A stretch of DNA of 64,000 nt. It comes from Paenibacillus sp. BIC5C1 (GTDB lineage Bacteria; Bacillota; Bacilli; Paenibacillales; Paenibacillaceae). The stretch lies in contig NZ_CP135922.1 in the NCBI RefSeq assembly GCF_032399705.1, positions 4,092,001-4,156,000 of the forward strand. The letters run 5' to 3'. Under the pieces are notes generated by a model. It was given only the letters and a program-made list of their open reading frames with translations, ran no database searches and was not told where the DNA came from. A program made the position numbers and the translations under genes. How positions within the stretch are numbered: position 1 is the first letter of the stretch; each line of letters opens with the position of its first letter. This document shows positions 1-64,000 of the stretch, in pieces.

Positions 1-137
1 TGCTGGAAACCACAGATCTTACCATTGCTCAAGTTGCGGAATCCACTGGTTTTTCCTCTCAAAGCTACTTCTCACAAAATTTCCGCCGGTGTTGCGGCCT
101 AACTCCAAGCGGTTATCGCCTTCAGACCAAAAAATGA
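1..137 (+). CDS. AraC-family regulator, C-terminal fragment cut by the window edge
   Basis: The open frame runs in from the left edge and stops with TGA at 135-137. The 44 visible residues are the second helix-turn-helix of an AraC/XylS DNA-binding domain: a short helix with IAQVAESTGF, then SSQSYFSQNFRR and the closing GLTPSGYR motif. Nothing upstream is visible, so the sensor domain is unknown. In Bacillus and Paenibacillus, regulators of this type (the Btr group) often sit beside iron-siderophore uptake genes and activate them. The next genes here are an iron-type binding lipoprotein and a Fur-controlled monooxygenase, so this is a candidate activator of that operon. The family call is firm; the target is inferred from position only. 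Confidence 0.85.
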   Translation, partial: LETTDLTIAQVAESTGFSSQSYFSQNFRRCCGLTPSGYRLQTKK

Positions 138-197
138 ACTCAAATGAACTGCCAATTACGTAACTTCGAATGCGACTAAATACTTGTCTTCTGACAT

Positions 198-240
198 CAA
201 AAAGTCCGATTGCGCTCAGTTTCAGCAATCGGACTTTTTG
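198..240. terminator. Bidirectional hairpin terminator
   Basis: A perfect 16-bp inverted repeat (198-213 with 225-240) encloses an 11-nt loop. Its A/T-rich feet give a U-run on either strand, so it can end both the AraC gene from the left and the lipoprotein gene from the right. Confidence 0.85.
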
Positions 241-248
241 GGTAACCA

Positions 249-1196
249 TTATTGTTCAGCCAATTTCAGAAAATACTCTGAGGCCAAACGGACAGCCAGG
301 ACACTCGCACTATTGAGGGAATTATCAAATATAAGAACATGGTTGTTTTTTACGGCCTCCAGTGAGTTCCATACCTTCGAAGATTGCTTTTCCTTCACGG
401 CTGCCTTTGCAACGTCAATATCATGCTGAATAATAATATAATCGGGATTCATGTCGTATAGCCCCTCCAGCGTAAGCGCCTCGCCACCCTCAGGATATCC
501 CTTCGGTGCCAACAATCCAAAGCCTGCAGTTTGATTGTAGTACATTGTATTTTTAGATCCTTGAGCATTAAAATTGGCTTTTCCATCAACTCGCAACAAG
601 GCAAAGGTCTTATCCTCAAGAGTACCTAACTGATCTTTCGTTTTTGCTATCATTTTCTGGGTTTCCTTAATCAATTGTTCTGCAAGTTCTTCTTTTCCAA
701 CAACCTCTGCGAGCAGCATCGTTGTATTTTCCCAAGTATCGGTGTAGTCGATCAAAATGACTGGAGCAATCTTGTTCAACTCATCATAAATGGTATCCAC
801 AGACCCCTTAAAGGTTACAATCACATCAGGCTGAGCCTCAATAATCTTTTCCAAATTCGCTGAATCGCTGCCCAAATCAATAATATCAGCAGAGCCGGCG
901 TAAGGCTGTAAAGTAGCAAACTTCTCCATCGCTTCCGTCGCGCTTATGGATGAAATTGGAGGCGTATCCAGAGCAAAAAAGTAATCTAAGTACAAGGGAT
1001 GCAGCACCGCTACACGCTCTGGTCGTTTCTCAAGCACCACACCATTGTCGCTGGCATCCTTAATGTTTCTTGGCCATCCTTCACCCTCGATCTTGCTGGC
1101 CTCAGGAGTTACTGCAACGGGTTTTTCAGAACATCCAGCCAGTATCCCCCCTGCGAGTATAACTACAGATAAAATCAATCCGGTTAGTCTTTTCAT
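249..1196 (-). CDS. Iron-complex (siderophore-type) ABC substrate-binding lipoprotein
   Basis: This is a 315-residue secreted binding protein of the FecB/FhuD (Peripla_BP_2) class, expected to capture an iron chelate on the outer membrane face. It starts with a short signal peptide ending in a lipobox (LAGC), then shows the family pattern of RPERVAVL, a central helix region (ANLEKIIEAQPDVIV) and a second lobe ending in a helix with RLASEYF. ATG at 1196 was chosen because GGGAGG lies just upstream; a TTG 12 bp earlier is part of that ribosome binding site. It follows the monooxygenase gene by 31 bp and shares its Fur-boxed promoter. No permease or ATPase gene is adjacent, so it must use a transporter encoded elsewhere. 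The exact ligand is unknown. Confidence 0.85.
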   Translation of the reverse strand: MKRLTGLILSVVILAGGILAGCSEKPVAVTPEASKIEGEGWPRNIKDASDNGVVLEKRPERVAVLHPLYLDYFFALDTPPISSISATEAMEKFATLQPYAGSADIIDLGSDSANLEKIIEAQPDVIVTFKGSVDTIYDELNKIAPVILIDYTDTWENTTMLLAEVVGKEELAEQLIKETQKMIAKTKDQLGTLEDKTFALLRVDGKANFNAQGSKNTMYYNQTAGFGLLAPKGYPEGGEALTLEGLYDMNPDYIIIQHDIDVAKAAVKEKQSSKVWNSLEAVKNNHVLIFDNSLNSASVLAVRLASEYFLKLAEQ

Positions 1197-1227
1197 ATGT
1201 CCTCCCAATTACTGTGTATTCAATGTT

Positions 1228-2535
1228 TTATGCATCCCCTAAATGATCGCGCAATGTTTCCCCTGTATATTCACTTCTGAAAAGCCCTCTTTCAACCAGC
1301 TTCGGAATCAGCTTTTCAAAAAATATTTCCATCGATTTTTCTGAACCGCCTGGCAGGGCGATGAATCCATCAATAGCACCTGCCTCAACCCGCTCAATAA
1401 TATCATTCATTACGGTCTCGACTGTTCCAACAGATACCCAATGGGCAGATCCAACAACCTCTGGCCGATTCAGAATATCTTTCACTGTAGGCTGGTATTT
1501 TGTAATATATCTTCGTAGCAGCTCGGCATGTGTACGACTGCGAACAGCCTGATCCGGATCAGGCAGCATATCCTCCGTTACGCGTTGATCCAAGGGAAAA
1601 CCTCTTAAATCAAGCCCCATCAACGATTGCAGAGAGGCATGTCTGCGCTCAAGACTTAAATGGGCATGAGCAGCCTTATGTAATTCAAGCGCTTCTTCGT
1701 GCGTATCTGCCAGGAAAAAATATAACCCCGGCAAAACTTTAATCGTGTTCGGATCACGCCCATGTTCTACAGCTCTTTTTCTCAAATCAGTTCGCAATTC
1801 CACGCCCGATTCAAGATCCGGCATAGCCGCAAAAATAGCATCTGCTACGGAAGAGGCAAAATTCCTTCCAATATCCGAAGCACCAGCTTGAAACAGAGGA
1901 ATGGTTCCCGATGGATGAGAAGGTAAAGTAAGCGGCCCTTTAACATTGAAAAATTCACCAGAATGATGAATAGCAGTCACTTTTTTCTTATCAGCAAACA
2001 TGCCTGACTCACGGTCAATAACAATAGCTTCATTCGGAAAACTATCCCAAAGCTTGCATACCACATCCGTAAATTCTATTGCCTTCGCATACCGGTCTTC
2101 CGGTGATGGCATAGGTGAATTGCCAAAATTTTCAGCACCTTCAATAGAAGTGACAATATTCCATCCAGCACGACCATTACTTAGCCAGTTCAAGGATTGA
2201 AGCTGCCGGGCAACCACATACGGTGGATTAAACGTGGTGGAAATGGTCGTAACCAGTCCAATCCGGTTGGTCTCACGAGCTATTGCTGCAAAAAACAAAG
2301 TAGGATCCGGGCTGCCGAAATTAGAAGAATCGCCTAACATCTGCGGGCTAATATACAGATAATCAGCTCTGAAAAGAAAATCGAGCTTCGAGTTCTCCGC
2401 CATTTTTGCCCAATGAATATAATAGTCAATGCTTCCTGTCTGCTCCACTCCGCTATCCGGGTGCCGCCAACCGTCACCTTTATTCCATGTTGCATTCAAG
2501 GACAATCCAATACATAGTTGCTTGTTTGAAGTCAT
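1228..2535 (-). CDS. NtaA/SnaA/DszA-type FMN-dependent monooxygenase (luciferase-like family)
   Basis: The 435-residue product has the length and pattern of the NtaA/DmoA branch of luciferase-like monooxygenases, which use reduced FMN from a partner reductase and O2 to cleave small organic molecules. Visible marks are the N-terminal barrel strand with WRHPDSG, LDFLFRADYLY, the ARETNRIGLVTTIST segment and the NGRAGWNIVTS motif typical of this branch. ATG at 2535 has an AAAGG site at suitable distance; the in-frame TTG at 2544 abuts that site and is unlikely. It is first in an operon with the iron-type lipoprotein, and a strong Fur box lies about 80 bp upstream. Sulfur or chelator (EDTA/NTA) monooxygenases belong here too, but iron control suggests a role in handling a siderophore or metal chelate. 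That substrate is inference. Confidence 0.85.
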   Translation of the reverse strand: MTSNKQLCIGLSLNATWNKGDGWRHPDSGVEQTGSIDYYIHWAKMAENSKLDFLFRADYLYISPQMLGDSSNFGSPDPTLFFAAIARETNRIGLVTTISTTFNPPYVVARQLQSLNWLSNGRAGWNIVTSIEGAENFGNSPMPSPEDRYAKAIEFTDVVCKLWDSFPNEAIVIDRESGMFADKKKVTAIHHSGEFFNVKGPLTLPSHPSGTIPLFQAGASDIGRNFASSVADAIFAAMPDLESGVELRTDLRKRAVEHGRDPNTIKVLPGLYFFLADTHEEALELHKAAHAHLSLERRHASLQSLMGLDLRGFPLDQRVTEDMLPDPDQAVRSRTHAELLRRYITKYQPTVKDILNRPEVVGSAHWVSVGTVETVMNDIIERVEAGAIDGFIALPGGSEKSMEIFFEKLIPKLVERGLFRSEYTGETLRDHLGDA

Positions 2536-2613
2536 TTCTACCAACCTTTCTTATTTCTGATCATTGATGTGCGCCAAGAAAGCCCTACCTTCTATATTCA
2601 GGCGTCATTTATC

Positions 2614-2632
2614 AATAATGATTCTCATTATC
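2614..2632. promoter_or_regulatory. Fur box of the monooxygenase-lipoprotein operon
   Basis: AATAATGATTCTCATTATC matches the classic 19-bp Fur consensus GATAATGATTATCATTATC at 17 positions. It lies upstream of the ATG at 2535 and implies repression by iron-loaded Fur. The same 19 bases recur upstream of the exporter gene at 54.8 kb. Confidence 0.88.
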
Positions 2633-2665
2633 AAAACAAAGTGTAGCAAGGATTTAAGAAAAGTT

Positions 2666-2715
2666 AAATACACAAGTTACAAATTCGATATGCACAATTA
2701 TCTAAACTATGCTTG
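2666..2715. promoter_or_regulatory. Conserved activator-like site, copy A
   Basis: This 50-bp block matches 54979-55028 at 40 positions without gaps. Read on the minus strand it contains TTGTGCATAT and TTGTGTATTT, 22 bp start to start, like the tandem half-sites bound by AraC-type activators. It lies upstream of the Fur box relative to the monooxygenase gene. The protein that binds it is not known. Confidence 0.55.
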
Positions 2716-2754
2716 GGTGGTAAAAGGCCGAGTTCTTGTCCCCGACGAAACAAA

Positions 2755-2778
2755 AAAAGCCGCATCAATGCGACTTTT
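2755..2778 (-). terminator. Terminator downstream of the hydrolase at 2865
   Basis: A 10-bp stem (2755-2764 with 2769-2778) is fully paired only in minus-strand RNA, where one pair is G-U, and is followed there by a run of U. It ends transcription coming from the hydrolase gene and shields the divergent Fur region. Confidence 0.7.
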
Positions 2779-2864
2779 ATCTTTCAAAGCTTTAACTTAT
2801 ATCTTCTGTACTGTTTGCCACCTATTGTCACGGTTCCGATTCCACCTCTAAATTAATCTTATAA

Positions 2865-3836
2865 TCAAAGTAGCTCCAGAGCTTTCAACAAGGCATACTC
2901 ACTAGAGTTGGCACCTATTTGAGAAAAATGTGCATTCGGAAACATTGGAGCCAAATGATGGTATCCAGGGAGTACTTGCAATTCAATTAACACACCGTCA
3001 AAGGCAAGTTGTTTGGCAAATAATAAGGTTTCATCTATAAACAGATCAACGCTGCCTATGCTCATATACGTGGGTGGCAAACCGGCAAGAGATTTTGCAC
3101 GCGCTGGCACGTAATATTCACTTGTTTCTTCTTGTCCGGGTTCGTGACCTAATACTGATTTCCAGCCGAAATAATTGCTTTTTTTGGTCCAAACAAACTC
3201 ACCTGCATATGGATGACCTGGCAAAATACTCGTACGATCATCGAGCATTGGACTTCGCAGTCTTAGATGGTGGATGTCGAATTCCTTCTGGTCGCGAATG
3301 TACAGGGCTAGCCCTGCCGCTAAACCACTGCCAGCGCTGCTGCCCGCAAGAGCGACTTTCTCGGTATCGATCCCTAATTCCTCGGCATGCTCGATGCACC
3401 ATTTCAGGCCAGAATAACAATCCTGTAATTGACTTGGCTGAATATGTTCAGGCGCTAGCCGATAGTAAACAGATACACAGCAAAAACCATGTTGCACAGC
3501 CAGTGCCGCATTGCTTTGGCGTTCACCGACCGGACTGCCCATAACCATTCCGCCACCATGAATCGAATAATATAACGGCAACTTACTGTACTTTGGTTGG
3601 CCGGGTTTAATAATTTCTATACGAATATCAGGACCACCAAAATAACTTGGTATCTCCCTTTCTTCGAATGTGACTGGAAACAACTGTGTTACATCGATTT
3701 GCGGCATCATTTCTGTTTGACTTTTCCGTGCTTCCATTAGTGTGGCAGCGGAAAGATCGGTGGTTGGGATTAATTCAATCGCACCTATGATCTCCTGATC
3801 GATCAGATGTCTGCTTCTGCTTTTTGGTTCATTCAT
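2865..3836 (-). CDS. Alpha/beta hydrolase, hormone-sensitive-lipase (Aes-like) esterase family
   Basis: A 323-residue cytoplasmic esterase candidate. The oxyanion-hole motif HGGG appears in YSIHGGGMVMG. The nucleophile serine sits in GSSAGSG, the acid is probably the Asp in SVDLFIDE, and the base is one of the histidines in GYHHLAP. Family members hydrolyse short acyl esters. The ATG at 3836 is preceded by AGGAAA. The gene is transcribed alone, with a terminator about 90 bp downstream. Its natural substrate cannot be told from sequence; the neighbours give no pathway clue. Confidence 0.88.
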   Translation of the reverse strand: MNEPKSRSRHLIDQEIIGAIELIPTTDLSAATLMEARKSQTEMMPQIDVTQLFPVTFEEREIPSYFGGPDIRIEIIKPGQPKYSKLPLYYSIHGGGMVMGSPVGERQSNAALAVQHGFCCVSVYYRLAPEHIQPSQLQDCYSGLKWCIEHAEELGIDTEKVALAGSSAGSGLAAGLALYIRDQKEFDIHHLRLRSPMLDDRTSILPGHPYAGEFVWTKKSNYFGWKSVLGHEPGQEETSEYYVPARAKSLAGLPPTYMSIGSVDLFIDETLLFAKQLAFDGVLIELQVLPGYHHLAPMFPNAHFSQIGANSSEYALLKALELL

Positions 3837-4039
3837 ATTTACCGTTTCCTCGCTCTCTTAATCATGTTCAATGAAGTGCTGCTCGCTCCAATGGTTCCAG
3901 TATTCCCGATTTGAATTCTAATCAAAAGTTACACTTTCTCTCACCGTATCGACTTCCCTTCTGCCTAATCCTATTGTAAAGAGCGCACTAAGCTATTCAA
4001 ATGAAAACAATAAGTTAGAATCGTTTTTGACATAAAAAA

Positions 4040-4065
4040 ACACTGATGAATTTCTTCATCAGTGT
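4040..4065 (-). terminator. Terminator of the CD3324-family gene
   Basis: The 11-bp stem (4040-4050 with 4055-4065) carries a 4-nt loop and is followed on the minus strand by seven U. It starts a few bases past the stop codon at 4072. Confidence 0.9.
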
Positions 4066-4071
4066 CGTGTA

Positions 4072-4341
4072 CTACTTATTTTTGGAATAAACAATTTTCT
4101 TAATGGTTTCAACAGAGAGAAAGTAGTCCTTAGCAAGTTGCTCAATGCTGCTATTATTCTTAAAAGCTTGTCTAATAGTGGCATTTCGGTGATCTAACCA
4201 CTGCCTTCCGCCACTCAAGCTTCCCCAATGGCTATATTCCTTTTCCTGTTTCGGAATGTAAATCGTCTCTCCCTGGACATACTCTTGAATCATTATTATT
4301 AACTTTTCGGGTAATATTTTTTTAGCGTTTGTATATCTCAC
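4072..4341 (-). CDS. CD3324-family small helix-turn-helix protein
   Basis: The 89-residue product shows the pattern of the CD3324 family: an opening RYTNAKKILPEKL, the YVQGETIYIPK segment, a charged centre with SHWGSLSGGRQWLDHRN, and a C-terminal helix-turn-helix (SIEQLAKDYFLSVETIKKIV) resembling Mor/sigma-type domains. Its function in the cell is unknown; DNA binding is likely from the fold. The start is GTG at 4341 with AAGGAG nine bases upstream. That AAGG lies in one arm of a 9-bp hairpin, so initiation may be controlled. The gene is preceded by a 27-codon open frame and nested inverted repeats, described separately. Confidence 0.8.
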   Translation of the reverse strand: MRYTNAKKILPEKLIIMIQEYVQGETIYIPKQEKEYSHWGSLSGGRQWLDHRNATIRQAFKNNSSIEQLAKDYFLSVETIKKIVYSKNK

Positions 4342-4462
4342 TCTGCTTCACTCCTTATTTTAGAAAATAAGGTGCAAAGCCAAAATATTAGATAAGCTTA
4401 TTTAGCGTTAGAAAAAATTTAGCCCCATGCAAAGTAACGCTTTTCCAATACTGGCTTTGCAC
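4342..4462 (-). promoter_or_regulatory. Structured 5' leader of the CD3324-family gene
   Basis: Three nested or adjacent inverted repeats fill this leader. An 11-bp repeat pairs 4372-4382 with 4452-4462, a 6-bp repeat pairs 4405-4410 with 4435-4440 inside it, and a 9-bp hairpin pairs 4353-4361 with 4364-4372. The last one covers the AAGG of the gene's ribosome binding site. The outer arm at 4452-4462 lies within the upstream 27-codon frame, so ribosomes on that frame would open the structure. The layout resembles leader attenuation or translational control; no known riboswitch family was recognised. Confidence 0.45.
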
Positions 4463-4502
4463 AAGTGAAGAAAGTCACAGACAATCTTAACAGATTCTCC
4501 AT
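4419..4502 (-). CDS. Candidate 27-residue leader peptide upstream of the CD3324-family gene
   Basis: ATG at 4502 opens a 27-codon frame ending in TAA at 4419-4421. It has an excellent ribosome binding site (GGGAGGTG, eight bases before ATG). An extended -10 element TGCTATACT lies just upstream (plus-strand 4531-4539), with no good -35. The peptide begins MENLLRLSVTFF and contains one Cys. It resembles no family I know. Position, signals and overlap with the inverted repeats suggest a regulatory leader rather than a free protein. Confidence 0.45.
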   Translation of the reverse strand: MENLLRLSVTFFTCAKPVLEKRYFAWG

Positions 4503-4530
4503 CAGTAAAGCACCTCCCTTTTACGTTGAC

Positions 4531-4539
4531 AGTATAGCA
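4531..4539 (-). promoter_or_regulatory. Extended -10 promoter for the leader and CD3324-family gene
   Basis: On the minus strand the sequence reads TGCTATACT, an extended -10 of the TGnTATAAT type. The expected -35 position is poor, as is common for extended -10 promoters. Confidence 0.5.
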
Positions 4540-4689
4540 TAAATATTATTACTTCGGACTATCTCATGATCAAAAGTTAGTCGTTCCTATGGATATATTG
4601 AATTAACTTAACTTTACCGGGATCGATAACCCTTACCTATCAAGTTTCCCATTGGTTGATTTTTTTAATACAAGTCAACGACAAGTCGC

Positions 4690-4718
4690 TTGGGAGTTGA
4701 TTTTATAAACCGTATAAT
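4690..4718 (+). promoter_or_regulatory. Sigma-A-type promoter of the XRE gene
   Basis: TTGGGA (4690-4695) and a perfect TATAAT (4713-4718) are spaced by 17 bp. The ATG of the XRE regulator follows 21 bp later. Confidence 0.6.
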
Positions 4719-4738
4719 CATAAGCAGAGGTGACGTTG

Positions 4739-5842
4739 ATGAACGAAATTAATTTGGCATCGATTCTAGTCGCAAAACGCAGAGAAAAAGGATTAACACA
4801 GGATGCAGTTGCTGCATTTATCGGTGTTTCCAAAGCGTCTGTTTCCAAATGGGAAACGGGACAAAGCTATCCCGATATCACATTTCTGCCGCGGCTTGCG
4901 GCCTATTTTAACATTAGCATTGACGACTTGATGGGTTATTCCCCGCAAATGAAGCAGTCGGACATCGCAAAGCTCTACACCAAACTGGCCAACGATTTTG
5001 CTTCTCTCCCTTTTGATGATGTAATTGCTGAATGTGCAGCGATCATCAAGAAATATTACGCCTGCTTCCCACTCTTATTGCAGATGGTCAGGCTGTACAC
5101 CAATCACTTCACGCTGGCGAGAACACAGGAGCAAAAAGAGGCGCTTCTTAACGAAACCATGACGCTATGTGAACGGATTGAGGCCGAAAGTGGCGACATG
5201 CAGCTTTCCAACGATGCGGTTATGTATCAGTCGGTTTGTTGTCTGGCTCTCAGGGACCCGCAGCGGGTGTTAGATTTGCTTGGGGAGACTGTGCGGCCCA
5301 TGATGCCAAAAGGTGTATTAATTTCACAGGCATATCAGCTTATGGGCAACATCGACAAAGCCAAAGAAACCTTGCAGGCTGAACTCTATCAGCACGTAAT
5401 GGCAGTCTTTCAAGGGCTGCTGAACGTCCTGCAATTAAATATTAATACTATCGAAAAAGCCGAAGCTGCTTTTATGAGAGCGTCCGATTTTGCACGGATT
5501 TTTGATATGGAGCGATTAAATCCAAACAATGTCGTCCTGCTTTATGCACTAGGTGCTCATCTATATTGCGTGAACAAATCCCCTGAGAAATCGATTGAAC
5601 TCCTTGAAAAATATGTAGATACCTGCGTGAAAGGATTCTTTCCTTTTGAGCTTCGTGGAGATTCCTTTTTTGACCTGATTGATCCGTGGCTGAACGATTT
5701 CGACGTCTCCGCACCACGCAGCGAGCAAGTTATCAAGAATAGCATGATGAGGGATGTTCTGATGAATCCAGCGTTCAATTCGTTACATGAAGTTCCCGAA
5801 TTTCAACGATTAGTTCAAAAAATGAATAGATTTATTGAATAA
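4739..5842 (+). CDS. XRE-family regulator with a long helical C-terminal domain
   Basis: The 367-residue product begins with a complete Cro/CI helix-turn-helix (about residues 6-60: RREKGLTQDAVAAFIGVSKASVSKWETGQSYPDI). About 300 mostly helical residues follow that look like TPR-type ligand-sensing repeats. ATG at 4739 is preferred because AGAGGTGA precedes it directly; a GTG at 4730 lies inside that site. The next gene, an alpha/beta hydrolase, starts 25 bp downstream on the same strand, so the two probably form one transcript. The regulator may control itself and the hydrolase. The ligand is unknown. Confidence 0.85.
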   Translation: MNEINLASILVAKRREKGLTQDAVAAFIGVSKASVSKWETGQSYPDITFLPRLAAYFNISIDDLMGYSPQMKQSDIAKLYTKLANDFASLPFDDVIAECAAIIKKYYACFPLLLQMVRLYTNHFTLARTQEQKEALLNETMTLCERIEAESGDMQLSNDAVMYQSVCCLALRDPQRVLDLLGETVRPMMPKGVLISQAYQLMGNIDKAKETLQAELYQHVMAVFQGLLNVLQLNINTIEKAEAAFMRASDFARIFDMERLNPNNVVLLYALGAHLYCVNKSPEKSIELLEKYVDTCVKGFFPFELRGDSFFDLIDPWLNDFDVSAPRSEQVIKNSMMRDVLMNPAFNSLHEVPEFQRLVQKMNRFIE

Positions 5843-5867
5843 ACATGCTGATCGGAGGTTATAGGTT

Positions 5868-6797
5868 ATGGGAATGAACGAAAAAATAATTATTGGCAAA
5901 GAAACGAAATATCCTCTAAATGGAATGTTATCACTGCCGGAGGATGGCTCGTCAAAAGTTCCGGCCGTGGTATTGGTGCATGGCTCTGGCCCTGCGGATA
6001 TGGATGAAAAGGTGGGGAATAACTTCCCTTTTAAAGACCTTGCAGAAGGATTGTCTGACAAAGGAATCGCCGTGCTGCGATATGACAAAAGAACACTCGT
6101 CTATGGAAAAGAAATGAAAAACGATACCAGCTTATCCGTTAAAGAAGAAACCATTGAGGATGCTATCCTCGCAGCTGACTTATTGCGTCAGGACTCGCGT
6201 ATTAATACCAACCAAATATTCATTATAGGTCATAGTTTAGGCGGGATGTTAGCTCCACGAATTGATGCAGAAGGTGGACATTTTGCTGGTATCATTATTA
6301 TGGGTGGATCTCCACGAAAATTCGAAGAGATTTTGATGGACCAAAATGACGATGTTTTGAACTCGTTGAATCTGTTTTTGAAAATGATTGCGAAGAAACA
6401 AATAGCAGCACTATCAACCAAGTTTAATAAAATCTATACGTTAAGTGATGCAGAAGCAAAATCAACTGTCGTTTTGGGTAAATATTCCAGAGCCTTCTAC
6501 TTCAAGGAAATGGGAGAACATCCATCCATTAATTACCTTAACGTATTAGATAAACCCGTACTCATTTTGCAGGGAGATCAAGATTTTCATGTATCCGTAG
6601 ACAAAGATTTTAAGGGTTACCAAGACTTGTTGGGAGAAAAGCCTAACGTAACGTTTAAACTTTATCCCCACTTAAATCATTTATTTATGCCAGCTGTTTA
6701 TGGGGAAATATTAAAAATGAAAAAAGAATACAAAGTTGCACAACATGTAGATAAGAAAGTGATACAAGACATTGCTGAATGGATTCATTCCGTTTAG
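5868..6797 (+). CDS. Alpha/beta hydrolase (serine aminopeptidase S33/dienelactone-hydrolase-like)
   Basis: The 309 residues form a single alpha/beta-hydrolase domain without a signal peptide. VVLVHGSGPADMD supplies the oxyanion-hole region, GHSLGG holds the nucleophile serine, the Asp of QGDQDFHV is the acid, and the His of HLNHLFMP is the base. The lid between the nucleophile and the acid is short. CGGAGGT precedes the ATG. It is co-transcribed with the XRE regulator and closed by a hairpin at 6828-6851. It is likely an esterase or peptidase acting on a small substrate; the specific reaction cannot be named. Confidence 0.87.
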   Translation: MGMNEKIIIGKETKYPLNGMLSLPEDGSSKVPAVVLVHGSGPADMDEKVGNNFPFKDLAEGLSDKGIAVLRYDKRTLVYGKEMKNDTSLSVKEETIEDAILAADLLRQDSRINTNQIFIIGHSLGGMLAPRIDAEGGHFAGIIIMGGSPRKFEEILMDQNDDVLNSLNLFLKMIAKKQIAALSTKFNKIYTLSDAEAKSTVVLGKYSRAFYFKEMGEHPSINYLNVLDKPVLILQGDQDFHVSVDKDFKGYQDLLGEKPNVTFKLYPHLNHLFMPAVYGEILKMKKEYKVAQHVDKKVIQDIAEWIHSV

Positions 6798-6827
6798 GAA
6801 AAAACATCGTTCATACCATGCTAGATC

Positions 6828-6851
6828 AAAGAGCTCTTTACAGGGCTCTTT
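6828..6851 (+). terminator. Terminator of the XRE-hydrolase transcript
   Basis: An 8-bp stem (6828-6835 with 6844-6851, one G-U pair) is followed by a U-rich stretch on the plus strand, 30 bp after the hydrolase stop. Confidence 0.65.
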
Positions 6852-6952
6852 CTGCTTTTCAAATAAACCCCTCGGTTGAATGAAACATCTCATCTATGAA
6901 CAACGAACGAAGTTTTACGTTTATCGCAAAGGTAATAACTTTCCCTTTGAGC

Positions 6953-6975
6953 AAATTTGCCTAAAGGGCAAATTT
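6953..6975. promoter_or_regulatory. Operator for the TetR/MMPL operon
   Basis: AAATTTGCC and its exact complement GGCAAATTT (9-bp arms) are spaced by 5 bp. A TTGAGC element at 6947-6952 abuts the left arm, so a bound dimer would block the promoter. It sits upstream of the TetR gene and is its likely autoregulatory site. Confidence 0.6.
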
Positions 6976-7016
6976 AAGTTAAGATGATCCTGAGAAAGGA
7001 GTCGTGTAAAACCATA

Positions 7017-7079
7017 ATGAAGTTAACAACTTACAATTGCTTCCCTCCCGAAACAACCATGACGGAGGTGTACGCATAA
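7017..7079 (+). CDS. Possible 20-residue leader peptide before the TetR gene
   Basis: ATG at 7017 opens a 20-codon frame ending in TAA at 7077-7079, eight bases before the TetR start. AAAGGAG lies upstream but somewhat far (15 bases). A GGAGGT inside its end is too far to serve the TetR ATG well, so re-initiation from this frame could help translate TetR. This is a weak call; it may be only untranslated leader. Confidence 0.25.
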   Translation: MKLTTYNCFPPETTMTEVYA

Positions 7080-7086
7080 GCGGAAA

Positions 7087-7710
7087 ATGATGGCCAAACC
7101 AACTTTGCGGCATTTAAAAAAAGAAGCGACAGAGCAATCGCTGGCGATCGCAGCATTTGAACTTGCACTTGAACATGGTCTGGATGGCTTCGTTGTTGAA
7201 GATATCGTGCAAAAAGCCGGTTACTCCAGAAGAACTTTCGCAAACTATTTCACATGCAAGGAAGAAGCTGTTGCGATGGGAGCTACAGCTGTTCACAATA
7301 CTGCTGAGTTTGAGAATTTACTTACCATGATTCCCCCAAATACCTCCTTGCTTGACGTTCTGTATCAACTTATCCAGATGCAGCTTACAGCGGATCTCAT
7401 AGGAAGATTGCGAGAACTTTTGTTACTTTCGAAAAAATATCCGGTGTTAGAACCGCATTTCCTCGGGGTACTGCATCATATGCAGACGACTGCGCAAGAA
7501 ACATTGTTAGACTTGTCCAATGGAAATGATGACGAGGTATATACTTATCTACTTATAAACGCAGTTTACGGGATTATTCTTCCTTTAATTGACGGAAGGC
7601 TTAATGTGCTGCTCCCTGGACAAAAGAAAACGGACCACCCTAGCACTGAAGCTGTAGCATTCGATGAGTTTTTAGAAACCATGTTTGGTCATTTGCGCAA
7701 AGGATTCTAA
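7087..7710 (+). CDS. TetR-family repressor of the adjacent MMPL exporter
   Basis: The 207-residue protein has an N-terminal TetR domain (about residues 13-60). The recognition segment reads VEDIVQKAGYSRRTFANYFTCKEEAV, and a variable helical ligand domain follows. It precedes the exporter gene by 48 bp in the same direction, and a perfect 9-bp inverted repeat lies over the promoter. This arrangement is usual for local repressors of drug or lipid exporters. Two ATG codons in tandem (7087 and 7090) are possible starts and neither has an ideal ribosome binding site. The inducer is unknown. Confidence 0.85.
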   Translation: MMAKPTLRHLKKEATEQSLAIAAFELALEHGLDGFVVEDIVQKAGYSRRTFANYFTCKEEAVAMGATAVHNTAEFENLLTMIPPNTSLLDVLYQLIQMQLTADLIGRLRELLLLSKKYPVLEPHFLGVLHHMQTTAQETLLDLSNGNDDEVYTYLLINAVYGIILPLIDGRLNVLLPGQKKTDHPSTEAVAFDEFLETMFGHLRKGF

Positions 7711-7758
7711 TGCGCTAGCAACCCATAATCACCATAGAGGGAGTGTAAAATTAGAGAT

Positions 7759-10065
7759 ATGTCTACATTATTGTATAGATTGGGGAAAACGGCTTTTCGT
7801 AAACCGGGGTATTTCATCATCGGGTGGGTATTGATTCTGGGTGTTGTCATTTCTATGATCAGCATCAATGGCATTCATATTAGTTCTGAAATGAAAATTG
7901 AAGGCACAGAATCACAAAAGGTTTTGGATCAATTAGCTAAAGAATTACCAGCCGCCTCCGGCGGGCAAGGAAGTGTTGTGTTCAAAGCACCTGACAACGA
8001 GCGTCTGGATACGCCTGAACGTTTGGCTGCAGTGATGAAAGCTGTTAGTGAAGTATACGGATTGAAGGATGTGATTAATCCTGCCGATTATGCAGCTGAA
8101 GCTGGCAGTTCGGGTGCATCCGCAGACATGGCTCAGGCTGCCAATATGCAGCAATCAGCAACAGCCTCACCTCCTCCCTATGGACCTCTAATGGTGGATG
8201 GCGTTCCTGTACCTGGTGTCCTTCTCTCTTCTGATGGTAAAGTTGCTCTGTTTCAATTTCAGTTTACCATTGAGCAGTCTGCAATTACGCAAGATGTATT
8301 TGATTCTGTAATTGACTCCGTTATGTCTGCCCAACAAGGGACCAACATCACCGTGTTACCGGGCGAAACGCTCAAAACAGTAGCTATTGGAGTAGGCTCG
8401 GCAGAGATTATTGGACTGATCATTGCTGTCATTGTTTTGTTAATCACCTTGGGTTCCGTTGTTGCGGCAGGTCTGCCACTTGTCACCGCACTCCTCGGCG
8501 TTGCCATTGGAGTGGGTGGTGCATTCTCGATCTCCAAATTTATAGAAATGCCGAGTGTCACTTCCGTCCTGGCTCTCATGGTTGGTCTGGCCGTCGGAAT
8601 CGATTATGCTCTCTTCATTGTTAATCGCCAGCGCCGAATGATTATTGATCAGCGCTTGAGCGCACAAGAAGCAACAGCAAGAGCGATTGGCACATCGGGT
8701 AGCGCTGTATTCTTTGCTGGATTAACCGTTATTATTGCACTTTGCGGTATGCTTGTCATCGGCCTCACATTCTTATCTACGATGGCTTTAGTTGCCGCAG
8801 CTACCGTTCTTATTAATGTATTTGTTGCCCTTACTCTATTGCCCGCTTTACTTGGATTGGTGGGTGAACGCATCTGTTCCACTAAAGCACGCGAGAAAAG
8901 TACAAAACATCCTAAAGCGGCTGGCCACGGGATCGCTCACAGATGGGTGAAATTCGTTATCAAGTATCGTTGGATCACAATTATTGCCATCGTCGTGCTT
9001 CTTGGCGCGGCAGCCACTCCTATAACAAAAATGGAAATGGGTATTCCGGGAGCTTCTTCAGCTAATCTGGACACGACAGCAAGACAGGGTTATGACGCAA
9101 TATCCGAAGGCTTTGGAGAAGGATTTAACGGACCACTTATTCTGGTCGCGGAGCCTAACAATTCTTCCGCGCAGGTGACTCCGGAACTCTTGGGCAATGT
9201 CATGAAGGAACTCCAAAGCCAAAATAACGTTGCACAGGTTACACCGCTAGGCATGACAGAAGATCTGGCTATCTTTAGTCTTATTCCCGGCACAGGTCCT
9301 AACGATAAAATCACCAAAGATTTGGTGAATGAACTACGATCTACTGAATCGAGCGTTGCGAAGACGAATGACGTTAAGATTGGTGTTACGGGATTCACTG
9401 CCGTTAACATTGATATGTCAGCGAAATTAGCGCAGGTATTCCCTATCTATGTAGGAATTATTATCTTGCTGTCGCTTATCATTCTGCTGTTGGTATTTCG
9501 TTCGATCATCGTTCCAATTAAAGCAACTATCGGTTTCCTTCTTAGCATTCTGGCTACTTTCGGGATCACTACTGCTGTATTCCAATGGGGCTGGCTCCAT
9601 TCGCTCTTTGGTTTCGACACTGGCGGCCCGCTGCTGAGCTTTATGCCCATCATCGTGACAGGTATCCTGTATGGCTTGGCAATGGACTATCAGGTCTTCC
9701 TTGTCAGTTCGATGCGGGAATCATACGTACACGGTCACAGAGGAACAGAGTCTGTTGTTCATGGTTATAATCAAGTAAGTCGCGTAGTTGTTGCAGCAGC
9801 TGTAATCATGGTCTCGGTATTTGCAGGGTTCATCTTCACAGATGACGTCATGATCAAACAGATTGGTTTTACATTAGCTGTAGGAATTCTGATTGATGCT
9901 TTCATTATTCGGATGGGATTGGTTCCTGCCATCATGGCTATTTTCGGTGACAAGGCTTGGTCACTTCCAAAATGGCTGGATCGCATTCTACCAAATCTCG
10001 ACGTTGAGGGCGAGAAGCTGATTGCTACGCTTCACGCTAAAGATCATTCCAACTCCAAGTCTTAA
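7759..10065 (+). CDS. MMPL/RND-family membrane exporter (YdfJ-like)
   Basis: The 768-residue membrane protein has the two-fold MMPL plan: one transmembrane helix, a large extracellular domain, then five or so helices, all repeated once. The family proton-relay motifs are clear in both halves (GLAVGIDYALFIVNRQR in the first, YGLAMDYQVFLVSS in the second). MMPL proteins of Firmicutes export lipids, peptides or drugs using the proton gradient. GGGAGTG precedes ATG at 7759. It is the second gene of the TetR operon and ends at a strong terminator. The first extracellular loop carries a low-complexity stretch rich in Ala, Ser and Pro. The substrate is not predictable. Confidence 0.92.
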   Translation: MSTLLYRLGKTAFRKPGYFIIGWVLILGVVISMISINGIHISSEMKIEGTESQKVLDQLAKELPAASGGQGSVVFKAPDNERLDTPERLAAVMKAVSEVYGLKDVINPADYAAEAGSSGASADMAQAANMQQSATASPPPYGPLMVDGVPVPGVLLSSDGKVALFQFQFTIEQSAITQDVFDSVIDSVMSAQQGTNITVLPGETLKTVAIGVGSAEIIGLIIAVIVLLITLGSVVAAGLPLVTALLGVAIGVGGAFSISKFIEMPSVTSVLALMVGLAVGIDYALFIVNRQRRMIIDQRLSAQEATARAIGTSGSAVFFAGLTVIIALCGMLVIGLTFLSTMALVAAATVLINVFVALTLLPALLGLVGERICSTKAREKSTKHPKAAGHGIAHRWVKFVIKYRWITIIAIVVLLGAAATPITKMEMGIPGASSANLDTTARQGYDAISEGFGEGFNGPLILVAEPNNSSAQVTPELLGNVMKELQSQNNVAQVTPLGMTEDLAIFSLIPGTGPNDKITKDLVNELRSTESSVAKTNDVKIGVTGFTAVNIDMSAKLAQVFPIYVGIIILLSLIILLLVFRSIIVPIKATIGFLLSILATFGITTAVFQWGWLHSLFGFDTGGPLLSFMPIIVTGILYGLAMDYQVFLVSSMRESYVHGHRGTESVVHGYNQVSRVVVAAAVIMVSVFAGFIFTDDVMIKQIGFTLAVGILIDAFIIRMGLVPAIMAIFGDKAWSLPKWLDRILPNLDVEGEKLIATLHAKDHSNSKS

Positions 10066-10086
10066 TAAGGATTTGAATCATAGTAT

Positions 10087-10131
10087 AAAACGAAAGCCCG
10101 TTGACCAGTCCAGTCAATGGGCTTTCGTTTT
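10087..10131 (+). terminator. Terminator of the TetR-MMPL operon
   Basis: A 19-bp stem (10087-10105 with 10113-10131, one G-U pair on the plus strand) has a 7-nt loop and a U-rich tail. It lies 22 bp after the exporter stop. Confidence 0.9.
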
Positions 10132-10183
10132 GTTTTACTTCCGTTTTAAAAAATTGATTCATAGGAGTTGTTCCTGTCCAAGC

Positions 10184-10795
10184 TTATGACACATCATATT
10201 TCACTCCATATATATTGAAGATGGCCTTGTATTTATTTTCAAAGATGGTCCAACGATGTTCTGCTCCATACTTTCCATGCAAAGCCCTCAAATAATGGTT
10301 AGCGGCTGTTACCTCCCCGGATTTCAGAAGGAGATGGAAGCTCTCTTCACTTAGATGCAAAAAGGGACCTGACATGTAATAATCAACAATGGATCTCGCA
10401 TCGGTCATCGTTTCAAAGAACCGTATTACTTCTTCCAACCCGGGCAGCAGCACTGCTATCAAATCATCCTTATTCGTATCAGGAGTAACTGCGAATCGAT
10501 CCGGAACAGCCTGAACAATTTCCCCGATTCTTGCTCTGAAGTGACACTCGGGTTCAAGGGGTGCCGTCAAAATCTCTTTTGATTGAATTTGTGCTAACTC
10601 CACTGAGTAAATGCCGCAGTTCACATAAAACATGACATTATCCGCCGAATTTCCAAAGGATTTTTGAAAATTGAACATGTAAACAAGGTCGTCTGCTTTT
10701 CTACTGAAATTTAAACTCTTCTTTGTATAACCGTAATTGGAAAGCAACGGCTTTACATCCTGTTTGATCAGATCGTTAAAGAGCTGCTGCAACAC
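10184..10795 (-). CDS. DUF4304 domain protein
   Basis: The 203-residue protein matches the DUF4304 pattern: an N-terminal helix with VKPLLSNYGYTKKSLNFSRK, then short beta strands (LVYMFNFQKS, FYVNCGIYS), and a later helical part. It has no signal peptide or membrane segment. Its function is unknown; such proteins are common singletons in Bacilli, sometimes near toxin-immunity genes. The start is GTG at 10795 or TTG at 10792; GGAGGG just upstream favours the TTG by spacing. It reads convergently with the MMPL operon and follows LysR by 40 bp. Confidence 0.7.
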   Translation of the reverse strand: MLQQLFNDLIKQDVKPLLSNYGYTKKSLNFSRKADDLVYMFNFQKSFGNSADNVMFYVNCGIYSVELAQIQSKEILTAPLEPECHFRARIGEIVQAVPDRFAVTPDTNKDDLIAVLLPGLEEVIRFFETMTDARSIVDYYMSGPFLHLSEESFHLLLKSGEVTAANHYLRALHGKYGAEHRWTIFENKYKAIFNIYGVKYDVS

Positions 10796-10835
10796 AATCC
10801 CTCCTTCTCCTAACCAACTCCATCAGTTTAGCGCT

Positions 10836-11708
10836 TTACTTTTTTAAGCTTTCCATAAAATCGTGCAGCGCGTTGGATACCCACTTCTTCGGATGAAGAA
10901 CGAGCTGTATTTCGAGTTGGAGCTCTGCATGTTCAAGGGGTAAGGCTTTCAACTCTCCCCGCTCGATTTCTTCCATTACAGCCATTTGCGGCAGAATCGA
11001 AATGCCCTCCCCTGACTTAATACTTCTTTTGATCGCCTCCGGATTGCCAAGTTCCAGACCGATCCGATAAGGGATTGAATTTCCGCGAAGCACTCTTTCA
11101 AGCAGCTGTCTGTAATTGCAGGTATCTTCAGGCATTATCCATTCCATATCCTTTAGATCATTCAATTCAATCTGCGCCTTGATGATCAGCGGATGCTGAG
11201 GATGGACGATCAACAAAAGCGGTTCCTGGCGAATGGTAATCCACTGCAAAGCCGGATCGCTCGAATCATCTGCGAGAATAAGTCCGATATCGGCTTCACC
11301 TTCCCTGACCTGATGCAAAATTAACCCCTCACGATTCGTATGCAATCGTATGTTCAGATCAGGGTATTCCTTACGAGTGGCTTGCATATATGGAGGTAAA
11401 AAGTAAGAAGCGATAGAGTCCATCGTACCAATCGTTAAGGAGCCACCACCCTGCTTCGCCATTTTTTCCTTGGACTGTTCAAACAGTTCCAACATCTGTC
11501 CGGCAAGCTTGAACAACTCTTCCCCGGCAGAAGTCAGACGAATCTTGTTATTGCTGTAGCGTTCAAACAGTTTGACTTGATATGCTTTTTCCAGCTTCTG
11601 AATTTGCGTAGTAACACTCGATTGTGCATAACCCAGTACTTCTGCAGCTCTAGTGAAGCTCTCGCGAATGGCAACTTCTCTGAATGTCTGAAGATAGATT
11701 AAATCCAA
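10836..11708 (-). CDS. LysR-family regulator, divergent from the DapA-like gene
   Basis: A 290-residue LysR protein. The winged helix-turn-helix occupies about residues 1-60 (LIYLQTFREVAIRESFTRAAEVLGYAQSSVTTQIQKLE), followed by a two-lobe effector domain of the CysB/CbbR type. TTG at 11708 was chosen because GAGGTGA lies five bases before it and it gives the normal family start and length; longer in-frame starts lack a binding site. The gene faces away from the DapA-like gene across about 110 bp, the standard arrangement for a LysR activator of its neighbour. The effector is unknown. Confidence 0.88.
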   Translation of the reverse strand: MDLIYLQTFREVAIRESFTRAAEVLGYAQSSVTTQIQKLEKAYQVKLFERYSNNKIRLTSAGEELFKLAGQMLELFEQSKEKMAKQGGGSLTIGTMDSIASYFLPPYMQATRKEYPDLNIRLHTNREGLILHQVREGEADIGLILADDSSDPALQWITIRQEPLLLIVHPQHPLIIKAQIELNDLKDMEWIMPEDTCNYRQLLERVLRGNSIPYRIGLELGNPEAIKRSIKSGEGISILPQMAVMEEIERGELKALPLEHAELQLEIQLVLHPKKWVSNALHDFMESLKK

Positions 11709-11819
11709 CTTGCTCACCTCATCGAAAATATTGATGACAACTATCATTTGTTATAGGTAACTGTGATGCTGGTTCCTATGTTACATTAGTTTCAATATAA
11801 CGGGAAGAGGTAGTTGATT

Positions 11820-12716
11820 ATGATGAATGAACAACATGTTCAAGGAATTTATATACCGGTAATTGCCCCTTTTTCGGACGACAACAAGCTCGACATTGAA
11901 TCGTATCGCAAATATGTTACCCATCTTGCCAAACACGACATTCAGGGATTGGTCGTAAACGGCACGACCGGAGAATCTCCGACTGTCTCCTGGGATGAAG
12001 TAAAACAGATGGTGGAAGTAACGAAAGAGATTTTGACAAGTCTGAACAAATCCATCCCCCTCGTCGTGGGGACAGGAACAAATGATACCTATTCAACGGT
12101 TCATCGGACTGAAATGGCTGCTGAATTAGGAGCAGATGCTGCCCTGGTAGTCACTCCTTATTACAACAGACCGACGCAAGAAGGAATTCTAGAGCATTTT
12201 TCCAATGCATCCCGGACCGGATTACCGATTCTAGTCTATGAGATTCCGGCTCGAACCGGTAGTCGCATGACCTTGGATACGATGAGAAAAGTCATGGATC
12301 TGGATGGGGTTATTGGCCTGAAGGACAGCACTGGCGGTTTGGATCTGCTGCTGGCGTTAACCCAATATGAGATGAAACCTGTACTTTGCGGCGAAGATGC
12401 GTATTTCCATGCGATGCTGTGTCAAGGTGCTGCAGGCGGGATGGTGGCCTCTGCCAACATTCATACCCAACGGTATGTGGACGTGTATCAACGCTTTGCA
12501 TCTGGTGACGTGAATGGGTCAAGAGACAGCTTTAAGCAGCTGCAGCCTCTGATTAGTGATGTATTTGCAGAACCTGCTCCAGCCTCGATCAAATGGTGGC
12601 TTGCTCAGCAACAGCTGATCGCCACGGCAAAACTGCGTCTGCCACTGACTGCCGCATCGGAAAAAGCAAAACAAAGGTTGTCGGATACACTCGCAGAGAT
12701 GGTTGTACCTTCTTAA
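11820..12716 (+). CDS. dapA-like: Dihydrodipicolinate-synthase-family aldolase/lyase
   Basis: The 298-residue protein is a TIM-barrel N-acetylneuraminate-lyase/DapA superfamily member. VVNGTTGESPT binds pyruvate, YYNRPTQEG and YEIPARTG carry the conserved Tyr and Arg, and the Schiff-base lysine lies in IGLKDSTGG. These residues fit true 4-hydroxy-tetrahydrodipicolinate synthase (aspartate semialdehyde plus pyruvate, lysine and spore dipicolinate pathway). It stands alone beside a LysR gene rather than in a lysine operon, so a paralogue using another aldehyde is possible. ATG at 11820 has GAGG nine bases upstream. A hairpin at 12789-12826 ends the transcript. Confidence 0.85.
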   Translation: MMNEQHVQGIYIPVIAPFSDDNKLDIESYRKYVTHLAKHDIQGLVVNGTTGESPTVSWDEVKQMVEVTKEILTSLNKSIPLVVGTGTNDTYSTVHRTEMAAELGADAALVVTPYYNRPTQEGILEHFSNASRTGLPILVYEIPARTGSRMTLDTMRKVMDLDGVIGLKDSTGGLDLLLALTQYEMKPVLCGEDAYFHAMLCQGAAGGMVASANIHTQRYVDVYQRFASGDVNGSRDSFKQLQPLISDVFAEPAPASIKWWLAQQQLIATAKLRLPLTAASEKAKQRLSDTLAEMVVPS

Positions 12717-12788
12717 AAAAGCGCAAATCTTGCTACGATTGATGAATACATTGATCTGATAAAATGAGACATAATGGAATGGGAAATA

Positions 12789-12826
12789 AAAACAACCAGT
12801 ATGGATACATCCATCCTGGTTGTTTT
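12789..12826 (+). terminator. Terminator after the DapA-like gene
   Basis: The arms AAAACAACCAG and CTGGTTGTTTT (11 bp, 12789-12799 and 12816-12826) form a stem that is imperfectly extended inward. The A/T feet let it work on both strands, but the nearest upstream gene is the DapA-like one. Confidence 0.8.
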
Positions 12827-12903
12827 ACGTTTAAACACAGATTTTCAGACGGAAATCGAGGTATTGCTAATCCCCAAGGGGATGCTGATCCCTACTTTGA
12901 ATA

Positions 12904-14118
12904 TTAAAAGTAATCCGAAAAGTAAGGCGCCTGCTGCTCAATAGCATCTTCTAATAAATCAAGCGTTTCTGGATCACACTTAATGCGTCCAATCTTATGC
13001 AAATATTCAGGACGCTTATAGCCCAACAACATCGTCGTCATGGTTTGGATACTTATGCTATCTTCACTACGTCGACTTTGACTCCGAATTACTCTTCCGC
13101 CTCCATTCGGTTCAATTTGTAGAGTAAATGTGCCCTGATTCCATGACAGTAAAGGGTCTTGCAAAGTAAAGGTCCACTCTCTATCCATCGCTGCGGGTTT
13201 GAACGGATATTTTGAGATGAATTGCTCAATGTCCACGATCCGTGCCATAAAGTAAGGCGAAATGGTTTCCTTAATATCCGCATCTTCCAGCAAAAAAGCA
13301 AGCTGTTCATCGGTGTGAATATTGCCTACCACTTTAGATATCATTGAAAAATGCGCACTAATGAAATTCCACAGTCCACTTCGTGCCTCTTCGTGAATGA
13401 AGATCATATCTTTGACGTGGAATACTTCTTCTTCAATCCAATATAAAATGTAGCCATCCGGTTGACCATCTTCACCATAGTAGACGGCTGCAGTTAAATC
13501 ATCTGAATCCCACCGCCAATACTCACTCCACGCCAGCTCTTTCCGCAGCATGGCTCCATGGGTTTGCATTGAAAAGCGTTCATAAGCCAGCTTCACATCT
13601 TCGCTGTCAGGTTCTACACGTGCCACATCACCAGAAACAGGTTTGTTTTTGGGTAATTGGAAGTCTTGAACCTCAAACACGATTTTATCAGAAATGATCT
13701 CCCAGCCTTTACGGCGATAATACGGTATGGAGTAGGGATACAAATACGAAATGGATTGTTTCTTTTCACGCATATTGGTGAGTGCTTGCAGCAGCAGTTT
13801 ATTCATTAAGCCCTGACCGGAATATTCAGGAAAAGTTCCGACACCTGTGACGCCACCCATAGCGTAAGTTTGGTTAAATATCCGAACCTCAAATGGATAT
13901 ATGGATACCTGAGAAATCAGTTTTTCTCCATCGAACCATCCAAGTACATCTGCCTGTTGTAAGACAGGTGACTTTTCATGGAGAATTTCGTTTTCTTTCC
14001 AGCCATGTTTGTGAAGATCATTATGAGTGACCTGAAATACATAGCGTAACAGCTGACTATATTGTTCTAAATGTGATAAATCTACTTTTTTCATTTTTAG
14101 ATTTTGCTTACGATGCAT
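12904..14118 (-). CDS. Eis-like GNAT N-acetyltransferase with SCP2-type C-terminal domain
   Basis: The 404-residue protein has the three-part plan of the Eis (enhanced intracellular survival) family. An N-terminal GNAT fold contains the acetyl-CoA loop GVGTFPEYSGQGLMNKLL (about residues 90-115) and the YPYSIPYYRRKGWE segment. A second degenerate GNAT domain follows, then a sterol-carrier-like C-terminus with FTLQIEPNGGG. Family members acetylate amines, including some aminoglycosides, in the cytoplasm. The start at 14118 has GGGAGA upstream. The gene lies 82 bp downstream of the TetX-like gene on the same strand, so read-through is possible. The substrate is unknown. Confidence 0.88.
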   Translation of the reverse strand: MHRKQNLKMKKVDLSHLEQYSQLLRYVFQVTHNDLHKHGWKENEILHEKSPVLQQADVLGWFDGEKLISQVSIYPFEVRIFNQTYAMGGVTGVGTFPEYSGQGLMNKLLLQALTNMREKKQSISYLYPYSIPYYRRKGWEIISDKIVFEVQDFQLPKNKPVSGDVARVEPDSEDVKLAYERFSMQTHGAMLRKELAWSEYWRWDSDDLTAAVYYGEDGQPDGYILYWIEEEVFHVKDMIFIHEEARSGLWNFISAHFSMISKVVGNIHTDEQLAFLLEDADIKETISPYFMARIVDIEQFISKYPFKPAAMDREWTFTLQDPLLSWNQGTFTLQIEPNGGGRVIRSQSRRSEDSISIQTMTTMLLGYKRPEYLHKIGRIKCDPETLDLLEDAIEQQAPYFSDYF

Positions 14119-14200
14119 GCCAGTTATTCTCCCTTGGTTTTAAATTATATGATTTACCAATTGCTTCAGAATAATGCTGGCAATGATCTGATCATAATGA

Positions 14201-15376
14201 TTAAGAGCTTGTTTTTACCTCTCTAAGTTTCCCTGTCGAATCTCTAAGGATAATATCCAGAAACTTATGCGCTGCATTATGTGAGAAGCTGAGCTTAAGA
14301 TTCATATCCGATTCCAGTGTTGCTTTAGAGCTATATGCAAACATTTTTTCCTCATAGTGCTCTAAAGCCGTTTTTAGATCGCTGTGATTAGCAAGAGATA
14401 AACCTAACTCGGCTGCATCAAGCATGGCAATATTCGCTCCTTTTCCTGCAAATGGAGACATTAAGTGTGCAGAATCTCCTATGAGAGTGACCCCGTCCTT
14501 ATGCGTCCAGCTGTGGTCGATTGGCAGCATATAGATTCTACGAGGCAACATCTCTCCATCAGAATAACGAATGTAATTTTTCAAGTCATCACTCCAATCG
14601 GATAATAATTGGAGCAGAGATTCTTTTGCCATGGCTGGCTGTTCGAAGTTAATACCGCAATGATCCAGCCATTCTTTCTCAATCTTGAAAGCCAAATAAG
14701 CTCGGATGCGGCCGTCACCATTAAGCTGAGCCATAATCGCTTTTTGATCTTGGAATGCAAACATACTCCCTTTCCCGTTAAACTCGGCTAAATCCGGGTG
14801 ATTTTCATCAACATTTGATATCCCCATCTCAACCGCGCTTATTCCCGTATAGATGGGCTGCACATCCGAGAGAAACTCACGAACTTTTGAAAAGGCACCG
14901 TCAGCACCAACAACAAGATCTGCAATTTCTGTATGCTCATTCTCAAATTGCAACTCAAGCTGACCATTGTCTAGTGAATGTATACTTTTTAGGTGATGGC
15001 CCCATTTTATTGTGTTTGGTTCAATAGAATCCAATAACAATTTGCGAAGTACGCCACGATCTATCTCAGGTCTATGGTTATCTTCGGGACCTGAAATTTC
15101 GTCCCAATAGACTTTTCCGGTTTTATCCAGAAGTCGTAAGTCCTGACCTTCATAACGAGCATTCACTTCGAATTCCTTTATCAGTCCAGCTACCTCCAAT
15201 GCAAATTGACCTGACTCAGGATGCATATCAAGTGTGCCGCCTTGTTGACGAGAGTTGGAGGAAGGTTCACGCTCATATACAGTAGCCTTCATTCCATTTT
15301 GCTGCAGAATACGAGCCAGCGTTAATCCCGAAGGACCACCACCAATGATAGCAATACGGGCATTTTTATTTGACAT
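14201..15376 (-). CDS. FAD-dependent monooxygenase resembling TetX
   Basis: The 391-residue protein is a single-component class A flavin monooxygenase. It has the Rossmann motif GGGPSGL near the N-terminus, a GADGAFSKVR motif in the middle and GDSAHLMSPFAGKGAN for the FAD ribityl chain. Segments such as VYEREP, GGTLDMH, PEIDRGVLRKLLLDSI and the C-terminal ALEHYEEKMFAYS run parallel to TetX, which hydroxylates and inactivates tetracyclines. Whether this one accepts tetracycline is unknown; relatives act on many aromatics. ATG at 15376 is preferred over TTG at 15394 because AAGGGAGA precedes it. A near-perfect Fur box lies 86 bp upstream. Confidence 0.85.
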   Translation of the reverse strand: MSNKNARIAIIGGGPSGLTLARILQQNGMKATVYEREPSSNSRQQGGTLDMHPESGQFALEVAGLIKEFEVNARYEGQDLRLLDKTGKVYWDEISGPEDNHRPEIDRGVLRKLLLDSIEPNTIKWGHHLKSIHSLDNGQLELQFENEHTEIADLVVGADGAFSKVREFLSDVQPIYTGISAVEMGISNVDENHPDLAEFNGKGSMFAFQDQKAIMAQLNGDGRIRAYLAFKIEKEWLDHCGINFEQPAMAKESLLQLLSDWSDDLKNYIRYSDGEMLPRRIYMLPIDHSWTHKDGVTLIGDSAHLMSPFAGKGANIAMLDAAELGLSLANHSDLKTALEHYEEKMFAYSSKATLESDMNLKLSFSHNAAHKFLDIILRDSTGKLREVKTSS

Positions 15377-15461
15377 ATGAAAATCTCCCTTCAATCTTCA
15401 ATGAATTGTTAAGATAAATAGAATACCATTAAAATATTATTTACCTGTAAACAATAATAGT

Positions 15462-15476
15462 TGATAAAGATTATCA
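15462..15476. promoter_or_regulatory. Fur-type box upstream of the TetX-like gene
   Basis: TGATAAAGATTATCA matches the 15-bp Bacillus Fur consensus TGATAATnATTATCA at every fixed position but one. It is less similar to PerR or Zur boxes. It predicts iron control of the TetX-like monooxygenase. Confidence 0.7.
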
Positions 15477-15801
15477 TTGTCAAATAATAACGTGGTGATG
15501 TCCATATCATAGAATACTAACGTTTGTTTTTAGAAAAAACATGCTAGAATTAAGAAAGTATCATTATATTCTGACATTCAGCTTGAAACCGATAAAATTC
15601 TTGCTGTGTTTCTCTTTCCAATTTAAATGTTAACCCCTCTACTCATAAAAATATTACAACCCAATTTATTGTAAACTTGTTAACTAAATTATTGAACTAA
15701 ATGCTATTCACCATACGTTAAAACACGTTAGCCTTCTGTTTATAAAAATCCAGACATGTGTTGGTCCTCTCATGTGAGGCAAGATTTCATACTCACAAAA
15801 A

Positions 15802-15824
15802 AAAGCCGCTAAAATAGCGACTTT
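15802..15824 (-). terminator. Terminator of the barnase-barstar pair
   Basis: A 9-bp stem (15802-15810 with 15816-15824) is fully paired only in minus-strand RNA, where one pair is G-U, and has an A run on the plus strand that becomes U on the minus. It lies 35 bp past the barstar stop. Confidence 0.75.
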
Positions 15825-15858
15825 CAATGGGTCCATCTTATTGCCTCACACAAACCAA

Positions 15859-16134
15859 CTAGTTTCTCAACTCCAATGTAAATCCTTCCAGCTCTTCTTC
15901 AGCTTCATGCATCAGGTCCAGCAACTGATCTGCGTACTCTCCAAGAGACTTCCGACTTGCATCAAAATCAATCCACTGAATGGTAAGTGGCATAGGGATA
16001 AATCCAGTCAGGCAATCCCATAATGCGTCCAAATTCCGACCATATGTTTGACCTAATTCAAGACTGGTCTGAAGGACGTCATGTAATTCTTCTCTTCCAT
16101 GAATGTCCTTTCCATTAATGACAATTGTCTTCAT
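15859..16134 (-). CDS. Barstar-family ribonuclease inhibitor
   Basis: The 91 residues match barstar closely in length and order: an opening INGKDI strand, the inhibitory helix region with TYGRNLDALWDCLTGFI, which holds the Asp and Trp that plug the barnase active site, and a C-terminal helix ending in GFTLELRN. It acts in the cytoplasm by binding the nuclease one to one. AAAGGTG precedes the ATG. It starts 15 bp after the barnase gene ends and is the last gene before the terminator, so toxin and antidote are made together. Recognition is firm. Confidence 0.93.
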   Translation of the reverse strand: MKTIVINGKDIHGREELHDVLQTSLELGQTYGRNLDALWDCLTGFIPMPLTIQWIDFDASRKSLGEYADQLLDLMHEAEEELEGFTLELRN

Positions 16135-16149
16135 ATTATCACCTTTTCC

Positions 16150-16587
16150 CTATTCGATTTGCTTGAACGTACGGTAATGATCCGTTGTTTTATAGATTAA
16201 TCCATCATTGGAATATAAAATCCGATCACTGCCCCGCGTTCCTCCCGAATAGTTAATGTCTGCTTCGTACCAAATTCTTCCTTTTTTCTTAGGCAACAGC
16301 CCTTCTCGATTTTGAAATACGTCACCGCCAATGCTTTTGCCTGGAGCTACTTTTTCCAAATTACCTTTGCTAGGCTCCCATCCTAATTCTCTGGCTTCTT
16401 TCTTGGTTATATAATTTTCCGGAAGTTCATTATGCTCCGAAATATACTTGGCTACTTCATCAAATTGCGTTAGAACGGCATTCTCTTGAGATGAGTCATT
16501 TAACGAAACCGTTTCGAGTGAGCATCCTGTAAACAGGATCGTCGCCAGAATAAAAAGTAAAGCACCTAACCACTTTTTTACAACCAT
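16150..16587 (-). CDS. Barnase-type guanyl-specific ribonuclease with a lipoprotein-like signal
   Basis: This 145-residue protein carries a complete barnase domain from about residue 38 (AKYISEHNELPENYITK, APGKSIGGDVFQNREG, YKTTDHYRTF). All catalytic residues are present with a constant offset of 35 from barnase: Lys62, Glu108, Arg118, Arg122 and His137. It would cleave RNA after G. Unlike secreted barnase, the signal segment ends in FTGC, a lipobox-like site at Cys22, so it may be tethered to the outer membrane face. It lies immediately upstream of barstar. AAGGAG lies about 12 bases before ATG. The toxin function is firm; tethering is inference. Confidence 0.93.
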   Translation of the reverse strand: MVVKKWLGALLFILATILFTGCSLETVSLNDSSQENAVLTQFDEVAKYISEHNELPENYITKKEARELGWEPSKGNLEKVAPGKSIGGDVFQNREGLLPKKKGRIWYEADINYSGGTRGSDRILYSNDGLIYKTTDHYRTFKQIE

Positions 16588-16697
16588 TGATCTTTGATCT
16601 CCTTCTGAAAAATTAGCATCCTCCCTATCATAACATGTTCCTTACGTATACTCCTCTTTATATTCGTTTCTCGTGAATTTCAGCCATCCCAACAGAA

Positions 16698-16731
16698 AAA
16701 GGCTGGAGCAGATATCCCCGCTCCAACCTTT
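16698..16731 (-). terminator. Terminator of the mannanase gene
   Basis: A 12-bp stem (16698-16709 with 16720-16731) with a 10-nt loop is followed by a U-run on the minus strand. It separates the mannanase transcript from the barnase gene. Confidence 0.82.
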
Positions 16732-16746
16732 ATTATGTTTGCATCC

Positions 16747-19326
16747 TTACGGCTCAATCCCCCACACCAGTTGACCGTTGATATACCCGGTAACCTGTTC
16801 ATTGTTTGCGAACTGAGTACCGGATGCCTTAAACGAGTAATCGTTAGCCTGGTTGTAATTGGACCAGTTATTTTTGGAGAACCGTGCTTGAATTTCAGCG
16901 CTTTGTCCGGCATTAAGCGTTCCGGCAGAACTCGTAAAACCAACCTCCAAAACATAATCCGCTCCCGCAACTGGCGTAGCCAATTTAACGAATTTGCTGG
17001 TTACATTTGCACTCCCGATACTTGCCCAGTCAGACCAGAAACTCTGCGCTTCTTCCCCGTCAATCGTATAGTAATACCGGAGCTTTACATCACTTAACTG
17101 AATCGCCGAATTACCGGTATTGACCACTTTAAATTTAGGTGAAATTCCGTTGGTGGACACACTTGTATTGCCGTTAAAAGCTTGGATCGTCAAGTTCCCA
17201 GAGGGTACAGAAACACTGCTGTCCACTACGTTTACTGTAAGAACAGCGTTATTTCCTCCGTTAAAATGAAACGTTATCGTATTTGGACTTAGCGGCAGCG
17301 TGGAAAGGTAGGATTTACGCAGAACGACGGCTGTGCTTGATGCCGTATAATCCTGGCCCGATACAAGTGTATAAGTTCCATTCGTTATGCTTGTAAGCTG
17401 TCTTCCGTTTAAGGTAAGGGTCAAGGAAACATCCTGCGCTAGATTCGCTGCTTTATCAAACGTTGCATTCACGGGCGAAATTACAGCGCTTGTGCTTGGA
17501 GTTGAATCTACAATTTTAACTTTTAGTACAGGATCTTGCCCTTGATTAAAATCAAAAACGATGGAATGTTCGCCAACCGGCAGTCCGGTCAAAAATTCTT
17601 TTTTCAGCAGCAACGTACTTCCGCTTAACGTATAATCCTGATTTGCAGTTAATGCAGAGGTACCTATCCGTAGACCGATTAACGTATTACCGTTAAAGTT
17701 CACAGTTATGGCCTTGTCGCTTGAATTGGGCGTGTGTTTGTCAAATTCAACGGTTGTAGGAGTGAGGGACGCGTTTGATGTTGGATTGTTAGCCTTCAAA
17801 TTAGGCAGTTCATCCAGCGTAATGACATAATCACTTTGATAAAGCGTTTTCAAAGTTGCTGGATAATTAAAGGCCGAACTCATAAGATGCTCGCCATACC
17901 AAGGACAGAAGTAGAGCCATCCTGATTTTTCCTCTGTCAGATTCTGTACACTTGGGACGGTATCGTTCTCTGTCATGGCCACCATTTTCTTGCCATCCGT
18001 CAGATCAACCAGTTGATAGAAGGTCGAGGTAATGGCATCCTCATTCGGCACCCCAGACAAACCGTCATTGCGGTTGTAAATCGTATTGTATTTATCATAA
18101 CCGACAATATCTACCTGATCGTCACCAGGGTACCATGCAGGAGAAGTGTTATATACGTAGCTGTTGTAAGTCCAAATCAAGTTGTGCAGACCGTATGTCT
18201 CTGTAAGTTCAGTGTAGAGCATATCCCACAGTTGTTTGTACACATCCGCACCTGCAGAAGCCCACCAGAACCAGGCGCCTTCCCCATTCAACCCGCCGTT
18301 GCCCTCTGCCTCATGATAAGGTCGGAAAAGAACGGGCACATTGTTATCTTGAAGAATCAATAGTTGTTCTGCCAGATCATCAATCGTACTCATTACGTAT
18401 TGATATTCTTTCGTACCAGGAATTACGGCGTTGGCTGTATTAAAATTCGTTTCTGTTGGTTTATAAGTAGCCTCTTTCCAATCCACATGATCCCCAAGCT
18501 GGTAGGTCGTGAAATTTCGGGGTACATTGATATGCCAGGAAGCTGTCGCAATTCCATCCCGGTTATTGACCCAATCGATCATTCGATCGGTTGTACCGTC
18601 TTCCCATCCGTAGAGCGGATTATAGTTCATAAAATCAAATCCGCGGATAGCTGGATACTTTCCGGTTAAATTATGAATCCAATCAAACTCCAACTCCGTA
18701 TTGCCATCGTTTCCACCACCGTATATCTCCTGCTGGCCAGAGATAATATGATTGCCATAAACCTCCGTTAGATAATTCATCAGAAGTTGTGTTTCCGGTG
18801 TGGCTTGGGGATCAGTAAGGACAGGCTGAACTTCCAGGGGATCAAGATTGGCATAGTCTACAGTGAAGGTGTCGAAATAAGCGAAGCCCCAACCTGCCTT
18901 CAATTGAATCGTGTTACTTCCCTGATTCAGCTTCTGATAACCAAAATTGAAATCAGACCATGTTGTTGTGTAGGGCAGCATAAACGAACCTTTGGTAACG
19001 CCATTAACAGATAAATATTGAAGTCGGCCATCAGCACTTAGCTCCTGCATGTATCGGGTGGAAATTGCATACATGCCTGTTTCGGGGACAGTCACAGTGA
19101 AGGTTATTGTGCCGGAATTCTGCATCCAAACAAATCCACTTCCAGAATATCCAGGCTTGGGTTGACCGTAAATTTCTGTCGTCACTTGAAGATCGGAGGA
19201 AAGTAAAGCGTTTTCGCTTTCGATCGTGAAAAGTGGTGAATCTGCATGAACGGGTACTGTCATCAATCCAAGAAGCAGAGTCAATGCCAGCATTAATACG
19301 CCTGTCTTTTGGAGCAAAATCTTCAT
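16747..19326 (-). CDS. Secreted multimodular GH26 beta-mannanase
   Basis: The 859-residue enzyme has a signal peptide (cleavage after VHA), a CBM35-like beta-sandwich (about 30-160) and a GH26 catalytic barrel (about 175-510). Two X2-type modules (about 520-705) and a cellulose-binding CBM3 (about 710-859) follow. In GH26 the acid/base is the Glu of FRPYHEAEG (about residue 339) and the nucleophile is the Glu of VAMTEND (about 453). It should hydrolyse beta-1,4-mannan while bound to plant cell-wall cellulose. Three ATG codons in tandem follow GGAAGG; the third (19326) has the best spacing. A cre-like box lies 57 bp upstream, fitting carbon catabolite control. The gene is monocistronic. Confidence 0.93.
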   Translation of the reverse strand: MKILLQKTGVLMLALTLLLGLMTVPVHADSPLFTIESENALLSSDLQVTTEIYGQPKPGYSGSGFVWMQNSGTITFTVTVPETGMYAISTRYMQELSADGRLQYLSVNGVTKGSFMLPYTTTWSDFNFGYQKLNQGSNTIQLKAGWGFAYFDTFTVDYANLDPLEVQPVLTDPQATPETQLLMNYLTEVYGNHIISGQQEIYGGGNDGNTELEFDWIHNLTGKYPAIRGFDFMNYNPLYGWEDGTTDRMIDWVNNRDGIATASWHINVPRNFTTYQLGDHVDWKEATYKPTETNFNTANAVIPGTKEYQYVMSTIDDLAEQLLILQDNNVPVLFRPYHEAEGNGGLNGEGAWFWWASAGADVYKQLWDMLYTELTETYGLHNLIWTYNSYVYNTSPAWYPGDDQVDIVGYDKYNTIYNRNDGLSGVPNEDAITSTFYQLVDLTDGKKMVAMTENDTVPSVQNLTEEKSGWLYFCPWYGEHLMSSAFNYPATLKTLYQSDYVITLDELPNLKANNPTSNASLTPTTVEFDKHTPNSSDKAITVNFNGNTLIGLRIGTSALTANQDYTLSGSTLLLKKEFLTGLPVGEHSIVFDFNQGQDPVLKVKIVDSTPSTSAVISPVNATFDKAANLAQDVSLTLTLNGRQLTSITNGTYTLVSGQDYTASSTAVVLRKSYLSTLPLSPNTITFHFNGGNNAVLTVNVVDSSVSVPSGNLTIQAFNGNTSVSTNGISPKFKVVNTGNSAIQLSDVKLRYYYTIDGEEAQSFWSDWASIGSANVTSKFVKLATPVAGADYVLEVGFTSSAGTLNAGQSAEIQARFSKNNWSNYNQANDYSFKASGTQFANNEQVTGYINGQLVWGIEP

Positions 19327-19382
19327 CATCATCTTCCTTCCCATTTTAAAATATGATAAAGAATGATCCCTCTGTTTACTCA

Positions 19383-19396
19383 TGATGGCGCTTTCA
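19383..19396 (-). promoter_or_regulatory. Catabolite-responsive (cre) box of the mannanase gene
   Basis: On the minus strand TGAAAGCGCCATCA matches the cre pattern TGWNANCGNTNWCA at all but one fixed position. It sits just upstream of the mannanase start, suggesting CcpA repression by preferred sugars. Confidence 0.5.
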
Positions 19397-19443
19397 TTGT
19401 AAACATAGCATATGTATCAATTTTTGCAAATATCTGGACGAAA

Positions 19444-19467
19444 AAAAGCCGCAATTTTGCGGCTTTT
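19444..19467 (-). terminator. Terminator of the SDR gene at 19507
   Basis: AAAAGCCGCAA and its complement (19444-19454 and 19457-19467) form a near-perfect palindrome with U-runs on both strands. It lies 40 bp past the SDR stop. Confidence 0.8.
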
Positions 19468-19506
19468 AATATGTTAATCCATTTATGTTCGGTAAATAAA
19501 AACCTC

Positions 19507-20244
19507 TTATTGGGCCGTGTATCCTCCATCAACGATCAGGCTATTTCCTGTCATATAGGATGAATCGTCGCTAGCCAGGAACAGTACCGCTTTGGCCATT
19601 TCATCTGCTTGTCCGAGCCGCTTCATTGGTGTTGCCGAAGAAAGAGCCTGTTTGCTCTCTTCTGGAATAATCGGTGTATCGATGAAGCCTGGGCAAAGTG
19701 CATTCACCCGAATATTTTTCTCAGCATACTCCAGCGCGAGCGAACGAGTCAAATTCACGACGCCACCTTTCGCTGCATTGTAGGCTGCAGAACCGGGTGA
19801 ACCCACCCATCCGTACATGGAAGCCGTGTTGACGATCGTCCCACCGCCAATTTTGAGCATTTCACGGATCGATTCACGTGCGACCAAGAATACGCCGTCC
19901 AGATCTACATTCACCGTATTGCGCCATTCAGCATAGTCAAGCTCGTGCGAAGGATGAACACGCCCAATGCCTGCATTGTTAAATACGATATCCACTTTAC
20001 CGAAAACATCAACGGTTTTTTTGAAAATCTCAGCAACCTCTTGTTCGCTCGTGATGTTTGCTTTAATAAAGAGGGCGTCAGCTTTAAGCGCTTTCAGTTC
20101 TTGCTCAAACGCCGTTCCTTTTTCTTCATTCAGGTCTACCAAGACCACTTTGGCTCCTTCTGAAACGAATAAGCGTGCTGTCGCTGCGCCGATCCCGGAT
20201 GCCCCTCCTGTAATAACTGCCACTTTGTCTTGAAGTTTGCCCAT
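19507..20244 (-). CDS. Short-chain dehydrogenase/reductase (classical, FabG-like)
   Basis: A 245-residue classical SDR. It shows the cofactor motif TGGASGIG, an acidic residue after the second strand (LVDLNEEKG) that favours NAD(H), the NNAG motif, the catalytic Ser of NTASMYGW and YNAAKGG. It oxidises or reduces an alcohol/ketone pair in the cytoplasm. ATG at 20244 has GGAGG at good distance; longer forms lack one. It is divergent from a TetR gene across 177 bp, and that regulator probably controls it. Glucose dehydrogenase, acetoin reductase and oxoacyl reductase all look like this, so the substrate is open. Confidence 0.88.
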   Translation of the reverse strand: MGKLQDKVAVITGGASGIGAATARLFVSEGAKVVLVDLNEEKGTAFEQELKALKADALFIKANITSEQEVAEIFKKTVDVFGKVDIVFNNAGIGRVHPSHELDYAEWRNTVNVDLDGVFLVARESIREMLKIGGGTIVNTASMYGWVGSPGSAAYNAAKGGVVNLTRSLALEYAEKNIRVNALCPGFIDTPIIPEESKQALSSATPMKRLGQADEMAKAVLFLASDDSSYMTGNSLIVDGGYTAQ

Positions 20245-20360
20245 GATTAAATCCTCCAGTATACTATTTTGAATAGCACCTATTTGCATAAGTGCTATAT
20301 GACGTTTACAAATATAATTGTATGCTTAAAATTGTAACAATCCAATCATTAAGATACGAT

Positions 20361-20382
20361 GATGTGTCTACTACATCGACAC
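20361..20382. promoter_or_regulatory. Candidate operator between the SDR and TetR genes
   Basis: Two interleaved inverted repeats occur here: GATGT with ACATC, and GTGTC with GACAC (20364-20382). They lie in the divergent intergenic region where a TetR dimer would be expected to bind. Evidence is symmetry and position only. Confidence 0.35.
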
Positions 20383-20421
20383 TTGGTGAAACAATGTCTA
20401 TTTTTATAGGAGTTTTTATGT

Positions 20422-21033
20422 ATGAATGATGAACAAATTTTGAAATCTCAACAGCGCAATAGAACCGAGGAGCATCTTAAAACTGCTCTGATCCAGCTTA
20501 TTAAGAAAAAAGGCTACCATGCCGTCTCTGTTAAAGATATCGTTGATCAGTCTGGTTACAATCGCAGTACATTTTACTTACACTATCAAGATAAATTCGT
20601 GCTCGCCGAAGAATTGTTGAATACGAAACTTGAAGGTCTGAGATTCGCCGTAGGCAAGCCATATTCACATGGTCAAAAGGTCTACACCAACAAGCTTAAT
20701 TTTGAATCCTTTCAAATCATCGACTATATCTATGAAAACCGAGACTTCTTCGAACTGATTCGATATGATGATACGTTACCTGGTCTGCATACAGGTTTTC
20801 CTCAGACAATTCTGAAAATCTATGAGGAGCAGTTTATCTTTGAGACGATCAACGATTTCCCTGTTAACATGGAATATTTTAAGTACTACACGGCTTACGG
20901 CTTTTTTGGAATATTGAACAATTGGATATTAAGCGATTTTCGCGAATCACGTGAGATGTTTATCAAGAATGTAATCGAATTGTCTAAAACGCATATTCAT
21001 TCCTTTTATTATGTAGGGGACAAGTTGGATTAA
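20422..21033 (+). CDS. TetR/AcrR-family regulator
   Basis: The 203-residue protein has an N-terminal TetR domain (about residues 15-62: TALIQLIKKKGYHAVSVKDIVDQSGYNRSTFYLHYQDKFVL). Its C-terminal domain resembles the TetR_C type seen in DhaS-like activators (GFFGILNNWILSDFRES). It reads away from the SDR gene, the likely target. The start is ATG at 20422 with AGGAG about 12 bases upstream. No other gene follows on this strand before a terminator-like region. Confidence 0.85.
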   Translation: MNDEQILKSQQRNRTEEHLKTALIQLIKKKGYHAVSVKDIVDQSGYNRSTFYLHYQDKFVLAEELLNTKLEGLRFAVGKPYSHGQKVYTNKLNFESFQIIDYIYENRDFFELIRYDDTLPGLHTGFPQTILKIYEEQFIFETINDFPVNMEYFKYYTAYGFFGILNNWILSDFRESREMFIKNVIELSKTHIHSFYYVGDKLD

Positions 21034-21093
21034 TGGTACCGATGAACTTGTAGGTTTAGGGTCAGATGGATTCGGATAAATTAAAACAAAAAT

Positions 21094-21112
21094 AGCCGCT
21101 AAAATAGCGACT
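21094..21112 (-). terminator. Terminator of the 42-residue gene
   Basis: A 7-bp stem (21094-21100 with 21106-21112) is fully paired only in minus-strand RNA. It has U-rich sequence after it on that strand. It lies about 70 bp past the small gene's stop; a second 8-bp hairpin (21149-21156 with 21166-21173) lies between. Confidence 0.55.
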
Positions 21113-21180
21113 TAATTGGAATTGTGTTCTGCGACAGTTGTTATGAAGACTGCCTGCAAATTTCACAGGCAGTTAGTTGC

Positions 21181-21309
21181 TTAAATCGTAGTATTTTTCT
21201 CTTCATATTCGCTTGATAATTGCTTAAGCGATTTGATTTTACCATGAGGATGCTGTTCTTGCTTTCGTGACTTCCAAGCAGCTTCCTGCCTTTTCTTCTG
21301 GCTAGCCAT
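21181..21309 (-). CDS. Small highly charged protein, 42 residues
   Basis: ATG at 21309 opens a 42-codon frame ending in TAA, with a very strong ribosome binding site (AGAGGAGGAG). The peptide starts MASQKKRQEAAWKSRKQEQH, continues with a basic helix and ends EEKNTTI. It is hydrophilic, rich in Lys, Gln and Glu, with no signal or membrane segment. I do not recognise the family; small basic proteins of this kind occur in spores and as nucleic-acid-associated proteins. Support for a real gene is the ideal ribosome site plus a strand-specific terminator downstream. Confidence 0.6.
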   Translation of the reverse strand: MASQKKRQEAAWKSRKQEQHPHGKIKSLKQLSSEYEEKNTTI

Positions 21310-21697
21310 AAAAGATCTCCTCCTCTGGAAAATTAGAGTTATACTACTTTTTTAGGATGTCATTTATGGATTATTTTCATTCAAGATCAGCAAATGATTT
21401 ATTGTTAGTTGTACCAGTAGATTAGATTGTTTAAATTTCATTTAGAGACAAAGAAGGAGAATCTTATCCTCCATTATTTGTCTTTTTTTCTCTTTTTTAT
21501 GTAATTTATTAGGTGATTAATTTTTCGATCAGCCACATCAAAAAATTTGCCTCTTGATTAATTTTGCACAATGAGCAAATTAAAGTTATGATAATTCCAG
21601 TAAATGCTTGCTCGCAAAATTAACAATTATAGTTTTCAATACTATGGAAAAATACTTGTAAGCAGCAGAAAAGAAGCTATATTTTTCGACAGTAAGA
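21310..21697. other. AT-rich intergenic region with a plus-strand hairpin
   Basis: No convincing gene is visible here. A plus-strand terminator-like hairpin (7-bp stem, 21445-21451 with 21477-21483) is followed by a long U-run, although no plus-strand gene lies within 400 bp. A 22-codon frame from ATG at 21357 precedes it but lacks a ribosome binding site. It may mark a small RNA. Confidence 0.3.
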
Positions 21698-21732
21698 GGC
21701 TGCCGAAACGCTTGTTTTGAGCGAAGGCAGCC
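21698..21732 (-). terminator. Hairpin after the GH29 gene
   Basis: GGCTGCC and GGCAGCC (21698-21704 and 21726-21732) pair and the stem is extended inward by AACGCT/AGCG-type pairs. It lies 42 bp past the fucosidase stop. No clear U-run follows, so it may stabilise the transcript rather than end it. Confidence 0.4.
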
Positions 21733-21773
21733 CTATCCCTTAAGTTATATGGTTACCTAACTCACACACAACC

Positions 21774-23030
21774 TCATTTCCCGTTCCCAACATGATGGAA
21801 GCTTAGTTTCTGAAGTGCTGCCTCCTGGTCACTTTCGGTGATTTCAACAATAACACCCCGGATTTTGATCGCAGGGATACGAATAATCGCCTTATGACCG
21901 ATATGCTTCCCTTCATAAATGGTCACAGGTCGTCTTGACTTTTGAGTAATGATGTCAATCTTGAAGCTTCGTATATTTTCACCCGCTGTAAGATCCTCTT
22001 GGATAATAATGTGGTCGAGCATTTGGGGCACCTCGGTCTCGTAAATCCACGATTTTTCAATTTTTCTGCATTGCTCAATTGTTGCGAATGGACGTTCGAA
22101 ACGGCGAATTTCCGAACCGAATTCCAACAGTCTCTCTACGTCTTTCTGCGGAAGCAGGCCGTTGCGATCCGGTCCAATATTCAGGAGCAGGTTTGCACCC
22201 CGGCCAACCGAATGATAATAAATGCCCATAAGTTCTTCTGTACTTTTCAGGGTAAGTTCATTGCTATCGCTATAGAACCAATCACCTCTAATTTGGACGT
22301 CACATTCCGCTGGCAGCCATAGGTTTTCACCCAATCGTTCTTTCTTTTCCGTCAAAATTGAAAACTCCGTTGAGTCCACTTCATTCCAGCATGGAATAGG
22401 TGCAATACCATCCTCGTTCCCAACCCACCGAAAGTCGGGGTCACCCATATTAAAAATTAAAATTTGAGGCTGCAAGCGTCGAATTTCAGCAATAATACGT
22501 TTCCAATCATACGAATGTCCCTCAGAGCCACAACCGTCAAACCACAGGATATCGATTTCACCATATTGCGTGAGCAACTCTGTGATTTGATTGACGAAAT
22601 AATCATCGTAGGCCTTTGCATCTTGGGTGTAATAGTCAGCTGAACCATCATACGGTGAATAGTACAAGCCGGGTTTCATATCATATTTTCGGCAAGCATC
22701 AACAAATTCGCGTACGACATCCCCTTGCCCATACTTCCACTGAGAAGCCGCCACACTAAATCGACTATAGTCGGAAGGCCAATTGGAAAAGCCGTCATGA
22801 TGCTTCGCAGTTAACACAGCATAGTTCATTCCGGCTTCTTTCGCCGACCGGATCCACTGCTCACAGTCTAAGTCAACAGGGTTGAAAGCTGCCGGATCCA
22901 TCTGCCTTTCATCGAAATCGACATATCCTTCATAAAAGGTACGAAGTCCGAAATGAAGAAACAATCCAAATTCCCATTTTTGAAAAGCAAGTTGTTTGGC
23001 TGATGGCGTTAATTTCTGAACAAGATTCAT
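21774..23030 (-). CDS. GH29 alpha-L-fucosidase
   Basis: The 418-residue enzyme covers the GH29 barrel and a short C-terminal beta domain, with no signal peptide, so it should act in the cytoplasm. Family motifs are WEFGLFLHFGLRTF, AVLTAKHHDGFSNWPS and DILWFDGCGSE; the Asp at 165 in the last is the expected nucleophile. It releases alpha-linked L-fucose from oligosaccharides. It is the last gene of a five-gene operon (two permeases, binding lipoprotein, DUF4091 enzyme, this gene) and starts 40 bp after the DUF4091 gene. The substrate is thus probably an imported fucosylated oligosaccharide. Confidence 0.9.
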   Translation of the reverse strand: MNLVQKLTPSAKQLAFQKWEFGLFLHFGLRTFYEGYVDFDERQMDPAAFNPVDLDCEQWIRSAKEAGMNYAVLTAKHHDGFSNWPSDYSRFSVAASQWKYGQGDVVREFVDACRKYDMKPGLYYSPYDGSADYYTQDAKAYDDYFVNQITELLTQYGEIDILWFDGCGSEGHSYDWKRIIAEIRRLQPQILIFNMGDPDFRWVGNEDGIAPIPCWNEVDSTEFSILTEKKERLGENLWLPAECDVQIRGDWFYSDSNELTLKSTEELMGIYYHSVGRGANLLLNIGPDRNGLLPQKDVERLLEFGSEIRRFERPFATIEQCRKIEKSWIYETEVPQMLDHIIIQEDLTAGENIRSFKIDIITQKSRRPVTIYEGKHIGHKAIIRIPAIKIRGVIVEITESDQEAALQKLSFHHVGNGK

Positions 23031-23070
23031 ATGATCCTACCTTTCTCATCCCATTGTTTAAAACAGCTGT

Positions 23071-24804
23071 TCATTCTGTTTGTCCGTTCTCAATCTCATA
23101 TAATCGATCGTAGTCCTCGATATTAAAACTGTATAACTGCATGGCCGTTTTGCCAGAGGAGGGCGCAAGCTCTCTCGGATGATCGAATCGAAATACTCGC
23201 TGGAGAATCTGCTCAACCTGCTCTTCCTGTCCATTCCGCTTGGCGATCTGCATATATTCGTAATCGCGGATGCCTCGCTGCAGCCACTTATAACGCAGCG
23301 AAAGCAGCGGTTTGCCCCTTTTTCCCGGGTAAACGAAATTGGTATCCCCAGCCTTCCATATCATAGGACGATAGGAAAGCCTCTCCAGAGGTTTGTCGGG
23401 CCACACGGTATAATTCCACCGTAAAAAGCCGTCCAATTTCAGCTTTTCTGCGAGCCAAGGGATCACCCTGGACTCAATCGACGGCGAACTAAGGAACGTG
23501 TTGGGTTTCTCAGGTGAGCAGCAAACGTAAAACGTAAATGTCCCCTTCACTTCTTTTCTTAACTGTTCTAGCTGTTCATACTCTTCTGCAGCACAGTCAA
23601 GGACAGGCACATAATCAACAATTCCTTTGATATGTTTACGAATAAACTCGGTATGATTGATGGCTGCTTTATAGCGGAATGATGGTGCCATCTCGCGTAA
23701 GCATGCTAAACTTTCCTCAAATAAGCTGATATCAGCCGGTTCATCAGCAACAACGCGAACACGGTCAATCCAATTTTGCGAGATAAAATGCTGCTCTAAT
23801 GCCACGATATAAGCGCTAAGATCTGATTTATTTCGGATAAACTTATAGCTCCCCGCTTCTTCATCATAATAGCGGACGCGAATGGCATCGGGGTAATCAT
23901 CCACAACTCCCCCGAACCCTTCGTCCTCATGCTTCCAAATATTGATCAAACCGAATACTTCTAATTCTTGGCATATTCCGTGCTTCTCACCTATCTCAAC
24001 ATACCGATCCAGGTGCGTAAAATCATAATCGAATCGCCCGTCGCTCCTTCTCACAATCTGAACGATACTATATTCATTCAAGTCGGATGGCTCAGCATCG
24101 ATAAATGATCGCTGTCCGCTCCAAGGCTCCTCTGAAACAACAAGCGTCAACGCCTTTTGTCCAAGCTGAGACAAGCTGTGAAGATATGAATCAAGAAGCG
24201 TGAAATGTTCATCGGACCAATAGGAAACATCATATTTTCTTGCAATATTACAGTTATGCTGCCACAAGTCCAAAACGAAAGTATAATTTTCATGCTCTGG
24301 CAGCACTTGTTCACTGATCGTTAAACGAAACGTCAGTTCTTTCTCCAAAACCTCATCCTCGAACATCGTATGCGTGTAGAATTTCAGCTTGCCTTCATAT
24401 TGACCACTTGCAACGGAATCATCGGCATGAAGCTCCACCCACAAAGGTTGGATCTGACGCTTCCTAAGCCATTGATAGGGTTCATCCAGCAGAACATCTG
24501 AATTCATAACGCGATTATCGTCCTCTATCAACCCGATAAGCTGAAGATCGATCTTGCAGGGAGCATCCGTTTCCACCTCGCAGCGCACAATTTTGATCGG
24601 GCCGCCCTTCCATAACAGGGCATCCCGGTTCATCGTAACGAGCATATCCTCTTGATCTGAGCTGACCAATGCCTGGAAGGCGGCGCTGTCATTTTTACAG
24701 CAGCGAAGTTCCAAGTGTTTCACCTGTGTGTCTTCACGTCCCTGATTCCACCAATTGGACGACCACACATACTTATAGAACATGTTTTGCAAACCACAGT
24801 TCAC
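23071..24804 (-). CDS. DUF4091 protein, GH123-like glycosidase candidate
   Basis: The 577-residue protein lacks a signal peptide. Its last third matches DUF4091, the catalytic-domain signature of GH123 N-acetyl-beta-galactosaminidases (FLRWNYTVWPDKP, KWLQRGIRDYEYM). An adjacent Asp-Glu pair in VVADEPAD (about residues 354-355) fits the GH123 substrate-assisted pair. The N-terminal half is a beta-sandwich-like accessory region. GTG at 24804 was chosen because GGAGG precedes it; an upstream TTG (24852) lacks one. It lies between the binding lipoprotein and the fucosidase. Hydrolysis of beta-GalNAc is inferred from the family; many DUF4091 proteins are untested. Confidence 0.75.
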   Translation of the reverse strand: MNCGLQNMFYKYVWSSNWWNQGREDTQVKHLELRCCKNDSAAFQALVSSDQEDMLVTMNRDALLWKGGPIKIVRCEVETDAPCKIDLQLIGLIEDDNRVMNSDVLLDEPYQWLRKRQIQPLWVELHADDSVASGQYEGKLKFYTHTMFEDEVLEKELTFRLTISEQVLPEHENYTFVLDLWQHNCNIARKYDVSYWSDEHFTLLDSYLHSLSQLGQKALTLVVSEEPWSGQRSFIDAEPSDLNEYSIVQIVRRSDGRFDYDFTHLDRYVEIGEKHGICQELEVFGLINIWKHEDEGFGGVVDDYPDAIRVRYYDEEAGSYKFIRNKSDLSAYIVALEQHFISQNWIDRVRVVADEPADISLFEESLACLREMAPSFRYKAAINHTEFIRKHIKGIVDYVPVLDCAAEEYEQLEQLRKEVKGTFTFYVCCSPEKPNTFLSSPSIESRVIPWLAEKLKLDGFLRWNYTVWPDKPLERLSYRPMIWKAGDTNFVYPGKRGKPLLSLRYKWLQRGIRDYEYMQIAKRNGQEEQVEQILQRVFRFDHPRELAPSSGKTAMQLYSFNIEDYDRLYEIENGQTE

Positions 24805-24894
24805 TTTAAACTGCACCTCCGTGTCTAATCTGAAAGCCCCTAATTCCGCCAACCGTTCAGTCTAGAAGGTGGAATTAGGTAGGGATTTTTCGAA

Positions 24895-26586
24895 TTATTT
24901 CGTATCAATTGCCCTCTGGTAAATTTCTATATACTGACCAAGCTGCAGGCCATCCAGACCTTTCACATAAGAATCCCATTCTTTCTCGATGTCCTTGCTG
25001 CCCGTAATGAACTGAGCCATGTTTGACTTGACGTAATCTCGGATTGATGTTTTCAGTTGAGCCGCTACCTGCGTGTCTTCCAATGCTATGAATACGCTGG
25101 ACGGATAATTCTCCTTCGATTGGAACGGCTCATATTTGGCTGATTCACGCTTCAGACGAACCTCGTAAGCGCCTTCAGCAAGCGGATCCTGCAGAGCTGC
25201 CCATGAGTCACGATACTGGTATGTGCGGAGGGACGGTCCAAGCTGATCCCAACGGTCGTTATACGTAATTTTGGTTTCACCATCAGAAATAATTGCATAA
25301 GTTGCCGGGTTGCCGTCCATACCCAGCTCACCTTCCTCTGCTTTACGCCATCCTTCGCCTTCCGGACCATGCTCTTGATTCACAATGGCTTCTTCTGTGT
25401 ACAAGTAGTCAGCCAAACGGATTGCGGCGATTTTCTGTTCATCGGTCGCTTTGTTCGAAATAGCCATTTGCGATACACTTACTCCCGCAAAGTACCCAGC
25501 TTGCTGCACACCATTCGGTCCTTTGAGGGGAGGAACGGTGACATACTCTTTATGACGCGGGTGTTTGTCATCGGGGCTGTGGGCGTAACTGATTAGAGCG
25601 GTTGTAATGCTGCCAATCACATTCGCGTCTTGACGGTTGCCCAACTGCTGGATGGCATCGGAGTTTTGTGTGAATGATGCTGGATCGATCAGGCCTTCCG
25701 TGTAGAGCTTTTTCAAGTACAATAATCCCTGCTTCCATTCTTCCTTATTGGCGACGAAATCCACTTTGTCGTCCTTTACCTGGAGAAAAGTCCCGTTGTC
25801 TTTGTCCACTTGATCGTCGATGATGAACGAATTCATCAAGAAGGAAGCGACGTTCCCTGCCCACATGTCGTCAGCGCCGGTAAGCGGAATTTCGTCTTTT
25901 ATACCATTACCGTTTGGATCATTTTCTTTAAAAGCTTTTAGCACTTCATAAAACTCGTCCGTTGTTGACGGCATTTTTAACCCAAGCTTATCCAGCCAAG
26001 ACTGATTGATCCATAGCTTCTGTGCATAGTTGCAGTGATAGCACTCGTTCACTTGCGGAAGTGCATATATGTTGCCGTCCGGTGAAGTGATGGAGCTTTC
26101 CAGGTACGGCAGTTCAGCCATTGCTTTTTTGAAGTTAGGCGCATATTTATCAATCAAGTCGTTCAGTGGAATAAACACACCCTCTTTGCCGTACTTCATC
26201 TGCTCTTCTTTGGTTAAGCTCCCATGCAAAATGACTTCGGGATAATCACCGCTTGCCAGCATCAATTGTTTACGGTCGTTTAGCGCTTTTTCGGGTACGA
26301 GATCCCATTTTATTTGAATATTCGTCTTGTCCTGGAGGTATTTCGTGAATGTATTGGTTTCCATATTCTCTATGACGGCGTACTGTGGAGCAAACATTTT
26401 GATCGTCATGGGCGTATTGACAATCGGATATTCCCCAACGGGTGTGAACACGTCGCTTGCTTCTGGTGCACTGGCAGAAGGTGTATTCGTAGTTGTGCTC
26501 GAATCCCCGCTACAGGCGCTCAAGACGAGTGATAAACAGAGTGCAGCTCCGAGGACGCACGAGAATGACTTTTTCCATGTTTTCAT
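24895..26586 (-). CDS. Sugar ABC transporter substrate-binding lipoprotein (LplA-like)
   Basis: The 563-residue protein begins with a signal peptide and lipobox (VLSACS), followed by a Ser/Thr/Ala-rich linker. The fold is the large LplA/YtcQ-type extracellular binding protein common in Paenibacillus. NDPNGNGIKDEIPLTG is the calcium-loop-like motif typical of this class. It would deliver an oligosaccharide to the two permeases encoded just upstream. GGAGGGG precedes ATG at 26586; the longer form would start inside that site. The ATPase is not encoded here, as usual, since an MsmX-type subunit is shared. Position beside fucosidase and GH123-like genes suggests a complex glycan ligand. Confidence 0.9.
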   Translation of the reverse strand: MKTWKKSFSCVLGAALCLSLVLSACSGDSSTTTNTPSASAPEASDVFTPVGEYPIVNTPMTIKMFAPQYAVIENMETNTFTKYLQDKTNIQIKWDLVPEKALNDRKQLMLASGDYPEVILHGSLTKEEQMKYGKEGVFIPLNDLIDKYAPNFKKAMAELPYLESSITSPDGNIYALPQVNECYHCNYAQKLWINQSWLDKLGLKMPSTTDEFYEVLKAFKENDPNGNGIKDEIPLTGADDMWAGNVASFLMNSFIIDDQVDKDNGTFLQVKDDKVDFVANKEEWKQGLLYLKKLYTEGLIDPASFTQNSDAIQQLGNRQDANVIGSITTALISYAHSPDDKHPRHKEYVTVPPLKGPNGVQQAGYFAGVSVSQMAISNKATDEQKIAAIRLADYLYTEEAIVNQEHGPEGEGWRKAEEGELGMDGNPATYAIISDGETKITYNDRWDQLGPSLRTYQYRDSWAALQDPLAEGAYEVRLKRESAKYEPFQSKENYPSSVFIALEDTQVAAQLKTSIRDYVKSNMAQFITGSKDIEKEWDSYVKGLDGLQLGQYIEIYQRAIDTK

Positions 26587-26694
26587 AGTTATGACCCCTC
26601 CCATTTATCGAACATTAATTTCAATTACGGAAGCATTCTATCTGCTTTTCAACCCCTCACCTCCTTAAATGCTGGTTGAGCTACCTCCCCGTCA

Positions 26695-27594
26695 CTATCC
26701 TTTTAATGAACCAATCATGACACCTTTAACAAAGTGCTTCTGTACGAACGGATAAATGATCAGGACAGGTGCGCTTGCGACAACGATAAGCGAATATTTA
26801 AGCAAATCCTTCAACCCTTGCTGCGCCAACATCTGATCGACATTGCTCACCATGGTCGGATCGATCGAGTTCAGAATAAGAATGTTACGCAACACGATCT
26901 GTAACGGGAACAATTCTGCAGATTTCAGGAAAATCAAAGCATCAAAGTAAGCGTTCCAGTGCCCTACAGCGTACATCAGCGTCAACACAGCCAAAATGGG
27001 TTTAGAGAGCGGAATTACCATACTGGTAATGAACCGGATGTCACTACACCCATCGAGTTCGGCAGCTTCCGCAATTTCCTCGGGAATCGTGGTCTGGAAA
27101 AAGGTCCGGGCGACAATTACTTGAAACACCGCCATGGCTCCTGGCAATATCATCGCCCATCGTGTATCAAGGATATGAAGGTTTTTTACTACGAGATATA
27201 AGGGGATTAGCCCTCCTTCGAACATCATCGTTATAACTAGAAGGACCATGATGAAATTACGTCCGTAGAACGTTTTTCTGGCGAGCGGATAAGCAAGCAT
27301 AACAGTCAAAGCAACGTTGACTGCTGTACCTATGACTGTGTAATAGAGCGAGTTCAAGTAACCGAAAACGATTTGTGGATTTCGAAACACCGCTTTATAG
27401 CCTTCCAGCGTAAAGTCGACGGGCAACAGCCACACCTTGCCGGATACGACGGCTTGCGGTGAACTAAACGATGATGAAATGATAAAGATGAGCGGAAAAA
27501 GGACGATAATCGTCACCATGATCAAAAAAGTATAGACACCGATTAGAAATAAACGGTCACCATACGATTCCCGAATCCTTGACGCTTTGATCAT
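26695..27594 (-). CDS. Carbohydrate ABC permease (LplC/YtcP type)
   Basis: The 299-residue protein has six predicted membrane helices. The EAA loop EEIAEAAELDGCSDIRFITSMVIPLSKP couples to the ATPase, and the C-terminus ends KHFVKGVMIGSLKG as usual for this family. AGGAGG lies seven bases before ATG at 27594, which decides the start against longer forms. It overlaps no gene and follows the partner permease by 29 bp. It imports the glycan bound by the downstream lipoprotein. Confidence 0.92.
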   Translation of the reverse strand: MIKASRIRESYGDRLFLIGVYTFLIMVTIIVLFPLIFIISSSFSSPQAVVSGKVWLLPVDFTLEGYKAVFRNPQIVFGYLNSLYYTVIGTAVNVALTVMLAYPLARKTFYGRNFIMVLLVITMMFEGGLIPLYLVVKNLHILDTRWAMILPGAMAVFQVIVARTFFQTTIPEEIAEAAELDGCSDIRFITSMVIPLSKPILAVLTLMYAVGHWNAYFDALIFLKSAELFPLQIVLRNILILNSIDPTMVSNVDQMLAQQGLKDLLKYSLIVVASAPVLIIYPFVQKHFVKGVMIGSLKG

Positions 27595-27623
27595 ATTTGT
27601 TCCTCCTTTCTGCTGATTTGCTG

Positions 27624-28619
27624 TTACCATAAACTCGAACTGGATAACTTCTTCGCAATATAGTTAACGCTTACAAGAAGAATCAGATTGATAATCGAGT
27701 TAAAGAAACCGATCGCCGTCGAAAAGCTGAAGCTCGAGCTGAGCAGCCCCACCTTATACACATAGGTAGAAATGACCTCAGAGGTGCTGATGTTTAGTGG
27801 ATTTTGCATCAAATATACTTTTTCAAAGCCAACTTTCATGAAATTCCCCAAATTTAATATGAGCAGAATGACGGACACGGGGATAAGGCTTGGTAAATCA
27901 ATATTGAAAATTTTCTGCATCCGGGACGCACCATCCACTTTTGCCGATTCATACAGTTCAGGGTTGACTCCTGCCAATGCTGCGATGTAGATAATGGCAC
28001 CATAACCTGAAAATTGCCAGACATCCGACCACACATATATCGATTTGAACAAGCTGGGAATTCCCATGAAATTTGTATTCTCAATGCCGAGTATTTGAGT
28101 GAACTTGCTAATAATCCCAACACTCGGCGATAAAGTTACGATGAGAATAGAAACCATGATAACCGTTGAAATAAAGTAAGGCGCATAGGTGATCATTTGC
28201 ACACTGCTTTTGAAAAAACCGTTACGAATTTCATTTAATGCAAGTGCCAATAGAATCGGAGCAGGGAAACCAACAAGCAAACCGTACATATTAATGCCAA
28301 GTGTGTTCTTCAAATACAGCCAAAAGTTTGGTGATTCAAAAAATTGATCAAAATATTTCAGTCCGACCCATGGGCTACCCCAAATACCTTGGATGACGTT
28401 GTACTCTTTAAAAGCAATGACGACGCCAGACATAGGTATATACTTGAAAATGACCAAATACAGCAACGGTAGAAATACGACCAAGTATAACTGCCAGTGA
28501 CGCTTCATTTTTTTTCCAATGAAGCGTAATGATGATTTGCTGTCAGGCAATGCAGGTTCATGTGGCTGGCCTTGCAATGAAGTTTCGGGTTTCCTGATTC
28601 TCTTTTGCATGCTTGACAT
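27624..28619 (-). CDS. Carbohydrate ABC permease (LplB/YteP type)
   Basis: The 331-residue protein has a cytoplasmic N-terminal tail and six membrane helices. Its EAA loop reads YESAKVDGASRMQKIFNIDLPSLIP. GYGAIIYIAALAGVNPELYE and the ending NYIAKKLSSSSLW are typical of LplB-like subunits. It is the first gene of the operon, preceded by AAGGAG, a cre box and the hairpin that ends the sensor gene. It pairs with the next permease in the membrane. Confidence 0.92.
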   Translation of the reverse strand: MSSMQKRIRKPETSLQGQPHEPALPDSKSSLRFIGKKMKRHWQLYLVVFLPLLYLVIFKYIPMSGVVIAFKEYNVIQGIWGSPWVGLKYFDQFFESPNFWLYLKNTLGINMYGLLVGFPAPILLALALNEIRNGFFKSSVQMITYAPYFISTVIMVSILIVTLSPSVGIISKFTQILGIENTNFMGIPSLFKSIYVWSDVWQFSGYGAIIYIAALAGVNPELYESAKVDGASRMQKIFNIDLPSLIPVSVILLILNLGNFMKVGFEKVYLMQNPLNISTSEVISTYVYKVGLLSSSFSFSTAIGFFNSIINLILLVSVNYIAKKLSSSSLW

Positions 28620-28648
28620 ATGCTCCTTCTCCTTCCGTTCGATCTAAT

Positions 28649-28662
28649 TGTTTGCGCTTACA
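28649..28662 (-). promoter_or_regulatory. cre box of the GH29/DUF4091 glycan operon
   Basis: The minus strand reads TGTAAGCGCAAACA, matching the cre pattern at all but one fixed position. It lies 30 bp upstream of the first permease gene and predicts CcpA repression. Confidence 0.55.
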
Positions 28663-28745
28663 TTCTACATAGTAAAGTAGGATAACGAGGTCCAGCAAGA
28701 AACAATAATCGTTAACTTAACCGTCTTCGCATGGCCTGAAAATAC

Positions 28746-28778
28746 GCAGCAGCTCCGGTGATTAGCCGGAGCTGCTGC
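28746..28778 (-). terminator. Hairpin terminator after the AraC sensor gene
   Basis: A perfect 13-bp GC-rich stem (28746-28758 with 28766-28778) has a 7-nt loop. It separates the sensor gene from the permease operon, which therefore has its own promoter. Confidence 0.75.
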
Positions 28779-28845
28779 ATGAAATACATTATGAAATTGC
28801 TAGGCAAGCAGGCGTAGCAAACCATTTTCAACCAATTAACCAAAT

Positions 28846-31068
28846 TCAACCGATCTGTCTGCGCGCTGCTTCTTCGCGGAATTCGCTTGGGGAGTAGCCT
28901 ACCACTTTCTTAAACACACGGCTGAATGAGATCGCGCTTGTATAACCTACCTTCTCAGCTACCTCCTGCATGGAACCTTGCGTTTCCGTGAGCAAGCGCT
29001 TTGCGGCCTGCAAGCGGATGTCAATCAAGAAGTCGACGAATTTCTGTCCGGTCTCTTCCCTGAATAGCTTGCTTACATATTTTCCATTAATGTTAAAGAT
29101 TGAACTGAGATATTCAAGCGACATGTTCGGATTGGCATACTGCTCTTCGATCATTTTTCGCATATCTCGTATGGTAGCTGCATGCAGACGCCTGTTTTGC
29201 GCTTCCTTCAAATCTGTGAAAAAGCTGTTCAACACGGTCAAAGATTCTTCCCGCATTTGCTCAAGTGAATGGCACTCATCTATGATTTTACTGAGCCTCG
29301 GTAATCCATCTCGCATCCATATTTCTTGGACCTCTTTTGTCATACCGGAGATTTCCAATCCCAAATAGTAAATGAAATAATTCATCAGATTTGTAATTTC
29401 ATCTTTCGTTAACAACCCTAACTTCATTTCATTCATGAGCTTATCGTACTTCGTCTTCCATTCGTCCTCAAGAAGTCTGAACGACTGGATGATGGATCGA
29501 ATTACGTTTAATTGTGAGAACACCTCAACCTGACCGTGATTTGTGATGTGTTCGCTAGTAATGAGCCTATTTTCTCCAAGCACTATCTTATATTTAAGCG
29601 CCCTGAGTGCCTCTTTATAAGAATTTGCGACGCTTGAAAGCTCTGTAACCTGCTCACCGATACCTACCGTTACCGTAAATTTCAGATTTTCCTGCACCCA
29701 CACACGAACGCTCTCGAAAAGTTTGTATGTTATGGAAGTACCTGCTTCCTCCCCACTGTCCACAAATACCATGACACTTAGCTGAAATGCCGAAGTCCAC
29801 TCGGACCAAAGCGCGAGCCCATATTTTGGAGCAAGCTCCTGAATAACACTACGTAGCGCGAATTTAAGAAGGTTTTGGTCTCTGCGGGAGTATCGGCAGC
29901 AAAAATCACTGTATTTATCCATTTCGATCACAAGTACGACTTGTTTATTAAACGAGTATGGAAGCTGAAGACTGTTTGTTTCTCCTATCCATTCCTCATG
30001 GGTTAAACCCATGTCACCTTCAATGAGTTGGTGGAACAAGTACCTTTTTCGCAAATGCAGATCTTCATCGTGCTTTTGCTGATACTGATTTGATTGCTCA
30101 ATAATATTGGACAAGGCCGATTCGATGAAGGAAAATTCATCTCCCAACTCCTTGGACAAAGGGAGACGGTAACCGCGGATTCGCGCCACAATCTGTTCCA
30201 GCGGTCTTGAATTGCGTCTGGTAACATAGAGCAACCATACAAAACCACCCCCGATCGTCACGATACCGATGATAAACCAGACATTATATAATGAAGAGAT
30301 TACATGGAACAACTTTCCATTTATAAGTCCGCTTTGGTAGGACCATCCGGTATAGCTCGATACATAATTGGAGAAGATCTTTGATTGTTCTTTAGAATGC
30401 AGATCACTAAACAAATCGTTTCCCGCGGCGTCCCGAATTCCGATAAAGCTTGTTTTTGAATCGTATAGGTCAGCAATACTGTTCTGCAACGAATCAGTTG
30501 CCACATTGACGACGATCATGCCTTTCTCGCCTGTAATAAATGGCGCTCCCCGTACCAAACTAACGACAGACTTACTCCCTTTTGTAGAAAACTGCTCGAA
30601 GCTTCTTACGCCCGACCATTGCTTGGATGCGAGCGGATCCATAGACTTTTTAATAAATGGCTCATCCCTGTAGTTGCTAAGTTGATCACTTGTCGCATTA
30701 CTGAGCACGAAATTGTCTTCATAACGCACAAAATAGATCGAATCAATCATGGGGTAATAGGATATCATATCCTGCATTTTTTTAACTGCGCTTATGTTGA
30801 TGAAAATGTTATTCTTCTCTTCATTATTGAAGAAATCAATCAACTGCTTATTATTTATTGTTTCCGACATGATCATATTGTCTATCGCCTTCAGGGAAGT
30901 ATCGATCAGACGCATCGCCTGTAATGATAGCATTTTATTGGCGTTAAGCGCCTCCTTACGGCTTTGTTCGCTTAGTATCTGAAAAAAAACAAAAAACGTA
31001 AACGTGACCACGACAATAAAAATCGGCATATAAGAAAACAGCAATCGATTAAATAACGTTTTCCTCAT
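28846..31068 (-). CDS. Membrane-bound AraC-type sensor-regulator
   Basis: The 740-residue protein combines an N-terminal membrane helix, an extracellular dCache-like sensor (about 40-265) and a second membrane helix (IIGIVTIGGGFVWLLYV). A cytoplasmic linker then leads to a C-terminal AraC double helix-turn-helix (about 640-735: YANPNMSLEYLSSIFNINGKYVSKLFREETGQKF and VAEKVGYTSAISFSRVFKKVVGYSPSEFRE). Such one-piece regulators (YtdP-like) sense an extracellular sugar and switch on the neighbouring importer. It reads into the permease operon. GGGGG lies before the ATG. A cre-like site lies 45 bp upstream. Confidence 0.9.
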   Translation of the reverse strand: MRKTLFNRLLFSYMPIFIVVVTFTFFVFFQILSEQSRKEALNANKMLSLQAMRLIDTSLKAIDNMIMSETINNKQLIDFFNNEEKNNIFINISAVKKMQDMISYYPMIDSIYFVRYEDNFVLSNATSDQLSNYRDEPFIKKSMDPLASKQWSGVRSFEQFSTKGSKSVVSLVRGAPFITGEKGMIVVNVATDSLQNSIADLYDSKTSFIGIRDAAGNDLFSDLHSKEQSKIFSNYVSSYTGWSYQSGLINGKLFHVISSLYNVWFIIGIVTIGGGFVWLLYVTRRNSRPLEQIVARIRGYRLPLSKELGDEFSFIESALSNIIEQSNQYQQKHDEDLHLRKRYLFHQLIEGDMGLTHEEWIGETNSLQLPYSFNKQVVLVIEMDKYSDFCCRYSRRDQNLLKFALRSVIQELAPKYGLALWSEWTSAFQLSVMVFVDSGEEAGTSITYKLFESVRVWVQENLKFTVTVGIGEQVTELSSVANSYKEALRALKYKIVLGENRLITSEHITNHGQVEVFSQLNVIRSIIQSFRLLEDEWKTKYDKLMNEMKLGLLTKDEITNLMNYFIYYLGLEISGMTKEVQEIWMRDGLPRLSKIIDECHSLEQMREESLTVLNSFFTDLKEAQNRRLHAATIRDMRKMIEEQYANPNMSLEYLSSIFNINGKYVSKLFREETGQKFVDFLIDIRLQAAKRLLTETQGSMQEVAEKVGYTSAISFSRVFKKVVGYSPSEFREEAARRQIG

Positions 31069-31112
31069 ATCCAGCCCCCAATTTTTTAAACGGAATGATA
31101 TTTATTACATAT

Positions 31113-31126
31113 TGTACACGCTTACA
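31113..31126. promoter_or_regulatory. cre-like box upstream of the AraC sensor gene
   Basis: TGTACACGCTTACA matches the cre pattern at all but one fixed position and lies 45 bp before the sensor's ATG. Together with the box at 28649 it suggests both the regulator and its operon obey CcpA. Confidence 0.42.
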
Positions 31127-31333
31127 TCTGAAGACGTCCATACAAACGGTAAGTCCACCACTCAACAATATGTAGACGAATTCCCTCTTTTTTGGCCATA
31201 CAAAAATGCACCCCCCTAGAATTTCATCGGCTAAACCCAGAGGTTTTTCCAATGTCTATTCTAAGGGGTGCACTTCACTCAACAGTAAGAGTCATTCTCT
31301 TAACTGTCTGACTGGAAGGGGATTGCTGACCTT

Positions 31334-33244
31334 TTATACTCCCGAATCGGTAGGATTCACACTCACTAAGATGCGGTCGATATCTGGGGCATAACCCGTC
31401 GGCTGTGAGAATAGAAGCGTATTGGACCCCGCCTGCAGATGTACTGTCGTCTCCTGAGAAGCCACTGTTGTCCAACTGCCGGAACTTGGGAAGTTGAGCG
31501 ATGTACCAGCCGCTCCATTCACACTTAATATGGCGGAGCGGCTTGCTTCACCATTCAAGTACTGAATCGTTAATTTGTAGTTACCTGCTGACGGCACTGT
31601 TACACTATTGAACTTCAGCGTGCCGCTACCGTTGCCTAAATAACCCACCTTTGCCCCACCTGAGCAAGTCGTACAGTTCGCAATGACCGCTGAACCTGCT
31701 AACGTGTTTCCCGCTGCCTCTGCCTCATAGGCGCTAACACCTGAATTCGGAGGTGTTACTGGCGTCACGGGCGGGTCAGCCAGTAAAGTAGAAGTTGTAG
31801 CACTCGCAGAAACATGGAAACCGGACAGTGTTAGCCAGCCGTCTCGGTTTGCGTCCTGACGTGTGTTCGCAAAGCGAATTGTTTTGCCGCTGGTGAGTGG
31901 ATTGACAATTCGCATGACCAGCCTGTAATCACCGGCGGGAAGGTTGTGATTCGCACTATATGAGAAAGAATAGTCCGCGTCTCCAGGCAAGATGCTTTTC
32001 AGATTCCATGATTTCGTGCCAAGCGACTTAACCCATGTGTCGGAGGAATTCAGTACGCCAAACTCGACCTCCCAATTGTAGTAAAACGGAGCAACGCCTT
32101 TGTTCTGGAGTTTGACGTTGACTTGCAGTGAGGACGCCGATGAATCACTCAGCTGCACGGATGAATTGTACAGCGTATAACCAAGCATTTTATGAGCTTG
32201 TAGCGCATTAAGCTTAGCCGTCTCGTTAGGTAAAGAATTTTTGTACACACGATCATACATTAGCCAAGAGGCATGTGTCGTTTCGACTGAGGTCTGGAAG
32301 TCTTCACCGTTTTGGTTGGGCCAGTGCTGCCAAAAACTCGTATCCTGCTGGAGGGGTGGATATAATTCGCCACCAATCGGATGAGTCTTCCAGATGTCCT
32401 GCAGGCCGTTTTGCGTAATCAAATTCCAAAAACCCCAATCATTTGCGAACAAGGTTTCGTACGAAAAAGAATCATCATGGTAGCCGAAAGCGTTTTTCAA
32501 ATCTGCTGTACTCGCCGAATAAGGGTACCTGGCAAGTACCTGGGTCTTCTGGAATGCACCCTTGAATGCCGAAAGCAACCCGTCACGGTTAGTCTGGTTC
32601 ATCTCCCAATTCGTTGGATCGGTATTATAGGGCCATGTATGCCACTCTCCCCAAAATCCGTATAATCCTGTTGTCAGAAAGCCAATTCGAGGATCACCAT
32701 CGTAGCGGGCCCCAAGTGCGCTGACGAACTGTCGCAACGCCTGATTTAAATTTGCGTCGTTCCAGTCTGGGGCCAGACTGTGGGTAGATGTATCGTGATT
32801 GCCGTTCTGATCATAATCCCGGGTCTTAAGCCCGCCGTTAATTAGAAACTGCGGAATACCGCTTGTACGCCCCGGGTAGTCAACGTAGACACGAAAAGCC
32901 GCCTGGTTGCCCCGACTAGCGATATCATTAAGATAGGCATCCAGCGGTGCCCAGTTGTACGTGTTCCAGTCCGTCATCAGGTCACGAAGAGAAACGTAGA
33001 ACCATTCCATGCTGTGCGGAAAACTACTGTTCGGATCAACACTTTCCGATGGAAGCTTGGAGAAAGGTAAAAAGCCCTTCAGTGGGTTTAGCTCCAGCCC
33101 GGCTTTGTTCGGGTCATAGGTTTGGGCCTGCCATTCTCCTGATGCATATGCATGGTTGGGCTTGAAGTTTATAAACATTATTGAGCCAAGTAGACAAAGG
33201 ACGACCATCATCAATCCTAACCTTGCAAGTCTTGCATTGGACAT
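31334..33244 (-). CDS. Secreted DUF4832 protein with C-terminal carbohydrate-binding domain
   Basis: The 636-residue protein has a signal peptide (about 1-35, cleaved near AYA) and a DUF4874/DUF4832 pair. Recognisable segments are NPLKGFLPF, MEWFYVSLRDL, GFLTTGLYGFWGEWHT, a motif of the GH-like barrel in this family, and the beta domain GVAPFYYNWEVEFGV. A CBM6/35-like beta-sandwich (about 510-630) follows. DUF4832 proteins are suspected glycoside hydrolases but have no proven reaction that I know of. ATG at 33244 was chosen because AGGAG precedes it and it gives a normal signal peptide. It lies 207 bp downstream of the ABC permease genes, on the same strand. Confidence 0.82.
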   Translation of the reverse strand: MSNARLARLGLMMVVLCLLGSIMFINFKPNHAYASGEWQAQTYDPNKAGLELNPLKGFLPFSKLPSESVDPNSSFPHSMEWFYVSLRDLMTDWNTYNWAPLDAYLNDIASRGNQAAFRVYVDYPGRTSGIPQFLINGGLKTRDYDQNGNHDTSTHSLAPDWNDANLNQALRQFVSALGARYDGDPRIGFLTTGLYGFWGEWHTWPYNTDPTNWEMNQTNRDGLLSAFKGAFQKTQVLARYPYSASTADLKNAFGYHDDSFSYETLFANDWGFWNLITQNGLQDIWKTHPIGGELYPPLQQDTSFWQHWPNQNGEDFQTSVETTHASWLMYDRVYKNSLPNETAKLNALQAHKMLGYTLYNSSVQLSDSSASSLQVNVKLQNKGVAPFYYNWEVEFGVLNSSDTWVKSLGTKSWNLKSILPGDADYSFSYSANHNLPAGDYRLVMRIVNPLTSGKTIRFANTRQDANRDGWLTLSGFHVSASATTSTLLADPPVTPVTPPNSGVSAYEAEAAGNTLAGSAVIANCTTCSGGAKVGYLGNGSGTLKFNSVTVPSAGNYKLTIQYLNGEASRSAILSVNGAAGTSLNFPSSGSWTTVASQETTVHLQAGSNTLLFSQPTGYAPDIDRILVSVNPTDSGV

Positions 33245-33451
33245 TGCATCGTTCACTCCTGTTCGCATGAGATTAACTATTAAATATGGCAACAAACATA
33301 CTCGCCAGCCTTACTCACCCCCTCTCCAGCCCTGAACTCTACGCATGAATGAGAACCCACCCCGTCTCTACTTGATACAGAAAGCTTAATAAACGTGGTG
33401 GTAGTACGCTCAGTCCTTTTCACAGATTACAATCGTTGTAATTCAAAAAGA

Positions 33452-34288
33452 TCATCCCTTACTGGCACTAAAGGCGACACCCTCAATAAACCGCCGTTGG
33501 AAAATGAAAAACAGTATGAGCATCGGAATAACGGCCATGAACGCACCAGCCATCAATACGGGATAATCCGTACCAAACATGGAGACAAGTGTGGCAAGAC
33601 CTGCTGACAGCGTTAATTTTTCCGGTGAACTGTTGATGATAAGCGGCCACTGTAATTCGTTCCATGACCAGAGCAGTTGGATGATGACGACTGCAACCAG
33701 TGCTGACTTGACAAGGGGCAGCATGATATAGCGAAAGATTTGGAACGGATTGCATCCGTCGAGCACTGCCGCCTCCTCCAATTCTTTGGAGATGCCGAGG
33801 AAAAACTGGCGCAGCAAAAAAGTCGCAAATGGGCTGACGAGCGAAGTGATCCAAAGTGCGGTCGTCGTATTCACCAATCCAAGTTTGCTCATCATCAAAT
33901 ATTGCGGTGTATAGAACACTGGGTTGGGAATCATCATGACCGAAATGATCAGAAAAAAACACAGCCCTCTACCTGGAAAGCGAATACGCGCAAATGCAAA
34001 GGCCGCCATCGCGCTGAAGACGACAGGGAATAACGTCTTCATGAACGCAGCCATCAGCGTATTCGCATAATAATGCAAGAAGGCCGATTGCCTTAGGGCG
34101 TATACATAGCCTCGGAAACTCGGCTCGGCAGGTAATATCGTAATCGGAATCTGGGTCGCCTCCGTTGTCGTCTTGAGAGACGTAAGAATCATCCAGAGAA
34201 ATGGAAGCACCATGATGGCTGCGCCAGCGATCAGAACCAAATGTATAATAAAATTGCTTCTATGCTTCGAAGAGACAACTCTGCTCAC
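33452..34288 (-). CDS. Carbohydrate ABC permease (MalG/AraQ type)
   Basis: The 278-residue protein has six membrane helices, the EAA loop KELEEAAVLDGCNPFQIFRYIMLPLVKS and the usual C-terminal FIEGVAFSASKG. It starts with GTG at 34288, preceded by AGGAGG. It is the third gene of the importer (binding protein, permease, permease) and precedes the DUF4832 gene. Confidence 0.92.
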   Translation of the reverse strand: MSRVVSSKHRSNFIIHLVLIAGAAIMVLPFLWMILTSLKTTTEATQIPITILPAEPSFRGYVYALRQSAFLHYYANTLMAAFMKTLFPVVFSAMAAFAFARIRFPGRGLCFFLIISVMMIPNPVFYTPQYLMMSKLGLVNTTTALWITSLVSPFATFLLRQFFLGISKELEEAAVLDGCNPFQIFRYIMLPLVKSALVAVVIIQLLWSWNELQWPLIINSSPEKLTLSAGLATLVSMFGTDYPVLMAGAFMAVIPMLILFFIFQRRFIEGVAFSASKG

Positions 34289-34300
34289 TTTCGTACCTCC

Positions 34301-35170
34301 TCAATCGTAAATCACCCATTTTTTTTGCAGCATGAACTGAATACCCGTCAAAACTAGGTTGATCACCAGCAAAATGTTGACGATAGCTGCTCCATAGTTC
34401 TGATCGTAATAGATAAATGAATTTTGGTAATAAGCGTATACGAGAGAACGCACGGCCGGTAGCGCAACGTTCGTTTTACCAATAATCAGATAGATACTGT
34501 CAAAAATTTGTGTGGCACCGATCACAAGCACGATCGACGTAAAAAATAGCGTTGGTGTTAATAGCGGGAGCGTGATGGAACGAAACTTGCGAAAACCAAC
34601 AGCGCCATCAATCTCAGCCGCCTCATACAGAGTGCGCGGAATTCCTTGAAGCCCAGCTAGGATCAGCAACATGTTAAAACCAATCGCTCCCCAAACACCG
34701 ACCATGACAAGAGCATACATGGCGAACCGCTTGTCAGATATCCACGCGATGTGGGTGCCGAGTACGGAGTTCAGTAGTCCGTAATCCTGTGCGAAAATAA
34801 TGACCCACACCATAGCAGCCGCGGCCGCCATCGTGACCTGCGGTAGAAAATAAATGACCCGATAGACAGACTGTCCCTTAATCTTTGCGTTAAGCAGTAC
34901 GGCGAAGAACGTTGACAATATAATCGTCGTAGGTACAAACAGCACGACATAAAGTATCGTATTACGTAAATTTTGCCAGAACTCCTCGTCCATAAATAAT
35001 CTCTCGTAGTTTGCCCAACCGACCCAGTGGTTGACAAGGCCGAAGTTTTCGGACTTCAGGAAGCTCAGATAGATGGAATACACAGCTGGCCAGCTCCAGA
35101 AAACGAGCGTTCCGATCAACGTCGGAGCGATCATCATATAAGCCCATATATATCTGCTTTTTGAATGCAT
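34301..35170 (-). CDS. Carbohydrate ABC permease (MalF/UgpA type)
   Basis: The 289-residue protein has six membrane helices and the EAA loop RTLYEAAEIDGAVGFRKFRSITLPLLTP, which binds the shared ATPase. ATG at 35170 follows GAGGTGA; an in-frame ATG three codons earlier is part of that region. It starts 75 bp after the binding-protein gene and is followed by its partner permease after 12 bp. Confidence 0.92.
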   Translation of the reverse strand: MHSKSRYIWAYMMIAPTLIGTLVFWSWPAVYSIYLSFLKSENFGLVNHWVGWANYERLFMDEEFWQNLRNTILYVVLFVPTTIILSTFFAVLLNAKIKGQSVYRVIYFLPQVTMAAAAAMVWVIIFAQDYGLLNSVLGTHIAWISDKRFAMYALVMVGVWGAIGFNMLLILAGLQGIPRTLYEAAEIDGAVGFRKFRSITLPLLTPTLFFTSIVLVIGATQIFDSIYLIIGKTNVALPAVRSLVYAYYQNSFIYYDQNYGAAIVNILLVINLVLTGIQFMLQKKWVIYD

Positions 35171-35245
35171 TGCCTTCACCTCATTTGTGCCATAGGTATT
35201 CCGTTTACCGGAATACCATCGACAATTTTGCCTGGCGTAGGACGC

Positions 35246-36535
35246 TTACTTTGCGTCCTCAATCGCCTGATTCATCATTTCCGCGACTTTCTTGGCGCCT
35301 TCTTCGATTGGAATCGCGCCGCCCCATGCCTGCGACATAATTTCTGCCTCTTTCGAGAACCAGACTGGGTACGATTTTGAACCACTCGGGTACGGAGTAG
35401 CGTCCGCCGCTTGATCAATGAATATCTGCAGGTTCAAATCGGGATTGTTCTGCACCCATGCGTCTTGCGTATTATTGAACGCCGGAATCGCTGCACCCAT
35501 CTCTGCCGTGATCTCAGCGGCCTCCTTGGAGCCGAGAAACTTCAGGAACTGCCATGCTTCATCCTTGTGCTTCCCCTTAGTAGACATGACGTTACCGATG
35601 CCATTAATGATATTGCCGCGCTTGACCTTCCCCTTCGGCAGGGGTGCCCAATCGTATTTTCCTTTGATGATTTCACTACTCGCCAGATTGCCGTTGTCCC
35701 AAGATCCATCGAAAATCATCGCGAGCTTGCCGGACTTGAACATTTCGACCGAATCCGTGTCTGTCATCTGCTGGTGCGTCGGTGAAGCCTTGTCAAGAAT
35801 CATCTGGTAGCGGGCTTTTAGTGCCTCAATCGAAGCCATTTCGTCGTAGCCAGATTTGGTCATGTCGTCATTTAAAATAAAACCACCGTTCGCTAACATG
35901 TCGTTCCAGTAGCCTGCTTGGGTGTCCAACTTTGCGCCAAAACCGTATATGCCCTTGTCTGGCTGACTTAGCTGTTTGGCGACTTCAGAAAGCTTGGCAT
36001 AATCCCATGTATTGTCTGGATAAGGAATGTTCGCCTGATCAAACAGCTCCTTGTTGTAGGCCAGACCAATGGTATCGAAGTCCTTTGGAATACCATAGTT
36101 TTGCCCGTCCTTCGTGTAGATGGAGACAAGGTTGGACGCGTAGTTGTTCAGATCGATTTCATTGGCCTGGACTTTGTCCGTGATTGGCTCGAGGAACTGG
36201 CCCTCTGCGTACTTCATAAACTGACCACCATGCATCCAAAATACATCGGGCAGCATTCCCGCTGGCGCTGCGGCGGACATCTTCGTCCAATATTCGCCCC
36301 AAGGAATAGCATCAACTTTCACCTTGATATTCGGGTGCTGCTCAGTAAACGCATCTGCAATCGCCTCCATCGCAGGCTGCTGGTTTTTATCCCAGATCGT
36401 GTAAGAGATCGTAACGCTCTTCTGGGCACCACTGTCGGTAGCCCCGCCCCCGTCATTAGAACTATTACAGCCCGCCATCAACGTGACAAGCAGTAAGCTG
36501 GCGATCCCTGCCGCCATTTTTTTTCTTATATTCAT
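35246..36535 (-). CDS. Sugar ABC transporter substrate-binding lipoprotein (MalE/UgpB class)
   Basis: The 429-residue lipoprotein carries a signal peptide with lipobox (MAGC) and then SYTIWDKNQQPAMEAIADAFTEQHPNIKV, the standard N-lobe opening of family 1 sugar-binding proteins. MHGGQFMKYAEGQFLEPITD and AWQFLKFLGSKEAAE are further marks. GAGGGGA precedes ATG at 36535. It is the first gene of the importer operon and diverges from the GH31 gene. The ligand is unknown, but the neighbouring GH31 enzyme suggests an alpha-linked oligosaccharide. Confidence 0.92.
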   Translation of the reverse strand: MNIRKKMAAGIASLLLVTLMAGCNSSNDGGGATDSGAQKSVTISYTIWDKNQQPAMEAIADAFTEQHPNIKVKVDAIPWGEYWTKMSAAAPAGMLPDVFWMHGGQFMKYAEGQFLEPITDKVQANEIDLNNYASNLVSIYTKDGQNYGIPKDFDTIGLAYNKELFDQANIPYPDNTWDYAKLSEVAKQLSQPDKGIYGFGAKLDTQAGYWNDMLANGGFILNDDMTKSGYDEMASIEALKARYQMILDKASPTHQQMTDTDSVEMFKSGKLAMIFDGSWDNGNLASSEIIKGKYDWAPLPKGKVKRGNIINGIGNVMSTKGKHKDEAWQFLKFLGSKEAAEITAEMGAAIPAFNNTQDAWVQNNPDLNLQIFIDQAADATPYPSGSKSYPVWFSKEAEIMSQAWGGAIPIEEGAKKVAEMMNQAIEDAK

Positions 36536-36848
36536 CGTCAAACTCCCCTCGACTTTTTCTTGAAAAAGAAGATTGTACTCTTACGTCCAGCAATCATGCT
36601 CCAAAAGCCGGAGACGGAAAAAATGCGCGTTTTTTCCGCCAGTCGATCGTCGTGAGCTCATGACGTTCTCATCATAAATCAGGAAAAATCCGGTTTAAAT
36701 GCCCAGATTTTAAGATTCAAACCACATTTTTAAGATCCCCTTCCCAACTGCGGATGATCTCTGCATAATAAAACCCGTACCTAAATTCAAACGATTGGGG
36801 CAAATCATCCGCAAGATTTTGTCCGCAATTCCAAAGGAGACTTCTCCC
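36536..36848. promoter_or_regulatory. Divergent control region between importer and GH31 gene
   Basis: This gap should hold promoters for both directions. It contains an A/T hairpin (CGGAAAAA with TTTTTCCG near 36615-36640) and a long-range 10-bp repeat pairing 36749-36758 with 36804-36813. The second lies in the GH31 leader and could shape its mRNA. No perfect cre box was found. It is the likely target of the response regulator encoded downstream. Confidence 0.35.
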
Positions 36849-38387
36849 ATGAATAATATCTCAATCACCCGGCTGCCCGGTGAGTACTGGTGGGGCGGTG
36901 TGATCAACGATGGCAGCTCCATGCCGTTTGGCAAAACAACATATACGAGGGATTTACGTGTGACGGATGACAATCAGGCCTCGCCTTTGCTGCTCTCCAA
37001 TAAGGGCAGATATATTTGGAGCGAGGAGCCGTTTGCCTTCCATGTGGACGAGAATGGCCTTTCCGTCTTTGATAACGCTGGTGAAGTCGTCGTGGAAGAG
37101 GAACATCGTTCACTGCAGGAAGCATACCGTCATGCTGCCGGCACACACTTCCCTCCTTCCAAGCAAATGCCCGACGCCCTCGTCTTCACAGCCCCGCAGT
37201 ACTGTACCTGGGTCGAGATGTTCTATAACCCTGCGCAGGACAGAATTATCCGTTATGCAGAATCGATTCTAGCGAATGGACTGCCGCCCGGCGTCCTCAT
37301 TATCGACGACAATTGGATGATGGATTATGGCATGTGGGACTTTGACAAGCACAGGTTTCCGAATCCCCGGGAGATGATCGATACGCTTCACGGCATGGGG
37401 TTCAAGGTGATGCTCTGGATGTGCCCATACGTAAGTGCGGACTGCACCATGTTTAAGGAATTGCGGGCGGATGATCTGCTTCTAACAGGCGTGGACAACG
37501 CGCCAATTATCCGACATTGGTGGAATGGTTACAGTGCAGTTGTGGATTATACGAAGGAGGAAGGTGCGGCCTGGTTCAAGCGGCAGATGGATCGTCTAAT
37601 CACTGATTACGGTGTCGATGGTTTTAAGCTTGACGCCGGCGAGCCGTTCTTGCCGGGCGGAGCGGACACGACCCAGCCCGTTGCATGGACTCGTCCCCTG
37701 CGGCTGCTTGAAGATTGCGAAGCTTACGCCAATCTCGGAGTTGGCTATTCGCTCGTTGAGCTGCGGATGTGCTGGAAGCTCGGTGGCCAGGGACTCATCC
37801 AGCGCCAGCGGGACAAGACTCATACGTGGGACGCCACTGGGCTCAGCGGACTCATACCCAACGCGATTGCTCAGGGACTGCTTGGCTACGCATTTAACTG
37901 CCCCGACATGATCGGCGGCGGTATGGACGGCGATATCAACTCCCCGGAATTTCACTTTGACAGTGAGTTGTTCCTACGGTACACCCAGTGCGCCGCGCTG
38001 TTCCCTGTGATGCAGTTTTCCATGGCACCCTGGCGCGTGCTGAAAGGTGAAGAGCTAACCTGGTGCCTTGACGCCGTACGGCTAAGATCCGAGCTTGGCC
38101 ACGAACTGCTCGCGCTTGCTCGCCAGGCCTCTGCAGATGGCCTACCGATACTGCGCAGCCTGGAGTTCGAATATCCCGAGTGCGGCTACGAGCTCGTAAA
38201 TGACCAGTTTCTCCTCGGACAGAATCTGCTCGTTGCGCCAGTCGTCGTCAAGGGACTGACATCCAGAAACGTGGTTTTTCCTGAAGGTCAATGGCAGGAT
38301 GAGGATGGGAATATCATCAACGGGCCAGCCGAACTTCAAGTTGATGCGCCCCTCTCACGTCTGCCTTGGTATCGTAAAATCCAATAG
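36849..38387 (+). CDS. GH31-family alpha-glycosidase
   Basis: The 512-residue enzyme has a short N-terminal beta region and a GH31 barrel, no signal peptide, and should act in the cytoplasm. PPGVLIIDDNWM and MLWMCPYVS are barrel strands, DGFKLDAGEP carries the expected nucleophile Asp262, and the acid/base is probably an Asp in RQRDKTHTWD (322 or 328). It is much shorter than typical 700-residue GH31 enzymes, lacking most of the N-domain and the distal C-domain. ATG at 36849 has AAAGGAGA upstream; longer starts lack one. It leads an operon with a broken dehydrogenase gene and a two-component system. Exact sugar specificity cannot be read. Confidence 0.87.
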   Translation: MNNISITRLPGEYWWGGVINDGSSMPFGKTTYTRDLRVTDDNQASPLLLSNKGRYIWSEEPFAFHVDENGLSVFDNAGEVVVEEEHRSLQEAYRHAAGTHFPPSKQMPDALVFTAPQYCTWVEMFYNPAQDRIIRYAESILANGLPPGVLIIDDNWMMDYGMWDFDKHRFPNPREMIDTLHGMGFKVMLWMCPYVSADCTMFKELRADDLLLTGVDNAPIIRHWWNGYSAVVDYTKEEGAAWFKRQMDRLITDYGVDGFKLDAGEPFLPGGADTTQPVAWTRPLRLLEDCEAYANLGVGYSLVELRMCWKLGGQGLIQRQRDKTHTWDATGLSGLIPNAIAQGLLGYAFNCPDMIGGGMDGDINSPEFHFDSELFLRYTQCAALFPVMQFSMAPWRVLKGEELTWCLDAVRLRSELGHELLALARQASADGLPILRSLEFEYPECGYELVNDQFLLGQNLLVAPVVVKGLTSRNVVFPEGQWQDEDGNIINGPAELQVDAPLSRLPWYRKIQ

Positions 38388-38400
38388 AAGGTATATCTCC

Positions 38401-38572
38401 ATGAAAAAATAAAGCTCGCCCTGATTGGCGCAGGCGCCAGAGGGCTGCTTCGCTAGATGGGCGAATTCAAAGCAACGATTTTGACGTCTTCGACCTTCAA
38501 TTGACAAAGGAACAGTTCTGCTCAGATAATAAAAAGGTTGAAGATACACCATCCGTAACAAGCGAAAACTGA
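38401..38572 (+). pseudogene. Remnant of a Gfo/Idh/MocA-family dehydrogenase
   Basis: Just after the GH31 stop, ATG at 38401 would encode MKKIKLALIGAGARGLL, the NAD-binding start of Gfo/Idh/MocA sugar dehydrogenases, if one A were added to the run of six. As it stands the frame stops after three codons. A second open frame (from about 38448) reads ASLDGRIQSNDFDVFDLQ and ends with TGA at 38570-38572, like the tail of such an enzyme. The centre (about 300 codons) is missing, so this is an internally deleted and frameshifted gene. The 5' part is convincing; assignment of the 3' part is tentative. Confidence 0.65.
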
Positions 38573-38587
38573 CTGGGGGATTTAAGC

Positions 38588-40225
38588 ATGTATGAGCTAC
38601 TAATCGTTGATGATCATGCTCATCTCGTGGACAGTCTCGAACGCACCATGCCGTGGGAAGCGCTCGGCATTGGCAAGGTTCACAAGGCTTTCTCTGGTGA
38701 AGAGGCACTTGAACATTGCAAGAGCTATCCCGTCGATATTATCATCACCGATATTCGAATGCCCGGAATCTCCGGCCTGGAGCTGATCGAGCATATAAAA
38801 AAATACGACAAGCACTTCAAAAGTATCCTGTTGTCCGGCTATGGCGAATGGGACTATGCGCAGGAGGCAATCAAACAGCAGGTGGATGGTTACCTGCTCA
38901 AACCGGTCGACCAGAAGGAGCTAGCCGACATGCTGCACCAACTCACGGAAGCACTCCGCCTGGAATGGGACGAACGGGGCAAACAGGAGAAGGCAATGAG
39001 CATGCTCAGCGAACATATGCCATTGTTTCGAGAAAAGCTGCTTATTGATCTGCTTCAAGGTAGGAAGCTTCCTCCCAAACTGCTCGAAGAAAAAATGGCT
39101 TATTATCGGTTGCCATTCTGTCCGAGCGACGAAACTGCAATTTGCCTCCTCCGTATTGAATCTTCTGCAGAGGAGTTGAACTGGAAGGACAAGTCCCTGC
39201 TCTCCTCTGCCGTCGCAAATATCGCTGAGGAAACCTTCTCGGAATTGTTCCATGTCTGGCACGGGCGTGATGCATACGACCATGAAGTCTTCGTTCTCAA
39301 GGTACGGGAAGAGTCATGGCTAGCGCGAGAGAAAGAACCGGAGCTTAATCGACAGCGGTCCCTCGAACATTTGGCGGCCAGGCTTCAGCAGCACGTCAGA
39401 CACTTTCTCAAAAGCAGCATTTCAATCGTCGTTAGCCACTGGCAGGTCATGGTTCACGGCCTGCGTGAGACTTACCAGGACTCACTGGCTATACTCACCC
39501 GCCATCTTGGCGGTGAGACGGACCTCTTAATCCGCATGCAAGACGCCTTAGTGCCTGAAAAGCCCTACCGCGTCCATAGCCTTTACGAGTCGCCCACGAT
39601 GATCCAGTTGTTCGAAATTTACCAGTGGGAGGCGATCTCTGCCAAGTGGGACGCCATTTTCCTTGAGGTGACAAACAAACGAATGGATTCACGGGAAACG
39701 CTACTTGAGCTCTATTATCACGCGATGGGTGCCTTCAGCTTTTTTGCCCACAAAAACGGACTCAGCCTGCTTGAGATCATCCCTCCAGAGCTGGACAAGG
39801 CCACTGAAGCCAACCGTTTCCGCCATATGTACCAGCTTCAGGATTGGATAGTACTCACGCTCGAGCGATTGCGGGAGATGACCAAAAGCGAATGGAACAA
39901 TGAGCAAGTAGCGCTCATCCTTAAGGTCCAACAGTTCATCACCGCGCATCTCGCGGACGCCACGCTGCAGACGGCAGCGGATCACGTCGGCCTGCATCCC
40001 GCGTATTTGTCTGCTCTGTTCAAAAGCAAGGCAAGCGAGAATATTAGCGAATATTTGTACAAAATGCGCATGCAGCGCGCGCGGGAAATCCTTATCGAGC
40101 AGCCAGAACTCAAGGTTAGCGACGTTGCGACGGCAATCGGCTACCATAAGCCGCAGTACTTCATCAAATTGTTCAAAGAGCATTTTGGACTGACACCGCA
40201 AGACTTCCGTCATCAATCCTCCTGA
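38588..40225 (+). CDS. YesN-type response regulator with AraC DNA-binding domain
   Basis: The 545-residue protein has an N-terminal receiver domain with phosphoacceptor Asp55 (DIIITDIRMPG), Asp8/Asp9 and the Lys of LLKPVD. A long helical middle follows, then a C-terminal AraC domain (about 440-540: HVGLHPAYLSALFKSKASENISEYLYKMRM and VATAIGYHKPQYFIKLFKEHFGLTPQDFR). GGGGGA precedes the ATG. The kinase gene follows after 18 bp. It likely activates the divergent importer and the GH31 operon once phosphorylated. Confidence 0.93.
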   Translation: MYELLIVDDHAHLVDSLERTMPWEALGIGKVHKAFSGEEALEHCKSYPVDIIITDIRMPGISGLELIEHIKKYDKHFKSILLSGYGEWDYAQEAIKQQVDGYLLKPVDQKELADMLHQLTEALRLEWDERGKQEKAMSMLSEHMPLFREKLLIDLLQGRKLPPKLLEEKMAYYRLPFCPSDETAICLLRIESSAEELNWKDKSLLSSAVANIAEETFSELFHVWHGRDAYDHEVFVLKVREESWLAREKEPELNRQRSLEHLAARLQQHVRHFLKSSISIVVSHWQVMVHGLRETYQDSLAILTRHLGGETDLLIRMQDALVPEKPYRVHSLYESPTMIQLFEIYQWEAISAKWDAIFLEVTNKRMDSRETLLELYYHAMGAFSFFAHKNGLSLLEIIPPELDKATEANRFRHMYQLQDWIVLTLERLREMTKSEWNNEQVALILKVQQFITAHLADATLQTAADHVGLHPAYLSALFKSKASENISEYLYKMRMQRAREILIEQPELKVSDVATAIGYHKPQYFIKLFKEHFGLTPQDFRHQSS

Positions 40226-40243
40226 CCGAACGGGGACACTATA

Positions 40244-41977
40244 ATGAAACTAACCATTTTCACAAAAATTGTACTTGTCATCTTTCTACTGCTCGTCTCT
40301 ACCCTGCTTCTTTACTATCTGACAAATCGCTCCAGCGTGCGGCTCATCAAGCAGGAAATTCAAAGAGTGAAATTGAATGAGCTTACTTTCCTGGCCGGAG
40401 ACATCGACAACAATCTGTCCAAAGTATCGTCCTTTAGCGATTTTCTCGTACTCGACAAAGATGTGCGACTGCTTGCGACTCCTTCCTTTCTGGAAGGAGA
40501 TTTTGAGTTAAACAAGTTGAAGCGGCGGGTATCGGACAAGTTGAACCTTTTGCATGCCTTGAACAACTGGAACGCCGAATTTATGGTGATTTACGATGAG
40601 GACAGTTCATCTTTCTCCTCAACGTCCACTTCGTCAAAGTTAAGCGAATTGTACCTGGAGACACACTTCCGCCCGTTCTGGCAGTATGAGCAGACGGGCG
40701 ATGGCACGTATTTGACGTATTATTTGGCGCATCCGTACACCTTCCGCTTTGATCCGGAGGAAGTGTCTTATGTCGTCAGGGCCAAGATCGACACCAAAAA
40801 TGTACTTGCCTACTTGGACCGTGCCAAGGGAACGAACGACAACAGCGCAATCTTGTTGTCTACGGCCGGGGATGTGCTGACAAGCGACACAGAGAAGCTT
40901 CCTTTCATTCATGAATTGACAAGCCGACTTGATGTTGGTAAAGAAATGAGTGGTAACCGGCTAATTAAACTGGATGGGGAGCAATACCTCGTTAATTTCA
41001 CTGCTCTGAGTAACTTCAAAGATTGGTACATCGCGGACTATACCCCGATCAGTGAGGTACTCAATCCAATCTATGCTAACCAGCGTCTCTACTATTTCTC
41101 TAGCGTTTTCCTACTTCTGTTCAGTATCCTGCTCGCCCTGCTGTTATACCGGGACGTGCAGATTCCGATACGTAAACTGCTCTGGGGCGTTAGGAAAATC
41201 ACATCCGGCCAATATTCCATCACACTCCACCAGGAGAGTAATGACGAATTCATGTATTTGTTTGAGCGCTTCAACGAGATGTCCAAAGAAATCAAAGAAT
41301 TAATTGAAAGGGTTTACATGGAGCAAATCCGCTCCAAGGAGGCAAAACTGCGGCAGCTTCACTCCCAGATCCAGCCGCACTTCCTGTACAATTCGCTTGC
41401 GTTTATCAAGAGTATGACTGAGCTTGACGAGAAGCAAGCCGTCGTTGACATGTCTATAAGCTTAAGCCGTTATTTCCGGCAAACGATCAAGTTCGAGAAC
41501 ACGTACACAACGGTGCGGGACGAGCTTGAGCTCGTCCGGTTATACCTGACGATCCAGAGCCTTCAGATGGACCGCTTTATTTTCACCATTGATGTCGAAG
41601 AGCAGCTTCTCGATATACAAGTGCCGCGGTTGCTACTACAACCGCTCGCGGAAAATGCCATTCTGCACGGCATTGAGTCGCTGCGGATGGTTGGGGACAT
41701 CCGAATTCGCGGCTATTCCAACGGAGAATATTGTGAGCTGATTGTGGCGGATAACGGCTGTGGTGTCGAGCCCGGTCGACTCGACACGCTTCGTAATGCA
41801 ATCTACTACGGCGCGGACGCCAATACTGCGTGGGCACTTCACAATGTATATGAGCGGATGAGAGCAATGCTCGGCTCGGAGGCCAATATGGAGCTGTCTA
41901 ATGGAGATCTGGGCGGATTTCAGGTGACGTTGCGCTGGAAAGTGGTCCGTGAACAGGAGGCAACAGAGATATGTTAA
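40244..41977 (+). CDS. YesM-type sensor histidine kinase
   Basis: The 577-residue kinase has two membrane helices (about 8-27 and 283-302) flanking an extracellular dCache-like sensor. A HAMP domain (KLLWGVRKITSGQYS), the HisKA_7TM-type H-box QIQPHFLYNS with His379, and an HATPase domain (LLQPLAENAILHG, VADNGCGV) follow. It phosphorylates the upstream response regulator. Its last seven bases overlap the next gene, so the binding protein is translationally coupled to it. The signal is probably a sugar outside the cell. Confidence 0.93.
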   Translation: MKLTIFTKIVLVIFLLLVSTLLLYYLTNRSSVRLIKQEIQRVKLNELTFLAGDIDNNLSKVSSFSDFLVLDKDVRLLATPSFLEGDFELNKLKRRVSDKLNLLHALNNWNAEFMVIYDEDSSSFSSTSTSSKLSELYLETHFRPFWQYEQTGDGTYLTYYLAHPYTFRFDPEEVSYVVRAKIDTKNVLAYLDRAKGTNDNSAILLSTAGDVLTSDTEKLPFIHELTSRLDVGKEMSGNRLIKLDGEQYLVNFTALSNFKDWYIADYTPISEVLNPIYANQRLYYFSSVFLLLFSILLALLLYRDVQIPIRKLLWGVRKITSGQYSITLHQESNDEFMYLFERFNEMSKEIKELIERVYMEQIRSKEAKLRQLHSQIQPHFLYNSLAFIKSMTELDEKQAVVDMSISLSRYFRQTIKFENTYTTVRDELELVRLYLTIQSLQMDRFIFTIDVEEQLLDIQVPRLLLQPLAENAILHGIESLRMVGDIRIRGYSNGEYCELIVADNGCGVEPGRLDTLRNAIYYGADANTAWALHNVYERMRAMLGSEANMELSNGDLGGFQVTLRWKVVREQEATEIC

Positions 41978-43686
41978 TCTGGAAATGGTTGAAGCAAACA
42001 GGACTGTTTGGTCTCGCGATCATCTTGTTCCTGGTTGTTATGATTTTCTCGTTTATCTTTTGGGAAGATCCAACGGCCCCCTCCCAACTACTGGAGAAAG
42101 AAAACACGTCTGTAGGGCCTGCCCCTTCGTTCATCGGTGGAAAATATGAGTCTCCCGTCGTCTTGACGACCGTTGGGCATCTGTACCCGGACATCGAGTT
42201 CAAAAACGGTGAGGATCTGCAAAACAATGTACTGAGCCGACTGTTTGAGGACAAGCTTGGCATCCAGGTCAATTACCTCTGGACGACGACTGGTGATGAG
42301 GATGTCTACATCAATAAACTGAATACCTTGATTGCGACCGGTCAGTCCCTTCCTGATATCGTTACCTTCAAGGGTGGACAAAATATGTATCCGTTGCTGC
42401 GCTCCGGTGCCTTCCGCGACGTAGGAGAGTTGTTCGAGCAGTATGCCTCACCTAAGTGGAAGGCAGCCATGGCGCAGGCACCCGAGTCGTGGGACCGATA
42501 CATGATCAACGGCAAAAAAATGGCGATACCAATCCTCGACGGCAAGATGAATTCGAACGAGGTATTGTACATTCGTCAGGATTGGCTTGATAAGCTTGGT
42601 CTGCAAGCACCCACCACCCTGGACGAGATGGAATCCGTCATGGATGCGTTCGTTCATCTAGACCCGGACGGCAATGGTAAAGACGACACCTATGGACTTA
42701 GCATCAGCTTAAAAAATTCGTTTTTCACCTGGATGTCGGATGCGGGCTTCGTGTTTGGGGCTTATGGGGAGATGCCGGATATCTGGAGCACAGACGCATA
42801 CGGGATGCTGTCTTACGGTTCGGTACAGCCAAGTATTCGGCAAGGTCTAACGACGTTAAAACGCTGGATGGAGCGAGGCTACATACCAAAGGATGCTGAG
42901 ATTCTCGATGAGGTCCAAGCGACGGAATCATGGAAGCTTGGCAAGGTAGGCATGATTGTGGCGCCGCTATGGGCGGCCGGATGGCCGCTAGGGAACGTAA
43001 CTACGAACGTACCGGACGCCCGGTTCGAGGCATACCCGATCCCCGCCGGGCCGAGCGGTTTATCCGGTACGCGTGGCACGCCGCCAGAGTATGGCGCAAT
43101 TGCTATCAACGCAAATATGGCGAATCCTGAGATTTTTTTCAACTATATGAACTTTGTTTATGACAACTTCATAGATCCTCCTGCTGGCTCGCCATATCGC
43201 TGGGGTATCGCTGAAGGCTACGACTACGGCTATGAGGATGGCAAGGTGACATTCCTGGAAAGCCAGGTTCCGGGCGGTTTTGCTGACCCCCAGAAGTATC
43301 TCTTAAGCCTGTCTCTGCCCTCGGTCCCTAACTTGCTCAGTGAATCGATTGCCCGTATCAACAGCGGCGTATCCGATCAGACCTCATATGACATCAAAAA
43401 CAAGCTGCTCCGTACACCGCAGGAGCTGAAGGGTTGGCAAATCGTTGAAAGCAATCCCTCCGTCTACAAGACAGATGCCTTCACCGGTGCACCAACGCCT
43501 ACGATGGAAAAAATCGGTGATGTCCTTGACGAGTTACTGCATGACGCGATGCTCAAAATCGTATACGGGCAGGAGCCGCTGTCAAGCTTCGATCTCGTCG
43601 TCGCTAGATGGCACAAGCTAGGTGGTGATAAGATCACTGAAGAGGTGAACGACTGGTACACATCGCTGGAAAAAATCAATCAATAA
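41971..43686 (+). CDS. Membrane-anchored extracellular solute-binding protein, possible sensor subunit
   Basis: The 571-residue protein resembles LplA-type binding proteins (DPDGNGKDDTYGLS loop, KNSFFTWMSDAGFVFG, the C-terminal ending LGGDKITEEVNDWY). Its N-terminus is a hydrophobic helix (about residues 9-31, LFGLAIILFLVVMIF) without Cys, so it stays anchored by a transmembrane segment rather than by a lipid. The ATG lies inside the last codons of the kinase gene (7-nt overlap). No permease follows, and the importer across the divergent region already has its own binding lipoprotein. A role as ligand-presenting partner of the kinase is inferred from this layout. Confidence 0.85.
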   Translation: MLIWKWLKQTGLFGLAIILFLVVMIFSFIFWEDPTAPSQLLEKENTSVGPAPSFIGGKYESPVVLTTVGHLYPDIEFKNGEDLQNNVLSRLFEDKLGIQVNYLWTTTGDEDVYINKLNTLIATGQSLPDIVTFKGGQNMYPLLRSGAFRDVGELFEQYASPKWKAAMAQAPESWDRYMINGKKMAIPILDGKMNSNEVLYIRQDWLDKLGLQAPTTLDEMESVMDAFVHLDPDGNGKDDTYGLSISLKNSFFTWMSDAGFVFGAYGEMPDIWSTDAYGMLSYGSVQPSIRQGLTTLKRWMERGYIPKDAEILDEVQATESWKLGKVGMIVAPLWAAGWPLGNVTTNVPDARFEAYPIPAGPSGLSGTRGTPPEYGAIAINANMANPEIFFNYMNFVYDNFIDPPAGSPYRWGIAEGYDYGYEDGKVTFLESQVPGGFADPQKYLLSLSLPSVPNLLSESIARINSGVSDQTSYDIKNKLLRTPQELKGWQIVESNPSVYKTDAFTGAPTPTMEKIGDVLDELLHDAMLKIVYGQEPLSSFDLVVARWHKLGGDKITEEVNDWYTSLEKINQ

Positions 43687-43732
43687 TCGTTGTTTTCTGT
43701 GGGTTATATAAAAAATGAAAGGATGAGATTAA

Positions 43733-43769
43733 AAACATGGCGCACAATGTTTAGTTGTACGCCATGTTT
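43733..43769. terminator. Bidirectional terminator between convergent operons
   Basis: A 15-bp stem with one mismatch (43733-43747 with 43755-43769) spells AAACATGGCG on its left arm. Five U follow on the minus strand; the plus-strand operon ends 47 bp before it. Confidence 0.75.
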
Positions 43770-43778
43770 GATGAAATA

Positions 43779-44534
43779 TTAATGCAATTCTCCTATGATT
43801 GGATAGATTGGGCTTCTCAGATTGAAATTGTAGTTCAGGTCTACAATCCCTACGACTTCGTTGTTATCATACAGATCTAACATAAATCCTGCCATTTCTT
43901 TGGCGGTGTGGTATTTAGACATATTTGCATTGTAATCAAATTCTTCTGTATCTAATGATTTCTTCACAAATTCTGTTTCCGTTATAGCTGGAGCAAGGAC
44001 TTTTGCTTTTAGTTTTGCACCTTTTATTTCAAGTTCTTTGGCAAGCCCTTCTGTGAAGGCACTAACGTAGAATTTCGTCGCCGAATACGCAACACTTCCA
44101 ACAGCAATGGCATAGCCAAGTGCGGATGCAACGTTAATTAACTGAGTTCCCTCTACTTCTGCATAATCACGCACATACAGTGTGGAAAGGATTGTCAGGG
44201 ATTCAATGTTCACACGCAGCATCGTTTCAACTTTCTCCAGATTCTGTTCTGCTACAAAAGAACCTTCACCAAGCCCCGCATTGTTAATCCAAGTCTCAAT
44301 TTGATATTCCTTCAGTGCGTTATACAGTGTGTATGCCTGAGCAGTATCCGATAGATCACTAGTTTGAACAATAACATGTACTGTAGCGTCAATATTCTGA
44401 ATTGCTAATTTGAGTTCTTGTAATTTGTCCAATCTTCTTGCGACCAAAATTAAGTTTTTGCCTCGTGCAGCAAACGCCAATGCTGTCTCATATCCAATCC
44501 CTGAACTTGCACCTGTAATAACTGTGTATTTCAT
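43779..44534 (-). CDS. Short-chain dehydrogenase/reductase (DltE/YqjQ-like)
   Basis: The 251-residue SDR has TGASSGIG near the N-terminus, ARRLDKLQEL after the second strand (basic, suggesting NADPH), NNAGLG, and the catalytic YSATKFY. It belongs to the SDR group named for acyl or steroid-like reductases, but the substrate is unknown. AAGGAG precedes the ATG. Its promoter holds a perfect 20-bp palindrome, and the TetR gene lies 310 bp upstream on the same strand. That regulator is its probable repressor. Confidence 0.87.
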   Translation of the reverse strand: MKYTVITGASSGIGYETALAFAARGKNLILVARRLDKLQELKLAIQNIDATVHVIVQTSDLSDTAQAYTLYNALKEYQIETWINNAGLGEGSFVAEQNLEKVETMLRVNIESLTILSTLYVRDYAEVEGTQLINVASALGYAIAVGSVAYSATKFYVSAFTEGLAKELEIKGAKLKAKVLAPAITETEFVKKSLDTEEFDYNANMSKYHTAKEMAGFMLDLYDNNEVVGIVDLNYNFNLRSPIYPIIGELH

Positions 44535-44588
44535 CCTATTTTCTCCTTATCAACATGTATTTTAGTATAGTCAAACTTTGAAAATGGT

Positions 44589-44608
44589 TTTAGAACGATC
44601 GTTCTAAA
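44589..44608. promoter_or_regulatory. TetR operator upstream of the SDR gene
   Basis: TTTAGAACGATCGTTCTAAA is a perfect 20-bp palindrome, typical of YxaF/AcuR-type TetR operators, 55 bp before the SDR start. A second half-site TAGAACGA lies at 44660-44667. Confidence 0.72.
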
Positions 44609-44844
44609 TACTGCAAAAAAAAACAGTTAGATCTAACTTGCTATTTAGAATATCATTTCTAGAACGAACAGTAAAGAATTATTTTCTGGCTACTATATAA
44701 TCACGTGGAACAGGAAACCATGAGTTTTGCCAGAGATGCGATACAAGTTCTTTATAACGATAACTGGACAAGAACCTGTATCACTAAAACAACCAGCCTT
44801 CATGGAGACAACCCCTCTTTGCCTGCCATGCCTTAACTCCATTT

Positions 44845-45417
44845 TCAATCTAAAACGGATAATGTCATATCCATAATATTTGTTAATTTTTGCGAATCCG
44901 TAGTGGTTTTAACCAACGTTCGTATCCCCACCCAAGCATTCATCAAATAATGAGAAATAACTACAGGGTCAACGTCAGCCTTGATTTCACCCTTTTGCTG
45001 GCCTTCCAGAACAAGGTTTCTCAAGAATTCCTCTGTTCGCAAGTAACTCTCATTAACCAAGGATGCAACCTCAGGATCCAATACGCCCAGTTCCACGCCT
45101 GAGTTTACAAGAAAACAGCCTATAGGTTGTCCTTCATTTCTTATTGTTGACTCAAACAATGCCCGAATAATCTCTTTGATTGGTTTTTGGGTATCAATTA
45201 GAAAACTCATTTTGTTGGTCTGCTTCGATTCATATCGTTCAAGAGCTTTCATAAACAGAGCATGCTTATCCCCAAAGGTATCATAGATACTTCTTCGATG
45301 AATGCCCATATATTCAACCAAATCCTGCATCGAAGTTTTCTCATATCCTTGGGCCCAGAACAGTTGTATTGCTTTATCTAATACTTCATTAACTTCAAAT
45401 TCTTTGGATCTTGCCAT
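44845..45417 (-). CDS. TetR/AcrR-family repressor
   Basis: The 190-residue regulator has the TetR domain FEVNEVLDKAIQLFWAQGYEKTSMQDLVEYMGIHRRSIYDTFGDKHALF at residues 6-53. A TetR_C domain with GCFLVNSGVELG follows, as in the YxaF/LmrA-like group that responds to reactive or aromatic compounds. ATG at 45417 follows GAGGTGATGAAG. It is upstream of the SDR gene and is expected to bind the TTTAGAACG palindrome between them. The inducer is unknown. Confidence 0.87.
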   Translation of the reverse strand: MARSKEFEVNEVLDKAIQLFWAQGYEKTSMQDLVEYMGIHRRSIYDTFGDKHALFMKALERYESKQTNKMSFLIDTQKPIKEIIRALFESTIRNEGQPIGCFLVNSGVELGVLDPEVASLVNESYLRTEEFLRNLVLEGQQKGEIKADVDPVVISHYLMNAWVGIRTLVKTTTDSQKLTNIMDMTLSVLD

Positions 45418-45529
45418 CTTCATCACCTCGAATAATCATTATACATTGAAGCCCCCGATTGGGAAACTTACATGGTTCCAGAGGATATAAGGTTAGTTCC
45501 ACGAAAAAATCCTTACCAATTAGCTGATA

Positions 45530-45556
45530 ACTCTTTGAAACTAGCTACATAAGATA
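45530..45556 (+). promoter_or_regulatory. Sigma-K-like sporulation promoter of the tandem paralogues
   Basis: AC at 45530-45531, a 16-bp spacer and CATAAGATA (45548-45556) fit the sigma-K pattern AC-N16-CATAnnnTA. Transcription would begin about 23 bp before the ATG at 45586. No sigma-A promoter is evident. Short motif, so chance cannot be excluded. Confidence 0.4.
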
Positions 45557-45585
45557 TAACAAAATAATAGATTGGAGGAATTGTT

Positions 45586-46032
45586 ATGGTTCGTACGCTT
45601 GACGCTCGTACTTCACTCGGGTCTAACGGTGTTGCTCCGTTTAATGTTCCACTCACTCCAAATACGCCTACTTTGGTGGGTATCCTTGGTCTAAACATTG
45701 TCAATCCAGGAACAGTTGTTCGCACTCAGTTTAACGGAACCTATCGGATTTCGGTAGCAAATTTGTCCTCACAACCTTCTTCCGTTCGATTTGAAATTTT
45801 CAGAGGTTCGACCTACACAGGCACGCCGATTTATGTCGTTTCCCAGCCTATATTTCCATCTGTGGGTAGCATACTGGCAAGCTTCGATGGTTCTGATTTC
45901 AATGTGCCTCCTCCTCCTTCCGGGCAGCTTATCTATTCTTGTTTTGTGACATTTGTTCCGGCATCCCCATCAGAGCAAGCCAGCCGCGTTGGTCCAGAAT
46001 GCTTCAATGCGGTTTCATACAGCGACGATTAA
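45586..46032 (+). CDS. Unknown protein, first of two tandem paralogues
   Basis: The 148-residue protein has no signal peptide or membrane helix and is rich in Ser, Pro and beta-prone residues, suggesting a single beta-sandwich. It shares with its neighbour the start MV(R/K)TLDARTS-GSNG, the centre NPG--(V/I)RT-F-G, SFDGSDFNVP-P--GQLIYS and the ending VGPECFN-VSYSDD. I do not recognise a characterised family. TGGAGG precedes the ATG. A sigma-K-like promoter lies upstream, so a spore-surface protein is a reasonable guess. The next copy begins 46 bp later. Confidence 0.8.
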   Translation: MVRTLDARTSLGSNGVAPFNVPLTPNTPTLVGILGLNIVNPGTVVRTQFNGTYRISVANLSSQPSSVRFEIFRGSTYTGTPIYVVSQPIFPSVGSILASFDGSDFNVPPPPSGQLIYSCFVTFVPASPSEQASRVGPECFNAVSYSDD

Positions 46033-46078
46033 CTCATGGCTAACTGGACTCTATGAAAATACGGAAGGAGGAAATTTC

Positions 46079-46531
46079 ATGGTTAAAACGTTAGATGCAC
46101 GGACTTCCCAAGGCTCCAATGGCCAGCAAATTTTAACTCCCAGCTTTACGAATGGTGTCCCTCTATTGTTTGCTCAGGTTGGATTGCAAATCAGTAACCC
46201 GGGTATGTCGATTCGGACTTTTTTTTCGGGAATCATCGAACTTACGGCAAGTCAGTTGCCAGTTAACGGAGATCTTGTCATAGAAGTATACCGAGGTTTA
46301 GGCGGTTCGCAACAGCTTGTGTATCGGGCCACTACAACTGTATTGGACAACCCTTTTTTCAGTCCTTGCATTTTAAGCTTTACCGGTTCGGAGTTCAATG
46401 TACCAGCCCCAGGCAACGGGCAGCTTGTCTATTCAGCGTACGCCACATTCTCCTATAACCCCATTTATAATGTGAATAACGTACGTTTGGGTCCTGAAAG
46501 TTTCAATACAACTGTTTATTCTGATGATTGA
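46079..46531 (+). CDS. Unknown protein, second of two tandem paralogues
   Basis: The 150-residue protein is a diverged copy of the preceding one, with the same N-terminal, central and C-terminal blocks (TLDARTSQGSNG, FTGSEFNVPAPGNGQLVYS, RLGPESFN). Similarity is high at both ends and low in the middle strands, as expected for surface loops under change. AAGGAGG sits eight bases before ATG at 46079, deciding the start. It closes the two-gene unit before a strong terminator. Function is unknown; see the note on a sporulation promoter. Confidence 0.82.
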   Translation: MVKTLDARTSQGSNGQQILTPSFTNGVPLLFAQVGLQISNPGMSIRTFFSGIIELTASQLPVNGDLVIEVYRGLGGSQQLVYRATTTVLDNPFFSPCILSFTGSEFNVPAPGNGQLVYSAYATFSYNPIYNVNNVRLGPESFNTTVYSDD

Positions 46532-46563
46532 GTCAATATGTTTGAAGCGTATGAACAAAAATT

Positions 46564-46590
46564 AAACCATCTCAATAATTGAGATGGTTT
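46564..46590. terminator. Terminator of the tandem paralogue unit
   Basis: A perfect 12-bp stem (46564-46575 with 46579-46590) with a 3-nt loop is followed on the plus strand by a long U-run. Its left A-run may also end the small gene arriving from the right. Confidence 0.9.
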
Positions 46591-46682
46591 TTTTTGGATC
46601 TTGCTAAAAACTTATTTACACGAACCATTGACGTTTCTTGAAAAAGTGTAAGTATGGCAAATACGATTTTTCCCCCAGCAAT

Positions 46683-47048
46683 TTATTTTCTCATAACGTC
46701 ATCCATGACCTGAACAGCCAGTTCAAATGCTTTAATTCTTCTTCTCAAAAGCGTTTTTTGAGGGCTGCCCGTTTTTGACTTACTGTAACTGTTCTCAAGT
46801 GATGGGAATAAACCGCTAAGAACATTGCGAGCTTCTGCTAACTCTTCCTTGGTGTAATGATGAGCTTTTTGATTCCAGGCCGTTTCAAGCATCGACAAAC
46901 CGATATATAAGGCGTTCAGTCGTTTCTTTAATAAAGTAGTGTTATTCCCTTTCTGAGTCAAATTAGTCAATGCGTTTTCGGATTTGCGTATGGTCGATTG
47001 GAAGGCATGGATGGATTGCAATTTATCTTCCTCTGATACATTTTCCAT
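46683..47048 (-). CDS. Small helical protein of unknown function
   Basis: The 121-residue protein is hydrophilic and almost wholly helical by composition, with two similar Leu/Arg-rich helices (LLKKRLNALYIGLSMLETAW and LLRRRIKAFELAVQVMDDVM). This suggests an internal duplication or helical bundle. No signal peptide, Cys or known motif is seen. AAAGGAGAGG lies about 10 bases before the ATG. It stands alone between the tandem paralogues and the ribose operon. I do not recognise the family. Confidence 0.65.
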   Translation of the reverse strand: MENVSEEDKLQSIHAFQSTIRKSENALTNLTQKGNNTTLLKKRLNALYIGLSMLETAWNQKAHHYTKEELAEARNVLSGLFPSLENSYSKSKTGSPQKTLLRRRIKAFELAVQVMDDVMRK

Positions 47049-47209
47049 GTAGAGCTAACCTCTCCTTTTCTCATGCATACAACTAATTTACAATCCCGGC
47101 GAGATGTGATTAATAATATAACGATTAAAAACTACCGCAGGCTTCAATGTCAACTATCGTCTCCAGTGTAGCAGTTGGATAAAATAAAATGAATTAAAAT
47201 GAAATGAAA

Positions 47210-47243
47210 ATCCCGCCCTAGACTTTTACGTCCAGAACGGGAT
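47210..47243 (-). terminator. Terminator of the ribose operon
   Basis: In minus-strand RNA 47230-47243 and 47210-47223 pair over 14 bp if G-U pairs are allowed. A U-rich tail follows. It lies 13 bp past the rbsB stop; the plus-strand version has three mismatches. Confidence 0.7.
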
Positions 47244-47255
47244 ATACAGGATGAT

Positions 47256-48185
47256 TTAATCGTTTGCGTTTTCCTTAGTCACCAGCTTCAATTCAGCTGG
47301 AATTGATTTCTCTACCTGCTTGCCGCCAAGCACATCCAGAGCAGCTTGCACCGCCAGTTGGCCAATCAGTACTGGTTGCTGAGCGACTGTTGCTGTCAAC
47401 TTTCCGTCCTTAATGGATTTGATCGCGTCATCGTTGCCGTCAAATCCAATTACGGGAATGTCTTTACCAGAACTTTGAATTGCTTCAATCGCGCCCAGCG
47501 CCATCTCGTCGTTATGGGCAAATACCGCCTGCACATCAGGATTGCCCTGCAGCAGATTCTCCATCACATTCAAACCTTTGGAGCGATCGAAATCGGCAGA
47601 CTGCTTGGCAACCACATTGAGTTTTTGGTCAGCAATCTCGTGGAAACCTTTCCCCCGCTCTCTTGTTGCAGAAGCTCCGGGTACACCCTCAAGTTCGATC
47701 ACTTTTGCACCCTCGCCAAGGTGTTCTACGAAATATTCCGCGGCCATTTGTCCACCTTTGACGTTATCCGATGCAACTAACGCTGCCACGTCGCCTTTGT
47801 CTGCGGAACGGTCCAATGTAATCACGGGAATACCTACGCTATTAGCCGACTGAACAGCCGTTGAGATTGCCGCGGAATCCGCAGGGTTAATCAGAAGGGC
47901 ATCCACGCCCTGTTGAATCAAGTCGTCCACATCATTCGTTTGTTTAGCCGAATCATTTTGAGCATCAACCACGATAACTTCAATTCCTTGTTTTTTGGCT
48001 TCTGCAACTACCCCGTCCTTGAGGGAAACAAAGAAGGGATTATTCAACGTGGAAACTGACAGGCCGATTTTTTTCTGTCCATTGCTTCCGGCAGAGTCAG
48101 GCTTAGCCCAACCCGGAGGCTCCAGAGAGCATCCTGCCAGAACAATCATCATCACGCTTACAAGCAATATGGTTAGTTTTTTCAT
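47256..48185 (-). CDS. rbsB: Ribose ABC transporter substrate-binding lipoprotein
   Basis: The 309-residue protein has a signal peptide and lipobox (VLAGCS), then the RbsB fold: LSVSTLNNPFFVSLKDG at the first strand, DAQND, LLINPADSAAISTAV, TLDRSA and FAHNDEMALGAIEAIQ. These hold the residues that grip ribose. AAGGAGAG precedes the ATG. It is the last gene of the rbsRKDACB operon and is followed by the terminator. Function is firm from sequence and context. Confidence 0.95.
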   Translation of the reverse strand: MKKLTILLVSVMMIVLAGCSLEPPGWAKPDSAGSNGQKKIGLSVSTLNNPFFVSLKDGVVAEAKKQGIEVIVVDAQNDSAKQTNDVDDLIQQGVDALLINPADSAAISTAVQSANSVGIPVITLDRSADKGDVAALVASDNVKGGQMAAEYFVEHLGEGAKVIELEGVPGASATRERGKGFHEIADQKLNVVAKQSADFDRSKGLNVMENLLQGNPDVQAVFAHNDEMALGAIEAIQSSGKDIPVIGFDGNDDAIKSIKDGKLTATVAQQPVLIGQLAVQAALDVLGGKQVEKSIPAELKLVTKENAND

Positions 48186-48199
48186 GTTTGCTTCTCTCC

Positions 48200-49171
48200 T
48201 TAAGCCGTTTTCTTGCGGTCCAGCAGGACAGCGATGGCAATAACGACGCCTTTTACAACCATTTGATAAAACGAGTTCACTCCGAGCAGGTTCAAACCAT
48301 TGTTCAGCACGCCGATAATCAGGACCCCAATCAGTGTGCCGACGATCCGTCCTCTACCACCTGATAGACTTGTTCCACCCAGAACGACAGCTGCAATGGC
48401 GTCAAGTTCATATGAAGTACCTGCCGTAGGTTGTGCAGAATTCAGACGGGATGTCAGGATCGCGCCTGCCAGCGCTGACAGCATACCTACCAAGGAGTAA
48501 ATCATGATTTTTACACGATGCACTTTAATACCTGAGATAATCGATGCTTTCTCGTTGCCACCAAGCGCATACGTTTTACGGCCAAAAGCCGTTTTATGCA
48601 AAATCGTCCACAGAATTACGAAAGTAATGAGCATTGTGATTGCTGGAACCGGTATGCCTAGCATATAACCACGACCGAACAGTTGGAACAGCAGGCTATC
48701 GCCCAATCCGGTAATCGGATTACCGTTTGTATATACCAGCGTCAATCCCCGGAACACCGTCATCGTCGCCAAGGTAGCAATAAACGGGGCCATCTTACCC
48801 TTTGTAATCATCAGGCCGTTCACCATACCCATGACACCACCAAGTGCCACCCCGATAATGATCGACAAAATCGGATCCAGGCCAGACAGCATCATATTGG
48901 CTACAAAGGCGCTCGATAAAGCCAAAATGGAGCCGACCGACAAGTCGATGCCGCCAGTCAGAATGACAAATGTCATGCCAAAAGCAATTAGCGCATTAAT
49001 CGAAACCTGACGCAATAGATTCAAGATGTTAAGCGGTTCCAAAAAGCTTGGATTCAACACCGATACGATGATAATCAATATGATCAGTCCGAGCAATGGA
49101 CCTAATTTCTGTGTCACATTTGTCAAGCGGAAACCGCTCTTGGCGGATTGGTTTTCCTGCAAAGTTGTCAT
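48200..49171 (-). CDS. rbsC: Ribose ABC transporter permease
   Basis: The 323-residue membrane protein has about eight hydrophobic helices and the RbsC signature GGIDLSVGSILALSSAFVAN, plus LGGTSLSGGRGRIVGTLIGVLIIGVLNNGLNL near the end. It forms the channel for ribose. It starts one base after the rbsA stop, preceded by AGGGGGA within the rbsA end. Part of the ribose operon. Confidence 0.95.
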   Translation of the reverse strand: MTTLQENQSAKSGFRLTNVTQKLGPLLGLIILIIIVSVLNPSFLEPLNILNLLRQVSINALIAFGMTFVILTGGIDLSVGSILALSSAFVANMMLSGLDPILSIIIGVALGGVMGMVNGLMITKGKMAPFIATLATMTVFRGLTLVYTNGNPITGLGDSLLFQLFGRGYMLGIPVPAITMLITFVILWTILHKTAFGRKTYALGGNEKASIISGIKVHRVKIMIYSLVGMLSALAGAILTSRLNSAQPTAGTSYELDAIAAVVLGGTSLSGGRGRIVGTLIGVLIIGVLNNGLNLLGVNSFYQMVVKGVVIAIAVLLDRKKTA

Positions 49172-49172
49172 A

Positions 49173-50654
49173 TCATTGTCCCCCTGTAGCCAATGTCATA
49201 ATGTTTTCCTGTGTTGCTTCTTCTTTTGCCAGTTCACCACTAATTCGTCCCTCATGCACTACCGCGATTCGATCACTCATACCGAGTACTTCAGGCAGCT
49301 CCGAAGATACCATAATGATGGCAACTCCGCGGTCTGTCAGCTCGTTCATCAACTGATAAATTTCCCGCTTAGCTCCAACGTCCACGCCTCGTGTTGGCTC
49401 ATCCAGGATGAGTACACTAGGACCAATGCCGACCCATTTGGCGATAACCACCTTCTGTTGGTTGCCCCCTGACAGGTTTCGTGCTGCCGTCTCAGAGGAT
49501 TGCGTCTTAATTTGCAAACGTTTGATGAGCGTATCGACGAATTCCTGTTCTTTCTGAGTCGAGATGAAGCCCTTACTTGAGAAGCTGAACAGATTCGGTA
49601 AGGCCATATTTTCACGAATGGAGAAATCGAGCACCAAGCCTTCATCCTTGCGGTCTTCCGTAATAAATCCAATTCCATGTTTAACCGCATCCGCTGGCTT
49701 CCGAATATGAACCTTTTTGCCTCGAATAATGATTTCGCCAAGGTCCAGAGGTTCCAAACCGAAGATCGCCCTCATGATCTCTGTTCGTCCAGAACCCATC
49801 AGCCCGGAAAAGCCGAGGATCTCGCCTGCTCTCACTGTGAAGCTAATATTCTGGAACAATCCCTTGCTGCTTGCGTCCCGTACTTCAAGGACCACTTCAC
49901 CATACGAAGGATTTCGTGCCGGATATCGTTCCGTGAGTTCCCGTCCAACCATCTTCCGCACCACTTCGTCAAAACTGGTCTCCGGAATCGTTTTGGTGTC
50001 TACCGTTTTGCCGTCCCGCATGATCGTAATCCGGTCGCAAATGGTGAATATCTCCTCCATCCGGTGCGAGATATATACGATGGAAACACCATTTTTCTTA
50101 AGCGAAGTGATTACGCCGAACAACTTCTGAATCTCCCGCTCCGTAAGCGCCGCTGTTGGCTCATCCATAATGATGACTTTGGCGTCGGTCATCAGTGCTT
50201 TGGCAATTTCAATCATTTGCTGCTGACCGACAGAACATTCACCGGCAGGACGATCCAACGGGATCTGCACGGAAAGCTTGGCAAACTGCTCGGCGGCAAG
50301 CGCTTTCATTTGTCTTGAATTCAGCAACCCAAAGGATGAAGTTATTTCCTTACCGATGAAGAGATTATCAAGCACCGTCATTTCCGGCCAAACGTTCAAC
50401 TCTTGGTGGATAAAAGCAAGCCCCATCTTCTCGGCTTCTTTCGGATTGGCAAAATAGGTTTCTTTGCCGTCAATGGAGATGGTTCCCTGATCCCGCCCGT
50501 GAAGACCAATTAAAATGTTCATAAGCGTTGATTTGCCGGCCCCGTTCTCTCCCATCAGGGCATGAACCTCTCCTTCCTTCAATTCAAAATCTACCCCGCT
50601 TAGCACTTGGTTGGTGCCAAACGCTTTATATATGTCCTGCATCTGAATATGCAT
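49173..50654 (-). CDS. rbsA: Ribose ABC transporter ATP-binding protein (double ATPase)
   Basis: The 493-residue protein has two ABC domains. The first carries Walker [10 protein letters not shown], the signature [14 protein letters not shown] and Walker [12 protein letters not shown]. The second has the degenerate Walker [24 protein letters not shown] and [11 protein letters not shown]. This arrangement is standard for RbsA. It energises ribose import through RbsC. AAGGGGGA precedes the ATG. It lies between rbsD and rbsC. Confidence 0.95.
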
Positions 50655-50669
50655 GATACTGTCCCCCTT

Positions 50670-51071
50670 TTAACCGAAAATGACGCCCGATTGTAAAATG
50701 CAATTGGCATACGGTGTAGCTTCGCCCGTACGAATGACGACTTTAGCATTCCGGGTCAATGCCTTGAATTGTTCATGGCTGATGGAAACGTCAATGACTT
50801 CATCGCCAAATTTCTCGGTAATACATTGCAAAGCTTCTGGATTCCCTGTCTTGACCTCTGTTGCCAAAATCACTTTCTCAACGACCATATCGTCTGCAAT
50901 AAGCTCCACGACCTCTTGAAAACTCGGTGTCCCCAGTTTCAGGGACAGATCAATTTTGGGTATACCATCTGGAACTGGAAGGCCAGCATCGGCAATGACA
51001 ATCATGTCTGTATGACCCAGATCAGATAACACCTTGGAGATGTGACTGTTCAATATTCCATGCTTCTTCAT
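50670..51071 (-). CDS. rbsD: D-ribose pyranase
   Basis: The 133 residues match RbsD in full: [34 protein letters not shown] at the start, with His20 as the catalytic residue, and the ending [19 protein letters not shown]. It interconverts the pyranose and furanose forms of ribose so the kinase can use it. Its start overlaps the rbsK stop by 4 bp (ATGA), so the two are coupled in translation. Confidence 0.95.
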
Positions 51072-51949
51072 TTCAGGCTTTCCTCCACTTCATCCCGTGT
51101 CGGCATGCCTCCTTGTGCACCGAATTTGGTCACAGATAGCGAAGCAGCCCGGTTAGCGAATCTAATGCTGTCTTGTAGTGGTTTACCTTCCGCCAGAGCG
51201 ACCGCAAATGCGGCGTTAAACGTATCACCCGCTCCGGTTGTATCCACTGGTTCCACTTTGTAAGTTGGTACAACGATCTCCTGTACGCCGTCAAAATATC
51301 GAACCCCGTTGCTGCCCTCCGTAATAAACAACTTGTTTGGATATTTGCGCAGCGCCTCTGCCGGGGTCATTCCCTGAAACAAAATCTCGGCCTCATGTTC
51401 ATTCGGTGTGATATAAGCAGCTTTGTCGATGACCTCATCCGGTACTTTTCTCGCCGGCGCTGGATTCAACAACAGGGGCGTTCCGCTTTGGGCACAAATT
51501 TCGCTGACACGAACAACGGTTTCCTCCGGAATTTCCTGCTGAATCAGTACAATATCTGAACGTTGGATCACTTCTGCCGCTTCATCCACATAGGCTGCTG
51601 TAACTTCGCGGTTTGCTGCTTCAACGACCACGATACTATTATCACCTTCAGCCAACACGATATGAGCCGTACCGCTCTCCAAATGTGTAACCGGTTTCAC
51701 ATTCTGCGTATTTACACCATTTGCTTTGAAATTATTTAAAATGGCTGTACCAAAAGCATCATCGCCCACCCGGCCGATCATGGAAACGTCGGCCCCCAGC
51801 CTTGCGGCAGCGACTGCCTGATTTGCTCCTTTGCCGCCCGGAACGGTTTTGAAGCTGTCACCAAGGACGGTTTCACCCGCCCCCGGCCGCCTTGCAGAAG
51901 TAACAACCAAATCCATGGAGCTGCTGCCAATTACGCATATTTTAGCCAT
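51068..51949 (-). CDS. rbsK: Ribokinase
   Basis: The 293-residue PfkB-family kinase has the substrate motif [16 protein letters not shown] and the ATP/anion-hole motif [17 protein letters not shown], whose last Asp is the catalytic base. It phosphorylates ribose to ribose-5-phosphate. It overlaps rbsR upstream by 8 bp and rbsD downstream by 4 bp, a tight coupling. AGGTGAAT precedes the ATG. Confidence 0.95.
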
Positions 51950-52931
51950 TTGAATTCACCTTTCTTGTTGTGCCCCGTTCAATGAAACTGACCGGAAGCT
52001 GTATGTGTTTGTTTTCGATTGGAGCTTGTTCCACAAGTTTGATAAGCAAACCGGCAGCTTCCCTTCCCATCTCGTACGCCGGTTGGCGAATGGTTGACAA
52101 TGCCGGCGATAACAGGCTGCTCATCGGGATATCATCGAATCCAATAATCTGCATATCCTCCGGAACTTTTTTGCCGATTCGCAAAGCCTCATGCAGTACC
52201 GCCATAGCTGCAATGTCATTACTTGCAATGACTCCGTCGGTATCGCCATACTTGTTGAAAAGCTCATCCGCCCATAACCCAACATCGTTAAAGGAAAAGG
52301 ATGTCGTTTGGATTACACGGTAATCCAGGCCAGCCTGACGTATGCTCTCGATTGCGCCTTCAAAACGATCCTGTGCAGGTTTGATATGTGTTGGTCCCTG
52401 CATAACTGTAATTCGGCGGCTTCCGCGCTTGATGATTTCCCGTGCAGCCAGACGTCCACCCTCTCTGCCATCCGCAAATACGGAGGGACTGTCCAGAGGT
52501 GTTCTGTCAAGAAACACCACGGGAATTTTCAAATTCTCATATATTGAAGAATGAGGGTAATTCGTTGAAGAGATTACGCCGACTACATTATTCTGGATAA
52601 AAGTCTGGATATAATCCTTTTCCTTCTGTTCATCCTCATCACTATTTCCGAAAATCAGTCTGAATTCCTGCTCTTGCATCCGGTCCTCTACGCCGCGCGC
52701 AAGCTGCGGAAAGTAAGGGTTTGCAATATCGGGTAACAGCAGGCCAATCAATTTGGACTTACGCTTGTATAAAGAGCGAGCTACCTCATTGGGAGAGAAG
52801 TTAAGCTGCTTGACCGCTTCCTCCACTTTCTTACGAGTGTCCGCATGAACATAACCTCTTTCATTAATGACCCTTGATACGGTGGCTACTGAGACACCAG
52901 CCAAATTAGCTACATCTTTTATTGTTGTCAT
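51942..52931 (-). CDS. rbsR: LacI-family ribose repressor
   Basis: The 329-residue repressor has the LacI helix-turn-helix at its N-terminus (TIKDVANLAGVSVATVSRVINERGYV) and a periplasmic-binding-like sugar domain (LIGLLLPDIANPYFPQLARG, IIGFDDIPMSSLLSPALSTIRQP). It is the first gene of the ribose operon, which it should repress without ribose. AGGAGTG precedes the ATG. A perfect 14-bp palindrome of operator type lies 20 bp upstream. Confidence 0.93.
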   Translation of the reverse strand: MTTIKDVANLAGVSVATVSRVINERGYVHADTRKKVEEAVKQLNFSPNEVARSLYKRKSKLIGLLLPDIANPYFPQLARGVEDRMQEQEFRLIFGNSDEDEQKEKDYIQTFIQNNVVGVISSTNYPHSSIYENLKIPVVFLDRTPLDSPSVFADGREGGRLAAREIIKRGSRRITVMQGPTHIKPAQDRFEGAIESIRQAGLDYRVIQTTSFSFNDVGLWADELFNKYGDTDGVIASNDIAAMAVLHEALRIGKKVPEDMQIIGFDDIPMSSLLSPALSTIRQPAYEMGREAAGLLIKLVEQAPIENKHIQLPVSFIERGTTRKVNSNG

Positions 52932-52950
52932 GAACGTTCACTCCTATGTG

Positions 52951-52964
52951 TGTAACCGGTTACA
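52951..52964. promoter_or_regulatory. Ribose operon operator, also a perfect cre match
   Basis: TGTAACCGGTTACA is a perfect palindrome of LacI-family operator type, 20 bp upstream of rbsR. It also satisfies every fixed position of the cre pattern TGWNANCGNTNWCA. RbsR and CcpA may both bind here. Confidence 0.75.
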
Positions 52965-53047
52965 GATATGAAATTATCATATTTTTTTCAGTTTGACAAT
53001 CTTTTTGTTACTGGAAATTTACTCCATACACCAGAAAAGAGACCTGA

Positions 53048-53233
53048 TTACAGTTGCATCATCATGCCATAGCAGCTTCAGAAACAATCCATATATTCAA
53101 ACCAAAAAAACAATTCTTATCAGTTGTATATCAGGATATCGACCAGTTTATCGCCTTTTTCGAGGGGGACTCCGACGTACGTATTAAGGTACTCCATTAC
53201 CTTGGTGAGAAGCTGCAGACCTGGAATAAGTAA
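53048..53233 (+). pseudogene. Possible gene remnant (C-terminal end, no start)
   Basis: An open frame of 61 codons ends in TAA at 53231-53233. Its last third reads like real protein (QDIDQFIAFFEGDSDVRIK, then KVLHYLGEKLQTWNK), with a balanced residue mix unlike shadow frames. It has no start codon with a binding site and no promoter. I do not recognise the family. It may be the tail of a lost gene between the ribose operon and the exporter. The rest of the 53.0-53.4 kb gap shows only a terminator. Confidence 0.3.
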
Positions 53234-53334
53234 ACGGATTGTAGGGGATTCTCTTTTTAAAGGATCATCGTGGTTTTCGGAAATCGAACTGAATATAAGC
53301 TAACCTTTTCAACTCTGGATTGAACTGAAAACAA

Positions 53335-53359
53335 AAAAGCCGCTAAATCAGCGACTTTT
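53335..53359 (-). terminator. Terminator of the exporter gene
   Basis: A 10-bp stem (53335-53344 with 53350-53359), fully paired only in minus-strand RNA, is followed there by a U-run. It lies 25 bp past the exporter stop. Confidence 0.75.
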
Positions 53360-53384
53360 AAATGGAGCATTGTTTTGTCCAATG

Positions 53385-54848
53385 CTAGTTCAAGCGATTG
53401 ACCACTACTCTTTTGATGAAAAGGGAAAGCACAAACCCAACAAAGGCAATGATCATGCCAAATATGAACGCATCCTGTACACCGGCAGTCATTGAAAGCG
53501 GGATAAGTGAAGAGTCGTTTGGATTCGTTGCCTGACTCATATATTTGGCTTGTCCATTACTCATCACGCTTACCGCAACAGCTGTACCAATCGCACCAAA
53601 TACCTGCTGCATTGTGTTGATGATTGCCGTTCCGTGCGGATAAAGCTGCGGTGGAAGCTGGTTGAGGCCATTCGTTTGGGCAGGCATCATGATCATTGAA
53701 ACGCCGATCATCATAATAACATGAACCATGATAATAAAGGCCACCGAGGAAGCAAGGGTAACGCCAGAGAACAACCAGAGTGCCACAGCTATTAAGACGA
53801 TCCCAGGAAGAACGATCCATTTGGGGCCATATTTATCGAACAGCCTGCCCATAATCGGAGCCAAAAGTCCGTTCAATGCACTCGCGGGCAACAGGATCAG
53901 ACCTGCGCTAAGCGTGGAGAACGCAAGGCCTACTTGCAGGTACATTGGCAGTACGAGCATCGAGGACAAGATGACCATCATGCAAAGTGCAACCATTAGC
54001 GCACCAATTGTAAACATCGGGTACTTAAAGGCGCGCAGATCAAGCAGCGGATTGGGTATTTTCAACTGTCGAATTGTGAAAAGAATAAGCGCAACAAGAC
54101 CGATTGCGAGGGAGATGACTACAGTAGAACTGGTCCATCCCCCAGCCCCTTCCCCAGCGCTGCTGAAACCATAAACAATACCTCCAAAGCCTAGGGTCGA
54201 CAACAACATGGACAGTAAATCAATACGCGGCTTGGTCGTTTCAGAAACATTTTGCATCGTGAGAATTCCAATGATAAGAGCCATGACAAGAAAAACAAAT
54301 GAAAGCCAAAAGATATAATGCCAGTTCAGCGCTTCAATGAGCAAACCGGCAATTGTCGGCCCGACCGCAGGGGCGAACATGATAACGAGTCCAACCAGTC
54401 CCATGGCTGCACCGCGCTTTTCGACCGGAAAAATGAGCAGTATCGTATTAAACATAAGTGGTAGTAACAGCGCGGTACCTACTGCCTGAATAATACGCGA
54501 AACCATTAATACACCGAAACTTGAAGCAACGGCTCCAATCAGAGTACCGAGACATGAAAATAGAAGTGACGTTATGAACAGTTGTCTTGTTGTAAAACGC
54601 TGCATTAACAGTCCTGATAGCGGAACGAGTACCCCCATGGTCAGCAAATAGCCTGTTGTCAGCCATTGAATGGTCGCCGATCCAATGTTGAAGATCTGCA
54701 TCAAATCGGTAAGCGCTACGTTTAACGCCGTTTCACCGAACAGACCGATAAACCCACTCATCAAAAAAGCGAGAACGATTGGAAATACTCTAATGTCTTT
54801 CTTGACTGCTTTAATTCCAGCATCGGATGTGGCTGTAGAAGCTCGCAT
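53385..54848 (-). CDS. DHA2-family (EmrB-like) major facilitator exporter
   Basis: The 487-residue protein has 14 membrane helices and DHA2 motifs: ATIQWLTTGYLLTMGVLVPLSG (motif D1 region), MVSRIIQAVGTALLLPLMFN, and MGLVGLVIMFAPAVGPTIAGLLIEALNWHYIFW (motif C and following). Such pumps use the proton gradient to export drugs or siderophores. AAGGAGTG precedes the ATG. A Fur box lies about 80 bp upstream, in a region homologous to that of the monooxygenase operon at 2.6 kb. Export of a siderophore or related chelate is inferred from this control. Confidence 0.92.
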   Translation of the reverse strand: MRASTATSDAGIKAVKKDIRVFPIVLAFLMSGFIGLFGETALNVALTDLMQIFNIGSATIQWLTTGYLLTMGVLVPLSGLLMQRFTTRQLFITSLLFSCLGTLIGAVASSFGVLMVSRIIQAVGTALLLPLMFNTILLIFPVEKRGAAMGLVGLVIMFAPAVGPTIAGLLIEALNWHYIFWLSFVFLVMALIIGILTMQNVSETTKPRIDLLSMLLSTLGFGGIVYGFSSAGEGAGGWTSSTVVISLAIGLVALILFTIRQLKIPNPLLDLRAFKYPMFTIGALMVALCMMVILSSMLVLPMYLQVGLAFSTLSAGLILLPASALNGLLAPIMGRLFDKYGPKWIVLPGIVLIAVALWLFSGVTLASSVAFIIMVHVIMMIGVSMIMMPAQTNGLNQLPPQLYPHGTAIINTMQQVFGAIGTAVAVSVMSNGQAKYMSQATNPNDSSLIPLSMTAGVQDAFIFGMIIAFVGFVLSLFIKRVVVNRLN

Positions 54849-54924
54849 TATTTACACTCCTTTAGTTCTGTTGTGAATCTCCCCAACCCACCATTCTCCA
54901 AAAAATTGTTGTGTCCAGTAAACT

Positions 54925-54943
54925 AATAATGATTCTCATTATC
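54925..54943. promoter_or_regulatory. Fur box of the exporter gene
   Basis: AATAATGATTCTCATTATC is identical over 19 bp to the box at 2614-2632 and matches the Fur consensus at 17 of 19 positions. It lies about 80 bp before the exporter's ATG. Confidence 0.88.
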
Positions 54944-54978
54944 GATATACACAGTGTAGCAATTGCTCCTACAAATGA

Positions 54979-55028
54979 AAATACACAAATTCCAAAAACG
55001 ATATGTATAATTATCTAATTCAAGCTTG
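54979..55028. promoter_or_regulatory. Conserved activator-like site, copy B
   Basis: This block matches 2666-2715 at 40 of 50 positions. On the minus strand it holds TTATACATAT and TTGTGTATTT, again 22 bp apart. The distance to the Fur box differs from copy A by only 2 bp. It may bind an AraC-type activator. The remaining gap to 55273 shows a lone TATAAT at 55085-55090, a possible promoter for the MaoC gene. Confidence 0.55.
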
Positions 55029-55273
55029 AAACTGTTTTCATTGAAGCCATAAAATCCTGTGTTTTAGCAAAATGATATATGGAGTATAATCAAATGTTCA
55101 CCCAGTTGATCCATGTTTAAATTCTTAATATTTTTTGTGGGCACTAAAGAATTCAATAGTTTCGGTGCAACCCTACATGGTTTTAATTGGATACTAAGAT
55201 ACAAGTTCTAGGTGAGTATTGCTTGCCTTAAATTCGACTTATCCTTTAGAGTAGAAAATGGAGGTGTACATCA

Positions 55274-55699
55274 TTGAAATTTAACAAGTATGTAATAGGC
55301 GAAACCTATAGAACAGAGTCTATTCAATTGTCAAAGAAGGATATTATTGATTTTGCAAAAATTTACGACCCTCAATATATGCATATAGATGAGAAAAAAG
55401 CAAAAGAAGGCCGCTTCGGCAGCCTCATTGCTTCGGGTATGCAGACGATGAGCACATCTTTCAAACTTTGGGTGGAACTCGGGATATATGGAGAAGATGT
55501 TGTTGCAGGTACGGGCATGAATAACATTAAGTTTATCAAACCTGTGTTTCCAGATGATGAAATCAGTGTTGTCTCAGAAGTGATTGAATTGTCCCCAAGA
55601 AGGAGTAGTGGTGGAATTGTCACCGTGCTGCTCACTACCTTCAACCAAAATAATGAAAAGGTCTTTCAGGCAGAATTAAGTGCTCTGATTAGCAATTGA
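55274..55699 (+). CDS. MaoC-family hot-dog dehydratase
   Basis: The 141-residue protein is a single hot-dog domain with the hydratase motif DFAKIYDPQYMHIDEKKAKEGRFGSLIASGM, including the catalytic Asp and His of (R)-specific enoyl-CoA hydratases. NIKFIKPVFPDDEI is the second family block. It likely hydrates a trans-2-enoyl thioester. The start is TTG at 55274, with GGAGG nine bases upstream. It stands alone and converges on the phosphotransferase gene. Confidence 0.85.
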   Translation: MKFNKYVIGETYRTESIQLSKKDIIDFAKIYDPQYMHIDEKKAKEGRFGSLIASGMQTMSTSFKLWVELGIYGEDVVAGTGMNNIKFIKPVFPDDEISVVSEVIELSPRRSSGGIVTVLLTTFNQNNEKVFQAELSALISN

Positions 55700-55752
55700 T
55701 TTTTGATTTTTTGTACAATTCGTTTCCGTTGTTGACTTTGAAAATAAAAAAC

Positions 55753-55780
55753 GATCGCACATCAGGTCTGATGCGCGATC
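55753..55780 (-). terminator. Terminator of the phosphotransferase gene
   Basis: A 12-bp stem (55753-55764 with 55769-55780) pairs fully only in minus-strand RNA, where one pair is G-U. Six U follow. It lies 17 bp past the stop codon. Confidence 0.8.
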
Positions 55781-55796
55781 ACTGCATTCGTGTATT

Positions 55797-58424
<2,628 letters not shown>

Positions 58425-58451
58425 CTAACCAATAAATTGAGAAAAAAACAT

Positions 58452-58600
58452 TTGACAAAGAGTTTACCGCCATGATAAGATTTAAATATAAGATAAGATA
58501 TTTATGTCTGCGATATCAAAAGAAATGTAATCTGATTATAACATTGTGTTTATTTATATACAATATCGAAGAACTTGGGATAATTGCCCAGGTTCTTTTT
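58452..58600 (+). ncRNA. Candidate antisense RNA over the phosphotransferase leader
   Basis: A plus-strand promoter TTGACA (58452-58457), 18-bp spacer and TAAGAT (58476-58481) stands alone. A terminator-like hairpin with six U follows at 58569-58597. The transcript of about 110 nt contains only an 8-codon frame and would be complementary to the 5' leader of the phosphotransferase mRNA. No gene follows on this strand. It is a prediction from signals only. Confidence 0.4.
58535..58563 (-). promoter_or_regulatory. Promoter of the phosphotransferase gene
   Basis: On the minus strand TTGTAT (58563-58558) and TATAAT (58540-58535) are spaced by 17 bp, and TG precedes the -10 by one base, making it an extended -10. 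The leader to the ATG at 58412 is about 115 nt. Confidence 0.7.
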
Positions 58601-58700
58601 TGATTCAAATATTATTAATAGCCTATCAAAACATGGCTCTCCTCAACCAGATTACTTTCGTGCAGCATGGTTATGTATCACAGATGTAGAAGACACCAAA

Positions 58701-58740
58701 AAAAAGCAACCTGCCCTCATATGAGGGCAGGCTGCTTTTT
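58701..58740. terminator. Bidirectional terminator after the histidine kinase
   Basis: A 20-bp palindrome with one mismatch pair (58701-58720 with 58721-58740) has A and U feet, so it works on both strands. It lies 33 bp past the kinase stop. Confidence 0.88.
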
Positions 58741-58772
58741 TCGGTAATGGCACTTTAAAGACAGTAAACAAT

Positions 58773-60512
58773 TCAACAGGGTAACAAGATCTCAATTTTC
58801 GTACCTTGCCGGATTTTGGATTGTACATGAATTTCTCCGCCGTGTGCTTCCACGATCGTTTTGGCAATGCTCATCCCAAGTCCAGAGCCAGCCGTCGATT
58901 CCTCTGTATTTGTTCCCCGATAATAACGATTGAACAAATGCTGCAGCGTTTCCTCGTCCATCCCTTTGCCATTATCGAATACGCGGATACATGCCTTATT
59001 GTTCATTCTGCCGATGGAAACGGTCACGTTCACGCCTGGGGGGTTATGCTTCACGGCGTTGGACAGCAAGTTATCCATTAACCGCAGCAACCAGGTTTCA
59101 TCAGCCTGTACCCACAAGGGACGCTCCTCTCCAACGTAGTGAAACTGGTATTCAGATAGCGTAGCGTCATTGACATACTTCAGCACGGAGCAACGCACCA
59201 GCTCAACCAAATCGATTTTCCTAAGCTCCATAATCGAATCACCTTGCTTGAGCTGATGGATCATGGAAAAGTCAGAGATCAACTCAAGCATGTAATCCCC
59301 CTTTTCCCGGATCGTCGCCCCCATGGTACGCATCTCTTCTTGGCTCCATTGTTCCGGTAAACTCTCAAGCATATATCCATAACCTTGAATGGTGGACAGA
59401 GGGGTTCGCAGATCATGTGAAATTCCTGACATCCACTCTCTTTGATCTTTCTCCAGCCGCTCGCGCTCCTTCTCGGTTTGGGCCAATTGATCAGCCATTT
59501 GATAGAAGGATTCAATGACTTCCTTATAGAGCCTGTAGCGGTTTCGCATCGTGCCATTGGAGCGGAATATCTTGCGTTTGTCCTTGGCGGTAAGTACCTG
59601 ATCATACTGCCCACGCCCCATACGTTCGAACCAGCCTGCGAACAAAATTAGTGGCTGACCGTAACGGTAGCCATGCCAGACCGATAAGGGTACTGCCAAG
59701 AGAAGAGCTAGACCTGCAAACCACATGAGTCCGCGTGTTGCCGTATCCATCGCCGGATGTTTCAAAGGACCACCCGCTGGATTGCGCGTATAAAGAATCC
59801 AGGTCATTCCACTACGCTGGTCCCGATGGGCTACAATATTCGTATCATAGTTGCTGGGCGATTGCTGGATTGCCAGAATGTCCAGTGGACGGTAGCCCTT
59901 CTGCAAATAAGTTTCATCACCGATGGCTTGTTCTGCATGACCAGAGGAATTGATTACCTGGAGATAACTGCCGGTTTCACGCAGTCGCTGATCCAGAAAG
60001 GGAAGCTTTTCGCTAGACACCCTCCCTTGTTGCCCATATTCGTGGAACCAGGCCATGAGCTGATCAAGATCAGAACTTTGGTAGCCAAGGACATACAGAA
60101 CCGGCACATTAAAGGCAAAGTTCAGATGAGTTTGAACAGCATATGTCCCAAGTGTCCGTGTCTCCTGAATATCGAGCAGTTGGGCGATAGAGTACGATGG
60201 CGACAGCCCATCATACGAATTTGTATTTACTTCGTAGATGACGTCCCCTTCGGCATTTACAACCTGCATCCACATTCCTTTTTCCTCAATGAGCTTATCC
60301 CACTTGGGGGAGATCTGAATGGTCCCGTCCTTTGAAGAAGCTTCTTGAGCAATCAGTTGTAAGGCACCTACTGGAAAGTTCCGGCGCAACTCACTATTGG
60401 TCGTGTTTTGAAAGTATATAATGCAAGCAATGAGAGTAATGGCCAGAATGATCAGGGCATAAAAGATCAATTGATACGTGAAGTGGAATGTCATGCGCTG
60501 TTGTATCTTCAT
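58773..60512 (-). CDS. Sensor histidine kinase
   Basis: The 579-residue kinase has two membrane helices (about 14-36 and 253-274) around an extracellular domain of about 215 residues. A linker, a HisKA domain with SHDLRTPLSTIQGYGYML and an HATPase domain (LLSNAVKHN, VFDNGKGMDEETL, GSGLGMSIAKTIVEAHGG) follow. It autophosphorylates on the His of the first motif and passes phosphate to the regulator encoded just upstream. The two genes overlap by 4 bp. The signal is unknown. Confidence 0.93.
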   Translation of the reverse strand: MKIQQRMTFHFTYQLIFYALIILAITLIACIIYFQNTTNSELRRNFPVGALQLIAQEASSKDGTIQISPKWDKLIEEKGMWMQVVNAEGDVIYEVNTNSYDGLSPSYSIAQLLDIQETRTLGTYAVQTHLNFAFNVPVLYVLGYQSSDLDQLMAWFHEYGQQGRVSSEKLPFLDQRLRETGSYLQVINSSGHAEQAIGDETYLQKGYRPLDILAIQQSPSNYDTNIVAHRDQRSGMTWILYTRNPAGGPLKHPAMDTATRGLMWFAGLALLLAVPLSVWHGYRYGQPLILFAGWFERMGRGQYDQVLTAKDKRKIFRSNGTMRNRYRLYKEVIESFYQMADQLAQTEKERERLEKDQREWMSGISHDLRTPLSTIQGYGYMLESLPEQWSQEEMRTMGATIREKGDYMLELISDFSMIHQLKQGDSIMELRKIDLVELVRCSVLKYVNDATLSEYQFHYVGEERPLWVQADETWLLRLMDNLLSNAVKHNPPGVNVTVSIGRMNNKACIRVFDNGKGMDEETLQHLFNRYYRGTNTEESTAGSGLGMSIAKTIVEAHGGEIHVQSKIRQGTKIEILLPC

Positions 60513-61243
60513 TGCTCCTGAAGCTCCTTCGACAGCTTGTAGCCGAGCCCGCGTACAGTGAGCAGCAATCTTGGATTTCCTGGATCGCTCTCGATCTTCT
60601 CTCGTATGCGCCGAATATGTACCATTACCGTGGAGTCATCTCCCTGTCCGTTGATCCCCCACACCTGATCGTAGAGCTGTGTTTTGGAAAATACGACCCC
60701 TGGAAACTTGCAGAAATGCAGCAGTAGATGGAAAACCTGTGCAGGACAAGGGACAGGCTGTCCCTCCACGATTAACTCACCTTCCGCCTCATTCACGGTG
60801 AAGCGGCCGAATCGGTAAACCCCTGGTTCAGGACGCTTCACCTGACTCACAGTTGGAGTTTCAGGCTCCAAACGGCGTATGCGCGCCTGAATTCTTGCAG
60901 CTACCTCCAAAGGATTGAAGGGCTTGGTAATATAATCGTCCCCGCCCATGGCGAATCCCCTCAGCACATCGAGATCGGATGCCTTAGCCGTCAGAAATAA
61001 AATATGCGGATTTCCGTATTCACGAAGCTTGGAGCAGAGCTCCAGACCACTCCCGTCCGGGAGCGTGATGTCGAGCAGGACGATATCCGGGGAAACCCGC
61101 TTCACCAGATCGAGAGCTTCCGCACAGGTGGAGGCATCGTACAGCTGATGAAACCCTGCCCTGCGAAGCACCATTTGCAGCATGGTGACTATCGAGGGTT
61201 CGTCGTCGACAATTGCGATTTTAATATCCGTTTGATTAGTCAT
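60509..61243 (-). CDS. OmpR/PhoB-family response regulator
   Basis: The 244-residue regulator has a receiver domain (IKIAIVDDEPSI with the acidic pair, phosphoacceptor Asp in DIVLLDITLPDGSG, Lys of DDYITKPF). A winged-helix domain follows (VFHLLLHFCKFPGVVFSKTQLYDQVWG, VMVHIRRIREKI, LLTVRGLGYKL). ATG at 61243 gives the normal start; an in-frame ATG at 61261 adds six residues. It is co-transcribed with the kinase. An inverted repeat upstream (61281-61339) may be its own binding site. Confidence 0.92.
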   Translation of the reverse strand: MTNQTDIKIAIVDDEPSIVTMLQMVLRRAGFHQLYDASTCAEALDLVKRVSPDIVLLDITLPDGSGLELCSKLREYGNPHILFLTAKASDLDVLRGFAMGGDDYITKPFNPLEVAARIQARIRRLEPETPTVSQVKRPEPGVYRFGRFTVNEAEGELIVEGQPVPCPAQVFHLLLHFCKFPGVVFSKTQLYDQVWGINGQGDDSTVMVHIRRIREKIESDPGNPRLLLTVRGLGYKLSKELQEQ

Positions 61244-61280
61244 CGTTTTCACCCATTTCATAGTAGCATACTCACATTAA

Positions 61281-61339
61281 CAGAACCTAAACGGCTTGGG
61301 CAAACTTAAACGATTGTTCAGCAACTCGTTTAGGCTCTG
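61281..61339. promoter_or_regulatory. Inverted repeat upstream of the two-component operon
   Basis: Arms of 13 bp (61281-61293 and 61327-61339) match at 12 positions and are 33 bp apart. A further TTAAACG copy lies between them. The core CTAAACG repeat may be bound by the response regulator for autoregulation of the divergent region. Confidence 0.4.
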
Positions 61340-61414
61340 TTTCAATAACGCTGTTAGCATAGGAAATGAGATTCTGATTCGCAACAAATCTACTTTATTT
61401 TAGGAGGAAAACAT

Positions 61415-61726
61415 TTGCTAATTACAACAACACCAATAATTGAAGGTTCCCCAGTCAGACAGTATATCGGCGTTGCAACAGGTGAAGTCATCATCGCTGC
61501 CAATGTCGGTAGAGACTTTCTCGCTTCATTTAGAGATCTTGTAGGCGGCCGTTCTCGTACCTATGAGAACAAGCTAAGGGAAGCAAGAGACGCTGCCTTT
61601 GAAGAAATAACCGAGCAAGCCGCACAGATGGGAGCCAATGCCGTAATCGGTGTGGATCTGAATTACGAGGTTGTCCGTCAAGGTATGCTCATGGTTGCTG
61701 TAAGCGGAACGGCAGTTATTATTTAG
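61415..61726 (+). CDS. YbjQ/UPF0145-family protein
   Basis: The 103-residue protein matches the YbjQ (UPF0145) family over its full length: ITTTPIIEGSPVRQYIGVATGEVI, RDFLASFRDLVGGRSRTYE and AAQMGANAVIGVDLNYEVV. The family forms ring oligomers and is described as heavy-metal-binding-like, but its cellular role is not settled. The start is TTG at 61415, preceded by AGGAGG. It diverges from the response-regulator operon and may be one of its targets. Confidence 0.9.
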   Translation: MLITTTPIIEGSPVRQYIGVATGEVIIAANVGRDFLASFRDLVGGRSRTYENKLREARDAAFEEITEQAAQMGANAVIGVDLNYEVVRQGMLMVAVSGTAVII

Positions 61727-61735
61727 GCATTCAAA

Positions 61736-62226
61736 CTAACCAAAATATAAGTCTATTAATTTTTGGTCATCTATTTCATCCGATAAATCAATAAAGTATT
61801 GTTGTTGCCACTTTTGTGTTTGCACAGCTGATTTATTTAACTCTTTTTCCCAAGAAGGGTAAACTCTAATAGCCATCTTCCCTTTAGTGTCATTGTTTTT
61901 CAAAATTCCTTTTTCGAGTAATTTAGATTTTGGAAAAACGAACTGTCCCTTCATATTTCCATTTATAATTGAGATTATTAGTTTGTCTGGACTTTCGAAA
62001 AAGGAGTACGGTTGATTTTGATTGTTTTCGTCTTTTTCCCAAAATACAACAAAAAAACCTTTTTTCTTTGGAGTTAATTTGGCGAGGCGACTTCGATATT
62101 TATAATCTCCAATATAGATAATCATTCCTTCATATTCTCTATTATGTTTTCTTCAATAATGCAGGTAATCTCTATATTTTCAAAGTTAGCAAGTATGCTA
62201 TCTATTAGCTCTTTAGATTTAAACAT
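61736..62226 (-). pseudogene. mepB-like: mepB-like gene split by a frameshift
   Basis: Two frames together match MepB over its full length of about 160 residues. The first, ATG 62226 to TGA 62122 (34 codons, GAGGGG before ATG), gives MFKSKELIDSILANFENIE. The second, ATG 62125 to 61736 (129 codons), gives YKYRSRLAKLTPKKKGFF, MKGQFVFPKSKLLEKGIL and MAIRVYPSWEKE. Adding one A to the A-run at 62147-62150 joins them in one frame. The frames overlap as ATGA, so the second could still be translated by coupling. MepB is a small protein of unknown biochemical function first named beside mepA. Frameshift or sequencing error cannot be told apart here. Confidence 0.72.
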
Positions 62227-62385
62227 GCTATCATCCCCTCAATCATTTTTCACAACGTTAATTATAGCCTCTTAGCTTTGTATGAAACGGAAATTCATTT
62301 TTTTGTTACAGCTACTCGCAGTTTGTGATATGGTCAGTGAGGTGCGATCAGACCGTACACATTTACATATCATGCGAGGAGAAGA

Positions 62386-63336
62386 TTGAAAGTGAATGAA
62401 ATAAAAGCAATGGAGAACCCGAATAAGTTTAGCGATCCTCTATTTGTAACGTTAGTTGCAAGTATTTGCTGCTTGTTATGGGGAAGTGCCTACCCGTTTA
62501 TTAAGCTTGGATATAGTGCTTTTGACATCCTGGCAGAAGATATTCCATCCAAATTTGTATTTGCGGGTTATCGATTTATTTTGGCAGGATTACTGCTTCT
62601 TTTCCTGTTTCGTGTCATTAGTAAACGGAAATTTGAACTGTCTGGACGGCAATTTTCAAGCTTAATATTGCTTGGCTTGTTCCAAACAGGTCTGCAGTAT
62701 CTGTTTTTTTATGTGGGTGTAGCCAATACGACAGGAGTCAAAGGTTCGATTATGAATGCGACAACGACCTTTTTCAGTGTTGTTCTAGCTCACTTTTTAT
62801 ATAAAAATGATAAACTGAGCAAAAATAAAATAGCCGGCTGTCTGCTTGGATTTATTGGCGTAATCATTGTTAATTTCCACTCCAACCTGCTGGAATTCTC
62901 CTTCTCTCTCACAGGTGAAGGTTTCGTTATTATTGCGGCTCTTATTTTTTCTATTACGGCCATCTATGCAAAGCACTTAACTGGCTCCATCGACGTCCTC
63001 GTTATTACCGGAGTTAGCCTGTTTGTCGGCGGACTGGGACTCACCATACTGGGATTACTGCTTGGCGGCCGGGTTACCCATTTTACACTTGAATCAACGG
63101 GTATCTTGATTTACTTAGTTTTACTTTCATCAGCTGCATTTTGCTTGTGGAATCTACTTCTGAAATACAACAAAGTGGGGAAAGTATCAGTGTATAACTT
63201 CCTTATCCCTGTCTTTGGTGCATTGCTATCGGCGTTGTTTTTGGGAGAAACGATTTTGGAATTCAAGAACCTAGTCGCATTGCTCTTTGTATCCATCGGT
63301 ATTTATATGGTCAATAGAGTCACCTCATCAAAATAA
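62386..63336 (+). CDS. EamA/DMT-family transporter
   Basis: The 316-residue membrane protein has ten hydrophobic helices in two EamA repeats (CCLLWGSAYPFIKLGY early; LLKYNKVGKVSVYNFLIPVFGALLSALFLGE in the second half). Family members export amino acids or small metabolites. The start is TTG at 62386 or GTG at 62392; GAGGAG lies four and ten bases before them. It is monocistronic and converges on the beta-lactamase-like gene across a long hairpin. Confidence 0.88.
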   Translation: MKVNEIKAMENPNKFSDPLFVTLVASICCLLWGSAYPFIKLGYSAFDILAEDIPSKFVFAGYRFILAGLLLLFLFRVISKRKFELSGRQFSSLILLGLFQTGLQYLFFYVGVANTTGVKGSIMNATTTFFSVVLAHFLYKNDKLSKNKIAGCLLGFIGVIIVNFHSNLLEFSFSLTGEGFVIIAALIFSITAIYAKHLTGSIDVLVITGVSLFVGGLGLTILGLLLGGRVTHFTLESTGILIYLVLLSSAAFCLWNLLLKYNKVGKVSVYNFLIPVFGALLSALFLGETILEFKNLVALLFVSIGIYMVNRVTSSK

Positions 63337-63395
63337 TATTTTTCTTTCCAAACGAATGGGGACCACCCACCTAAGACTTGGTACAAGAACGAAAT

Positions 63396-63445
63396 CTTTA
63401 AATACAAAAAGGTCGCTAATTAGCGACCTTTTCTTGTATTTAAAG
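63396..63445. terminator. Long bidirectional terminator
   Basis: Two 24-nt arms pair perfectly apart from a 2-nt bulge. The core AAAAGGTCGCTAA meets its complement with no loop, and an outer CTTTAAATACAA pairs with TTGTATTTAAAG. U-runs occur on both strands. It separates two converging genes. Confidence 0.85.
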
Positions 63446-63460
63446 CCTCACCTTTTCGCA

Positions 63461-64000
63461 TTACAAACAGGAATAAACAACATTACGCAAGCGCCGATGA
63501 ACATAAGGCTCCTGATTGTTCAGCAGATGCTGCGCATACATGACCGTAAGTTCAGAGTCTGGATCAATGATGGCCATACAGCCCGCAGCACCACTCCATC
63601 CAAATTCACCTAGTGGACTTAACGAACCGCTGCCAGCTTTGGAGATATGCGTACGTACACCCAGCCCATAACCATACCCTCCCATATGATCCCAGGAGTA
63701 ATCACCACGGGTCAGATCGTTCAGATGGTCTGTGCGCATCAGCTCAATTGAAGCCTGTGACAGAATGCGAACGCCTTTCGGACTTGTTCCTTTTCCCGTC
63801 AGCGCGCTAAGAAACAGTGCATAGTCGCTAACGGTGGACAATAGTCCGGCACCACCGCTCTCCAAATCCGTGCCTACCCGGAATCCGTTTCCGTCCATTC
63901 GGATGGCTTTTTCAAGCTCATCATTGTAAGCATACTGCGGAATCAGGCGGGTCTTTTGTTCATCGTTCAGATCGAACGCCGTATCGTTCATACCCAGCGG
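63461..64000 (-). CDS. Serine beta-lactamase-like hydrolase, cut by the right edge
   Basis: The visible 179 residues are the C-terminal part of a class C beta-lactamase/esterase EstB-type protein. The frame is open to the window edge and begins PLGMNDTAFDL, a well-known family segment. GGAGLLSTVSDYALFLSAL and FGWSGAAGCMAIIDPDSELTVMYAQHL are later blocks; the last replaces the HxG/KTG-type motif region. The active-site SxxK would lie beyond the edge. Such proteins hydrolyse small esters or D-peptides. Export is unknown because the N-terminus is missing. Confidence 0.87.
   Translation of the reverse strand, partial: PLGMNDTAFDLNDEQKTRLIPQYAYNDELEKAIRMDGNGFRVGTDLESGGAGLLSTVSDYALFLSALTGKGTSPKGVRILSQASIELMRTDHLNDLTRGDYSWDHMGGYGYGLGVRTHISKAGSGSLSPLGEFGWSGAAGCMAIIDPDSELTVMYAQHLLNNQEPYVHRRLRNVVYSCL

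Follow-up and report, generated by a model that had tools for sequence, protein, structure and literature searches.

Our sequence analysis indicates that three separate places in the genome of Paenibacillus sp. BIC5C1 form one iron-chelate regulon that is switched jointly by Fur and by an AraC-type regulator, here called AraC_C; we put the probability of this whole explanation at about 0.8. The three places are an operon coding for an FMN-dependent monooxygenase and an iron-chelate binding lipoprotein (A), the gene of an exporter (B) and the gene of a ferredoxin-NADP reductase (C). A and B belong to the stretch of 64,000 nucleotides that was analysed (the window), and C lies about 2 Mb from it. 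All three carry the same promoter module, the genes lie in a compact locus in relatives, and the promoter site and AraC_C occur together across the family. Shared control of A, B and C by Fur and AraC_C is thus highly probable.

The original prediction held that the regions upstream of A (2614-2715) and B (54925-55028), 52 kb apart, are homologous, and the alignment bears this out. The 19-bp Fur box is the same letter for letter, AGTGTAGCAA is common to both, and 40 positions agree in the best ungapped 50-bp block, for which the second-best position in the window, on either strand, gives 28. The half-sites on the minus strand are spaced by 22 bp in A and B alike. The local alignment of A with B scores 82 (mean 17.7 and maximum 32 in 500 dinucleotide shuffles), and 53 with the Fur box taken out of both (shuffle maximum 31). 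In the direction of the genes, the module consists of a distal half-site, a proximal half-site, an extended -10 and a Fur box (Table 1). The role of the extended -10 at A is suggested by its position; assuming a 17-bp spacer, the proximal half-site would overlap a weak -35, and the Fur box would cover the expected start point. The two half-sites are about two helical turns apart with the nearer one at the -35, as in AraC-type promoters, and the Fur box, just past the -10, differs from the palindrome used in the search by one mismatch at each of A, B and C, as in a Fur regulon; with up to 3 mismatches allowed, the palindrome matches at 38 distinct places in the genome. The half-sites and their 22-bp spacing are also visible by eye in LLM_A upstream regions that were not picked by pattern.

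The genome, a single contig of 7,078,281 bases, was searched with the 121-bp A promoter for further copies, as the original prediction had proposed. It returned A, B and a third copy (C, at C1:2107780-2107876, E 5e-9) between the AraC_C and FNR_C genes; the original prediction had missed this copy, the gene for the reductase and, 2 Mb away, the likely regulator. The fourth match (2732139) spans just 29 bp around a Fur box. With two degenerate patterns, A, B and C were again recovered at 0-1 mismatch, and every further match (one and three, respectively) had 3 mismatches. Without the Fur box, C aligns with A at a score of 36 (best shuffle 27) but with B at 22, no better than shuffles, which reach 27, so the case for copy C rests largely on relatives. 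When 37 of the 38 Fur-box places (all except that at window position 15463) were scored for activator sites, the best of the other Fur boxes reached 6.4, inside the background, whereas A, B and C score 42-45. No convincing LLM remnant was seen between site C and FNR_C. Other Fur-box promoters have features of their own: in L021 a TCGTCCATT direct repeat, 22 bp apart and at a similar distance, is possibly the site of a Btr-type regulator, and a similar repeat is less clear in L040 and L020. In the window, an FAD_binding_3 monooxygenase gene (14201-15394, minus strand) has a Fur-like box upstream (15463-15481, 3 mismatches) and no activator site.

Table 1. Features of the proposed regulon and of its surroundings (window positions unless a contig or locus is named).
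Feature	Position	Strand	Evidence or remark
SBP_A, iron-chelate binding lipoprotein	249..1195	-	PF01497, 81.3 bits; lipobox LAGC (by eye)
LLM_A, FMN-dependent NtaA/DmoA-family monooxygenase	1228..2535	-	TIGR03860, 398 bits (cut-off 279.7, passed)
Fur box A, GATAATGAGAATCATTATT	2614..2632	-	Identical to box B; 1 mismatch to searched palindrome
Putative extended -10 of A, TTGCTACACT (AGTGTAGCAA in the original prediction)	2640..2649	-	Same or similar in most related sites
Promoter-proximal activator half-site of A (putative), TTGTGTATTT	2666..2675	-	Overlaps expected -35; conserved in 50 site sequences, which were chosen by similarity
Distal activator half-site of A (putative), TTGTGCATAT	2688..2697	-	22 bp upstream; conserved; eroded in Marseille-Q4541 (no AraC_C)
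MFS_B, LmrB-like DHA2 exporter	53385..54848	-	TIGR00711, 317.7 bits (cut-off 230.2)
Fur box B	54925..54943	-	Identical to box A
Putative extended -10 of B, TTGCTACACT	54953..54962	-	Sequence and related sites
Proximal half-site of B (putative), TTGTGTATTT	54979..54988	-	Sequence and related sites
Distal half-site of B (putative), TTATACATAT	55001..55010	-	Sequence and related sites
AraC_C, 271 aa	C1:2106957-2107772 (L006:8958-9773)		5' of site C; AraC-type HTH
AraC gene adjoining operon A, 3' end (whole gene L005:9298-10137)	1..137	+	Not in regulon

In other Paenibacillus, Brevibacillus and Lysinibacillus the parts are found in a compact locus made up of AraC_C, the site with its Fur box, the FMN-dependent monooxygenase and, variably, the reductase, the binding protein, permeases and the exporter; in the window clade the same parts are scattered, and the pieces carry the same promoter. 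A scan of named genomes for LLM_A gave 35 loci, 8 in the scattered clade and 27 outside it, the latter reduced to 26 for upstream comparisons by one locus short of upstream DNA (L130). AraC_C, 58-71% identical, lies directly 5' of LLM_A in 23 of these 26 (in L134, 5' of an LLM_A fragment). The site precedes LLM_A in 23 of the 26 as well, the exceptions being L112, L126 and L134, the last of which lacks the 5' part of LLM_A. In the flanks inspected, 10 of the 27 loci have FNR_C and one more has a fragment of it; SBP_A has an orthologue in 9, and MFS_B is present in 2. Since FNR_C, permeases and exporter are absent from many compact loci as fetched, the minimal unit appears to be AraC_C plus the monooxygenase. 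In P. selenitireducens (L132) the order is AraC_C, site, monooxygenase, reductase, binding protein, second site and exporter. Two loci (L109 and L217) include two further FecCD-type permeases, and two Lysinibacillus loci (L113 and L123) have an extra site upstream of AraC_C itself. The binding protein, monooxygenase and exporter, which had been proposed to form one regulon with an AraC gene, are found side by side in relatives, but the AraC gene named in that proposal does not belong with them. Judged by matches to reference proteins and by sequence starts, no biosynthesis gene recurs beside the compact loci, which favours an imported chelate that is made by other organisms.

LLM_A (ATG at 2535 preferred as start over TTG at 2544; closest homologues 434-435 aa) passes the NtaA/DmoA family model. 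Its nearest solved chain is YtnJ/MoxC, and it also matches the chains of the NTA and EDTA monooxygenases. NtaA and EmoA use metal chelates, and the substrates of the NtaA/DmoA family vary widely. The nearest solved chain to SBP_A is 2why (68.7 bits), which we take to be FeuA, and there is weak similarity to FeuA-, SirA- and HtsA-type chains. MFS_B resembles the LmrB-type DHA2 exporters, with 695.2 bits against the Lmr(B) lincomycin exporter model (NF000060), but it is below the cut-off of 800 and differs from them in lying 3' of a module site at 6 of the 44 places found in the family. Close to it in the window is a gene of the rifamycin-inactivating phosphotransferase type (55797-58412, minus strand; NF041857, 1477.8 bits, cut-off 999), which also exceeds the cut-offs of PEP-synthase models; G057 and G073 have a gene of equal length (871 aa) at the same place.

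FNR_C, 3' of site C (likely start L006:10013), codes for a TrxR-like ferredoxin-NADP reductase. Among solved chains it is closest to B. cereus FNR1 (6gar, 506 bits) and then to 5twb (350 bits), presumably S. aureus IruO. The Val that stacks on the FAD (V329 in B. cereus FNR1) is kept in FNR_C; GMVSSHN is aligned in FNR_C and 6gar, and 8c3m has His at that position. According to PMC10294844, this Val distinguishes a class of reductases assigned to iron acquisition; IruO acts on hydroxamate siderophores as a reductase and also supplies IsdG/IsdI, and the FNR1 and IruO genes have Fur boxes. FNR_C differs from FNR1 and IruO in that an AraC site is common to it and the monooxygenase, and the two are often found in one gene cluster. 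In locus L089 a gene for a small ABM-domain monooxygenase (8372-8668, minus strand; PF03992, 85.6 bits) is convergent to FNR_C; the IsdG model, run against this gene, gave no match, and a similar frame is present in other loci of the genus.

The simplest account of these gene families would be that Fur and AraC_C govern import, the release of iron and export, and we consider it fairly likely that the genes process a ferric chelate. The regulon might instead, under the same control by Fur and AraC_C, serve a monooxygenase that acts on an organosulfur compound, an amine or a siderophore-like poison, given that YtnJ, DszA and dimethyl-sulfide monooxygenase are among the nearest solved relatives of LLM_A and that MFS_B, being LmrB-like, belongs to an antibiotic-efflux family. 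This reading is rather unlikely: the monooxygenase is accompanied by Fur boxes that are nearly perfect, by a binding protein for iron chelates, by a reductase of the IruO class and, in some loci, by FecCD permeases.

AraC_C is likely the activator of the module, as judged from the sequence comparisons. In profile searches it matched only AraC-type HTH models and, below threshold, a cupin model. The structural model and fold search suggest an AraC/BgaR/RhaR-like cupin plus HTH; the placement of the domains is uncertain at a mean pLDDT of 76.9 and a pTM of 0.49. Fur and the AraC-type activator Btr (YbbB) together control the promoters of genes for iron-chelate uptake (feuABC-ybbA), so the combination of Fur with an AraC-type activator is an architecture already known. 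The parallel with Btr that had been drawn for A and B is only partial: the shared module agrees with it, but the N-terminal domain of AraC_C is cupin-type, without the binding-protein-like domain that is fused to the HTH in Btr-type regulators, and AraC_C scores 73.1 bits with the Btr equivalog model (cut-off 900). The targets also differ, being here the monooxygenase, reductase, binding protein and exporter. According to PMC3896406, Btr of B. subtilis is encoded beside feuA, and Fur and Btr are listed as regulators of feuA.

A gene with the Btr domain order, an AraC plus binding-protein regulator (L006:3938-5653), does lie upstream of AraC_C in the window genome, and in principle it could be the activator with AraC_C as a bystander. 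We regard this as very unlikely, because the Btr-like gene, together with permeases, accompanies the AraC_C locus in just 7 of 13 genus loci, and in the fetched loci outside the clade a single match to it (BtrC) was tabulated, at 28% (L127). Equally improbable is that AraC_C is a repressor: half-sites at and upstream of a weak -35 are the usual position of an activator in AraC-type promoters, and repression is already supplied by Fur. The original prediction pointed to the AraC gene adjoining operon A. Its position is as described, with 112 bp separating its end from that of the binding-protein gene, but a role of this gene as the activator is hardly credible: it codes for a cupin AraC and faces a sugar-type ABC SBP_bac_1 gene, it is beside operon A in just 3 of 12 genus genomes (the window genome, G015 and G058), and it has no match of at least 50% in the fetched loci outside the clade. 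A further gene of the AraC plus binding-protein type (L006:13092-14585) is truncated to 497 aa in the window genome, but reaches 678-686 aa in L088, L089, L091, L092, L095 and L097.

Across 75 genomes of the genus, a 28-bp site pattern that fixes the 22-bp spacing (up to 2 mismatches) was found in 13 genomes at 29 places, compared with 7 matches of the reversed control pattern. All 29 places are inside the system: 12 before LLM_A, 4 before MFS_B and 13 directly after AraC_C, 11 of the last preceding an intact FNR_C. The Fur box is kept at 27 of the 29. One exception, G042, counts against the proposal: it keeps a good activator site although its AraC_C and FNR_C are broken, as is the remainder of that promoter. 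In the other, G066, AraC_C and the A site stay, but FNR_C and the remaining promoter have been lost. Unbroken AraC_C (E 1e-60, the best 34 candidates per genome being scored) is present in 12 of the 75 genomes, which are exactly those with the A site. LLM_A (E 1e-150) is present in 13, namely those 12 and G045, so 12 of its 13 carriers have AraC_C. MFS_B (E 1e-200) occurs in five genomes, four of them with the site; upstream of the fifth copy (G072, 80% identical) a search found neither site nor Fur box, and G072 has neither LLM_A nor AraC_C. The unit of site, LLM_A and SBP_A is constant in the 12 genomes and its flanks vary.

In 394 genomes of the family, a stricter 35-bp site, again with fixed spacing (up to 3 mismatches), was found in 29 genomes at 44 places, and the reversed control pattern gave no match. 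Twenty-three places are before LLM_A, 10 before FNR_C (one broken), 6 before MFS_B and 5 elsewhere, these last being in G066, G025, G027 and, in decayed form, in a second cluster of G261 and a copy in G269. One of the 44, G289:486999, is the L132 site. AraC_C (E 1e-85, best 6 candidates per genome) is present in 36 genomes, and all 36 have a site, 27 by the pattern searches and 9 in weaker form. On the strict count, 25 genomes have both, 11 AraC_C only, 4 the site only and 354 neither (Fisher p 6e-27; the genomes are related to one another, so that the counts are not independent). The 11 comprise G040 and G041, whose site was found in the 28-bp search, and nine genomes in which a weaker site, matching at 24-31 of 37 positions, lies with a Fur box beside AraC_C; the two weakest (24 and 25 of 37) barely exceed the best match on the opposite strand of those loci (23), and their position and Fur box are the only grounds for counting them. 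Genomes with the site only are G042 (broken AraC_C), G202 (AraC_C cut by the contig end), G025 and G027. The AraC_C matches in G215 and G237 were counted as whole since each crosses a single stop codon, and the open frame in G237 is 268 aa. G025 and G027 count against the proposal: neither has AraC_C at E 1e-60 or at 1e-85, yet each has a site-like promoter with a Fur box, and the genes that follow it are unrelated; in both (L215 and L216) the promoter adjoins a 509-aa gene common to the two, followed by different genes, and these may be remnants. G269 (L211, L212) and G261 (L213, L214) each have two copies of the system. One copy in G261 has a broken AraC_C and LLM pieces, yet its binding-protein frame is whole, and G269 has an extra decayed site after LLM.

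Two LLM_A carriers without AraC_C provide natural tests, and in both the site is eroded or absent (background of the site score: median 18, 95th percentile 21 of 37). In Marseille-Q4541 (L112, G045), which has LLM_A, the Fur box and the -10, erosion affects the distal half-site and the site scores 25 of 37; in Cohnella sp. SGD-V74 (L126) no full-length match to AraC_C exceeds 35%, and the site is absent, with a score of 17 of 37. That the module is a dispersed repeat with no effect on transcription, a way in which the original prediction might have failed, is extremely improbable despite its several copies, the decayed orphans in G269 and G261 and the two site-like copies at unrelated genes (G025 and G027), because 39 of the 44 places precede one of three gene families, the likeness among the copies in the window genome ends with the promoter, at 95-105 bp, and the module is eroded or missing in these two carriers.

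Scattering of the locus probably happened three times: in the window clade, in Cohnella phaseoli and in G361. C. phaseoli (L122) has the site at LLM_A (26 of 37) and AraC_C elsewhere, there followed by a site, a Fur box, a 33-residue LLM remnant and SBP_A. G361 has AraC_C, site, FNR and SBP at one place and site and LLM at another. A tree of LLM_A with 46 rows places the scattered clade, represented by 9 rows for 9 of its 12 genomes, on one branch with support 100/99, and as this branch is nested among compact loci, scattering is derived in the window clade. C. phaseoli is on a distant branch. G361 is near the scattered clade, and since the dividing fork has support of only 88/85, a separate event in G361 is likely but not settled. 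Each separated piece keeps the same promoter, so that the regulon may have outlived the loss of the operon.

We propose that upon iron shortage Fur would leave the box covering the expected start point, and AraC_C would then bind both half-sites as a dimer and touch RNA polymerase at the weak -35. Operon A, the exporter at B and the FNR1/IruO-type reductase at C would thus be turned on together. A ferric chelate would be taken up, its iron freed by reduction and/or by oxidative breakdown of the ligand, and the remainder presumably exported; as the ligand of AraC_C one would naturally suspect the chelate or its product. Neither the monooxygenase-centred gene set nor an NtaA/EmoA-type monooxygenase with Fur-box control, an IruO-type reductase and an iron-chelate binding protein was found in the literature searched by title and start of abstract, which covered few subscription papers and is weak evidence of novelty. 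We see an even chance that this is a new iron-acquisition pathway of Bacillota, in which an FMN-dependent monooxygenase breaks the ligand alongside IruO-type reduction under Fur and a cupin AraC, and which was scattered, probably three times, with its promoter kept.

Esterase and reductase routes of iron release from chelates are known, and if the proposal is true, monooxygenase-based release would join them. It would also mean that an operon was broken up while its regulation was kept, since the pieces carry the same promoter of roughly 95 bp, and the regulator to test is named. The motif is precise enough for annotating the system across Paenibacillaceae.
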